From Spirochaetota bacterium (lineage in GTDB: Bacteria > Spirochaetota > UBA4802 > UBA5550): a DNA stretch of 42,996 bases. The DNA lies in assembly GCA_025457915.1 (NCBI GenBank), contig JALOTL010000025.1:1-42996 (forward strand), read 5' to 3'. Of this stretch, positions 1 to 42,996 are shown one piece after another. The position numbers were made by a program, and so were the translations under genes. Position 1 is the first letter of the stretch. Every line of letters begins with the position of its first letter. The notes beneath the pieces were generated by a model. That model was not told the origin of the DNA and ran no database searches. It saw only the letters and a list, made by a program, of their open reading frames with translations.

Positions 1-1286
1 TGATATCCGAAGGCGGAAACGATGAAAAAAACGGCGAGCGTGAAATCCCTGCTGAAGAAAGCGACTTCTCCTTTAAAATCGGGGGAATGTACAAAAACCT
101 CTTCATGTACCAGAGGACCGACTCCTACATAGGATACAATCCGATGAGGGCACTGCTGCCGCGCAAGAGGGACCTTGTCTCGGACATGAACAGGATCAGG
201 GTGACGCCCGAGATGAAGTACTCCGACATTCTCCTGATTCATGCAGACGTTGACAACGAGGTTATACCGGGCAACTACAATAAAAGCTACGAGTTCGACA
301 GCTTCTGGAGGGACAGCACCTATAACGACCTGTTCAAGCTTTCCTGGGAGCCCGCCTACAGCAGAAAATTATATTACAGGACGAAAATCCACAAGGCATA
401 CGCGAAGCTTTCCGTAAGCGACCTCTCACTGACCCTCGGCAGGCAGCAGATCCGGTTCGGAAGCGGAAAGCTGTGGAACCCCCTGGACATCCTCAATCCG
501 ATAACTCCCACCTTCATCGAGGGCCCGGAGGAACAAAAAGGGACCGACGCGGCAAAGGTGGATTATTATTTCAGCGATTCCGCGGTTCTTACCGTTGTCT
601 ACGATCAGAAGAGACGGGACAACGATATCAAAAAGCTCAACCCCAAATACGCCAACTATATCGGCAGATTCAAGATGACCTTCAGCGAGACCGATATAGC
701 GGTCCTCGGCGGAATGATCTCCCAGAAATACGCGGGCGGAGCCGACATAGCAACGAATTTCATGGACGGCATGCTCCGGGGGAGCCTCATCTATTTCTGG
801 CCGGAAAAGGGGCCGCAATTCTTCCAGGCAAGCACCGGTTTCGAGTATTCTTTCAGGATGGGGCTCAATTTCCTGGTGGAGTATTTCTACAACGGAAGCG
901 CTATGAACGGCAGGAGGGATGTTAAAAACGCCTTCATCGAAAGCCAGATTTTCGGAATATACCAGCATGACTACTTCAAGCTGGCGAACCAGTTCCTGAC
1001 CTATAACCGGCATTACCTCGGCCTTGCTCTGGGATACGACTTCATGCCGCTGCTCAGGGGGGAATTCTTCTCGATCTACGACCCTCAGGGGAAAGGACTT
1101 TTCGTGAGCCCGACACTGAGGTTCAACATGCTTGACAACCTTGACATCAGCGCGGGCATGATGATGGGATTTACATTCAAAAAAAGTTCATCCGGGATTG
1201 CCGGGCTTCTTTTCAGCAATCACGACACGGACTTCAGCATGTTTAAAAATTATCTTTACACGGTGCAGGCAAGCTTCCACTTTTAA
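1..1286 (+). CDS. Outer-membrane beta-barrel protein, 5' truncated by window
   Basis: The reading frame is open from base 3, so the gene begins before the window; the ATG at 87 is internal. The visible part is about 428 residues. It starts with an acidic, low-complexity stretch rich in Glu, Asp and Asn, followed by alternating polar and aromatic residues typical of transmembrane beta-strands. The segment LGRQQIRFGSGKLWNPLDI near residue 145 resembles a conserved stretch of large porin-like proteins (DUF1302/alginate-export type barrels). The last residue is Phe (…ASFHF), the usual end of BamA-inserted barrels. The signal peptide would lie upstream and cannot be seen. The gene converges on leuS with 77 bp between them and no clear terminator. 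Barrel nature is well supported; substrate is unknown. Confidence 0.8.
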   Translation, partial: ISEGGNDEKNGEREIPAEESDFSFKIGGMYKNLFMYQRTDSYIGYNPMRALLPRKRDLVSDMNRIRVTPEMKYSDILLIHADVDNEVIPGNYNKSYEFDSFWRDSTYNDLFKLSWEPAYSRKLYYRTKIHKAYAKLSVSDLSLTLGRQQIRFGSGKLWNPLDILNPITPTFIEGPEEQKGTDAAKVDYYFSDSAVLTVVYDQKRRDNDIKKLNPKYANYIGRFKMTFSETDIAVLGGMISQKYAGGADIATNFMDGMLRGSLIYFWPEKGPQFFQASTGFEYSFRMGLNFLVEYFYNGSAMNGRRDVKNAFIESQIFGIYQHDYFKLANQFLTYNRHYLGLALGYDFMPLLRGEFFSIYDPQGKGLFVSPTLRFNMLDNLDISAGMMMGFTFKKSSSGIAGLLFSNHDTDFSMFKNYLYTVQASFHF

Positions 1287-1363
1287 GCGGAATTATTACG
1301 GCGGACCGCATCAATCCGGGAGCAGCGGGTTAAACCCGGCATGGCCCCCGGCCGACCAAAATA

Positions 1364-3832
1364 TCATTTGACCACGATGTTGACAAGCTTCTTCGGTACC
1401 GTTATGACCTTGACAACGGTTTTGCCGGCTATGGATTCCTTCACCCTGTCGTTTTCAAGCGCGATTTTTTCCATGTCTTCTTTTGAAATATCCGAAGGAA
1501 CAAGGGTTTTGGACCTCGTTTTGCCGTTGATCTGGAAAACAATCTCGGCCTCGTCCCTGGTGGTCAGCTCTTCGATGTATTCAGGCCAACGCGTTTTGAC
1601 CAGGGACCCTCCGTTTCCCAGCATTTCCCACATCTCGGACGCAACGTGCGGTATGAACGGCGCCAGCATGGGTATGAGTTTGGAAAGGGCCTCGGAAACG
1701 ACCATGGATCCCTCCTTCGTTCCGGCCGAGCCTTCATCAATCTGATACAGCGCGTTGGTGAGCTCCATCATCCTCGCAATCGCCGTGTTGTACTGCATCC
1801 TTTCCACGATGTCATTCGTCACGATCTTTACAGTCCTGTGCACCTCTATCCTCAGTTTGTTTAGCTGCGGGTCGAGATTGATGCCGTCGAATTTGAAATT
1901 GCCCCCGTATTTTCCCCCGAACCTTGCGACCAGCCTGAAAACCCTGTTTATGAACCTGTAGCACCCCTCAACGCCCTTGTCGGACCAGTCGAGGTCCTTC
2001 TGGGGCGGAGCCGCGAAAAGCATGAAAAGCCTTACCGTGTCGGCGCCGTATTTTTCTATGATCGCGTCCGGATCGACGATGTTGCCCTTCGATTTGCTCA
2101 TCTTTGACCCGTCCTTGATGACCATGCCCTGGGTCAGCAGCCTGGTGAAGGGCTCCCTGGATTTTAACAGACCGAGGTCGTTGAGCACCATCGAAAAAAA
2201 TCTCGCGTACAGGAGATGAAGCACGGCGTGCTCGATGCCACCTATGTACTGGTCGACCGGCATCCAGTAATCTACCTCGTCCCTGTCGAACATCCCTGCC
2301 GTGTCCGGCGATGTGAATTTGGCGTAATACCAGGATGAATCGACGAAGGTATCCATGGTGTCCGTTTCCCTTCTCGCCCTGCCTCCGCATTTCGGGCAGA
2401 CCGTGTTTATGAAGCCCTCCATCATGGTAAGGGGAGACCTTGAATCGCCCCTGAAATCCACGTCGGTCGGCAGCTTCACCGGAAGGTCCTTATCCGGGAC
2501 CAGGACTGTGCCGCAGCTGTCGCAGTAGATTACCGGTATGGGACAGCCCCAGTACCTCTGCCTTGAAATGAGCCAGTCCCTGAGCCTGTAGTTGACCTCC
2601 CTGTTCCCTATGCCCTTCACCTCGGCATAGTCGGATATCTTCTCGATTGCCTGCCTGTTGTTCAAGCCGTCGAACTGTCCGGAATTCACGTTAATCCCGT
2701 CGTCAACATAAGCGTCCGCCATGGATTTAACGTCGATGGGCGCGTTTGGATTGTCAATTACCAGCTTTACAGGGATGCCGTACTTCTTCGCGAATGCGAA
2801 GTCCCTGGTGTCGTGGGCCGGAACAGCCATGATTGCGCCTGTCCCGTAGTGCAGCAGAACGAAATTCCCCACGTAAAGTGGGACTTTGTCCCCGTTGAAC
2901 GGGTTGATGATCTTTATCCCTGTGTCAATCCCCTCCTTTTCCTTTTCCTCGGAGAGCCTCTCGATGAGGGGCTGTTTTTTTATCCTCTCCATGAAATCCC
3001 TGACCTTTTTATCGGTTACCCTTTCAAGAAACGGGTGTTCAGGTGCAATAACCATAAAGGTAACGCCGTATACGGTATCCGGCCTCGTGGTATAGATCGG
3101 GAATTCCTCGCCCGTCTCCACAGTGAAATTGATCTTCAGCCCCGTGGACCTTCCTATCCAGTTTTTCTGCATGGTCAGCACCTGTTCGGGCCAGCCAGCG
3201 GCCAGTTCGTCATGGCCCTTCAGCAGATCGTCGGCGTAATTGGTAATTTTAAAAAACCATTGCTCGAGGTCTTTCTGAGTCACCGGGCTTTCGCATCTCC
3301 AGCACACGCCGTTTTCAGCCTGTTCGTTCGCAAGAACGGTATTGCAGGTCGAACACCAGTTAACCGAAGCCTTCTTTTTATAAGCAAGGCCCTTCTCGTA
3401 CATCTTTTCAAATATCCACTGGTTCCATTTGTAGTACCCCGGCGAATAGGTCGTGACCTCCCTTGTCCAGTCATAGGAGAAACCGAGACGCATGAGCTGT
3501 TTTTTCATATGGGCTATGTTTTCGGCGGTCCATTTAAACGGGGGGATATTATTTTTTATGGCCGCATTTTCAGCCGGCAGGCCGAAGGAGTCCCATCCCA
3601 TCGGATGGAAGACATTGTAGCCTTTCATGGAAAGGAACCGGGATACCAGGTCGCCTATGGTATAATTTCTGACATGCCCCATGTGGAGTCTTCCCGAGGG
3701 ATATGGGAACATTTCAAGAACATAGTACTTTTTGCCGCCTGCGTCCCTTCTGCAGATGTTGGCCCTTGATTCGTCCCAAATCTTCTGCCATTTCAACTCG
3801 ATTTTCAGATGCTGATAATCCCTCTCGTCCAT
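1364..3832 (-). CDS. leuS: Leucyl-tRNA synthetase
   Basis: Class I synthetase that charges tRNA-Leu with leucine in the cytoplasm. At 822 aa it is close to the usual bacterial length (about 800-870). The HIGH motif appears as HMGH within PYPSGRLHMGHVRNYTIGD near residue 45. The KMSKS loop appears in GSKMSKSKGN near residue 585. The CP1 editing domain shows the threonine-rich TTRPDTVYG segment and GTGAIMAVPAHD. Two pairs of cysteines (CSTC…CWRC and CDSC…CPKC) suggest bound zinc. The C-terminal anticodon-binding and tail domains are present, ending KKLVNIVVK. The start has GGGG seven bases upstream. The PTS EIIA gene lies 77 bp upstream on the same strand, so the two may be co-transcribed. Confidence 0.98.
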   Translation of the reverse strand: MDERDYQHLKIELKWQKIWDESRANICRRDAGGKKYYVLEMFPYPSGRLHMGHVRNYTIGDLVSRFLSMKGYNVFHPMGWDSFGLPAENAAIKNNIPPFKWTAENIAHMKKQLMRLGFSYDWTREVTTYSPGYYKWNQWIFEKMYEKGLAYKKKASVNWCSTCNTVLANEQAENGVCWRCESPVTQKDLEQWFFKITNYADDLLKGHDELAAGWPEQVLTMQKNWIGRSTGLKINFTVETGEEFPIYTTRPDTVYGVTFMVIAPEHPFLERVTDKKVRDFMERIKKQPLIERLSEEKEKEGIDTGIKIINPFNGDKVPLYVGNFVLLHYGTGAIMAVPAHDTRDFAFAKKYGIPVKLVIDNPNAPIDVKSMADAYVDDGINVNSGQFDGLNNRQAIEKISDYAEVKGIGNREVNYRLRDWLISRQRYWGCPIPVIYCDSCGTVLVPDKDLPVKLPTDVDFRGDSRSPLTMMEGFINTVCPKCGGRARRETDTMDTFVDSSWYYAKFTSPDTAGMFDRDEVDYWMPVDQYIGGIEHAVLHLLYARFFSMVLNDLGLLKSREPFTRLLTQGMVIKDGSKMSKSKGNIVDPDAIIEKYGADTVRLFMLFAAPPQKDLDWSDKGVEGCYRFINRVFRLVARFGGKYGGNFKFDGINLDPQLNKLRIEVHRTVKIVTNDIVERMQYNTAIARMMELTNALYQIDEGSAGTKEGSMVVSEALSKLIPMLAPFIPHVASEMWEMLGNGGSLVKTRWPEYIEELTTRDEAEIVFQINGKTRSKTLVPSDISKEDMEKIALENDRVKESIAGKTVVKVITVPKKLVNIVVK

Positions 3833-3909
3833 TTCTGTCCCCTGAATTTAATATGTTCCCCGGGCCGAGGCATCAACTGTTTCCGCATAACCCGGTATCC
3901 GCCCGAGCA

Positions 3910-4359
3910 TCATTCCTCTGCGAGTATTTCGATTACTTCCTCGGACGAGCCGGCATCGATGATTCTGTCCTTCACCTCGCCCTTTTTTAATATCGCCATG
4001 ATATTGGACAGGAGCCGCAGGTATTCCTTGTGCTGCTTTTCGCCTGCAGCGACCATGATTATTATATGCACCGGTTCGCCGTCCATGGAATCGAAGGCTA
4101 TCCCCTTTTTGGATATGCCGATCGCGAAGGCCATTTCCTTCACTGCATCTATTTTCACGTGCGGTATTGCAATGCCGAACCCTATACCGGTGCTCATTAT
4201 TTCCTCCCTCTCCTTGAGGGCCTGTACCAGAATATCTGCGTTATCACAGACGCTGGTGTTGTCGAACACCGAACCGAGTTCCCCTATCGCGCCCATCTTG
4301 TTTTCGGCCTCAAGAAACTTTATATATTTCAGGTCGGTGAAATCTATAACTTGTGACAT
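3910..4359 (-). CDS. PTS EIIA type-2 domain protein (PtsN/fructose-type)
   Basis: Single EIIA domain of 149 aa from the fructose/nitrogen (type 2) family, which accepts phosphate from HPr or NPr on a histidine. The active-site context is visible as GIAIPHVK, with the phosphorylatable His near residue 70. It is followed by the usual core strands (GEPVHIIIMVAAGEKQHKEYL) and the C-terminal SSEEVIEILAEE. I chose the start at MSQVIDF because AAGGGGG lies about six bases upstream; the frame extends 14 codons further but without a ribosome site. No EIIB or EIIC gene is nearby, which fits a regulatory (PtsN-like) role better than sugar uptake. That choice is inference. It lies between the SET-gene terminator and leuS. 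Confidence 0.88.
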   Translation of the reverse strand: MSQVIDFTDLKYIKFLEAENKMGAIGELGSVFDNTSVCDNADILVQALKEREEIMSTGIGFGIAIPHVKIDAVKEMAFAIGISKKGIAFDSMDGEPVHIIIMVAAGEKQHKEYLRLLSNIMAILKKGEVKDRIIDAGSSEEVIEILAEE

Positions 4360-4542
4360 TTTTTCCCCCTTATCCGGGTTGGGAACCATATATGGATGCA
4401 TCCATACGGCTCTTTGGTTTTAACGGATCCCGGCTTGATGACGGCCGCCAGGTCCCGGCTATTTGTATAGCTTTTTTCATAAAAGGCATATGTCAATAAA
4501 AATTCCCTTTATTATGCGGAAGGCCGGGCGGAACCGGCGCAT

Positions 4543-4577
4543 AAAACAAGAGGGCCTGCCCCTTGAAGGACAGGCCC
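4543..4577 (-). terminator. Rho-independent terminator after the speD-SET pair
   Basis: Inverted repeat GGGCCTG (4552-4558) and CAGGCCC (4571-4577), extendable by two more pairs across one mismatch, sits 39 bp past the SET-gene stop. Read on the minus strand the stem is followed by TCTTGTTTT, a short U-rich tract. Position and polarity fit the end of the SpeD-like/SET transcript. Confidence 0.65.
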
Positions 4578-4615
4578 CTGAATATTCAGTGTATTATCTC
4601 TTTCAGCTTTTTGAG

Positions 4616-5110
4616 TCAAGTTTCCGCCACAGCATAGTGAACATCGAAGCCATCGTGGACGTGCTGTATCCTGCTCTTCCTTCCCATGATGAACTTCCTG
4701 CAGTTCGGGGAACCGCAATGGCACTCAAAGGATCTGAAAAGCTGGTCCTCGGTAGTCTCGTAATCCATGGTCAGAAAATCGCCCGGTTTGATTTCCCTGA
4801 CCGCGGTAAAGGTCTGTGACGCCATGTCGCAGGCCATGTTGGGTTCGCAACTGTGTAAAACCTTGCCCATAAAAAAGGGATCATGGAGATGATGCCCGGG
4901 CTGGAGTTGTAACGTGAAAAGGGTCATTTCGTCCATCAGAATCCCGGCAAATCTGAAAACCGTTTCTCCAGGACGAAACACTGCTAGAGAGATGATTCCT
5001 TCGCCGACATCGTCGGTTTTTATGATGTCGAACCTCTCTTTTGTCGGCTCATATGGAAACCTTGGGTAAAATTCCGGATAAAACCGGTCGGGAACCACTT
5101 CCTCTACCAT
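4616..5110 (-). CDS. SET-domain protein with post-SET cysteine cluster
   Basis: Small 164-aa protein with the C-terminal half of a SET (lysine methyltransferase) fold. HSCEPNM near residue 86 corresponds to the NHSCxPN motif that forms the AdoMet-binding knot. LTMDYETTED near residue 113 corresponds to the conserved catalytic-Tyr segment. FECHCGSPNCRKFIMG near residue 128 matches a post-SET zinc motif (C-x-C-x4-C). The first 45 residues are less conserved and carry several aromatic residues and prolines. It lies 5 bp downstream of the speD-like gene on the same strand, so co-expression is nearly certain. Both families use AdoMet. SET proteins occur sporadically in bacteria and their targets are mostly unknown; the target here cannot be read from sequence. 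Confidence 0.85.
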   Translation of the reverse strand: MVEEVVPDRFYPEFYPRFPYEPTKERFDIIKTDDVGEGIISLAVFRPGETVFRFAGILMDEMTLFTLQLQPGHHLHDPFFMGKVLHSCEPNMACDMASQTFTAVREIKPGDFLTMDYETTEDQLFRSFECHCGSPNCRKFIMGRKSRIQHVHDGFDVHYAVAET

Positions 5111-5115
5111 TTCTG

Positions 5116-5526
5116 TTATCTCCTTAAAATGATATTTTCTTTAATTTCTTCTGGATCGAAAAACTCCTTTATCATCTCAGCGATGACTGCTTCATCAAAC
5201 CACTTGCAGCTGAAAACGTCAAGATACATGTCACGCGCCATATCATTGGTATGGATCGTGATTGCGCTTGTCATTATCAGCTGTACCGCCGAAATGCCCT
5301 CTTCGATGCCTTCGCCGAACCTGGCTATTACCAGGTCTCCAAAAGGCACCATGTCTATCCTGGGCACCATTTCTTTGACAAATCCGGATACCTTATCAAT
5401 ATCAAGAAGGTTGTCATTGCAGGAAACTGCAGTCACCATGAGGTGCTTGCCGTAATATTTAACCCCGTTTATGACTCCCCTCTTGTAGGCATCCCGATCG
5501 GTCGATTTCTCAACCAACATCCCCAT
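5116..5526 (-). CDS. speD: S-adenosylmethionine decarboxylase-like (SpeD/SpeH family) proenzyme
   Basis: 136 aa, the usual size of the single-domain bacterial AdoMet decarboxylase proenzyme, which cleaves itself to create a pyruvoyl cofactor. The region around residues 80-108 (MTSAITIHT, then LDVFSCKWFD) aligns with the family segments ESHxSIHT and xDVFTCG. The putative cleavage Ser is kept (TSA), as is the Cys of FSC. The Glu before and the His after that Ser are replaced by Thr and Ala. The start has a strong AGGAGGG about five bases upstream. The family includes paralogues that decarboxylate arginine or ornithine instead of AdoMet, so the substrate is uncertain. No spermidine synthase gene is in the window. 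Confidence 0.8.
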   Translation of the reverse strand: MGMLVEKSTDRDAYKRGVINGVKYYGKHLMVTAVSCNDNLLDIDKVSGFVKEMVPRIDMVPFGDLVIARFGEGIEEGISAVQLIMTSAITIHTNDMARDMYLDVFSCKWFDEAVIAEMIKEFFDPEEIKENIILRR

Positions 5527-6059
5527 CTACTCCCTCCTAAAACAAGGTGTAATTAAAACGAGTTTTAAAATACCCTTTATCCGCCTGTTTTTGATCCGGA
5601 CCCAGAGGGGCATTTTATCACCCGGCGATCGCTTCTCCATCGAACAGTTCAGCTTTATTAATTTTCCGCCTCGTGATAAAAAAATAATTAGAGAAAAATT
5701 GTCAAGAAATACTAACTTAATTTACATATTAATTATAAAAAATGAAAAAAAGACACAGGGTCGATATTGGACCGAAAATGCCCGAAAATGACGGAAAATT
5801 AATCATATTTTAAAATAATTGTTAGCGAAAAAAATATTTAAAATATCCAAAAAAAAGCGTTTTTCCAGGCGACATAATAAAAACCCGTTTCCGGGCTTTC
5901 CTCACCTCCTTTTCAGCCCGGGAGAAGACCCGGTGCTCTGACCCCTTCGACCTTGAACCGGATTATTATCCCTCCCGGAACGATGCAGAATACTTTTATC
6001 CTTGACATTATCGAAAATATCCCTACTGTTGAGGCGATTAATGCGATACGGGGGATAGT
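5527..6059. other. AT-rich divergent intergenic region
   Basis: This 533-bp spacer separates the speD-like gene (-) from the lipoprotein gene (+). Bases about 5670-5870 are very A/T rich with many A-tracts. GC-rich inverted repeats lie at about 5883-5926 (CCGTTTCCGGG, and GGGCT paired with AGCCC); their role is unclear. I find no ORF with coding character. Both flanking genes need promoters here; only the rightward one at 6002 is convincing. Confidence 0.6.
6002..6029 (+). promoter_or_regulatory. Candidate sigma70-type promoter for the lipoprotein gene
   Basis: TTGACA at 6002-6007, a 16-base spacer, then TACTGT at 6024-6029 (weak -10). The start codon of the lipoprotein gene follows at 6060, preceded by GGGGGA. 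Confidence 0.4.
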
Positions 6060-6335
6060 ATGAGACAATTTACAGCGTTCATTGCCATTTCCGCCATTGC
6101 TTTCGTTCTGATATCATGCGGTCAGAAAAAAGAGATGAGCATAGAGGATTTTGCCAAGATAGATCTCGAGATGATTTCGACGGACCAGAAGCCTGAATCA
6201 AAAGAGGTTGTGGCAAAAAAATACGGATATACCCTCAAACAGTACCAGGAATTCGCAGACAAGGTGGACAGGGACACGAAGCTCCAGGAAAAACTGGGGG
6301 AAATCAGGCTCGGCGACATGAAAAACATGAAATAG
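6060..6335 (+). CDS. Small predicted lipoprotein
   Basis: 91 aa. The N-terminus has Arg then a hydrophobic stretch (FIAISAIAFVL) ending in the lipobox LISC, with Cys20 as the predicted lipidation site. The mature part is highly charged and probably helical (LKQYQEFADKVDRDTKLQEKL). No Asp follows the Cys, so outer-membrane sorting is plausible. The start is supported by GGGGGATAGT just upstream. The zinc-ribbon membrane protein starts 23 bp after its stop, suggesting one transcript. I do not recognise a family. Confidence 0.8.
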   Translation: MRQFTAFIAISAIAFVLISCGQKKEMSIEDFAKIDLEMISTDQKPESKEVVAKKYGYTLKQYQEFADKVDRDTKLQEKLGEIRLGDMKNMK

Positions 6336-6358
6336 GCCAGTCCCTCGAAGCCCGAAAG

Positions 6359-7492
6359 ATGGATCTTAAGTGTAAAAAGTGCAGACAGAGATATCACATA
6401 CCTGAAGACAGGCTCGGGGAAAAACGCTCGTTTTTCATATGTGAAAAATGCGGCGAAAGGATCATAATCGAAGGCAGGGCCAGGGGATGGCCTCAACACG
6501 CGGGAATACCCACGCACCCGGGCGCCAGGGACGTACTTGACGGCATATACCTGTCATTCAATCTGAAAAATATCATATTTTCATTTTGCACGCATCTGTG
6601 CCTGGTTTTTCTTATCTCCATAGCCGCAGCCGTCTATTATAAAAATTCAGTGTTTTTTCTAGAACACCCCTTCATGTCGGGGGCCATTGCCGTAGTTCTT
6701 TTCCTTTCGATGGCTTTCGCTTACGACCTGCATCTTTATCTTCTTTCATTGAACACTTTTAACAGGATTCAGAATAATCAAAATCTCATGTTTTCCGACG
6801 CCTCATTCGAGATATCCGCGGGCGCCAGAATAATATTCATTCTTTTCACTATACCTCCCCTGGCTGCGGCCCTCCTGGCGTCGCCGATGGCTTTTTTCTC
6901 CGAAGGATACGGTGCCGTTTACGCTTCATTTTTCTTTCCGGTTCTGGCCGCATCCGCATTGATATTCATGTTTTTCTGGGGAATGAAGGGTATGATCATC
7001 AGCCATATGGCCGAATGCCCCGTCGGGGTAAAAAATTATTTTAAGGGGCTCGCCAGGTTCCTGGCCGTTGAAAATATCAATGTCCCGGCCTATTCATTGA
7101 TGATTTCCGCGCTGGTAATTTTCACCGCGGGCGTTTCATCGTTTTTATTGTTTGCCGGCTTTTTATTCATCGCAGGGACCATTGCCGGCACCGGATTTCC
7201 GGGATTTCTAAACCCGTCCGGGATGCTCCCGGGGGAATTAATCGGCCTTGCCGGCAGGGGACCCGAAAGGCTGTCAGACGGATACTACCTGGTGGTCTTC
7301 TGGTCTATCATGCTTGTGACACTGATCTGGTCGTGGATAGTTAACCTTTACCAGTCCCTTTCCTCTGTTTCCATTATGATCATGCGGGCTGTGCCCGGAA
7401 AGTCAATGAGCAGGACCGTCATCGTGGGGACCATCTGCCTGGCGATGGCCGGTTTCATGCTGTTTCTGTTAACGGCCTGGTTAAAGCCCTAA
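6359..7492 (+). CDS. Multi-pass membrane protein with N-terminal zinc ribbon
   Basis: 377 aa. Residues 1-40 form a zinc-ribbon of the MJ0042/zinc_ribbon_5 type: CKKC near residue 5 and CEKCG near residue 29 frame a small four-cysteine site. The rest holds about seven predicted transmembrane helices at roughly 75-95, 100-125, 158-180, 190-215, 245-275, 315-335 and 350-372. Such short ribbons are common at the start of membrane proteins in deltaproteobacteria and spirochaetes, with no defined role. Its last 12 bases overlap the 3' end of the oppositely oriented amidohydrolase gene, so no terminator lies between them. Function unknown. Confidence 0.8.
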   Translation: MDLKCKKCRQRYHIPEDRLGEKRSFFICEKCGERIIIEGRARGWPQHAGIPTHPGARDVLDGIYLSFNLKNIIFSFCTHLCLVFLISIAAAVYYKNSVFFLEHPFMSGAIAVVLFLSMAFAYDLHLYLLSLNTFNRIQNNQNLMFSDASFEISAGARIIFILFTIPPLAAALLASPMAFFSEGYGAVYASFFFPVLAASALIFMFFWGMKGMIISHMAECPVGVKNYFKGLARFLAVENINVPAYSLMISALVIFTAGVSSFLLFAGFLFIAGTIAGTGFPGFLNPSGMLPGELIGLAGRGPERLSDGYYLVVFWSIMLVTLIWSWIVNLYQSLSSVSIMIMRAVPGKSMSRTVIVGTICLAMAGFMLFLLTAWLKP

Positions 7493-8317
7493 AAGAACCG
7501 CCGCGTTGCCGCCCATGATGTCGCCGTAAAAAACTTCATCCCTCAAATTGTCGCGCATCACTTCAACATATCTTTCAAGTTTCAGGAGAGGGTAATCGCT
7601 TCCGAAAAGAATCCTTTTCGATCCTATTATATCAAGGGCCGCTCTGTATATTCTGCCGTCGTACAGATACGGGGTCGCGGCATTGTCGTAGTAAAAATTC
7701 CTGAAAGACTCGGCGACCTCCGGCATCAGCTCATAGAAGAAAAGGCCCCCGCCCCAGTGGGAGAGTATGATGGTAACATCAGCGAAATCGCGGAGAAGAT
7801 CGTACAGCCTTTCAAACCCCGGCTCGTATTTTCCGCTGTACAAATGGCCCACGGGTTCGTTGACGTGGATCGAAACCGGGAGAGAAAATCTCCTTGCGGA
7901 TTCGAGCACGCTCCTGAGATACGAAAGGGCTTCGCCGTCGAAACCGGGAGAATAAAAACCGATTTCCCCTATTCCTGAAAGACCGAGATCAGCTATTTCC
8001 CCGGCCCACCCGTCCGTTGCCCTTCCGGCATCCATTGGAATTGAACCGAAGGCCCTGATCCTGCCTTCCGATGCGCGTACGACGCCGCCGAGATAATTGT
8101 TCTGCTCCCGGCTGTATCCGGATTTTATCCAGGAAAAGGACATCACAACGCCGATATCTATTCCCGAACCATCCATGTATCCGGCAATCGAATCAAGCCC
8201 GGCAATCCTTGCCCGGCGATCCCCGTAGATCATTTTAAAATTAGCATCGTCAAAATACCTGTCCCTTTTAAGACAGGGCGCTTCATTGAAAAGATGCATG
8301 TGAAAATCAACGACCAT
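7481..8317 (-). CDS. Amidohydrolase-2 family metal-dependent hydrolase
   Basis: 278-aa TIM-barrel hydrolase. The first strand carries the metal motif HxH (DFHMHLF, residues 4-10). Further likely metal or active-site residues are Glu in GEIGFYSPG near residue 133, His in SIHVNEP near residue 163, His in ILSHWGG near residue 198 and Asp in LFGSDYP near residue 248. This arrangement matches the Amidohydrolase_2 family (decarboxylases and hydrolases such as ACMSD-like proteins). GGAG seven bases before the ATG supports the start. The substrate cannot be assigned from sequence. It is monocistronic as far as can be seen. Confidence 0.88.
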   Translation of the reverse strand: MVVDFHMHLFNEAPCLKRDRYFDDANFKMIYGDRRARIAGLDSIAGYMDGSGIDIGVVMSFSWIKSGYSREQNNYLGGVVRASEGRIRAFGSIPMDAGRATDGWAGEIADLGLSGIGEIGFYSPGFDGEALSYLRSVLESARRFSLPVSIHVNEPVGHLYSGKYEPGFERLYDLLRDFADVTIILSHWGGGLFFYELMPEVAESFRNFYYDNAATPYLYDGRIYRAALDIIGSKRILFGSDYPLLKLERYVEVMRDNLRDEVFYGDIMGGNAAVLLGL

Positions 8318-8383
8318 TTGACACTCCGTAATGTGATTGATAAATGCTAATCCCCAGGCGCATCAACATCAATAATTTTTTGT

Positions 8384-8410
8384 TTGACTTTAATATTTAT
8401 TTCCTATAAT
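8384..8410 (+). promoter_or_regulatory. Candidate promoter for the FadL-like barrel gene
   Basis: TTGACT at 8384-8389 (or TTTGAC at 8383-8388) and a perfect TATAAT at 8405-8410, spacing 15-16. The region is A/T rich and 31 bp upstream of the start codon at 8442. Confidence 0.5.
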
Positions 8411-8441
8411 TTACATTCATAAAACAAACTAAATAGCATCC

Positions 8442-9794
8442 ATGCCTGAAAATAAAATACAAAATACCCCTATGGTCCGGCGAATTCCCGCGAAGTCAGG
8501 AGTAAAAAAAGCATTATTTACCGCTATCCTGTCCCTGACGTTCACATTACTGGCTTTCGATTATGCTGACGCGGGGGCCTATTCTCTCGGCAAGCTGAAA
8601 AGCGTGACGTCCGAGGGCGCCGTCGACGTATTGAGAAATCCCGCCCTGATGACGGTTATCCCGGGCGGAGGGGCCATCGGCATTCTTGCCGTTTACAGCC
8701 CTTATTATTATCTTCATTCAAACAACGGGTCTCTTTTCAGCGATTTTACATATCCGTCCTTCCGCGCCAGGCAGACCGCACGGCAGGCGGCTTCTTTCGA
8801 CCTCGCCTTCTGCTCGAAAAGCGGGAAATCGGCTTTCGGAATAGGCGTCACCACCAACGATTTGAACAGGGTCAGCAGATACAGGGAAAAACTCGCAGCC
8901 TACAAGTCCGGATATTATTACGCAAGTGACGTTTCTGTCACGGAAATGAACTTCACCCCGTCCTTCGTCGCCTCATATGGTTTCGAGGTTTCAAGCGGGC
9001 ATTCCATAGGCTTCCAGATAAACGTCGGCTATTTCCAGCGCACGACCGGCACCACGGCCAATCATTTCGATTTGAGCTGGACATCAACCAGGTTTAAATC
9101 GACGGATAAAGAAACAAAAATCGCGACCGAACTCGGCTTCGGATACCTTTACAAAAACGAAGACTCCCAGGCCGGGCTTCTCCTCAAATCGGGAAAATTT
9201 TCCGTCAACAGGCCGACATATGAATACGATCTTATTAAAATGGACGCGGTATTTCCATTCAGGAGAAAGGGCGAAGCGCGTCCTTCGGCTTTCTTTGCCT
9301 ACGAAAGCACGATCAGCATCGTCGCCGGCGGGCACAAAAAGCTTCTCCCGGAAATCGGCATAGCCGCCGAAGGTGAAATCGCGATGCCGGCCACATACAC
9401 CAAAAAGGATTTCTTCTTCGGCGAGAACACCTGCTACACCGTCTTCAAGAAGGATTCCACCGTTAACCGCGATCCTTCAATCTCGATCAGGGGCGGTTTC
9501 GATTTCCCGCTTTCGCAGTCTTTCACGGTCAATCTCGGCGGAGGCTTTTCCACGGAATCTGAAAAAACCGGGTCATACATGAAGGAAATCAAATATACCA
9601 GCGACACATACTACGGCGTCCTCGGATTCGACATAGGCTTCTCTGAAGGATCGGTTATAACAATCGGATCGCAGATTTCAAGCACAAGCACGAGCTACAG
9701 CAAATTTTATAGTATAATAGACAGCTCTTACAATCTCCAGTATAAACGGACTCTTGAACTGTATTCATTTTTGGGGATTTCTCTCGGACTGTAG
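8442..9794 (+). CDS. FadL/OmpP1-like or UPF0164-like outer-membrane barrel protein
   Basis: 450 aa. After a positively charged N-region, residues about 26-45 form a signal peptide core (ALFTAILSLTFTLLAF) ending near ADAG. The mature N-terminus reads TSEGAVDVLRNPALMTV, a pattern shared by FadL-like and UPF0164-like barrels, in which an Asn-Pro-Ala segment forms part of the plug. The remainder alternates hydrophobic and polar residues with many Tyr, Phe and Gly, typical of beta-strands. The final residues are LGISLGL, not a classic terminal Phe. There is no clear ribosome site at the ATG at 8442; ATG at 8475 is an alternative that still keeps the signal peptide. It precedes the PilZ-like gene by 42 bp. 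Ligand unknown. Confidence 0.75.
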   Translation: MPENKIQNTPMVRRIPAKSGVKKALFTAILSLTFTLLAFDYADAGAYSLGKLKSVTSEGAVDVLRNPALMTVIPGGGAIGILAVYSPYYYLHSNNGSLFSDFTYPSFRARQTARQAASFDLAFCSKSGKSAFGIGVTTNDLNRVSRYREKLAAYKSGYYYASDVSVTEMNFTPSFVASYGFEVSSGHSIGFQINVGYFQRTTGTTANHFDLSWTSTRFKSTDKETKIATELGFGYLYKNEDSQAGLLLKSGKFSVNRPTYEYDLIKMDAVFPFRRKGEARPSAFFAYESTISIVAGGHKKLLPEIGIAAEGEIAMPATYTKKDFFFGENTCYTVFKKDSTVNRDPSISIRGGFDFPLSQSFTVNLGGGFSTESEKTGSYMKEIKYTSDTYYGVLGFDIGFSEGSVITIGSQISSTSTSYSKFYSIIDSSYNLQYKRTLELYSFLGISLGL

Positions 9795-9836
9795 CGGGAA
9801 CAATCCCAGCGTTCACCCGGATCACAGAAGGCCGAT

Positions 9837-10853
9837 ATGGATATAGAAACTGTATTAGGAATCAAGTGGCATGCCGCTTCCTCATGGGAAGTACTGCTGA
9901 TACTTTTTTCCATCTTCATGCTCGCCATAATCTACTTCCTTTATAAGTACCTGCAGGTTCTTAAAGACCGGAGAATACACGACCACCAGCTGTTCCTCTT
10001 CAAGCTGAAAAAACTGGGGTTATCGAACTTCCAGATTAAAATAATAAACAACATGCTGGGCATACTCAGGCTCGGCGAATCCAACAGGTTCCTTACGGAA
10101 ACCGCGCTTTTCGAGGACGGGGTGGGCAGGTTCCTGGGGTTCCTCAAGGACAAGAACGAACCGGAAGAGACCCTGGAATCCATATGCAAGGACATCTCGA
10201 TGATAAACGACAGGCTATTCCATCACAGCCTGCAGAGGAAGCCGATCGAAAGGCTCATGGATATAGAGGCTGACCAGATCCTTTACTTCATCACGGAATA
10301 CAAATACGTTTACATGGGGAAAATAATCTCCAAATCTGAAAAGGGCCTGGATATCAGGCTTTTCAGGAGCCCAAGGCAGATATCCGATCTTTCCCCGGGC
10401 ATATCGATCAAGGTTTATATCTGGCGTTCCGGCGACGCCGAATACGTCTTCAGCTCAAAGACCCTGGCGGGTAAAAAAAACATCCTCACGATCTCCATCT
10501 CCGACGATTTCGTCAGGGGAAAGGAATTCAGGCACCCGTACATCGACATTATAGTCCCGGCAACGCTTACAGCCATCAAGGAATCCGGAAACGCTGAGGA
10601 AGAGATCATCAGCGGAACGATCCTGAAAATAAATGAATTCGAAGCGGTCATGAAGCTTTCAAAAAAACTCAACTACAACTTCGATTATTACATAGACTTC
10701 GAGATACTGGAATTCCATATCAGGTCAAACAGCAGGCTTATAGCCAGCAGGAGCGTCGAAGAGGAAAACAGCATTTATTACACGCTCAAGTTCGATGACA
10801 TGTCCGAAGCCGCGAAAAACATACTAAAGAAATATATCTACGAACACCTCTAA
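9837..10853 (+). CDS. Membrane-anchored PilZ-like (YcgR-related) protein
   Basis: 338 aa with one transmembrane helix at residues 18-40 (VLLILFSIFMLAIIYFLYKYL), then a cytoplasmic part. The segment LFLFKLKKLGLSNFQIKIIN near residue 51 resembles the linker found in spirochaete PilZ-domain proteins. The C-terminal 200 residues look like tandem beta-barrels of YcgR type (about 150-250 and 250-338). The canonical PilZ c-di-GMP signatures RxxxR and DxSxxG are not evident: the second barrel has GTILKINEFEAVMKL where DxSxxG is expected. Binding may therefore be lost or different. The gene overlaps the 3' end of mtnP by 4 bp. The assignment rests on pattern similarity only. Confidence 0.6.
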   Translation: MDIETVLGIKWHAASSWEVLLILFSIFMLAIIYFLYKYLQVLKDRRIHDHQLFLFKLKKLGLSNFQIKIINNMLGILRLGESNRFLTETALFEDGVGRFLGFLKDKNEPEETLESICKDISMINDRLFHHSLQRKPIERLMDIEADQILYFITEYKYVYMGKIISKSEKGLDIRLFRSPRQISDLSPGISIKVYIWRSGDAEYVFSSKTLAGKKNILTISISDDFVRGKEFRHPYIDIIVPATLTAIKESGNAEEEIISGTILKINEFEAVMKLSKKLNYNFDYYIDFEILEFHIRSNSRLIASRSVEEENSIYYTLKFDDMSEAAKNILKKYIYEHL

Positions 10854-11713
10854 AAGTAATCCGGCAAGATCTTCTTCAGCCTGGCCGACTGTTTACCATT
10901 CCTTTTTTCCTTCGCAGTGACTATCGCGTACCTGGACGCCTCATCGCATCCGCAATCCCTATTCTTTTCATGAAGATTTACAATAAGCCTCTTGATCAGG
11001 TCCTTTGCGTGCCCCGAGTTTACCGCAAGGTTCTTGATGACCATGTCTATGGTGACGTGTTCCTCTGTCTCGTGCCAGCAATCGTAATCGGTGCTCATGC
11101 AGATCACCGCATAGCAGATCTCGGCCTCCCTTGCCAGTTTTGCTTCCGGTATGGTGCTCATGTTTATCACGCCGGCTCCCCACGAACGGTAGAGGTTGCT
11201 CTCGGCCCTGGTGGAGAATGCCGGACCCTCCATGCAGATCAGCGTCTGGTTGCAGTGCATGGTTAATCCCATATCCACTGCTATCGGTTTGATTATATCG
11301 TGTATTCTCCCGCAGAATGGATGGCCGAAGCCCACGTGGGCAGCCACGCCGTCGCCGAAGAATGTCCCGCGCCTGCCCATGGTCCTGTCAATAACCTGGT
11401 CCGGAAGGACGAAATCGAGCGGCCTGATCTCCTCCTTGAGGCTGCCTACGGCGGAAAAGGCGACGATTTGCCCGACCCCGAGCATCTTCATCGCGGCGAT
11501 GTTGGCCCTGTAGTTTATTTCGTGGGGAAGTACGCAATGGCCCCTGCCGTGTCTCGGAAGGAACGCCGCCCTGTGTCCGGATATCTCCGCTATGGTTATC
11601 CTGTCCGAGGGCATGCCCCACGGCGTTTTAACCTTCATCTCCTCTATGACCCGGGCGCCCTCTATTTCGTAAAGGCCGGTCCCGCCTATGAATCCGATTT
11701 CGATTTTCTCCAC
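10850..11713 (-). CDS. mtnP: S-methyl-5'-thioadenosine phosphorylase (MTAP/PNP family)
   Basis: Cleaves methylthioadenosine with phosphate to adenine and methylthioribose-1-phosphate, recycling the by-product of polyamine synthesis. The phosphate loop FIGGTGLY is at the N-terminus. PRHGRGH near residue 53, LPHEINYRAN near 65 and MEGPAFSTRAE near 172 are family hallmarks. INMSTIPEAKLAREAEICY near 190 and STDYDCW near 213 complete the purine site; the Asp there favours 6-amino purines, as in MTAP. I chose the GTG at 11713 because CGGAG lies seven bases upstream; an ATG at 11746 gives 11 extra residues without a ribosome site. It converges on the PilZ-like gene (4-bp overlap). The speD-like gene elsewhere in the window is a possible source of its substrate. 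Confidence 0.93.
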   Translation of the reverse strand: MEKIEIGFIGGTGLYEIEGARVIEEMKVKTPWGMPSDRITIAEISGHRAAFLPRHGRGHCVLPHEINYRANIAAMKMLGVGQIVAFSAVGSLKEEIRPLDFVLPDQVIDRTMGRRGTFFGDGVAAHVGFGHPFCGRIHDIIKPIAVDMGLTMHCNQTLICMEGPAFSTRAESNLYRSWGAGVINMSTIPEAKLAREAEICYAVICMSTDYDCWHETEEHVTIDMVIKNLAVNSGHAKDLIKRLIVNLHEKNRDCGCDEASRYAIVTAKEKRNGKQSARLKKILPDYF

Positions 11714-11814
11714 TTTAATGCTCCGTTTTTTTTCAGGATCGATCATGCATGAAAAGGCTTCAAGAAATTAATTTTTTTATTAATTTTTTATCAGAAAACA
11801 ATATCCCGCATGCG

Positions 11815-11832
11815 CCGGTTTGTTAAAACCGG
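11815..11832. repeat. Perfect hairpin between glcD and mtnP
   Basis: CCGGTTT (11815-11821), loop GTTA, AAACCGG (11826-11832). The palindrome CGCATGCG adjoins it. No U-tract follows directly on either strand, so it is not a standard terminator. It lies in the roughly 250-bp spacer between glcD and mtnP. Confidence 0.45.
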
Positions 11833-11960
11833 ATAAAGATAATTGTAATCCGGTTCAGGGCATCCATTTATGAAACATGGGGTCAGAGCCCATAGCAGAA
11901 AAACAATCCGGAAGAGAATATCGCCGCTTAAAACAATCACCCGGACGATTAAAAGAGGGT

Positions 11961-13349
11961 TTATTGGAATATTTTCCCTGGATTGAGAATGCCGTTCGGA
12001 TCGAAAGCCTGCTTGATCCTTTTTATCAGGGCCAGTTCAGCTTCCGACAGGGCCATGCCGAGGTATTCCCTGCGAATATAGCCTATCCCATGCTCGCCGG
12101 TGATGGTCCCGCCGAGGGAAATGGCCCGCCCGTAAATCTCCCTTTTCAGACCGGGAATAATCCCTGTCCACTGATCGTAGTCCATGCCGCCCTTCAGCAC
12201 GTCCATGTGCACGTTGCCGTCCCCCGCGTGCCCGAACATGACCGACCTGAGCCCCAGGCCGTTCAGGTAACCCTTTACCTCGACGAGGAACCGCGGTATC
12301 ATCGACCTGGGGACCACGCAGTCCTCCGCGAGAAAAACAGGGCTTTCCTCGTGGATGGCCTCCCTGATCGACCTCCTGGCCTTCCAGAGCTTTTCCCTCT
12401 GGGCGCCGGACTGGGCGACGACAATCCTCTCCTCCCCTGACCCGAGTATTTCAGCTACCAATGCGAGGTCCTCGTTCACCTGGTCCTCGGATTTTCCGTC
12501 AAGCTGTATCAGCAGGTGGGCCCTGGCTTCCGGAAATGGAAATGCGCCCTTGAGAAAACCGTTTGCCAGTTTTATCGCGTCCTCCTCCATGAATTCAATT
12601 GTCGAGGGGACGATCCTTGCCTTCAATATCCTGAAAACCGATTCTATCGCGCTTTCTATTGAATCGAACGATACGAGCAGATCTAACGTATGAAGCGGGG
12701 CGGGAATCAGCCTGAGATAAATTTTTGTTATAACCGCCAGGGTCCCCTCGGATCCGAGAAGTATCCCCGTCAGGTTGTATCCAGTGGCGTTTTTCACGAA
12801 TTTACCGCCGGTGCTGATGATGCTGCCGTCCGGGAGGACGATCTCCAGTCCGAGCACGTAGTCCCTGGTGGTGCCGTATTTTACGGCCCTGGGCCCCCCG
12901 GCTATTTCCGCCACGTTCCCGCCTATCGAGCATATGTCGAGGCTCGCGGGGTCCGGGGGATACATCAGTCCCTCGGAAAGGGCTTCGCGCTGAAGATCGC
13001 CGGTAATGACGCCGGGCTCGACCACTGCCACCATGTTCTCCCTGTCGATCTCGATAATCCTCTTCATTTTTTCGAGGGAAAGCACGAGCCCGCCGGAAAC
13101 CGGGACAGCGCCTCCCGTCACGCCGCTGCCGGCGCCCCTGGGTATTACCGGAAACAGGTTTTCATTGCAGACGGACATGGCCCTCGAGACGTCTTCCGCG
13201 GTCTCCGCCCTTACCAGGATGTCCGGCATATGCGAAAGGTCGGACGTCTCGTCCGTTGAATACGATAAAAGGATGTCCCTGTCGGTGAAGACCTTTCCGC
13301 TTCCCAGGACATCCGAAAGAAGCGATGCTATTCTTTTTGTCCTGTCCAT
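11961..13349 (-). CDS. glcD: FAD-linked oxidase, GlcD/D-lactate dehydrogenase type
   Basis: 462 aa, the normal length for GlcD-like 2-hydroxyacid oxidases. The N-terminal FAD_binding_4 (PCMH) domain includes the pyrophosphate-binding stretch PRGAGSGVTGGAVPVSGG near residue 72, then YPPDPAS and IGGNVAEIAGG. The C-terminal FAD-oxidase domain carries FGHAGDGNVHMD near residue 370 and ITGEHGIGYIRREYL near residue 415, which hold the metal and substrate histidines. DPNGILNPGKIF ends the protein as usual. It starts 11 bp after the Ldh_2-type dehydrogenase, so both probably act on hydroxyacids such as lactate, glycolate or malate. No GlcE or GlcF subunit gene is present, so the electron acceptor is unknown. 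Confidence 0.93.
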   Translation of the reverse strand: MDRTKRIASLLSDVLGSGKVFTDRDILLSYSTDETSDLSHMPDILVRAETAEDVSRAMSVCNENLFPVIPRGAGSGVTGGAVPVSGGLVLSLEKMKRIIEIDRENMVAVVEPGVITGDLQREALSEGLMYPPDPASLDICSIGGNVAEIAGGPRAVKYGTTRDYVLGLEIVLPDGSIISTGGKFVKNATGYNLTGILLGSEGTLAVITKIYLRLIPAPLHTLDLLVSFDSIESAIESVFRILKARIVPSTIEFMEEDAIKLANGFLKGAFPFPEARAHLLIQLDGKSEDQVNEDLALVAEILGSGEERIVVAQSGAQREKLWKARRSIREAIHEESPVFLAEDCVVPRSMIPRFLVEVKGYLNGLGLRSVMFGHAGDGNVHMDVLKGGMDYDQWTGIIPGLKREIYGRAISLGGTITGEHGIGYIRREYLGMALSEAELALIKRIKQAFDPNGILNPGKIFQ

Positions 13350-13360
13350 CGGTTTCCGGT

Positions 13361-14467
13361 TCAGAAAGGAAAATCATATCCCTTGAGGCCGAGCTCGCCG
13401 ATCATTGTCCTGATTTCCTTCTGGAGGCTCAGGTTGACCGGGACACCCCTGTCTTTTCTATCCAGCCATGCAAGGTATTCCTTCTCCCCTGCCGTATATA
13501 TCCTTTCCTGGCCGGGCATTTTTCTTGACGCCCGGATCTCCCTGAGTATGTCGCCGGTGATTTTTTTGAACGACTCCAGCTCGGTGAACTGCCCGATATC
13601 AACCGCCATGAAAAAATGTCCTAACCTGTAAGGCACCTTTTTGCCGTTTTCGAATCCGGTGAGCATCTTCATGTAGCTCCCGGCCTGAAGGGCCGCGGAC
13701 ATTATCTCGACCGCCACAGCGTATCCGTATCCCTTGTAGCCGCCGCCTTCCTCTCCTATACCGCCGAGTGGCGTGAGCGCCGCCGTTCCGTCCACGAGGG
13801 CATCGAGGGCCCTTTTCGAGTCAGTGAAGGTCTCGCCTTTCTCGTCGATCACCCATCCCGGGGGCATGTCCTTGCCTTCCCTCTCGTAGACCTCTATCTT
13901 GCCTCTCTGGGTCACGGACGTGGCGCAGTCGATCACGAAAGGAAACTCCTCGTCCGTAGGTATGCCGAGAACCAGCGGGTTCGTGCCGAGCATGTTCTCC
14001 ACGCCGAATGTCGGCGCTATGGACGGCCTCGCGTTCGTGCCGGTGATTCCGATCATCCCGGCGCCGGCCGCCATCATTACGAAATACCCGGCTATTCCGT
14101 AATGGGTTGAATTCCTCACCGCTACCATGCCGAGTCCGTATTTGCCGGCTTTTTCGATAGCCATATCCATGGACCTTTTGGCTATAACGTGTCCCATGCC
14201 GTGATGGCCGTCGATGACCGCGGTAGCCGGGCCCTCCCTGACAATTTCAAAATTCGTCTCCGGGAACTGTATCCCGGCCTTTATGCGGTCGTAGTATATC
14301 GGCTTCAACCTGTTTATCCCATGGGAATCTATCCCCCTCTTGTCCGCGGTGATGAGGATATCGGCGCATATCCTCGCGTCACCGTCTGGCACGCCCACGC
14401 CCCTGAAAACGTCGGCCATGAACCGCTCCATAATGTCGAAATCTATCCAGAACACCTTTTCAGACAT
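13361..14467 (-). CDS. Malate/L-lactate (Ldh_2) family NAD(P)-dependent dehydrogenase
   Basis: 368 aa from MSEKVFW. This family (MdH, ComC, AllD, YiaK) reduces or oxidises 2-keto/2-hydroxyacids using a fold unlike classical LDH. The catalytic region ADKRGIDSHGINRLK near residue 43 carries the family Asp-Ser-His-Gly. RNSTHYGIAGYF near residue 118 and NMLGTNPLVLGIPT near residue 156 are also typical. The start is set by GAGGAG seven bases upstream; the frame extends 35 codons further upstream but without family similarity. The 110-bp gap to pabC contains a weak candidate promoter (TTGCAT, 16 bp, TATTCT). The GlcD-type gene follows 11 bp downstream. Exact substrate is not deducible. Confidence 0.92.
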   Translation of the reverse strand: MSEKVFWIDFDIMERFMADVFRGVGVPDGDARICADILITADKRGIDSHGINRLKPIYYDRIKAGIQFPETNFEIVREGPATAVIDGHHGMGHVIAKRSMDMAIEKAGKYGLGMVAVRNSTHYGIAGYFVMMAAGAGMIGITGTNARPSIAPTFGVENMLGTNPLVLGIPTDEEFPFVIDCATSVTQRGKIEVYEREGKDMPPGWVIDEKGETFTDSKRALDALVDGTAALTPLGGIGEEGGGYKGYGYAVAVEIMSAALQAGSYMKMLTGFENGKKVPYRLGHFFMAVDIGQFTELESFKKITGDILREIRASRKMPGQERIYTAGEKEYLAWLDRKDRGVPVNLSLQKEIRTMIGELGLKGYDFPF

Positions 14468-14577
14468 TTCAGACTCCTCGAATTGAATGATGTTGCAAGA
14501 ATATTCCGCGCCGCGATATATGCAAGAAAAATATAGCCGGTTAAGGCCGGGGGAGACAAAAGGGCCGGGCACAAATC

Positions 14578-15171
14578 TTACGAGATGCAGTCCATTTCCA
14601 CGAATAACTCGCCGAGACCGATCATCGCGTTAATGATGCACGCCCTTCTGAAATGCGGCAGGTCGCCGGGCGCAATATTTGCCTCGATTACCGCGCCGGA
14701 AAGGAGAAGCTCCTCGCGTCTCGTGCCGGGCAGAAGAGGCCGCGCGGGAGTGAACCAGGAAACGCCGTCGTAAAATGCGATGTTTGAAAAGGAGGTGTCC
14801 GTAACCACGCCGTTTTTAACAATCAGGACGTCGTCGCGGCCGTCCCTCATCGCAAGCGCCCGGACCAGGGCGCTCCTGTCTTCATATTTGAAGCCGTATT
14901 CGATTTCGTCGCACCCGACAAGCTTGAGGCTTCGGATAATTCTCCGCGAGTAAGGCCTGATTTCCACGGACCTGACGCTCCGGTCGTATGTAACCCTGCA
15001 CCTGTAAGGTTCCGGGGATTTCGTCAGCAGCGGATCCAGTACGGGACCCAGCTCGATGCGGTCCTCCATGCCGAACAGGGCCTCCCTGGTCCGGTTCATC
15101 CTCCGCTCGTGCAGCACGATATTGGACGCCGCCCCGTTTTCTATCCTTATCGTTTCAAACAGCAGGCACAT
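14578..15171 (-). CDS. pabC: Aminodeoxychorismate lyase-like (class IV aminotransferase fold)
   Basis: 197 aa, shorter than E. coli PabC (269) but typical of the compact class IV proteins next to pabB. The pyridoxal phosphate Lys is likely the one in GFKYEDRS near residue 93. LHERRMNRTREALFG near residue 21 matches the N-terminal substrate loop. NGVVTDTSFSNIAFY near residue 119 corresponds to the conserved E-x-S-x-S-N region; Asp-Thr replaces Glu-Xaa here. PLLPGTRREELL near residue 145 binds cofactor phosphate. It overlaps pabB by 17 bp, so the two are translationally coupled. It would release pyruvate from aminodeoxychorismate to give p-aminobenzoate for folate. Confidence 0.88.
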   Translation of the reverse strand: MCLLFETIRIENGAASNIVLHERRMNRTREALFGMEDRIELGPVLDPLLTKSPEPYRCRVTYDRSVRSVEIRPYSRRIIRSLKLVGCDEIEYGFKYEDRSALVRALAMRDGRDDVLIVKNGVVTDTSFSNIAFYDGVSWFTPARPLLPGTRREELLLSGAVIEANIAPGDLPHFRRACIINAMIGLGELFVEMDCIS

Positions 15172-16195
15172 AAACCTTGTCGACCATCTCCCTGTATTCC
15201 GAGACCGGATCGCTGTATACCGTGATCCCGCCCCCGCTTTTGTATATCATGCCGTCGTCAGTATTCTCTATGAATCTTATCATGACCGCGCTGTCAAGGT
15301 CCTTCCCGTCGAACAGGCCGAAAACCCCGGTGTAATATCCCCTGTCGTAATTCTCAGCCTCGCTTATGATCTCGAGCGTCCTTTTTTTCGGCGCGCCCGT
15401 GACCGAGCCGGCAGGGAGCATCGAGCAGATTATATCCCCGATCCTCCCGGGATAATCCCCTTCAAGGTCGCCAGTTATCTCCGATACGGTTTGAAGGAGC
15501 ACGCTATCATGCGTGTTCACCCTTTCAACGCGGCGGAAGTCCTCAACCCTTACGTTCGAGGCCACGGCATTCATATCGTTGCGTATGAGGTCAACTATGG
15601 TCAGGTGTTCGGAAAACTCCTTCTGGTCCCCGAGTATTATCTCCTCAGCGCCTGGAATATCCGCGTTTATGGTGCCCTTCATCGGATAAGAGCTTATCCT
15701 TCCGCCGGATATTTTAACGAAACACTCCGGGGAAAAAACAACGAAATCGTCCCTGTAAAGGAGCCTGTACCTGGCGCCGCCCAGGCGGTAGATACCGGCA
15801 AGGTCAAGGTTGATGTCGATCCTTGTGGGAAAGGTCAGGTTGAGCAGATAGGAATCGCCCCTGGACTGGTTTTCAAGTACAAGGTCAAAGGCCCTTTTGT
15901 ATTCCTCGAAGGGCACGGGATGCTTATCCATACGGAACCCGTTGCCGCATGGCCCCGGCGGTGGGGAATTGGCGATGCCGCCGATATCATATAGTATTCC
16001 GCTGCCGATGGCCTCGCTGCAGGGAACGGCAACCGGCCTCCTGAATTCATAATCGATGATGAATAAAAACGGGACGCGGTTTCTCCCGTAAAGGTTCATC
16101 TTCTCGATGAATGCCCGCCGGGCTTCGTTATCATCCTGTCTCGATTCCGCAAGTCCCGGCGCGCCACGACGGCCGGTAATGTCACTTTTTTTCAA
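15155..16195 (-). CDS. pabB: Aminodeoxychorismate synthase component I
   Basis: 346-aa chorismate-binding enzyme lacking the large N-terminal domain of TrpE-type proteins. The key motif SYPMKGTI near residue 195 has Lys where anthranilate synthases have Ala (PIAGT). This lysine forms a covalent intermediate in ADC synthase, so the call is pabB and not trpE. Further family motifs are VDLIRNDM, PAGSVTGAPKKRTLEII near residue 267 and the C-terminal KSGGGITVYSDPVSEY. The frame begins with TTG at 16195 overlapping the HEAT gene by 14 bp; the first 25 residues are unconserved and the true start could be a little further in. No pabA gene is adjacent; TrpG at 21919 may supply the amidotransferase. 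Confidence 0.92.
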   Translation of the reverse strand: MKKSDITGRRGAPGLAESRQDDNEARRAFIEKMNLYGRNRVPFLFIIDYEFRRPVAVPCSEAIGSGILYDIGGIANSPPPGPCGNGFRMDKHPVPFEEYKRAFDLVLENQSRGDSYLLNLTFPTRIDINLDLAGIYRLGGARYRLLYRDDFVVFSPECFVKISGGRISSYPMKGTINADIPGAEEIILGDQKEFSEHLTIVDLIRNDMNAVASNVRVEDFRRVERVNTHDSVLLQTVSEITGDLEGDYPGRIGDIICSMLPAGSVTGAPKKRTLEIISEAENYDRGYYTGVFGLFDGKDLDSAVMIRFIENTDDGMIYKSGGGITVYSDPVSEYREMVDKVYVPAV

Positions 16196-17594
16196 GCTTC
16201 TTCAGCGCCTGCTGGGCCACGTTTTTCACGGAATCGGTATCCCCGACGGCAAGGACCTGCTTGATAAATGGAACCGCCGACTTGTCGCCGATTTCTCCGA
16301 GCGCCCAGGCGGCCTTTTCCCTTACGGACGGGTCCGACGCCCTGTTCTGAAGAAGGGAAACCAGGGACGGGACGGCCTTTTTGTCGCCTATTTTTCCGAG
16401 CGCCTCCGCGACCTGGTCTTTCCTGGTATTCGAGGCGTTCAGCGCGTCAAGCAGGACCGCCACTGAGGATTTGTCCTTTATGCTTCCCAGCGCCTGTACG
16501 GCCTTCGAACGAACATCCTGGTCAGAGCTTTTTTTCAGAAGATCCATTATTCCGGGCACGGCGGATTTTTCCCCTAGCTTTCCGAGTGCCTGTGCCGCAT
16601 ACGAGGACACGTTCGGGCTCTGGTCGCCGAGCGCGGTCAACAGAACCGGGATTGCGGATTTTTCCTTCAGGGATGCCAGCGCCTGTACCGCGTGGGCCCG
16701 AACGTTAACGTCCCTGTCGGCCGCAGCCTTGATAAGCGCGGCCGTTGCCGGCTTGCCCGTGAACCTGCTTATGATCACGGTCGCCTTGTCGCGGATCGAC
16801 GGGTCGCTGTCGTCAAGCGATTTGACCAGTGCCGGTACGACGTTCTTGTCTTTGATTTCCCCGAGCGCCTGGACCGCGATGCCGCGGACTTCAGGGCTCT
16901 CGTCCCTGAGGATCGACGAAAGGCCGGTTATCGTGGATTTGTCCTTAAGCGCCCCCAGGGCCTTCGCTGAAATCGCCCTTATGTCGGGGTCCCTGTCCTT
17001 GAGCGAGGTCACGAGCGCCGGGACCGATGTCTTGTCGCCTATTTTCGCGAGGTTTTCAACGACGGCCTTCCTGACGCCAGGATCCCCGTCCTTGACACCC
17101 TGCGCCAGGGCGTTCACGGCGGCCTTTCCCCCGAGCTTTCCAAGCGAGCTTACGGCTTCAAGCCTCACCCCGGAGTCTTTGTCTTTCAGCACGCCGGAAA
17201 GAGCAGTGGCCGCCGTTTTATCATTCAGGCCGCCGAGGGCCTTTGCGGCAAGTTTCCTGACGTCGCTGTTTTCATCTTTCAGGGTCGATACAATGGACGG
17301 GACGGATGCTTTTCCGCCCAGGTTGAAGAGGGCCCCGACAGCGGAAAGCCTTACTCCAGAATCTTTATCCTTCACAAGCTTTTTCAGTTCCCCGAGCGAC
17401 TCCCCGGCCTTCTTTTCTCCAAGCAGCTGGGCGGCCTTCGATCTCATTTTAGGATCGGCGTCCTTTAAAAATTTTACAAGATCTCCGGTTGCAGTCTGGA
17501 GATTCAATTCCCCGGGCGTTGCCGCTTCCGAATGGCGGCAGGTCAGGATTATTATTAGGGAAATCATGATAATAAAAAGCGGTATTTTTTTCAT
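16182..17594 (-). CDS. Exported HEAT-repeat protein (14 repeats)
   Basis: 470 aa. An N-terminal signal peptide (IPLFIIMISLIIIL) ends near HSEA-AT, so the protein is probably periplasmic. A Cys follows at residue 19 but the preceding LT is a poor lipobox. From about residue 36 to the end there are 14 near-regular 31-residue repeats of the PBS-lyase/HEAT type. Each has the pattern DxxxxVRxxAxxALGxxxDKxAVPxL. Such arrays form solenoids for protein binding; no catalytic motif is seen. DNA-level repetition in 16200-17450 follows from these repeats. It heads the transcript that continues into pabB and pabC, an unusual partner. A promoter lies 81 bp upstream of its start. Binding partner unknown. 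Confidence 0.88.
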   Translation of the reverse strand: MKKIPLFIIMISLIIILTCRHSEAATPGELNLQTATGDLVKFLKDADPKMRSKAAQLLGEKKAGESLGELKKLVKDKDSGVRLSAVGALFNLGGKASVPSIVSTLKDENSDVRKLAAKALGGLNDKTAATALSGVLKDKDSGVRLEAVSSLGKLGGKAAVNALAQGVKDGDPGVRKAVVENLAKIGDKTSVPALVTSLKDRDPDIRAISAKALGALKDKSTITGLSSILRDESPEVRGIAVQALGEIKDKNVVPALVKSLDDSDPSIRDKATVIISRFTGKPATAALIKAAADRDVNVRAHAVQALASLKEKSAIPVLLTALGDQSPNVSSYAAQALGKLGEKSAVPGIMDLLKKSSDQDVRSKAVQALGSIKDKSSVAVLLDALNASNTRKDQVAEALGKIGDKKAVPSLVSLLQNRASDPSVREKAAWALGEIGDKSAVPFIKQVLAVGDTDSVKNVAQQALKKLEKK

Positions 17595-17674
17595 ATGCCG
17601 GCTCCTTGTTGAACTGTTAATATGGAAAAATGCGAAATCAAATCAATAAAAAAACATGACAGGATCTATATATA

Positions 17675-17702
17675 AAAATACCCGCCTGAAATGCAGTGTC
17701 AA
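17675..17702 (-). promoter_or_regulatory. Promoter of the HEAT-pabB-pabC transcript
   Basis: On the minus strand, consensus TTGACA (17702-17697), a 16-base spacer and TATTTT (17680-17675). The HEAT-gene start follows about 80 bp downstream, with AAGGAG shortly before its ATG. Confidence 0.55.
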
Positions 17703-17780
17703 TATAAAATTCCGAAACACACAGAGGATTCCGGCCGTTTTAAAACACAATCTCAATTTGTATGATTATCCATAGTGCCA

Positions 17781-18482
17781 TCATGAAACAAGCGAAGACA
17801 GGTAATCACCGAGCCTTGACGCATCGCCCTGCCTGCGGACCGCCTCCGTGCCCACTACGAACCCGTCGCATATCTCCAGCGCGCGCGAAGCATCTTCACC
17901 GGTCTTTATGCCGAACCCGAGTATGATCTTCTTATCGCTGCCCTTCTTTATCATGTCCACCTTCCCGATGAGCTCATCGGTGAATATCCTGGCATCGGCT
18001 CCGGTTATTCCCCTCAGGCCGACGAAATAAACAATATCACTCGCCGACTTATTGATGGCGTCGAGGTCAGATGGCCTGGTCTCAAGAGTGGCAAAGGGCA
18101 CGATCGGGATTTCGAGGCCCATCCCGCGCAGCACACCGCTCATCCTGTTCGGCAGGTCGGCAAGTATTACGCCGTTTATGACGCCAGACAGCCTTTCGGA
18201 AAACCTCCCGGGTCCGTAACCGTAAATTATGTTCGAATAGGTCATCACGTACAATCCGGCGGTCCCTCTTAGCGTCTCGATCCCCGTCACTATGCTCTCT
18301 GGAGTTGCGCCCCCCGCAAGCGACGCGTACGCGGCGGCCGTTATTACCGGACCGTCCGCAAGCGGATCGTTGAAGGGTATTCCGATCTCGATGAAATCGA
18401 ACCCGGAAGAGACCGCGCAGTCGCAGGCTTCCCTGAATTTTTTTTCGTCTGGGTATCCCCCCATCAGGTAAACTCCTCTCAT
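17781..18482 (-). CDS. trpA: Tryptophan synthase alpha chain
   Basis: Splits indole-3-glycerol phosphate into indole and glyceraldehyde-3-phosphate within the TrpA2B2 complex. It is 233 aa, about 30 shorter than usual, mainly because the N-terminal helix is missing: the protein begins directly at the first strand (MRGVYLMGGYPDE). The catalytic Glu and Asp are present in IEIGIPFNDPLADGP near residue 32. YFVGLRGITGAD near residue 150 and ILGFGIKTGEDA near residue 185 form the phosphate site. It starts with ATGA overlapping the trpB stop by 4 bp. It is the last gene of the operon; no strong terminator is visible in the 186 bp downstream. Confidence 0.95.
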   Translation of the reverse strand: MRGVYLMGGYPDEKKFREACDCAVSSGFDFIEIGIPFNDPLADGPVITAAAYASLAGGATPESIVTGIETLRGTAGLYVMTYSNIIYGYGPGRFSERLSGVINGVILADLPNRMSGVLRGMGLEIPIVPFATLETRPSDLDAINKSASDIVYFVGLRGITGADARIFTDELIGKVDMIKKGSDKKIILGFGIKTGEDASRALEICDGFVVGTEAVRRQGDASRLGDYLSSLVS

Positions 18483-19651
18483 TTGTCCTCCAGCAGGTGC
18501 CTGTCAATTATCTCGAAGTCCTTGTCTCCCCTTCCCGACAGGTTAACGAGGACGTTTTTCCCCGCGAACTCGCCGGAGTTTTCAAACACGTACGCAAGCG
18601 CGTGGGATGATTCCAGGGCTGGGATTATTCCCTCCATCCTCGTCAGCTCCCTGCACGCGGCCAGGGCCTGCGCGTCGAATGCGTACCTGTACTCCACGCG
18701 CCCCGAATCCTTCAAGTATGAATGCTGGGGCCCCACGCCCGGATAATCGAGCCCTGCCGAAACGGAATGCACCTCCTCCACCTGGAGGGAGCCGTTCTCG
18801 AGAAGGTACGACAGGCTCCCCTGGAAAACACCCTTCCTGCCCAGGGAAAGGGTGGCCGAGTTGTCCCCGGAGTTGAGCGACCTTCCGCCGGCCTCCACCC
18901 CTATTATCCTCGCGTCCGAGTCCAGAAAACCCTGAAAAATGCCGATGGCATTGCTTCCCCCGCCGACGCAGGCGACCACAACGTCGGGAGGCATGCCCAT
19001 CTCGCCGAACTGGGCCCTTGACTCCGTCCCTATCACGGACTGGAAATAGGCTACTATCTCCGGAAACGGGTGCGGTCCCACCGCGGATCCTATCAGGTAA
19101 TGGGTGGTATTGAAGCTCGCGACCCAGTCCTTCAACGCCGCGCTTACCGCGTCCTTGAGGGTCCCCATCCCGGAATCCACGATGTTCACCTCCGAGCCGA
19201 GGAACTTCATTTTTTTCACGTTGAGGAGCTGCCTGTCGGCGTCGGTTTTGCCCATGTAGACGGTGCATGCGAACCCCAGCGAGGCGGCAGCCGTCGCCGA
19301 GGCGACCCCGTGCTGGCCGGCGCCTGTTTCCGCTATTATCCTCTTCTTTCCCATCCTCCTGGCCAGGAGCGCCTGCCCTATCGTGTTGTTGATCTTGTGC
19401 GCGCCCGTATGAAGAAGGTCCTCCCTTTTCAGGTAGATGTTCATCCCGTATTTTTTTGATATGTTCTTAGCATGGTAAACCGGCGTCGGCCTCCCGGCGT
19501 ATTTTTCGAAAAGCTCCTTCAACTCCGCCAGGGATTTCCTGTCGGCGCAGAATTCCCTGAACGATTCCTCGAGCCTGTCAAGCGCCGGTATCAGAGTTTC
19601 CGGCACGAACTGGCCGCCGAATTCGCCGTAAAATCCACTATCGTTCCGCAT
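18479..19651 (-). CDS. trpB: Tryptophan synthase beta chain
   Basis: PLP enzyme joining indole and serine to tryptophan. 390 aa, normal for TrpB1-type. The cofactor lysine is in LLHTGAHKINNTIGQ near residue 87. ETGAGQHGVASA near residue 109 binds the substrate carboxylate. CVGGGSNAIGIF near residue 230 binds PLP phosphate. VNLSGRGDKDFE near residue 370 completes the cofactor site. It overlaps trpF by 14 bp and trpA by 4 bp, so translation of the three genes is probably coupled. Confidence 0.97.
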   Translation of the reverse strand: MRNDSGFYGEFGGQFVPETLIPALDRLEESFREFCADRKSLAELKELFEKYAGRPTPVYHAKNISKKYGMNIYLKREDLLHTGAHKINNTIGQALLARRMGKKRIIAETGAGQHGVASATAAASLGFACTVYMGKTDADRQLLNVKKMKFLGSEVNIVDSGMGTLKDAVSAALKDWVASFNTTHYLIGSAVGPHPFPEIVAYFQSVIGTESRAQFGEMGMPPDVVVACVGGGSNAIGIFQGFLDSDARIIGVEAGGRSLNSGDNSATLSLGRKGVFQGSLSYLLENGSLQVEEVHSVSAGLDYPGVGPQHSYLKDSGRVEYRYAFDAQALAACRELTRMEGIIPALESSHALAYVFENSGEFAGKNVLVNLSGRGDKDFEIIDRHLLEDK

Positions 19652-20177
19652 TCCTGACCTCGCTTATGAATCTCCGCATGTATTCAAAATCCTTCACCCC
19701 TTTCCGGCCCTCCACGCCGCTCGAAACGTCCAGTCCGAAACATTTTATGTGTTTCAGTATTCTCCCGACGTTCGATTCGTTCAAACCGCCGGATATGATC
19801 AGCCATTCCGACAGCGATGAAAGCCATTCCGGGAAATCATACTCCTCGCCGCTGCCCCTGCTCCTGTCGTAGAGAAAATAGCTGTAGTCGCCGGGGACGT
19901 ACTCGTCCCCGGCCATGATGAGGTTCTTCACTTGCCTGTACTGGTATATCTGCACGTAATCGAAAAAACCGATCACCGGTTCGACCTCTTCCAGGGTCAG
20001 GCCGACGGCGACCCTGATGATGGAGTTTCCGGCGTGCCTCGCCAGCCTCTCGGCCTTTTCCGGCCTGCAGTACCTGGGGCTCCCCGGATGCAGTACCACG
20101 CCGATCGCGGAATAGCCCAGTTCCGCCGCCCATTCAATCTGTTCTTCTCCGGTCAGCCCGCAAACCTTGACAAACAT
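19638..20177 (-). CDS. trpF: Phosphoribosylanthranilate isomerase
   Basis: 179-aa TIM barrel, somewhat shorter than the usual 200. The general base Cys is in VKVCGLTGEEQ near residue 6. The general acid Asp is in CFGLDVSSGVEGRKGVKD near residue 149, which also shapes the phosphate-binding site. VVLHPGSPRY near residue 28 is the family VfFaxSPR segment. It begins one base after the trpC stop codon and overlaps trpB by 14 bp. Converts phosphoribosylanthranilate to CdRP in tryptophan synthesis. Confidence 0.94.
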   Translation of the reverse strand: MFVKVCGLTGEEQIEWAAELGYSAIGVVLHPGSPRYCRPEKAERLARHAGNSIIRVAVGLTLEEVEPVIGFFDYVQIYQYRQVKNLIMAGDEYVPGDYSYFLYDRSRGSGEEYDFPEWLSSLSEWLIISGGLNESNVGRILKHIKCFGLDVSSGVEGRKGVKDFEYMRRFISEVRNAER

Positions 20178-20178
20178 G

Positions 20179-20925
20179 TCACAGCACCGAATATAAGCTT
20201 TTAAGAAGGAGCCCGGGGTCTTCGGACCTCATAAGCGAGGTGCCGATCAGGAAGGCGTCGGCCCCGGATTTCCTGAAGTTTCTCACGTCCTCGGGCGTGC
20301 GTATCCCGCTTTCTGCGACCTTCAGGTATTCACCGTCCAGCTTCGTCATCGTGTACATGGCGAAGCCCGTGCTGACCTCGAAGGTCACAAGGTCCCTGGC
20401 GTTTACTCCCAGGAGTTCGATGTCGAGGTCCCTGAGCTTTATCATCTCTTCAATATAATGGATCTCGAAAAGCACCTTCATCCCCAGCCCGCGGGCCTTG
20501 TTTGAGAGAAGCTTCAATTCGTTCTCATCGAGTATCGTCGCGATCAGCAGGATGAAATCAGCCCCGTGCAGATAGGCATTCTCGATCTGCTTCTCGCTCA
20601 GGATGAAGTCCTTGCACAGTACGGGAAGAGCCACCGCCTCCGAGACCATCTCGAGGTATTTATAACTGCCTGAAAAAAATTTTTCGTCAGTAAGGACGCT
20701 GATGCAGCCCGCACCGGCGCTCTCGTAGCACCTGGCGGTTTCCACCGGGTCCGCTTTCTTGTTTATGCATCCCTCCGATGGAGATGATTTCTTGACCTCG
20801 GCGATAAACGGCATTTCCCTCAGAAAAGACACGGGATCAAGGAGTTCCCTCTTCCTGTCGCGGGACGGGAGCCTCATCTTTTTTATCTCTTCTTTTTTAT
20901 TTTCCAGGATATCAATGATGCGCAT
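20179..20925 (-). CDS. trpC: Indole-3-glycerol phosphate synthase
   Basis: 248 aa, normal size for a monofunctional TrpC. IAEVKKSSPSEG near residue 41 holds the first catalytic Lys. LCKDFILSEKQI near residue 102 holds the second Lys. LLGVNARDLVTFEV near residue 171 and VAESGIRTPEDV near residue 203 match the phosphate and active-site segments. It overlaps trpD by 14 bp and ends one base before trpF. The separate trpC and trpF genes contrast with the fused enterobacterial form. Confidence 0.96.
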   Translation of the reverse strand: MRIIDILENKKEEIKKMRLPSRDRKRELLDPVSFLREMPFIAEVKKSSPSEGCINKKADPVETARCYESAGAGCISVLTDEKFFSGSYKYLEMVSEAVALPVLCKDFILSEKQIENAYLHGADFILLIATILDENELKLLSNKARGLGMKVLFEIHYIEEMIKLRDLDIELLGVNARDLVTFEVSTGFAMYTMTKLDGEYLKVAESGIRTPEDVRNFRKSGADAFLIGTSLMRSEDPGLLLKSLYSVL

Positions 20926-21922
20926 TTATTACCGCTTCCCCCTTGAGGAGCTCTTCAAGCTTCAGTCCGGGACCGCCCTTCATTATGTGTTCCCTGGCCT
21001 TCGTGAACCCGCCCTCCAGGCCAGACTCTCCCATGGTATATAGCGCGAGGGCGGTATTGAGCGCCAGCAGGTTGGCGAGGTTCCCGTCCCTGCCGGAAAG
21101 GCCCGCCAGAAAAAGTTCCCTTGCGTTGTCCCTGTCCTTTACAACGGGCGGATCGAAGGGCGTAAAAAAGTCCGAAGGCTCGATGGAGAACCTGTCCTTG
21201 GCGCCGTTTTTTACCGTGATGCAGAGCGTCCTGCTCCTCGACGACACCTCGTCGAAACCGTCCTCGGAGGAATAAACCGTTATCCCGCTTCTCCCCATCT
21301 CCATGATCGCGTCCGCCAGCATTTCGAGCCTGTCAAGCCTGCTTATTCCTATTATCTGGAACACGGGATCCGCGGGATTGACCAGCGGGCCCACGTAATT
21401 GAATATCGTCGGGACCCTGATTTCCCTTCTGATCTTTCCTATCGCCCTGAGAGACGGGTGATAGTGCGGCGCCATTAAAAAAACGAACCCGTGCTTCTGA
21501 AAAAACCCCTCCGGGGAGGTGCCGCTGTACTCGAGATCGAAACCGAGATCTTTCAGGATGTCGGCCGATCCGACCTTCCCGCTCTGGGCTGAATTGCCGT
21601 GCTTCACGACGGCATAACCCAGCGACGCGAGGATTATGCTTACCGCAGTCGAGATATTTACCGTCGACTTGCCGTCGCCTCCGGTGCCGCAGGTATCTAT
21701 GGTCCCGGCCCGGGGCAGCTCAAAGCGCCGCTTCCTCCTGTCGAGGGCCGTGACGAGCGCCGACAGCTCCCCGGGGGTCTCTCCCCTTTGCCTTATCGCC
21801 ATCAGCGTGGAAGCCACCTCCGCCTCGGTGAGTGCGCCGTCTATCATGCCTTCAAAAAATTTAGCCGCTTCGCCCCTGCTGAGTTTTTCTCCGGAATTGA
21901 GCCGCCTTATGATTTCGTTCAT
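20912..21922 (-). CDS. trpD: Anthranilate phosphoribosyltransferase
   Basis: Transfers phosphoribose from PRPP to anthranilate. 336 aa, normal. The PRPP-binding motif DTCGTGGDGKSTVNIST lies near residue 77. KHGNSAQSGKVGSADIL near residue 107 is a variant of the usual KHGNRxxSSxxGSAD motif. PRSLRAI-type anthranilate contacts appear as HPSLRAIGKIR near residue 154. It overlaps the trpG stop by 4 bp and trpC by 14 bp. Confidence 0.96.
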   Translation of the reverse strand: MNEIIRRLNSGEKLSRGEAAKFFEGMIDGALTEAEVASTLMAIRQRGETPGELSALVTALDRRKRRFELPRAGTIDTCGTGGDGKSTVNISTAVSIILASLGYAVVKHGNSAQSGKVGSADILKDLGFDLEYSGTSPEGFFQKHGFVFLMAPHYHPSLRAIGKIRREIRVPTIFNYVGPLVNPADPVFQIIGISRLDRLEMLADAIMEMGRSGITVYSSEDGFDEVSSRSRTLCITVKNGAKDRFSIEPSDFFTPFDPPVVKDRDNARELFLAGLSGRDGNLANLLALNTALALYTMGESGLEGGFTKAREHIMKGGPGLKLEELLKGEAVINAHH

Positions 21923-22482
21923 ATTCCGCCTCCCGTGACAAATTCATAAAAGTTTCTTGCGATGGCCTCACCGTGTTCCGACAGGACCGATTCGGGATGG
22001 AACTGCACCCCGAAAAATTTTTTCTCCCTGTCCTCGATCGACATTATCACCCCGTCGCTGTCCGAACGGGAGGTGACGAACCTGTCTTCCATGGTTACGG
22101 CGAGCGAATGGTACCGGACGATATTAAAGCTTTCAGGGAGCCCCCTGAAGAGGACCGACTCGCCTGTCACCCTTATCCTGTCCAGCTTCCCGTGCTTTAT
22201 CTCCGGCGCCCTTCCCACGGGACAGCCGAGTGAATAGGCTATCGACTGCATCCCCAGGCAGACGCCGAAAATCGGCTTTTCCCCGATGTAATCCGAAAGA
22301 TACTTCAGGGTCGTGCCGGAATTCGACGGCGACGACGGGCCCGGCGAAATGATGATGCCGCTGTAATCGTCCGCGCTCCTGTATTCCGTGTTCTTGATCA
22401 CCTCTATGCGGGCCCCCAGGTTGGTAAACAGCGCATACAGATTGTACGTGAAGGAATCGTAATTATCAATTAGCAAAAACAT
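21919..22482 (-). CDS. trpG: Anthranilate synthase component II (glutamine amidotransferase)
   Basis: 187-aa class I glutamine amidotransferase that supplies ammonia to TrpE. The nucleophile Cys is in FGVCLGMQS near residue 75; the His-Glu pair is in FGVQFHPESVLSEHG near residue 160. IDNYDSFTYNL at the N-terminus and SPGPSSPSNSG near residue 47 (oxyanion strand) are classic. It overlaps trpE by 17 bp. Because no pabA exists in this window, TrpG may also serve PabB, as reported for amphibolic PabA/TrpG in Bacillus subtilis; that is inference here. Confidence 0.96.
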   Translation of the reverse strand: MFLLIDNYDSFTYNLYALFTNLGARIEVIKNTEYRSADDYSGIIISPGPSSPSNSGTTLKYLSDYIGEKPIFGVCLGMQSIAYSLGCPVGRAPEIKHGKLDRIRVTGESVLFRGLPESFNIVRYHSLAVTMEDRFVTSRSDSDGVIMSIEDREKKFFGVQFHPESVLSEHGEAIARNFYEFVTGGGI

Positions 22483-23935
22483 TCTTCTCCTCCAGTACGC
22501 TCATTTTCCGCAGGGAGTCGAAAGCGGCCCCAAGCTTGTTCTCAACCTCCAGGAATTCTTTTTCCGGCACGCTGTCGTATACTATCCCCGCCCCGGCCCT
22601 GAAGACGACCGAATCCTTCTTCACCATCGCGCTCCTTATTATTATGCAGGTGTCGACGTCCCCGCTGTATGAAAAATATCCGGCGCACCCGGAATAAAAT
22701 CCCCTCGGAGACACCTCGTGCTCGTCAATGAGCTCCATGGCCCTCACCTTGGGCGCACCGCTTACCGTTCCGGCCGGGAAGGTGTTGCAGAAAAGCTTCA
22801 GCGGCATGACGCCGTCCCTGAGCTCCCCGCTGACCTCCGATACGATATGCACGAGGTGGGAATACACCTCCGGTTCGAAGGAGCTGATCACCCTGACGCT
22901 GTCGCTTCTGCACCCGGTGTAGAGGTCGTTCCTGGCCAGGTCCAGCAGCATGAGGTGTTCGGCCCTCTCCTTTTCGTCGCTGAGCAGATTTTTTTTTATC
23001 AGCTCCGGATCGGTGCCGTCGAGCCTGTACGTGCCGGCTATCGGCTTGAGGGTCGCCTTTCTGCCCTCTATCCTCAAATGGACTTCCGGCGAGGTCCCGC
23101 AGAGCACTTCACTCCCGTTTTTTATATAGAACATGTACGGCGACGGATTTATGTTCCTCATGAGCCTGTAGAGGTTCATGGGGTTTACCGCGCCCCTGAT
23201 CTCGTATTTGTTCGAAAGAACAACCTGTATGCATTCGCCCGAAGTAATCAGCTCCTTCAGGCGGCCCACGGCCTCCATGTAGTGTTCCTTTTCGAAGTCC
23301 TGGAATTTTTCGCTGATCCCGGATGAGGCCGGGTTCGCTTCATTAACGTCCGTGATTTCAAACGCCATTTCAAACGTGCGTCTCTCCGCCCGCGCGTATT
23401 CCTCCTCCGGATCGCCCGCGCAAACCATGGACACCGCCGCGTAGGTCTTTCCCATGAAATTGTCAAAAACGTAAAACTCGTCCGTTTCCATGAAGAGCAT
23501 GGTCGTGTTTTCTTCATCCTCCCTCACCCTGCTCCTGAGGATCCCCATGTGGTTGGCCATGTCGTAGCCCATGAATCCCACGTACCCGCCGGCGAAATTT
23601 CCGAATTCAGGCTCCCTGTTCGAACTCTCGTCCTCAAGCAATTCCATGAGAACATCAACCGGGTTTGCGTCGACGACGGATGTCCCCGAGGAATCCTTTA
23701 TCAGGACCCTCCCTCCCCTGTATGATATGATTCTCGACGGGTTGAAACCGAAAAACGTGAACCTCGAAAAGCTCTTGTCAAGGTCGGCGCTCTCAAGAAG
23801 AAAAAGGCATTCCCTGTCCGAGAAATTCCTGATCAGGCTTATGGGCGTTACAAGATCCCCGGCTATTTCCCTGTAGATCACGACTCTCCTGTATTTTCCG
23901 GATAATTCCCTGTATTTTTCCATTGATGGGTACAT
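22466..23935 (-). CDS. trpE: Anthranilate synthase component I
   Basis: Makes anthranilate from chorismate with TrpG. 489 aa, normal. The motif LLESAD near residue 47 contains the LLES sequence that binds tryptophan for feedback inhibition. TLKPIAGTYRLDGTD near residue 298 has Ala in the PIAGT position, which separates it from PabB in this window. LDLARNDLYTGC near residue 332 and TFPAGTVSGAPKVRAMELI near residue 390 are further active-site segments. The start is supported by GGAG about seven bases upstream. It is the first structural gene of the operon and follows the leader and attenuator at 23956-24118. Confidence 0.97.
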   Translation of the reverse strand: MYPSMEKYRELSGKYRRVVIYREIAGDLVTPISLIRNFSDRECLFLLESADLDKSFSRFTFFGFNPSRIISYRGGRVLIKDSSGTSVVDANPVDVLMELLEDESSNREPEFGNFAGGYVGFMGYDMANHMGILRSRVREDEENTTMLFMETDEFYVFDNFMGKTYAAVSMVCAGDPEEEYARAERRTFEMAFEITDVNEANPASSGISEKFQDFEKEHYMEAVGRLKELITSGECIQVVLSNKYEIRGAVNPMNLYRLMRNINPSPYMFYIKNGSEVLCGTSPEVHLRIEGRKATLKPIAGTYRLDGTDPELIKKNLLSDEKERAEHLMLLDLARNDLYTGCRSDSVRVISSFEPEVYSHLVHIVSEVSGELRDGVMPLKLFCNTFPAGTVSGAPKVRAMELIDEHEVSPRGFYSGCAGYFSYSGDVDTCIIIRSAMVKKDSVVFRAGAGIVYDSVPEKEFLEVENKLGAAFDSLRKMSVLEEKNVFAN

Positions 23936-23955
23936 CTGGCTCTCCGTTTCTTTTA

Positions 23956-23995
23956 TAAAAAAATAAAGGCCGTGCGACTATTCATCACACGGCCT
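23956..23995 (-). terminator. trp attenuator (terminator hairpin with U-tract)
   Basis: On the minus strand, arms AGGCCGTGTG (23995-23986) and CGCACGGCCT (23976-23967) pair over 10 bp with one G-U and a 9-base loop. TTTATTTTTTT follows at 23966-23956. It lies 31 nt past the leader-peptide stop and just before the trpE ribosome site. Confidence 0.85.
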
Positions 23996-24020
23996 GCAAA
24001 TCTTCTGCAGATGAACAGTC
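23976..24020 (-). promoter_or_regulatory. Candidate trp antiterminator pairing
   Basis: The minus-strand segment GACTGTTCATCTGCA (24020-24006) can pair with TGCAG (23998-23994) and ATGAATAGTC (23985-23976), leaving GCCGTGTG bulged. That gives about 15 pairs including one G-U. It takes up the loop and part of the 3' arm of the terminator, so the two folds exclude each other. Inferred by eye, not by a folding program. Confidence 0.5.
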
Positions 24021-24025
24021 AGTCA

Positions 24026-24118
24026 TCAGGTAAAATAATGCCACCACCACCCAGTCATACCGGCAGCGCCGGACGGGCTGATTTCTCTGAATGCTGTGTT
24101 TGTAAAAGTTATCATCAT
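24026..24118 (-). CDS. trpL: Trp leader peptide with three tandem Trp codons
   Basis: A 30-codon ORF in the trp 5' leader, starting with ATG at 24118 (AAGGCGG lies a few bases upstream) and ending with TGA at 24026, followed by a second TGA. The C-terminal part reads MTGWWWHYFT: codons 24-26 are three consecutive TGG (24049-24041). Three Trp in 30 residues immediately before a terminator hairpin and trpE is the hallmark of ribosome-mediated attenuation: shortage of charged tRNA-Trp stalls the ribosome and favours the antiterminator. An internal ATG at codon 21 would give a 10-residue peptide but has no ribosome site. The ATG at codon 2 is an alternative start. Confidence 0.85.
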   Translation of the reverse strand: MMITFTNTAFREISPSGAAGMTGWWWHYFT

Positions 24119-24139
24119 GCCGCCTTCATCAATTGTTTC

Positions 24140-24169
24140 TATATATAAGAACACCGGGGTTTCCGTCAA
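24140..24169 (-). promoter_or_regulatory. trp operon promoter
   Basis: On the minus strand, TTGACG at 24169-24164 and TATATA at 24147-24142 (16-base spacer) or 24145-24140 (18-base spacer). Transcription would start near 24135, giving a leader of about 200 nt before trpE. Confidence 0.65.
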
Positions 24170-24231
24170 GAAAAAACTTAAAAAAAAATAATTTTTTTAT
24201 TTCCGGCAGTTTTATCCGTTTCCAAAAACAT

Positions 24232-24251
24232 AAAACCGTCCGGGCGGTTTT
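24232..24251. terminator. Symmetric hairpin, possible bidirectional terminator
   Basis: AAAACCG (24232-24238), loop TCCGGG, CGGTTTT (24245-24251). The A and T tails make it terminator-like on both strands. It lies between the minus-strand terminator at 24349-24379 and the trp promoter and would insulate the trp operon from read-through. Confidence 0.5.
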
Positions 24252-24348
24252 ATTCAAAAAATATAAATTTTTTTTAAAAAACCACCCATTAATTTGACCC
24301 TCTCCATGAACTTAAATACATTAGAAAGGTTTGACTGATAATCAAATC

Positions 24349-24379
24349 AAAAAAAAAGGGCTGACATAAAAGTCAGCCC
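24349..24379 (-). terminator. Strong rho-independent terminator (minus strand)
   Basis: Perfect 8-bp stem GGGCTGAC (24358-24365) / GTCAGCCC (24372-24379) with a 6-base loop. Read on the minus strand it is followed by nine T residues. The nearest upstream minus-strand gene is the membrane-protein gene ending at 24801, so its transcript may run antisense across the small ORF at 24499, or an unannotated small RNA may end here. Confidence 0.75.
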
Positions 24380-24498
24380 CGGGTTTGGGGGTTGTCCCCT
24401 TTGACAATTGCTGTCACTACTTGAAAATAAATTAACAACTGAACGGCAATTAGTCAATGAAAAACCCCGAAAATAAATCTATTTTTGGGAGTTAAATT

Positions 24499-24684
24499 AT
24501 GGTCAAAACATCAGATCGTCTCAGTATTGACAGGCTAGAGCAGGAGATTAAAAGGAAAGAAATGCTCGCCAGAACGGCGAAAAACAGGGGAATGCTTACC
24601 ACGTTCGGCAACTATAAGACCGACATAGCAGTCCTGAAATCCAGGCTTGAAAAACTGAGGACAGCCCCGGGCAGGGTCCTTTAA
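24499..24684 (+). CDS. Small charged coiled-coil protein
   Basis: 61 aa, with GGGAG eight bases before the ATG. The sequence is mostly Lys, Arg, Glu and Leu in helical arrangement (SIDRLEQEIKRKEMLART; VLKSRLEKLRT), so one or two amphipathic or coiled-coil helices are likely. It is followed within 45 bp by a long hairpin and T-tract. TTGACA at 24401-24406 may be part of its promoter, but the -10 is poor. Ribosome site plus terminator argue for a real gene. I do not recognise a family. Confidence 0.6.
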   Translation: MVKTSDRLSIDRLEQEIKRKEMLARTAKNRGMLTTFGNYKTDIAVLKSRLEKLRTAPGRVL

Positions 24685-24726
24685 TCTTCGGGATCATAGA
24701 ATCCAAAAATACCCGTTACAATGCAG

Positions 24727-24798
24727 GCCGTCTCCATCCGTGATAAATAAGACCCGTATTCCGTTTGCGGATCATCACGGCAGGAGACGGCTTTTTTT
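24727..24798 (+). terminator. Long-stem terminator after the small ORF
   Basis: GGCCGTCTCC…CCGTGAT pairs with ATCACGG…GGAGACGGC over about 16 bp with a two-base mismatch; a 29-nt loop contains a second small stem. Seven T residues follow on the plus strand (24792-24798). The membrane-protein gene on the other strand ends at 24801. Confidence 0.75.
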
Positions 24799-24800
24799 AC

Positions 24801-25898
24801 TCACTGTTTTTCTGAAAACAGCAGGGAAAGCAGAAAAAGAAATCCTGCCATGGAAAAAGCCATGGCAGGCTCAAAGAGCCTGCTTATGGAAGCGGATAGT
24901 ATCACTGCCCAGTGAAAAAGTATGACCGCTTTTGAATTTATCCTCAACGGAAAGTCGTTCCATCTTATAATTATTATCAGGCCGCTTAAATTCCATCCAT
25001 AAAGGGAGAGATACGCATGAGTCCTCAGAAGCACCCTGCCGTATTCGGAGTAATAAAGCGGCATCGTTCCGATGATTAAATATACTATGCCTGTTATTCC
25101 CGTAAAAAGAAGGAACGTCATCCCGGAAAGCAAAAAACGTTTCTGCTGGGAACCGGCGCTGAATCTGATGTAAAACGGAAAAATCGAAAGCACTGCCGCC
25201 GACAGGATCGAAGCGGCGGCAACCTCGAAGACGAACATCTGCAGAAGGATGAACACGAAAAAAAGAACCACCCCGAGATTGACGGTCCAGAAAAAAAGAT
25301 GGGTAAAAAGGATGAAAAAGGGCCTTTTCGGGCAGGCTACGAAGCTGAACATGGCCGACATTGTTATAAGTGATATCGGGAAGGAATACCCCAGGAAAAA
25401 AACATTCAGGTTGAGCTTTTCCAGGTAAAACCATAAAAAATACTCATTGTTCAATATTACCAGGGAGGAAAGAAGCAGGGAGATGGACAGGCAGAGAACG
25501 GACGCCTGATGAAATTTCCGGGAAACATCCCCCCCTGTATCGAAAAAAATCCACGGGAAAAATCCGAAGGTCCTGATCCTCAGTGATTCCACGATGATGA
25601 AAAGCACAATGGAGCAGGCAATTGATGCCGGATAGACATGGAAATATGCCGATATGGAATAGGCGATGCTGATGAACAGAAAAGCCGAGGAATGGAAGCC
25701 GGGAAAATCCCGGTTTTCCGTTAAATAGAGGACTACGGAACCCCCGGCGGTAAGGTTGAATAAAAAAATATGCAGTCTTTCGAAGTCATTGTGGAAAACC
25801 AGGTCCATGAATCCGAATATGTATCCCGCGGCCACGATAAGACAGAAGAGGAGCCTGATCTTCCTGTTTCTGAAAAAATGTCCGTTCAATTCCAGCAT
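24801..25898 (-). CDS. Multi-pass integral membrane protein, unknown
   Basis: 365 aa with about ten predicted transmembrane helices spread over the whole length, separated by very short loops. Phe, Leu and Ile dominate. Histidines within or next to helices (THLFFWTVN near residue 225; RTHAYLSLYGWNLSG near residue 305) recall haem- or metal-binding membrane proteins such as the NnrS or cytochrome-oxidase-like families, but this is only a resemblance. No soluble domain is visible. It is divergent from the DUF115 gene with 124 bp between them. Function unknown. Confidence 0.7.
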   Translation of the reverse strand: MLELNGHFFRNRKIRLLFCLIVAAGYIFGFMDLVFHNDFERLHIFLFNLTAGGSVVLYLTENRDFPGFHSSAFLFISIAYSISAYFHVYPASIACSIVLFIIVESLRIRTFGFFPWIFFDTGGDVSRKFHQASVLCLSISLLLSSLVILNNEYFLWFYLEKLNLNVFFLGYSFPISLITMSAMFSFVACPKRPFFILFTHLFFWTVNLGVVLFFVFILLQMFVFEVAAASILSAAVLSIFPFYIRFSAGSQQKRFLLSGMTFLLFTGITGIVYLIIGTMPLYYSEYGRVLLRTHAYLSLYGWNLSGLIIIIRWNDFPLRINSKAVILFHWAVILSASISRLFEPAMAFSMAGFLFLLSLLFSEKQ

Positions 25899-26022
25899 GG
25901 CTTTTTTATTTTACCGAAATAACGCACATAATGCTGGACAACCGGCGGATGGGCAATCATAATATTGTTCGTAATCATACTGCCGGGCCGTCCGGCGCGA
26001 TAATCCATAATATAAACCGCAG

Positions 26023-27558
26023 ATGAAAATGGATATAAAATATGAAATCCTGGACACCGATGAGGGAATTCCGACCCTGATGGTTTCCATGGATGGAAAA
26101 ACGGCCCTGCTGCACAGCAGGGTCAGGCCGTCAAGGGAAGCTTCCGGCATGAAGGACTCGTTCGATCCGGGAAAGTTTGATTTTCTTATCGTCCTGGGTA
26201 CCGGGCTGGGATATCATCTCGCACCCCTCAGGGACATCATCGATTCATACAGTAAAATCCTCCTGGTGGACGTCATAGGTGGAATAGAAAAAATGATGCC
26301 GAAAAACGGGCCGGCATCATTTCTCCTTGAGTCCGACAGGGCCGTTTTTGTTACGGGGAAGGATGAGGAAGAGATCGAGAACGCGCTGACCGCCCTGCTG
26401 GATTTCGATTCCATAAAAGGCGTTTCTGTCCTGGAACACCCCGCATCCGTCAGGTTTTTTGAAAAATACTATTCCGGCATAAAAAAAGCCGTCGACAGGG
26501 TCATACAGAAAAAAGCCGGGGACGGTGCCGCCAGAAAGGCCTTCGGCGCGTTATACTTCAGAAATATCATAAAAAACTCGTCGATACTGGGCGATCTTCA
26601 ACCGATCATTCAGCTGGCGGGCGCCTTTGCCGGAATGCCGGCAGTCGTGGTCACTTCCGGGCCGAGCCTCGAAAACCATTTAAAAGACATAAAATCAAAC
26701 ATGGGCGTTTTTTTCACGATATGCGTGGATTCAGCGTTTCCAGTCCTCCATGGAAGCGGAATAAAACCCGATATCGTCATATCAACCGATCCGCAGCCCT
26801 ATGTGGCTGAACACTTGCAGGAAGGCTATGGAAAAGTTCCGGTAAGGATTTTTTCCATTTCCTCGTCCCATGACAGCGTAAAAAAACACGGGGGCTTCAT
26901 CCATCTCAACACCCATCCCCTTTCGCAGATCATATCGGGAATCGCCGGAGAAATCGGATCCGTCGATTCGCTTACCGGGACCGTCGCCGGGGACGCCATC
27001 AGGCTGGCCGAATTTCTCGGATTCAAAACGGCCGCGCTTATCGGCTTCGATTTTTCCTTCACCGGCTTTAAAATCTATTCAAGGGGAACGGCCTACCAGA
27101 ACAGGTATTCCTTGTATTTCCAGGACAGGACAACGCCGGTCGAGACAAGGAACCTCGGCTACATCATGAAATCGAGCGGCGGATTCAGACAGTATGGGAG
27201 GTTCACGAGAAGGTCCTTCATGAGCTACAGGGAATCCATAGAAAAAATGATCAGGTACACGGTAACGATGCCGGTGAACGTCAACATGGAGGGGCCCGAT
27301 ATAAAAGGCGCGAAAAAAATGAATTTCAGCGATTTCATTGCGGACTGCTGCGGGGGTAAAATCGACAGGGATGGAATAATGAAAAAGGCGCTGGGCGTGT
27401 CCGGAAAAACGCCCATGGAAACGGCCGGTAGGCTCCGGGCGTCGCTGGGGGACCGTGAAATACTGCATGCCGTTCTGGAGGAGTCCCTTCCGAAATCATA
27501 TCCGAAAAAACCCAAAATGAAGGATTTCATTAAAAAAGTACTGGGAGGCGGAAAATGA
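26023..27558 (+). CDS. DUF115 / motility-associated (MAF-like) 6-hydroxymethylpterin-kinase-fold protein
   Basis: 511 aa. The central part matches DUF115 (MptE-like, MAF_flag10). VVTSGPSLENHLKDI near residue 206 is the signature GPSL-N segment. ICVDSAFPVLHGSGIKPDIV near residue 230 and STDPQPY near 250 follow. DSLTGTVAGDAIRLAEFLG near 312 and ALIGFDFSFTG near 335 complete the nucleotide-sugar-like pocket. A Rossmann-type N-terminal part has VLGTGLGYHL near residue 52. In spirochaetes and Campylobacter relatives such proteins are linked to flagellin or surface glycosylation, but the reaction is not settled. The stop overlaps the coaE start by 4 bp. Confidence 0.85.
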   Translation: MKMDIKYEILDTDEGIPTLMVSMDGKTALLHSRVRPSREASGMKDSFDPGKFDFLIVLGTGLGYHLAPLRDIIDSYSKILLVDVIGGIEKMMPKNGPASFLLESDRAVFVTGKDEEEIENALTALLDFDSIKGVSVLEHPASVRFFEKYYSGIKKAVDRVIQKKAGDGAARKAFGALYFRNIIKNSSILGDLQPIIQLAGAFAGMPAVVVTSGPSLENHLKDIKSNMGVFFTICVDSAFPVLHGSGIKPDIVISTDPQPYVAEHLQEGYGKVPVRIFSISSSHDSVKKHGGFIHLNTHPLSQIISGIAGEIGSVDSLTGTVAGDAIRLAEFLGFKTAALIGFDFSFTGFKIYSRGTAYQNRYSLYFQDRTTPVETRNLGYIMKSSGGFRQYGRFTRRSFMSYRESIEKMIRYTVTMPVNVNMEGPDIKGAKKMNFSDFIADCCGGKIDRDGIMKKALGVSGKTPMETAGRLRASLGDREILHAVLEESLPKSYPKKPKMKDFIKKVLGGGK

Positions 27559-28142
27559 GAGTGGGCGTCACCGGAATATACGCATCTGGGAAAGGGATCG
27601 TATGCGGGCTCTTCGGGGAACTGGGAGCCCATGTCATAGATACCGATATCCTGGCCAGGGAGATAACTGAACCGGGAACCGGGGCCCTTGAAAAAATAAA
27701 GTCTGAATTCGGAACGGCATTCATAAAAAGCGACGGTACCCTTGACAGGCGCGGCCTGGCAAACCATGTCTTCAAAAGCCCCGAACTGGTAAAAAGACTT
27801 AACCAGATAACGCATCCGGCCATCATGGAAGCCGTATTGAAGGCTTCGGCAGGGGAAGGGATTTTCATGGTGAACACACCCCTTCTTTTCGAGTCCGGGT
27901 TCGACAGGATCATGGAAATCAACATCGTCGTTACGGCCGGGACCGAACAGATACTTGAAAGGGGCATAAAAAGGGACGATATCACCGAGGGGGAGATACT
28001 GGAACGGCTGAGACACCAAATTTCACTAAATGAAAAGATAAAGATGGCCGATTATGTGATTGATAACTCCGGTTCGCTGGAAAACACGAAAAGGCAGGTC
28101 ATCGCAATATGGAAAATTTTGAAACCCCCCAGAAAAGGGTGA
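27555..28142 (+). CDS. coaE: Dephospho-CoA kinase (variant P-loop)
   Basis: 195 aa, normal size; catalyses the last step of coenzyme A synthesis. IDTDILAREITEPGTGAL near residue 32 matches the conserved substrate Asp segment. LDRRGLANHVF, THPAIM and VNTPLLFESG (family VPLLFE) are also present. RLRHQISLNEKIKMADYVIDNSG near residue 150 contains the lid Arg and the typical C-terminal VIDN. The Walker A loop reads GIYASGKG at residues 7-14, with Gly where nearly all kinases have Ser or Thr after the Lys. The ATG overlaps the DUF115 stop by 4 bp, and its own end overlaps the SPOR gene by 34 bp. Confidence 0.92.
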   Translation: MRVGVTGIYASGKGIVCGLFGELGAHVIDTDILAREITEPGTGALEKIKSEFGTAFIKSDGTLDRRGLANHVFKSPELVKRLNQITHPAIMEAVLKASAGEGIFMVNTPLLFESGFDRIMEINIVVTAGTEQILERGIKRDDITEGEILERLRHQISLNEKIKMADYVIDNSGSLENTKRQVIAIWKILKPPRKG

Positions 28143-28936
28143 AGGAAAAAAACGTCTACCTTCTGCATCTTGATGCAGCCAGGATAATACTGATAATTTG
28201 CGCCGTTCTGGGCATTATCGTCGCATCGTTCCTCATAGGAATGAATTATATTGGAAAGGACGACGGTTCGGCCCTCCTGACCCAGAACGACAAATCCCTG
28301 ACCACGAAGGACCTCGGCTCCCTTGGCAACGAACTGCCTCCGCTGCCGTCGGATGAAATGTCCAGGCCCAGGGACGAAAAGATCCCGTCCATCCAGAAGG
28401 ATGAAAAAAATTCCGATATGCATTCAAAGGAATCATCCTCCCGCGGACAGTCGAAATCCGAGCCGGTCGATATCCTCACGAATGACAATATAAGGGATTC
28501 CCAGCAGAAAACACCGGAAACGCCGGTTGAAAACCCGGACAAAAAAATCGAAAAAACGTCGGGCGGCAAGGAAGGCGTCATCGCTTCAAGGAAAATCAAA
28601 AAATCTGAAAAAAAGAAATCCGTGAAAAAACATAGCGAGTCCGGAAAGGGCAAGGTCATGGAGGTCGTCGATAAAAATCCCCCGACCAGGGCTAAAGACG
28701 GCAGGCACTATTCAATACAGGTCGGATCGTACGATTCTTCAGAAAAGGCCTCATCGGAGATAAAGACCCTCAAGCAGATGGATTACGACGTCTTTATGGA
28801 CAAGACAAGCATAAAAGGAAAGAAATATTACAGGGTGAAAATCGGGCCGCTTGCATCAAAGAAAAAGGCCATAGACCTGCTCAACGACATACAGGACAAC
28901 ACCAAATACAAGGAAAGCTACATGGTTAAGGAATAA
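28109..28936 (+). CDS. SPOR-domain membrane protein
   Basis: 275 aa. One transmembrane helix at about residues 25-46 (IILIICAVLGIIVASFLIG) anchors the protein with a short cytoplasmic N-terminus. A long low-complexity periplasmic linker (50-195) is rich in Lys, Ser, Glu and Pro. The C-terminal SPOR domain begins at HYSIQVGSYDSSEKAS near residue 198 and includes YYRVKIGPLASKKKAIDLL. SPOR domains bind denuded peptidoglycan, usually at division sites. A strong terminator follows 30 bp after the stop, ending the DUF115-coaE-SPOR operon. Confidence 0.92.
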   Translation: MENFETPQKRVKEKNVYLLHLDAARIILIICAVLGIIVASFLIGMNYIGKDDGSALLTQNDKSLTTKDLGSLGNELPPLPSDEMSRPRDEKIPSIQKDEKNSDMHSKESSSRGQSKSEPVDILTNDNIRDSQQKTPETPVENPDKKIEKTSGGKEGVIASRKIKKSEKKKSVKKHSESGKGKVMEVVDKNPPTRAKDGRHYSIQVGSYDSSEKASSEIKTLKQMDYDVFMDKTSIKGKKYYRVKIGPLASKKKAIDLLNDIQDNTKYKESYMVKE

Positions 28937-28966
28937 ACGATTGCAAAATTCATGGTAATGTATTAT

Positions 28967-28996
28967 AAAAACGGCGTTTCAAGCGCCGTTTTTTTT
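28967..28996 (+). terminator. Rho-independent terminator after the SPOR gene
   Basis: AAAACGGCG (28967-28975), a short TTTCAAG-type loop and CGCCGTTTT, followed by more T residues to 28996. It separates the DUF115-coaE-SPOR operon from the phosphate-uptake pair. Confidence 0.85.
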
Positions 28997-29111
28997 ACCG
29001 GATCATGCATGGATTCCCATGAAGATTTAATTGATAAACGGGCATTTCGGCAGCCGTTCATTTTTCCGGTCCGCGGAATATTTTAAAATTTCAAAAAATC
29101 GGAGAAGCAAC

Positions 29112-29756
29112 ATGGCCTTTCTTTTTACAAAAACCAAAGACCTCATAATGAAGATCGATTCCTACCTGGACCTGACCGCACAGGCTTCAATGCATTTTCT
29201 TGCCGGCATAAAGCTGTATCTTGACGGAAAAATCGACGAGTTCGAGGAAAGGCTTGCAGTGATAAAAACCATTGAACACCGGGCTGACGAGCTCCGCATG
29301 GACATCGAGGCGCAGCTTTACGTCCAGACGCTCATCCCCGAGTCAAGGGGGGACGTGCTCGGCATCCTGGAAAGCATGGACATCATCATCAACCGCGCGA
29401 AATCGACGATGGTGGAATTTTCCATAGAAAAGCCCCGGATACCGGACAGCCTGAGGGAGAGCTTCTTAAACCTGGCCGAGCCCGTAAACAGTTCCGTGGA
29501 AGCCATAGTTCTGTCCTGCAGGGCCTACTTCTACGACACCAGCGCGGTAAAGGACCACCTGTATAAAGTTAAATTCTTTGAAAAGGAATCGGACAATATC
29601 GCTGAAAAAATGAAAAGGGAGATCTTCGAAATGGACGTCGACCTAAGCGTGAAGATGCACCTGCGGTCCTTCGTATATCACATCGACCTTCTGGCCGACA
29701 ACGCCGAGGAGGTCTCCAACAGGATCGCCATAGCGACCATTAAAAAGACGGTGTGA
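29112..29756 (+). CDS. DUF47 PhoU-like phosphate transport regulator
   Basis: 214 aa from MAFLFTK, chosen because GGAG lies seven bases upstream; the frame extends 27 codons further but without conservation. All-helical PhoU-like protein: EFEERLAVIKTIEHRADELRM-type segments near residue 40 and FEKESDNIAEKMKREIFE near residue 158 carry the acidic E/D-x3-D metal-binding motifs of this family. It ends one base before the PiT gene. DUF47-PiT pairs are common and the DUF47 protein is thought to control the transporter. Confidence 0.93.
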   Translation: MAFLFTKTKDLIMKIDSYLDLTAQASMHFLAGIKLYLDGKIDEFEERLAVIKTIEHRADELRMDIEAQLYVQTLIPESRGDVLGILESMDIIINRAKSTMVEFSIEKPRIPDSLRESFLNLAEPVNSSVEAIVLSCRAYFYDTSAVKDHLYKVKFFEKESDNIAEKMKREIFEMDVDLSVKMHLRSFVYHIDLLADNAEEVSNRIAIATIKKTV

Positions 29757-29757
29757 C

Positions 29758-31257
29758 ATGGCGATCCTGATCTTCCTGTCAGGCGGCCTGTTCCTCGGCT
29801 GGTCGCTCGGAGCCAATGACGCGGCTAACGTTTTCGGGACCGCCGTCGGATCGAAGATGCTGAAGTTCAGGACTGCTGCCGTCATTTCGAGCGTCTTCGT
29901 GATACTCGGATCGGCCCTTTCCGGCATAGGCGCCACGGACACGCTCGGAAGGCTGGGGGCCATCAACGAAATAGCCGGGGCCTTTATCGTGACTTTAGCC
30001 GCGGCGGCATCGGTTTACTGGATGACGAAAAACAAGCTGCCGGTTTCCGCATCGCACTCGATCGTCGGGGCCATTGTCGGATGGAACGTCTTCTCAGGCT
30101 CCCTCACGGACTATGACACGCTGACTGAAATACTCTCGACATGGATTCTCTGTCCCGTAATCTCCGCGCTCCTCGCAATGGTCATGTACCGGATTTCCAA
30201 GTCGGTCATCGGCAGGATGAAGATACACATGATCAAGGTTGATTTCTACAACAGGCTCGCACTTATCATCGCGGCCGCCTTCGGGTCCTATTCCCTGGGA
30301 GCGAACAACATCGCGAACGTAATGGGGGTGTTCGCCACGACAGCCCCGTTCAAACCCCTCGACGCGGGTTTTCTTGTCCTCTCCGGGACAGAACAGCTTT
30401 TCATACTGGGCGGAATAGCCACGGCCGTCGGCATATTCACCTATTCCCGAAGGGTGATAGAAACGATTGGCGGCGATATCGTCAGGATTACGCCCGGCTC
30501 GGCTTTCATAGTGGTACTCTCTTCGTCAATCGTACTTTTCCTTTTCGCGTCATTCAGGATAGAGCATTTTCTCGCGTCAAAGGGGCTTCCGACGATACCG
30601 CTGGTTCCCGTATCCAGCACGCAGACCGTTGTAGGCGCGGTCCTCGGGATAGGCCTTGCCCACGGCGGCAGGGGAATAAATTTCAGGGTGCTCGGCGGCA
30701 TAGCGGCAGGCTGGGTGGCCACCCCCATCCTGGCCGGGATCATTACCTTTGTTTCGCTTTTCTTCATGCAGAACGTCTTCAACCAGAGGGTCTATTCCCC
30801 GCAGCCTTACCGCCTTGGCGAAGACGTAATTGAAAAGCTCGCGTCTGAAAAAATACTTCTACCCAGGCTCAACAGCATCAAGGGGAAGGGATATAAAAAC
30901 GCTTCCGATTTGAAATCTTCCATTGAGGATCTCGGCCTGCCCGTGGAATACGACGTTAAAAGAAGGATCATCTCCTACTCGAAAATTTCCAGGCTGAGGG
31001 TCAACACCGGGGCAATCTCAAATGAAATAAAAAACGGCTGGTTTTCTCCCGGCCAGGTCGAGGCCGTCATGATAATAAACGGTAAAACCTACTACAGGGA
31101 ATGGCAGTTTTACGACGAACTCTCGTCGTTATCAGATGAATGGAAGAAAAGGCCGGATCTGCCGATAAACAGGGAATACAATCGCGACATGAGGGAAAAG
31201 CTCAAATATCTCTACCTGAGGTTCGAAGTCCCCAGGAACGGCGGCGGATCTCAATAG
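29758..31257 (+). CDS. PiT-family inorganic phosphate transporter
   Basis: 499 aa. The two inverted PiT signatures are clear: GWSLGANDAANVFGTAVGS near residue 14 and SYSLGANNIANVMGVFAT near residue 178. The first half also has PVSASHSIVGAIVGW near residue 96, and the second STQTVVGAVLGIGLAHGG near residue 285. About ten transmembrane helices cover residues 1-345. The last 150 residues form a soluble, charged C-terminal extension (GEDVIEKLASEKILLPRL onward) not found in short PiT proteins. Cotransport with H+ or Na+ is the family rule. The stop overlaps the next, convergent gene by 7 bp. Confidence 0.95.
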   Translation: MAILIFLSGGLFLGWSLGANDAANVFGTAVGSKMLKFRTAAVISSVFVILGSALSGIGATDTLGRLGAINEIAGAFIVTLAAAASVYWMTKNKLPVSASHSIVGAIVGWNVFSGSLTDYDTLTEILSTWILCPVISALLAMVMYRISKSVIGRMKIHMIKVDFYNRLALIIAAAFGSYSLGANNIANVMGVFATTAPFKPLDAGFLVLSGTEQLFILGGIATAVGIFTYSRRVIETIGGDIVRITPGSAFIVVLSSSIVLFLFASFRIEHFLASKGLPTIPLVPVSSTQTVVGAVLGIGLAHGGRGINFRVLGGIAAGWVATPILAGIITFVSLFFMQNVFNQRVYSPQPYRLGEDVIEKLASEKILLPRLNSIKGKGYKNASDLKSSIEDLGLPVEYDVKRRIISYSKISRLRVNTGAISNEIKNGWFSPGQVEAVMIINGKTYYREWQFYDELSSLSDEWKKRPDLPINREYNRDMREKLKYLYLRFEVPRNGGGSQ

Positions 31258-31655
31258 ACATTGTCGTTCATCAGCAGCTCCTCGAGTTCATCCGCCTTTG
31301 CGGCGATATAAGTCAGTGATTTCATGAACCTCATGGGATCGCAGTCCTCCAGGAGTATGGAGTCCCTGAGTATGACCGTATCGTTAAGCAGCGCGACCGC
31401 GCCGTATTCCAGGGTGGCGTTGAGCTGGAGAGTGTACTTGTAAAGCTCGCAAAGGTCTTTTTTCAGCTTGCCGATTATCGAGTAATAATTAATGATCCTG
31501 TCGCCGGATTCGTCCTTGGAAAGCGTGATCAGCACTTCCTGCGACCTGTTGTTCTCGAACTCGAGATTGGTAGTGTAGCTTCCCTGGGAATCCTTGTGAA
31601 ACTGGATCTTGAACTCGCTTGCGATTGCGGATATGAACCCGTCGAATATTTCCAT
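31251..31655 (-). CDS. Small protein, possible CesT/YbjN-like chaperone fold
   Basis: 134 aa from MEIFDGF, where AAGGGG lies about eight bases upstream; the frame continues 15 codons further to a TTG. The order is an N-terminal helix, a strand-rich middle (YTTNLEFENN, EVLITLSKDESGDRIINYYS), then helices (LKKDLCELYKYTLQLNA). This resembles type III secretion chaperone or YbjN-like folds, which start with FxxxIxxEFxI. The resemblance is weak and no secretion genes are nearby. A real gene is supported by the ribosome site and amino-acid pattern. Function uncertain. Confidence 0.65.
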   Translation of the reverse strand: MEIFDGFISAIASEFKIQFHKDSQGSYTTNLEFENNRSQEVLITLSKDESGDRIINYYSIIGKLKKDLCELYKYTLQLNATLEYGAVALLNDTVILRDSILLEDCDPMRFMKSLTYIAAKADELEELLMNDNVY

Positions 31656-31734
31656 CTCAACAGCCCCTTGTATCGTTATGGACTTTATCATATCATTCAA
31701 CGCAATAAAGTCAAGGATTTACTTTGAAAAGTCC

Positions 31735-31764
31735 TTGAAAAAATGGAACCACCGGAAATATATA
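31735..31764 (+). promoter_or_regulatory. Candidate promoter for the M28 peptidase gene
   Basis: TTGAAA at 31735-31740, an 18-base spacer and TATATA at 31759-31764. The start codon at 31796 is about 25 bp beyond the expected transcription start. Confidence 0.4.
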
Positions 31765-31795
31765 TCCCAACTCCCTGATATCTGGATATTATCAT

Positions 31796-32719
31796 ATGCT
31801 TTCATCGTTCTTTTCAGAAAATATAAAAGAAAGAAAGGCCATTCAAAAAAACTCCCTGGAGATAGTCAGGCACCTTTCGCATGACCTGGGGGAAAGAACA
31901 ATCCGCAGGCATGAAAACCTCGAAGCCGCCAGGACATTCATCAAGAATTATTTCAGCGAATTCGGGCATGAACCCTCCGAACAAACCTATGCCATAAAGG
32001 GGACGGAGGTCGCCAATATCATAACCGAGATAAGGGGCTTCTCCAGGCCGGACGAGATCATCGTGGTCGGGGCGCATTACGATACGGTAGAGGACACGCC
32101 CGGGGCGGACGACAACGCCACTGCCGTGGCCGCGCTTCTCGAGCTCTACAGGCTGTCATCCGGGCATGAATTCAAAAAAACGGTCCGCTTCGTCGCGTTC
32201 ACCCTGGAGGAGCCGCCTTTTTTCTCGACGGAAGACATGGGCAGCATGAGGTACGCGTGCGGATGCAAAAAAAAGAATGAAAACATCGAGCTCATGATAT
32301 GCCTTGAAATGATGGGATACGGATCTAAAAAGCACAAGCAGGATTTCCCGATGTATGAAATGAAGGACAAGTACCCGTCCGGCGGGGATTACCTGGGAGT
32401 ATTCTCGCTGCCGTCCTTATCGGAATATGTCTACCTGTGGAAAAAAATATACAACACCCATGCCAAGAAAAAAATATTCGAGATAATAGCGCCGGCATCG
32501 ATAAGGGGAATGGACCTGTCCGACCACTCCTCGTTCATCAGGCAGGGGTACCCGGCCATAATGCTGTCCGATACGGGATATTACAGGAACAAGAATTATC
32601 ATTGCCCTGAAGACACCTACGACACGATAAACTACACTTTCCTGACGGAGAACATAATGGATTCCTTCATAACATTGAGGGAGATTTTAAACATGGACGG
32701 CATAAAAAACAACTGCTGA
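31796..32719 (+). CDS. M28-family zinc metallopeptidase
   Basis: 307 aa. All five M28 zinc ligands can be placed: His in [10 protein letters not shown] near residue 93, Asp in PGADDNATA near 104, Glu-Glu in FTLEEPPF near 139 (catalytic Glu then ligand), Glu or Asp in CLEMMGYG near 170, and His in [14 protein letters not shown] near 275. No signal peptide is visible, so it is probably cytoplasmic, unlike many secreted M28 aminopeptidases. The AAA-rich N-terminus ([11 protein letters not shown]) is helical. It is followed by the small Cys-rich gene 10 bp downstream. Substrate unknown; aminopeptidase activity or glutaminyl cyclase-like activity are the family options. Confidence 0.9.
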
Positions 32720-32729
32720 CGGCGGAACG

Positions 32730-32933
32730 ATGATGGAATGCAAAAAAGAAAAAAACACTTTCACCTGCACATGCACCTACGAGCCGTGTTCTAGAAAGGG
32801 GTCCTGCTGCGACTGCATAGCCTACCACAGAAAGTCCGGCGAGCTGCCCGGCTGCCTGTTTCCGCAGGAGGCGGAAAGGACGTACAACAGGGGCGCGGCC
32901 TTTTACGTCAAGGTCATGGGCAAAAAGCCCTGA
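32730..32933 (+). CDS. Small cysteine-rich protein (DUF6485-like)
   Basis: 67 aa with nine cysteines. They fall in the pattern [20 protein letters not shown] followed by LPGCLF, which suggests a metal- or cluster-binding knuckle. This arrangement (CxCxYxxCxRxGxCCxC…HxxxGELPxC) is one I associate with DUF6485, seen in spirochaetes, clostridia and deltaproteobacteria; the number is from memory. GGCGGA precedes the ATG; the ATG at 32733 is equally possible. It follows the M28 gene by 10 bp and converges on the RlmL-like gene with a 13-bp gap. Function unknown. Confidence 0.75.
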
Positions 32934-32946
32934 CGGGCGCATACAG

Positions 32947-34128
32947 TCATTTCGCGTCCCTGAATATCGCGGCGACCTTCAATCCGCCGTTCATGAACAG
33001 CACCTTCCTGTCGTATGGGAGGGACATTATCTTTTCATATTCCACTCCGGGCGATATTACCGCGTATCCGCAGCCCGCATGCTTCCCGCGAATGGTGTTC
33101 CCGATCATCCGGTACAGTCCCCTTATGTCCCCGGGCCTCATCCTTTTACCGTAAGGCGGGTTCAGGACAATCAGGCACTTTTTGCCGGGAGGCGGATCGT
33201 ATGCATCCCTGAAAAAATCCCTCCGCCTCACATCCGCGTATTCCGCGAGTCCCGCATCTGCAAGGTTCCTTCCGGCCGCTGCCGCCGATTTTTCATCGAT
33301 GTCTCCCGTCATCGCGATAACGCCCCCGCCGCGGCCCGCGCTTTCCCGGGGAAGCCTGCCGACAAGGTTCGCGTAAGCGGCAGGGCTGAAGCACGGCCAG
33401 TCCATGAAACTGAACGTTCTCCCGGTGCCCGGGTACCGCCCGAGAAGTATGCCTATGGCCTCGATGCTGAAGGTACCCGCGCCGCACATCGGATCGATTA
33501 TCATGTCGTACCCGCATATGCCCGCCTCGTGGAGTATAAGGGCCGCAAGCGTTTCCCTTAACCCGGCGCCGGAAACACGTATTTTCTCGCCCCTCCTGTA
33601 AAGAAGCGGACCGGTTGAATCGAGGCTGACCTCGCACACGTCGTTTTCAATCCTCGCGTAGATCGTCTGCGCGGCGGTAGAACCTTCATCAAGAACGGCG
33701 CCGAGACCGCATCCGCCCATTCTTTCCGATACCGCCTCGAACAGCACCTTTTCTATCTTTTCACCGAAATGCAGCCTCGATCTCTTCCAGGAACAGCTGA
33801 ATTGCAGCTTCGTTCCATCTCCGACGAGAAGCTCCCAGGGAATTTTTTTAGCGCCTGCATACAGCCTCTCAGGGTCCCTTGCGCCGAACCTTCCCAGGCG
33901 CATCAGGAGCCTGGTGACAGTGCGGGAACACGCGTTAACCCTGTAGCAGTCTTCCATCCTTCCGTTAAACTCCAGGCCCCCGGTGCAGGCCGTCCTTACT
34001 CCTGATATTCCGATCATGCCGAGCTCCGCGGCCGCTGCGTTCTCGAACCCCGGCTGGACCACGGCGAAAAAAACATGCTCCATAGCGGTCACATGGCGCT
34101 TGACCCTTCTTTTAATCGCTTCGGACAA
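32947..34128 (-). CDS. THUMP-domain RNA (guanine-N2) methyltransferase, RlmL/YcbY N-terminal-like
   Basis: 393 aa from a TTG at 34128. AAGGAGG lies seven bases before it, an ideal ribosome site, and it starts just past the stop codon of the neighbouring TrmA-family gene. N-terminal ferredoxin-like plus THUMP region (about 17-160) contains YRVNACSRTVTRLLMRLG. The Rossmann methyltransferase domain (about 165-393) has the AdoMet loop IIDPMCGAGTFSIEA near residue 213 and the catalytic LNPPYGKRM near 328, the NPPY motif of N2-guanine enzymes. It matches the RlmL-type 23S G2445 methyltransferase family; the exact base is inference. Confidence 0.9.
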   Translation of the reverse strand: MSEAIKRRVKRHVTAMEHVFFAVVQPGFENAAAAELGMIGISGVRTACTGGLEFNGRMEDCYRVNACSRTVTRLLMRLGRFGARDPERLYAGAKKIPWELLVGDGTKLQFSCSWKRSRLHFGEKIEKVLFEAVSERMGGCGLGAVLDEGSTAAQTIYARIENDVCEVSLDSTGPLLYRRGEKIRVSGAGLRETLAALILHEAGICGYDMIIDPMCGAGTFSIEAIGILLGRYPGTGRTFSFMDWPCFSPAAYANLVGRLPRESAGRGGGVIAMTGDIDEKSAAAAGRNLADAGLAEYADVRRRDFFRDAYDPPPGKKCLIVLNPPYGKRMRPGDIRGLYRMIGNTIRGKHAGCGYAVISPGVEYEKIMSLPYDRKVLFMNGGLKVAAIFRDAK

Positions 34129-34129
34129 A

Positions 34130-35266
34130 TCACCGCCTCCTTGATAGAACGGCCAGGGTCTCGATATGCGGCGTCTGCGGGAACATGTCGAAGGCCTCGA
34201 GGGAATCAAGGCCGTAGCGGTCAAGCGAGTCGATCTCCCGGCGGAATGCGTCCGGGTTGCAGGACATGTAGATCAGCCTGGCGGCGCCGGAAAGGTTTAT
34301 CCTTTCAACGACTTTCGGGTGAAGGCCGCTCCTGGGCGGGTCGAGGATGATGGTGTCGAATCCGCCGGTACCGGACTCGAGGTATTCAGCTGCGTCCGCC
34401 CGCGTGAATTCCACGTTCGTCGCGCCGTTTTCTGTCCTGTTAGCTTCCGCGGCCGCGACGGCCTCTTCTACCAGCTCGACGCCGGTCACGCTTTCGCATT
34501 TTCCCGCCACGAAAAGGGAAATGCTGCCCACGCCGGAATAGAGGTCGAGAGCCCTGCCGGAGGCCTCCTCCCTTATCCTCCTGTACATGTCCAGCGCGAT
34601 CCGGGAATTGGACTGGAAAAACGAATTCGGCCCGATCCTGTACCTGGTTCCATCGAACGACTCCACGATGAATCCCCTCCTGACGACCTCGATCACCTCT
34701 CCGAAGCTGAGGTCGGCCTTCCCGGAATTCAGCAGCACTGACATCGAATCCGCCCCGGCCGACAATCCGTCGATGACCGCGTCGGGGAGGGCCCTCCTGT
34801 CAGAGACAACGAGGTTCACCATAGTCTCCCCGGTGAACATGGCCTGCCTGATCACCGCGTACCTCAGGAAGCCGGTGTGCCTCAGGTAATCATACCCCTC
34901 CACTTCGGCGAGGATCGTCCTGGCGGAGGAATAAAGCATTTCGGATTTTTCCTGCATGATCTTACAGGAGGTTATGTCTATCACGTGCCTGTGGCTGCCT
35001 GCCCTCCTGAGCCCGATCTTCCCGAAGGCGGTGACCATGTCCATCCTGCTCCTGTATCTGAACGGGACTGAGGGTGAGACGGAAGGGACTTCCGTTATGT
35101 CGGAAAAAAGCCTGGAAAGATAATCCTTCTTCAGCTGAAGCTGGTTTTCATAGGAAATATCCTGGAAGGAGCATCCGCCGCACTCGCCGAAATGCGGACA
35201 GGGCGGTTCCGCGCTGCCCGCATATTTTTCAGATATCTCGAATATGGCCTTTCGTTTTTTTTTCAT
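34130..35266 (-). CDS. TrmA/RlmC/RlmD-family RNA (uracil-5) methyltransferase
   Basis: 378 aa. Fe-S cluster cysteines lie near the N-terminus (CPHFGECGGCSFQDI, residues 23-37) and the fourth Cys is in DITSCKIMQ near residue 100. The AdoMet loop is LDLYSGVGSISLFVA near residue 241. LDPPRSGLHP near residue 310 and MSCNPDAFRRE near residue 336 hold the catalytic Asp and nucleophile Cys. The N-terminal TRAM domain of RlmD is absent. Members form m5U in 23S rRNA or tRNA; which site is used cannot be read off. It is upstream of, and co-transcribed with, the RlmL-like gene. Confidence 0.93.
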   Translation of the reverse strand: MKKKRKAIFEISEKYAGSAEPPCPHFGECGGCSFQDISYENQLQLKKDYLSRLFSDITEVPSVSPSVPFRYRSRMDMVTAFGKIGLRRAGSHRHVIDITSCKIMQEKSEMLYSSARTILAEVEGYDYLRHTGFLRYAVIRQAMFTGETMVNLVVSDRRALPDAVIDGLSAGADSMSVLLNSGKADLSFGEVIEVVRRGFIVESFDGTRYRIGPNSFFQSNSRIALDMYRRIREEASGRALDLYSGVGSISLFVAGKCESVTGVELVEEAVAAAEANRTENGATNVEFTRADAAEYLESGTGGFDTIILDPPRSGLHPKVVERINLSGAARLIYMSCNPDAFRREIDSLDRYGLDSLEAFDMFPQTPHIETLAVLSRRR

Positions 35267-35304
35267 TTGCTGGATGAAGGGACGGGAACTTCGCCGGTCC
35301 GGAT

Positions 35305-36201
35305 TTAAAGAAGCGCCGTGCTGAAATACCTCTCGGCCCTGTCCGGCAGGACCGTAGCGACCCTGTGTCTGCCGTTGTCCACGTGGAGGGCGACGAAAAC
35401 ATTGGCCCCGGAAGATGTGCCCACGAGAAGGCCCTCCTCTCTCGACAGCCTCCTGGTCATTTCTATGGCCTCGTCGTCGGAAACGGTTATCACCATGTCA
35501 ACAAGGCTCACATCGAGAACGTCGGGGATGAAACCGTCCCCTATTCCCTGTATCTGGTGCAGCCCGGGCTCGCCGCCCAGAAGGGCGGCGCTGTTTTTCG
35601 GCTCCACTGCCACGATCTTGACGTTCCTGTTCTTCTCCTTGAGGAACTTTCCGATCCCCTGCAGGGTGCCCCCGCTTCCCACTCCCGCGACGAATATGTC
35701 GATATTCCCTCCCATGTCCTCCCAGAGCTCAGGGCCGGTCCTGCTATAGTGGATTTCCGGGTTGTCTGGATTCTTGAACTGGTTGGCAATGAAGAATTTA
35801 CCGGGGTCGGAGTCTACGATCTCATTGAGCCTTTTAAAGCAGCCTTCAAGGCTGTCCCCGGCCGGGGTAAATTCAATCTCCCCGCCGAATGCCGTGATGA
35901 TTTTTTTCCTCTCCTCGCTCATGTTCGACGGCATAACGCAGACGACCCTGTATCCCTTCTGGACCCCGAACAGAGTCAGTCCGATCCCGGTGTTGCCGGA
36001 TGTGGCCTCTATGATGGTCATGCCCGGCTTCAGGTCACCCCTTTTTTCCGCGCAGTCTATTATGTGCTTTGCTACCCGGTCCTTTATGCTGCCGCCCGGA
36101 TTAAGGAACTCCGCCTTGGCATAGACGTTTCCCGATGAAATTTTGCCGAGCCTGATAAGCGGGGTATCGCCCACGGTATTTGTTATTGACTCTACCATCA
36201 T
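35305..36201 (-). CDS. cysK: Cysteine synthase (O-acetylserine sulfhydrylase)
   Basis: 298 aa, normal for CysK/CysM. The PLP lysine is in NPGGSIKDRVAKH near residue 40. The substrate loop ATSGNTGIGLTLFG begins near residue 66. The phosphate-binding glycine loop GVGSGGTLQGIG is near residue 172, and GTSSGAN near residue 262 contacts the pyridine N. The C-terminus is slightly shorter than in CysK of E. coli. It may start at the first or the second of two adjacent ATG codons. The upstream 82 bp include TTGACA at 36255-36260 on the minus strand, but with poor -10 spacing. Makes cysteine from O-acetylserine and sulfide. Confidence 0.94.
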   Translation of the reverse strand: MMVESITNTVGDTPLIRLGKISSGNVYAKAEFLNPGGSIKDRVAKHIIDCAEKRGDLKPGMTIIEATSGNTGIGLTLFGVQKGYRVVCVMPSNMSEERKKIITAFGGEIEFTPAGDSLEGCFKRLNEIVDSDPGKFFIANQFKNPDNPEIHYSRTGPELWEDMGGNIDIFVAGVGSGGTLQGIGKFLKEKNRNVKIVAVEPKNSAALLGGEPGLHQIQGIGDGFIPDVLDVSLVDMVITVSDDEAIEMTRRLSREEGLLVGTSSGANVFVALHVDNGRHRVATVLPDRAERYFSTALL

Positions 36202-36283
36202 CCTGTTAAAAACTCCGGTTTTTTTGACATTTTATGCATCAATCCGCAGGAGCAATATGTCAATAGCTTTTTTTACGGCTTCA

Positions 36284-37912
36284 TCAATCAAAAAAAACAG
36301 GCTCCCCTCCTCCATGAAAAAAAACGGCCGACCCGTGCCCGTTCATAAAATCCCTGCGGAACGATTCAGTCTCAGCGCTGAAAAATACCGACCGCCTGAG
36401 CAGACCGGCCGGCACCCGGTCGATGCCCCGCCGCCCGAAAAGGTCCAGGCCCCGCCTTCTGGCTTCCCTGCATCCCTCCCAGTCGACCGCCGGCGGATAC
36501 CTGTGGGACCTTCCATGAAGGCACCAGTCCCATCGCAGGCAGTCCGCCAGATATCCCGCTTCATCCGGACGGACCGCCTTCACCAGGTCCAGCATGAATC
36601 CCGCCCGGAACTGCCAGTCCCTGCCCCTCCGGCCGGTTCCGGACGCGAGGGACCGTTCGGCAAGAGCCCTGTATGCGCCGAACGGGGACCCGCATATTTT
36701 TATCAGCCTCCCCATGGATGTCCTGAAGCCGGGCTCATTATGGAAAAAATCCACCATTCTCGACGCCTCCCTGAGCAGGTCCAGGTCGTCCCTGGAAATC
36801 CATTTCGTCTCGAGAACCTCATACGGGGGCGATTCAGAGTGAACGATCCCGTAATCCCCGGCCTTCAATGAAATCCCCGTGCCCCTGAGCACTTTCAGGA
36901 AACCAAGCTGGATATGGTCCGGCATGAGCCCATGCACCAGGTTGAACGATTCAGCCGCCTCGTCAAGCCCCTCGAAAGGAAGCCCCGCGATCAGGTCGAG
37001 ATGCACATGCATGTTTTTCATGTCGACGAGCCTTTTTATCTGCGCGCGTGAAGCCTCCCAGTCCATGGGCCTCCCGATTTCAAGGAGCGTCCGCCTGAAT
37101 ACCGACTGGACGCCTATCTCCAACCTGAACAGGCCGGCGGGGACCCGGGACAGGATATCGAAATCCTCATCCCCGAGTATCCCGGGAAAAATCTCGAAAT
37201 GGAAAACCGTCCCGGGCGTCCTTGAAATTATGTGCCTCCACACCGCCCTGGAATGTTCCCTGTCCGCGTTGAAGCACCTGTCGACGAACTTGACCGTTCC
37301 GGGGCGTTGCCCGATTAAAACATCCAGCTCTTCAATCACCCTCCCCGTATCGCGCTTTTCGAAAGGGACGTCAGTCCTGGATGAAAGGCAGTAGGAGCAC
37401 CTGTAGGGACAGCCCCTGGTCGATTCGTAATAAACATACCTTCCCCTCATGCCCGCAAAGTCGTCTTCCGAATACGGGAACGGCAATTCTGAAAAACGCG
37501 GGTTCGGCTCGGAAATGATTCTGGCGTCAGACTCCAGCCCTGATGATAAAAGCTTCCTGAAAGCCTCTTCGCCGGCCCCGGATATGATAAAATCAATTTC
37601 AGGGAATTCATCCAGCCAGGCCTGAGGATTGTATCCAGCCTCTGGCCCGCCCAGTATTATCTTCGCCACGGAGATCAGGGGGATCAGCCTTTTCACGAAG
37701 CCGGCGTTCCATATATAGGTTGAAATGCCGACCGCGCACGGCCCCATGCCGTTTATGGCCGCCGCAGCGGATTCCGGGTCCGAGTTTATCGAGCATTCGA
37801 AAACGGAAAGCCCGTACCCGGAATCCCGGCAGTAAGACCTGATGCAGTACAGGGCGAGGCAGGAATGGGTATACCTCGCGTTTATTCCGGCCAGCACTAT
37901 TTTTCCCCGCAT
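36284..37912 (-). CDS. B12-binding radical SAM protein (DUF4080 type)
   Basis: 542 aa. An N-terminal cobalamin-binding-like Rossmann domain (about 1-140) begins IVLAGINARYTHSCLALYCI and lacks the DxHxxG cobalamin His motif. The radical SAM core (about 150-370) has the cluster motif in STRGCPYRCSYCLSS near residue 168, C-x3-C-x2-C. HLDLIAGLPFEG near residue 307 is a typical strand-6 motif. The C-terminal 150 residues with many Arg resemble DUF4080. Reaction unknown; members act mostly as methyltransferases or in tailoring reactions. AGGGGG before the ATG supports the start. It precedes cysK by 82 bp on the same strand. Confidence 0.88.
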   Translation of the reverse strand: MRGKIVLAGINARYTHSCLALYCIRSYCRDSGYGLSVFECSINSDPESAAAAINGMGPCAVGISTYIWNAGFVKRLIPLISVAKIILGGPEAGYNPQAWLDEFPEIDFIISGAGEEAFRKLLSSGLESDARIISEPNPRFSELPFPYSEDDFAGMRGRYVYYESTRGCPYRCSYCLSSRTDVPFEKRDTGRVIEELDVLIGQRPGTVKFVDRCFNADREHSRAVWRHIISRTPGTVFHFEIFPGILGDEDFDILSRVPAGLFRLEIGVQSVFRRTLLEIGRPMDWEASRAQIKRLVDMKNMHVHLDLIAGLPFEGLDEAAESFNLVHGLMPDHIQLGFLKVLRGTGISLKAGDYGIVHSESPPYEVLETKWISRDDLDLLREASRMVDFFHNEPGFRTSMGRLIKICGSPFGAYRALAERSLASGTGRRGRDWQFRAGFMLDLVKAVRPDEAGYLADCLRWDWCLHGRSHRYPPAVDWEGCREARRRGLDLFGRRGIDRVPAGLLRRSVFFSAETESFRRDFMNGHGSAVFFHGGGEPVFFD

Positions 37913-38055
37913 CCGCGCGCCCCCTGCGCCTTATTGCATCGCTGCATGATCATGATCGCGATAAATCGATCCTCAGTTAAAATTAATGTATTGAAAATAT
38001 CGAGGCTTTTATTATTATTACTAAAAATTTGTTCAACAATAACTCGCGCGGTCAT

Positions 38056-39180
38056 ATGAGCGAAACCAAATTCGAACTCGCAATAAACAGGGGAAAAAGC
38101 TACGAACACCTGTTTCTGGGGAAAAAGGACTTTCTCGCGGAAACCTCGAAGCTTTTCAAGGAACCGAAAAAGATTTTCCTCGGCATGGGGAACTTCCTGG
38201 AGCTCGGGGACTACCACAATCTCCTGGACTCGGTGCTTTTTTTCGAGGAAGGCATCGAGCTGGAAAAAATCCTGGATAAAAACAACAGGAGGGTCGCCGC
38301 AGAGGGGAACATCCCGTTCTCGTTTTTCAAGCTTGCGGTTTACTTCCCGGATTTCCTCCTTAAAGACGTGCCGGCCTCGTGCCTTTCCATCATAGGTAAA
38401 AAATCAAGGCTTGCCCCGGGAGCGGAAATTTTTTTCCAGCACATAAAAAAATACAGCCCGCTCGTCCTCACGGCCATACCCTACAGCATCGCGATAGAGT
38501 TCATCAAAAGGCTCGGGCTCGGCAAGGAAAACCTCTTCGCCACGGACTACAAGGTCAAGAAAGACAACAGCCAGCGCGTGATCTTCACCGGCGGCATCAA
38601 CAGGTTCGTTTCCGGGGACAGGAAAAGCATCGAGATAGAAAAATGCATGATTGACAACAGCCTGACCGAAAACGAGGTGGCCTATATAGGCAGCGGGGAG
38701 GCCGGAATGGCCACATTTTCGAGGATAAGGAACTCGATCGCATTCAATCCCACGATAAACGTAATGCCGGAATCAAGGATCAACGTTTACGGCTCTTCGC
38801 TCGAGTCATTGCTGGTTCTCTTCAATTTCAACGAAGGCCTCAGGCCGTACCTCATGTCGGGAATGATGGATGATTGCCTCCCTTCCCTCGTGGTATATTC
38901 GGAATCCAGGGAAAAGCCGAAGGAACTGATGGAGCTCGAGATGGAACACAGGCGGTACCAGAAGAACATACTCAGCCAGAGGGTCGAACATTCAGGAACC
39001 GGCTTCGATACCGTCCTGAACGACATAAACGTCGAGCTCAAGGGCTCGCCGATCGGCATTGAAAACATACGCGAGATGGTCTATGAGAGGATAAAAAAAC
39101 ACATGGAAAATCCGCAGGAGATAGTCAAGACCATCTACAGCATCGCCAGGGAAAGATACAAGAGCCTGGGAATGGAATGA
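38056..39180 (+). CDS. HAD-superfamily-like protein with degenerate catalytic motifs
   Basis: 374 aa from the ATG at 38056; the frame extends 9 codons further to a TTG, and neither start has a clear ribosome site. The order of elements looks like a large HAD phosphatase: motif II-like LTAIPYSIAIEFIKRLGL near residue 135, a conserved Lys region near 200, and motif III-like AYIGSGEAGMATFSRIRN-SIAFNP near residue 212. The N-terminal motif I, normally DxDGT, appears as FLGMGNFLELGDYH near residue 44 and lacks the nucleophile Asp. Similar proteins occur in methanogens as EhaR. Phosphatase activity is therefore doubtful. The gene is divergent from the radical SAM gene and converges on the AfsA-like gene (9-bp gap). 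Family call is tentative. Confidence 0.6.
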   Translation: MSETKFELAINRGKSYEHLFLGKKDFLAETSKLFKEPKKIFLGMGNFLELGDYHNLLDSVLFFEEGIELEKILDKNNRRVAAEGNIPFSFFKLAVYFPDFLLKDVPASCLSIIGKKSRLAPGAEIFFQHIKKYSPLVLTAIPYSIAIEFIKRLGLGKENLFATDYKVKKDNSQRVIFTGGINRFVSGDRKSIEIEKCMIDNSLTENEVAYIGSGEAGMATFSRIRNSIAFNPTINVMPESRINVYGSSLESLLVLFNFNEGLRPYLMSGMMDDCLPSLVVYSESREKPKELMELEMEHRRYQKNILSQRVEHSGTGFDTVLNDINVELKGSPIGIENIREMVYERIKKHMENPQEIVKTIYSIARERYKSLGME

Positions 39181-39189
39181 AGATGCTTC

Positions 39190-40449
39190 CTACAATATCC
39201 CCCTCTGTTCCCTGGCATGGCAAAGCCTTTTTATTATCTCGCTGATGTTCTTTCCGCCGGCCTCGTCGACCCTGCCGATCACGAAACTCGCCATGCACCT
39301 TTTGCCGCTCTTGCGGTGAATTTTAAGAACGCATGTTCCCCTGACCTCGAAGTGTTTTTCGAGGTTCATTCTGAACTCGAACTCCGAGGCCTTTCCGAAA
39401 TCCACGGGCTCGATGAATTCCACGATGAAATGCTTGGGAGATATGTCGGCGACATTCCCGATCAAGCGTTCTTCGCTCTTAAGATCCTTCAGCATTATCT
39501 CGCACTTCAGGCCCGGGTTGTAATTGAACTTCAGGGCGTCATTCACCTGCTTTTTTATTATAATAGCTTCAAGCGAGTCCATTTTGAATGTCATGCCCGA
39601 GATGCCGATCCCTCCCTTTTCCCTGTGCTCCTGGCAGAAGGACACATTACACGAACACTTGAACCAGTACCCCTCGTCGTTATAGTTGGTTTCCGTCATC
39701 CTCAGCTCCAGCCTTATCGGATAGCTCAGCCAGAGATACTCCCTGAAGGACACGTCCATCCTGTTAAGCGTGAAAAAAATACCGCTGGTGGGCACTTTCC
39801 CGTATATATGTGCGCAGGCGACGAACAACTGGCGCGCGGTTTCAATCATCATCATCCCCGGTATATGATCCAGTTTATGCTCGAAGAAGTATTCATGGTC
39901 CGGATCGACGTGCATGTTCGCGATGAATACGTCCTCCTTGTGCACCTTGTCTATCCTTTCAAAAATTTCCGATATCCTCGCCTTTTCAGCGTCGGTGATG
40001 AAAAGAATTCTTGACTTGAGAATTTTCGCGATCCTCAACTCGTCCAGTTCGTTGAAGACCTTCGAGAGGATGTAATGATCGCCATGCTGATCCATGCTAT
40101 AAAACTGCAGCAGAAACTTCTTGTCGTCTTCCCCCACAGATTCCTCAATGAAAAATTCATTCATGTCCTTGATGGATATATTGACCGGAAGGGTCCTCAG
40201 CACGTAAGAAAATTCCGTCTCCGAACCGATGCCGTAAAGATTCATGTTCTTCTTTATATAGTAATTGAGGATAAATTCTTTTTCTTCCTCTTCAAGAACT
40301 GGAATTATATGTTTTTCGAATATTTTGTCCTCTATTATCCTCGGGATGCTCCTTCTAAGATTATAAATATGAACATTCTCTCTTCTGGTTTTATGAACAT
40401 AGATATTATCCGGAAACTTGATGTTTTCGAAATTGATATACTGGGGCAT
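39190..40449 (-). CDS. AfsA-like hotdog domain fused to a C-terminal PilZ domain
   Basis: 419 aa from MPQYINF; AGGGAGG lies about five bases upstream, so the GTG two codons earlier is rejected. Residues about 165-300 match the A-factor biosynthesis hotdog domain (AfsA): HKEDVFIANMHVDPDHEYFF, then DHIPGMMMIETARQLFVACAH, the family hallmark of DHVPGM…E-ARQ. Residues about 315-395 look like a PilZ domain (KCEIMLKDLKSEERLIGNVADISPKHFIVEF), with DIS at the DxSxxG position but no Gly. AfsA in Streptomyces condenses beta-ketoacyl-ACP with DHAP for a butyrolactone signal. The 160 N-terminal residues are unassigned. A PilZ partner suggests c-di-GMP input; that is inference. Confidence 0.8.
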   Translation of the reverse strand: MPQYINFENIKFPDNIYVHKTRRENVHIYNLRRSIPRIIEDKIFEKHIIPVLEEEEKEFILNYYIKKNMNLYGIGSETEFSYVLRTLPVNISIKDMNEFFIEESVGEDDKKFLLQFYSMDQHGDHYILSKVFNELDELRIAKILKSRILFITDAEKARISEIFERIDKVHKEDVFIANMHVDPDHEYFFEHKLDHIPGMMMIETARQLFVACAHIYGKVPTSGIFFTLNRMDVSFREYLWLSYPIRLELRMTETNYNDEGYWFKCSCNVSFCQEHREKGGIGISGMTFKMDSLEAIIIKKQVNDALKFNYNPGLKCEIMLKDLKSEERLIGNVADISPKHFIVEFIEPVDFGKASEFEFRMNLEKHFEVRGTCVLKIHRKSGKRCMASFVIGRVDEAGGKNISEIIKRLCHAREQRGIL

Positions 40450-40485
40450 AAACACCTCCCTTTGATGTTCCAGGTTTTATAGCAT

Positions 40486-40522
40486 AAGGGAACCTCTAAT
40501 AATCAAATCAGGATGTTCCCTT
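40486..40522. repeat. 8-bp inverted repeat in the AfsA/IspH-like intergenic region
   Basis: AAGGGAAC (40486-40493) and GTTCCCTT (40515-40522), separated by 21 nt. It is 37-73 bp upstream of the AfsA-PilZ start and could be an operator or a weak stem. Confidence 0.45.
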
Positions 40523-40524
40523 GC

Positions 40525-40596
40525 GGGCACTCTCAATGTATAAATTGGGATTTTTAAGCGGTTTTATAATGAAAAACCGAATTTATTGAGGTGCCC
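40525..40596. repeat. 72-nt nested hairpin in the divergent intergenic region
   Basis: Four stacked stems: GGGCAC/GTGCCC, CTCAAT/ATTGAG, AAATT/AATTT and CGGTTTT/AAAACCG, 24 base pairs in all with small bulges. The inner hairpin is at 40559-40579. It belongs to neither coding region and lies about 80 bp upstream of the IspH-like promoter. Confidence 0.6.
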
Positions 40597-40677
40597 ATAT
40601 ATTAAAATGTAAAACCGGGGATTATTAAATATTATCGGAAATATTTTAATATTAATATCAGAATATATTTTTTACTA

Positions 40678-40706
40678 TTGACCTTTGCCCGGAAGGCGTT
40701 TATTAT
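40678..40706 (+). promoter_or_regulatory. Strong promoter of the IspH-like gene
   Basis: TTGACC at 40678-40683, an ideal 17-base spacer and TATTAT at 40701-40706. Transcription would start near 40713, which excludes the ATG at 40719 as a normally translated start and supports ATG 40734 with AGGA seven bases upstream. Confidence 0.7.
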
Positions 40707-40733
40707 CAAACATTCCAAATGCAGGATTTGCTG

Positions 40734-41630
40734 ATGGCTTTCTTTTATTTCTTTAAAAATGACGGCAGATGCAACTTTGTTAAAAAATATCTCGTCGACG
40801 ATTTCATGAAAATTCTCCAGAAAAAAGACTCTGCTGGCGGGGTAACCTATTATTTGAACCTGGAGTGGAGTTCATCATCGGGCAAAGGGGCCAATACTGA
40901 CTGGCTTGACTCCCTGAATATTAATTACATAAAAAACATCGATGAACTCCCGGCCGGAGGCGGCGTATACGTATCATCATACGACGGAGACCCGGTCTCC
41001 ATAGAAAAACTGAAAAAAGCAGGCGTTCCTGTTTATGAAAGGATATGTCCGTGGGTGCTGGCACTGAGAAGGCAGATAAGCATTACGGGCGCGGATCATC
41101 GCTGTATTATAATGCTGGATAAAGACCATATGGTTTACAATAACTACAGATCAATATTTCCCGAAGACACGATTTTTATCGATGAAATAAATTACCTGGA
41201 AAGGCTTCAGAATCTTCAAAAAGGCATGCCGGTACATTTCATCGTATATTCGACGTTCAGGCCGCAGGACGCCGCAAAAATCACGGATTACTTAGAAAAA
41301 AACTTTCCGCATCCGGATAATATTTACTGGTTAAAGGGAATCTGTTCATGGGTGACAGATTCAGGTGTTTTCGAAGAGATACGGACATCGATAAAAAACG
41401 AAAACTTATCGGAAATATGGGTCATATGCAGCAATGAAAACAACAGGTCCGTAAAATCGCTGATTTCAGCGATAGGGGAAAACGGTTCCGGCCACTTGAT
41501 TTTAAAAGACCCGTCCGACATCCCGGAAAATATTCCGCGTGAAAAAAGGATTGGCGTACTAAAGGCACCGATTCCATACGGCAAAGAGAATGAAATTATT
41601 GAACGCATAAAAAATTTATATTGCAGCTGA
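40734..41630 (+). CDS. Divergent IspH (LytB)-like iron-sulfur protein
   Basis: 298 aa from ATG 40734. I align it by eye to IspH, the reductase making IPP and DMAPP. The three cluster cysteines are kept: Cys13 (DGRCNFV, for GFCAGV), Cys105 (RICPWV, for ATCPLV) and Cys194 (KGICSWV, for ICYAT). His132 (DKDHMVY) and Thr164 (YSTFR) match His124 and the TTLS Thr. Residues lost are His41, His74 (SSYDG instead of SAHG) and catalytic Glu126 (HMV instead of HPE). VYVSSYDGDPVSIEKLKKAGVPVYE and SEIWVICSNENNRSVKSL follow the IspH fold. It is therefore probably a paralogue with a different substrate. It lies between the 72-nt hairpin and the kinase/ATPase gene. Confidence 0.7.
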   Translation: MAFFYFFKNDGRCNFVKKYLVDDFMKILQKKDSAGGVTYYLNLEWSSSSGKGANTDWLDSLNINYIKNIDELPAGGGVYVSSYDGDPVSIEKLKKAGVPVYERICPWVLALRRQISITGADHRCIIMLDKDHMVYNNYRSIFPEDTIFIDEINYLERLQNLQKGMPVHFIVYSTFRPQDAAKITDYLEKNFPHPDNIYWLKGICSWVTDSGVFEEIRTSIKNENLSEIWVICSNENNRSVKSLISAIGENGSGHLILKDPSDIPENIPREKRIGVLKAPIPYGKENEIIERIKNLYCS

Positions 41631-41782
41631 TCCGGATATATGCATTAGAATCAATTAATAAATAAATCCGGTTCTCCGGCCGGCCGTACCGGAGCGAATG
41701 GTTGAATCATGGATGATCATGGACCAATCAGCTTCGCGAAGGGCAATCGTTGCCGCAACCATAGTTGATCGCAGGGATGCTG

Positions 41783-42996
41783 ATGATAGAGATAAAGGGG
41801 CTACGCCTTACCGAGAAACTTTACGAAAGCGAAAAGACGCTCGTCTACAGGGCGTTACGGGAATCCGACGGCGCGAAAGTCATCGTCAAAACCAATAAAT
41901 CAGATAATCCGGATCCCGCCGATGTCGGCCGCCTTCAGAATGAATACAATGTCGTATCCGGTTTCAATTCGCGCCGCATAATCAAGTTCCACTCTCTCGT
42001 GGACCTGGGTAACAAAAAAGCCATTATCATGGAAGATGCTGGCGGAATCTCCCTCGATCAATACATGTCCGAGAAAAAATTCCCGCTCCCGGAAATTTTA
42101 AAAATCTCTTCCGAATTATCCGACTGCATCGGCGAAATTCACAGGAACAAGATCGTCCACAACAATATCAACCCATCCAACATTATAATAAATACCGGAA
42201 GCGGGGAAATCAAAATAATTGATTTCGGAATCGCCTCGGATATAGGCAGGGAGATAAGGAGCGCCGTCAGTCCTGAAATCATTGAAGGTTCGCTGGCATA
42301 TGTATCGCCCGAGCAGACCGGCAGGATGAACCGCTCAATCGATTATCGCACGGATTTTTATTCTCTTGGCGTTCTATTTTACAGGCTGTTAACCGGCCGC
42401 CTTCCCTTTGAAACAACGGACGCGATGGAGCTTGTCCATTCGCACATTGCCATCCTGCCCGTGCCGCCCTTCAGGCTCAGGGAAGACATACCCAGGATTT
42501 TTTCAGACATTATCATGAAGCTCCTGGCTAAAAACGCCGAGGAGCGGTACCAGAGCGCGAACGGATTAAAAACCGACCTGGATAAATGCATAGAAAAACT
42601 GGATTCGGCCGGAAAAATAAAAAACTTCGACCTTGGAGCCAGCGATGTGTCGGAAGTGCTCAGGATACCGGAAAAAATATACGGAAGAAAAAACGAGATC
42701 CTCCGCCTTTCCGAATTGTTCTATGAAGTCGCCGGCGGTTCAAAAAAAACAGTACTGATTTCGGGACCGCCGGGAATAGGAAAATCATTCCTCGTCAACG
42801 AAATCCAGAAACCGCTGCTCAGGGAAAGGGGATATTTTATATCCGGTAAATTCGACAGGCTCAAAAGGGACATTCCATACAATTCATTTACACAGGCGCT
42901 CAAGGCCCTGGTAAAACAGATCCTTACGGAAAGCGAGGAGCGGATCAGGATATGGAAAGAGGAACTGAGTGAAAACCTGGGGGAAAACACGAGCAT
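41783..42996 (+). CDS. Serine/threonine kinase-like plus AAA ATPase regulator, 3' truncated by window
   Basis: 404 visible codons, open at the window end. The start is the ATG at 41783, with AGGG six bases upstream (ATG 41777 is possible). Residues 1-275 are a protein-kinase fold: Lys36 (VIVK), IVHNNINPSNIII near 124-135, DFG at 147-149, SLAYVSPEQTGRMN near 170 and DFYSLGVLFY near 191. The catalytic-loop Asp of HRD/HKD is Asn128, so catalysis is doubtful. Residues about 299 onward begin an AAA_16-type ATPase with Walker A SGPPGIGKS (327-335). In known members of this family a TPR-like region, GAF and histidine kinase domains follow. The preceding 150-bp spacer holds a short hairpin at 41674-41694. 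Partner unknown. Confidence 0.85.
   Translation, partial: MIEIKGLRLTEKLYESEKTLVYRALRESDGAKVIVKTNKSDNPDPADVGRLQNEYNVVSGFNSRRIIKFHSLVDLGNKKAIIMEDAGGISLDQYMSEKKFPLPEILKISSELSDCIGEIHRNKIVHNNINPSNIIINTGSGEIKIIDFGIASDIGREIRSAVSPEIIEGSLAYVSPEQTGRMNRSIDYRTDFYSLGVLFYRLLTGRLPFETTDAMELVHSHIAILPVPPFRLREDIPRIFSDIIMKLLAKNAEERYQSANGLKTDLDKCIEKLDSAGKIKNFDLGASDVSEVLRIPEKIYGRKNEILRLSELFYEVAGGSKKTVLISGPPGIGKSFLVNEIQKPLLRERGYFISGKFDRLKRDIPYNSFTQALKALVKQILTESEERIRIWKEELSENLGENTS

Follow-up and report, generated by a model that had tools for sequence, protein, structure and literature searches.

The IspH-like gene of the window (here the whole stretch of 42,996 nucleotides that was analysed) encodes a divergent paralogue of IspH/LytB (4-hydroxy-3-methylbut-2-enyl diphosphate reductase, MEP pathway, EC 1.17.7.4) that keeps the three cluster cysteines, has lost the residues of the substrate site and is linked to AfsA genes in spirochaete genomes. 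We put at about even the chance that the protein is a neofunctionalised [4Fe-4S] oxidoreductase that serves as a tailoring enzyme in an AfsA-dependent cassette for a butyrolactone/butenolide-type signal or small metabolite. The genes concerned are as follows.

39190..40455, minus strand: AfsA-family protein (phosphorylated butenolide synthase-like hotdog), likely start ATG 40449; Pfam AfsA (PF03756) E 1.2e-19; divergent from the IspH-like gene
40734..41630, plus strand: IspH-like paralogue (divergent IspH/LytB homologue), 298 aa, start ATG 40734; identified by Pfam LYTB, HHalign and orthologues in four other genomes
41783..42996, plus strand: N-terminal part of a giant Ser/Thr kinase-AAA sensor protein, cut by the contig end; Pfam Pkinase E 3.6e-35, AAA_16 E 2.4e-22

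The initial annotation had placed the IspH-like open reading frame at 40734–41630, and both the frame and its start were borne out by the orthologues. The five-sequence alignment has a common N-terminus, M-[AS]-x-FYFF-x-x-D-x-x-C, and four of the five orthologues have the same start (M-[AS]-x-FYFF), for which ATG 40734 was preferred over the in-frame upstream ATG 40719. An AGGA motif precedes ATG 40734 and, together with the common N-terminus, marks it as the right start; ATG 40719 and ATG 40809 were both rejected. At first the N-terminal cysteine was taken to lie outside the gene and the counterpart of Cys12 to be lost; the FYFF-x-x-D-x-x-C motif of the orthologues refuted this.

The relationship to IspH is apparent by several methods. 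Against Pfam LYTB the open reading frame scored 33.3 bits (cut-off 24.5; E 3.9e-8), and against TIGR00216 it scored 33.1 bits (E 3.2e-8), far below the equivalog cut-off of 187.85. HHalign comparison of the five paralogues with 39 canonical IspHs gave a colinear, full-length alignment of 279 columns with a probability of 98.9% (E 1.5e-16). All PDB matches found by sequence were LytB/IspH, the best being Plasmodium LytB (E 1.6e-5). A first AlphaFold model, made with three orthologues, was poor (pLDDT 66) and matched only IspH at E <1e-3. A second model was better (pLDDT 79, pTM 0.73) and superposed on IspH structures with Z 17.5–19.0 and rmsd 3.4–4.4 Å over 269–275 residues, the next unrelated fold having Z 6.9; its input alignment contained two canonical IspHs, so its likeness to IspH is partly built in. 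Taken together, the profile, sequence and structure matches make an IspH fold for the modelled protein well supported, with IspH entries the only clear fold matches in the PDB. The profile and fold searches that had been proposed as a check on the paralogue assignment of the initial annotation thus both returned IspH. NadA and Dph2 are likewise three-domain [4Fe-4S] proteins with one cysteine per domain, and their general architecture is like that of the paralogue; Dph2 appeared only as a weak fold match, none being significant, and IspH is the only clear relative.

Residues were mapped by a profile alignment of the five paralogues against the 39 canonical IspHs, using canonical numbering (Cys12 etc.).

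40770..40772, plus strand: Cys13 codon, equivalent of IspH Cys12 (cluster ligand); invariant in the five paralogues and aligned to the invariant canonical Cys12
41046..41048, plus strand: Cys105 codon, equivalent of IspH Cys96 (cluster ligand); invariant in the five paralogues
41127..41129, plus strand: His132 codon, equivalent of IspH His124; invariant in the five paralogues
41343..41345, plus strand: Cys204 codon, equivalent of IspH Cys197 (cluster ligand); invariant in the five paralogues
41427..41429, plus strand: Cys232 codon, an extra cysteine at the canonical Gly221 position; invariant in the five paralogues, Gly in 39 of 39 canonical IspHs

The likeness to IspH therefore covers the whole length of the fold, the three cluster cysteines (C13, C105 and C204, one per domain) and the His124 equivalent (H132); the initial annotation had picked out these cysteines and this histidine. 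That all three cysteines persist in five divergent orthologues speaks for its view that this is a [4Fe-4S] protein on the IspH fold, with the cluster itself predicted. The annotation had also reported that the counterparts of His41, His74 and Glu126 are gone; this holds, and the losses extend to Gln166, Thr167, Ser225, Asn227 and Ser269. Each of these residues is invariant across the 39 canonical IspHs. In the five paralogues, the His41 position is occupied by S, N, K, R or W, His74 is replaced by Y83 and Glu126 by V134 in every member (leaving the proton relay pair half kept, with H132 present), Gln166 by Y, Thr167 by S or A, Ser225 by N or D, Asn227 by S, and Ser269 by P or A. The diphosphate pocket of IspH is formed by His41, His74, His124, Ser225, Ser269, Thr168, Asn227 and Gln166 (PMC8837944); of these, the paralogues keep only His124, in all five, and Thr168, in two.

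The five paralogues share 57 invariant positions, and the new residues conserved among them include Y83, D84, V134, Y172, R176, S239, C232 and tryptophans 45, 107 and 206. Since the replacement residues are themselves mostly conserved, the active site has been rebuilt under selection and has not decayed. The replaced substrate site agrees with the earlier suggestion of a different substrate or a sensor role, which can now be sharpened to a role in an AfsA-type signal or metabolite cassette.

Besides the paralogue there is a canonical IspH. The initial annotation had proposed looking for a second ispH in the genome, and one was found: the genome of the window (G000) has another LYTB match, G000:C38, with 259.9 bits and every canonical residue kept, so the IspH-like gene is not the sole ispH. 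All five genomes that carry the paralogue have a canonical IspH. A 47-sequence tree groups the five paralogues together, on a very long branch and separate from every canonical IspH. The canonical protein G000:C38 (L001 598–2325, minus strand) is itself unusual in being a membrane fusion of about 575 aa with a UbiA-like C-terminal part, the UbiA match lying below the Pfam cut-off. Most genomes of the order have open frames of 550–660 aa at the LYTB match, which suggests the same UbiA-like fusion, and a contig from a viral collection encodes a long IspH protein of similar kind, whose C-terminal part is membrane-like (L069 1049–2683).

The paralogue was found in five of 393 sampled Spirochaetota genomes (G000, G006, G019, G070 and G093), and in three of the 46 genomes of the order. 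Profile scores across the 393 genomes dropped from 334 bits for the orthologues to 42 bits for the next matches; those of the weak matches, at 42 bits and below, that were checked by motif were canonical IspHs, as was the fourth match in the order (G021, 21.9 bits). The orthologues are intact open reading frames from five genera and two orders, with 39–53% identity to the window protein; two of them come from ‘Spirochaetes bacterium’ MAGs, to whose family the genome of the window belongs. A pattern scan of genome contigs with the single IspH-like protein as query gave no matches, and one with a three-row alignment gave only two orthologues that were already known. These scans overlooked the G070 and G093 orthologues, so the lack of matches beyond Spirochaetota is no evidence of absence. 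No paralogue was found in the plasmids and viral contigs searched.

The AfsA homologue beside the IspH-like gene is a protein of about 420 residues (421), with the AfsA hotdog match confined to residues 172–281; it scored 46.8 bits against the ScbA/BarX equivalog, below the cut-off of 200. The C-terminal ∼130 residues of this protein (39190–40455) have no Pfam match, and full-length relatives occur across the phylum. AfsA homologues are present in 15 of the 393 genomes, including all five with the paralogue (hypergeometric 3.9e-8, with shared ancestry ignored), and within the order of 46 genomes the three with AfsA are precisely those with the paralogue. In G000, G006 and G019 the two genes are divergent neighbours. 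In G070 and G093 they are on separate contigs; in G093 both contigs break at the cassette, with the SDR gene running off one, afsA ending the other and the kinase gene adjoining afsA. By the AfsA tree, the association with the IspH-like gene may have arisen once or twice.

In front of the IspH-like gene, the initial annotation had placed a strong promoter.

40678..40706, plus strand: promoter-like TTGACC-17-TATTAT, 10 of 12 consensus positions

A consensus scan of the region gave four promoter-like sites against a mean of 4.9 in shuffles, which is not above chance, and the claim of a strong promoter was not upheld. A hairpin, CGGTTTTATAATGAAAAACCG, lies at 40559–40579 between the divergent afsA-like and ispH-like genes and could be an operator or a terminator.

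All 15 AfsA loci of the phylum were read to compare the cassettes. The giant kinase is encoded downstream of the paralogue or across the afsA gene, and belongs to the cassette in each of the five genomes that carry the paralogue. In the relatives it has about 1745–2150 aa, with Ser/Thr kinase, AAA and GAF domains, and PAS and histidine kinase domains in addition in the G006 copy. The genomes G006, G019, G070 and G093 encode 2 to 12 such proteins, and the best match of the window kinase in each of these four is the cassette kinase. An SDR gene accompanies three of the five IspH-like cassettes (G019, G093 and G070) and was not found in the stretches read around G006 and G000 (for the latter only ∼12 kb upstream, because of the contig end); the cassette is therefore not uniform. 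In G093 a SnoaL-like domain is fused to the paralogue, and in G070 the paralogue has SnoaL-like and FMN-reductase-like genes as neighbours.

Among the other ten AfsA cassettes, eight carry one or two HAD phosphatase-like genes immediately behind afsA, followed by the kinase gene in seven; the eighth (G213) runs off its contig. No HAD phosphatase-like gene was found in the stretches read of the five IspH-like cassettes, and none of the 15 cassettes has both genes, an exclusivity that partly tracks the AfsA lineages. The remaining two cassettes have an MCP gene and an SDR gene in place of the HAD gene, and two HAD cassettes (G082 and G164) also have an SDR.

The window open reading frame 38029–39180 was considered as a cassette HAD and rejected; the HAD profile gave no match, and there was a weak SerB match (E 0.0086). 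It encodes 383 aa, is convergent to the afsA-like gene and has no relative in the other cassettes. Three HAD-like proteins of AfsA cassettes (L088 10234–10926, L089 1732–2418 and L090 8683–9360) have HLDG for the nucleophile motif DxDG and so might not be active phosphatases; other proteins at this position retain DIDG or DFDG. In the two spirochaete genomes with MCP cassettes (L085 7257–11552 and L086 8125–13399), an MCP-type chemoreceptor, the AfsA homologue and the SDR are encoded in a row, one of the cassettes also having a SnoaL-like protein, and the MCP may be a chemotaxis receptor that detects an AfsA-type signal.

In Streptomyces, AfsA-type signals have a TetR-type receptor. The spirochaete cassettes with the paralogue differ in having the giant kinase rather than such a receptor, and the IspH-like Fe-S protein in the place of the phosphatase. 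Their AfsA homologue resembles AfsA/SabA of Streptomyces (A-factor, SAB butenolides) and the PBS domain of gladiostatin. AfsA-type enzymes condense dihydroxyacetone phosphate with β-ketoacyl thioesters to form phosphorylated 2-acyl-3-hydroxymethylbutenolides, and in Streptomyces the phosphatase SabP and the ketoreductase SabD are their partners (PMC7756379); the SAB set SabA, SabP and SabD is paralleled by the spirochaete AfsA homologue, the HAD phosphatase-like protein of the related cassettes and, where there is one, the SDR.

From these parallels a pathway can be proposed. The AfsA homologue would join a β-ketoacyl thioester to dihydroxyacetone phosphate, giving a phosphorylated 2-acyl-3-hydroxymethyl-butenolide in which the phosphate is allylic. 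The IspH-like protein, with electrons from a ferredoxin or flavoprotein, would then reduce this phosphorylated butenolide, most attractively by reductive loss of the allylic (phospho)oxygen to give a 3-methylbutenolide; in the other spirochaete cassettes, the HAD phosphatase-like gene would occupy this step. Where an SDR is present it would reduce the side-chain ketone, and the giant cassette kinase would sense the product. Reductive loss of an allylic oxygen is the reaction of IspH. The Bacillus enzyme can also convert DMAPP to methylbutenes, which takes off an allylic diphosphate reductively, and its H131N and E133Q mutants lose HMBPP reductase activity and still form isoprene (PMC4864966). 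If H131 and E133 are taken, by their spacing, to correspond to H124 and E126 of the E. coli enzyme, these precedents make it chemically reasonable that an IspH-fold protein without Glu126 could act on an allylic phosphate. Recruitment of an IspH-fold enzyme to spirochaete butenolide-type signalling in exactly this form, with a [4Fe-4S] cluster serving to strip the AfsA product reductively of its allylic phosphate or hydroxyl in place of the usual phosphatase, and with the giant Ser/Thr kinase reading the product, is put forward only tentatively. The tailoring-enzyme reading is weakened by the separate contigs of the paralogue and afsA in G070 and G093, by the variable cassette content and by the AfsA score below the equivalog cut-off.

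The chief alternative is that the protein senses redox state or oxygen: the IspH fold would hold the [4Fe-4S] cluster, with C232 perhaps supplying a fourth ligand, and would report to the giant kinase or control the cassette without catalysis. The loss of the IspH substrate residues, the extra invariant cysteine and the constant presence of a sensor kinase all suit such a role, which would be favoured if C232 ligates the fourth iron; a fourth ligand could block the open iron needed in IspH catalysis and so would count against an enzyme. However, many pocket positions are altered yet invariant (Y83, D84, Y172, R176, W107 and W206), as fits a substrate site, the neighbours are biosynthetic (AfsA, SDR, the SnoaL fusion and the FMN-reductase-like protein), and the paralogue alternates with a HAD phosphatase-like gene. 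We regard a sensor as possible though doubtful. It is less likely still that the reshaped pocket acts on an isoprenoid-type allylic diphosphate or another allylic substrate unrelated to the AfsA product, the adjacency to afsA reflecting a shared regulon. The homology to IspH, the retained ligands and His124 equivalent, and the promiscuity of IspH (PMC4864966) are consistent with this, but the diphosphate pocket is reduced to the residues given above and the presence pattern follows AfsA.

Two further accounts are both highly improbable. An ordinary second IspH isozyme making IPP and DMAPP would agree with the LYTB match above the gathering score, but not with a score so far under the IspH equivalog cut-off or with the loss of His41, His74, Glu126, Thr167, Ser225, Asn227 and Ser269 in all five members, given that IspH mutated at E126 is almost inactive (PMC8837944). 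A functionless, decaying duplicate would account for the loss of the parent family's catalytic residues, yet the frame is intact in five genera and two orders at the identities given above, with many invariant positions and conserved partners. The tailoring-enzyme reading is preferred to all of these.

To our knowledge, IspH is generally regarded as a single-purpose enzyme of the MEP pathway. With the paralogue, a known fold gains a new subfamily and a new context, and it is the context that suggests the function of the protein. If this is indeed a conserved subfamily tied to AfsA that has retained the cluster site and remodelled the substrate site, the IspH fold would have a second physiological role. 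The cassette also suggests that Spirochaetota use hormone-like butenolide signals, read by a kinase receptor that is a single protein. PMC7756379 describes the route from the AfsA-derived phosphorylated butenolide to the methylbutenolide as unresolved; reduction by an IspH-type protein would offer a testable answer to how methylbutenolides may be formed in these spirochaetes.
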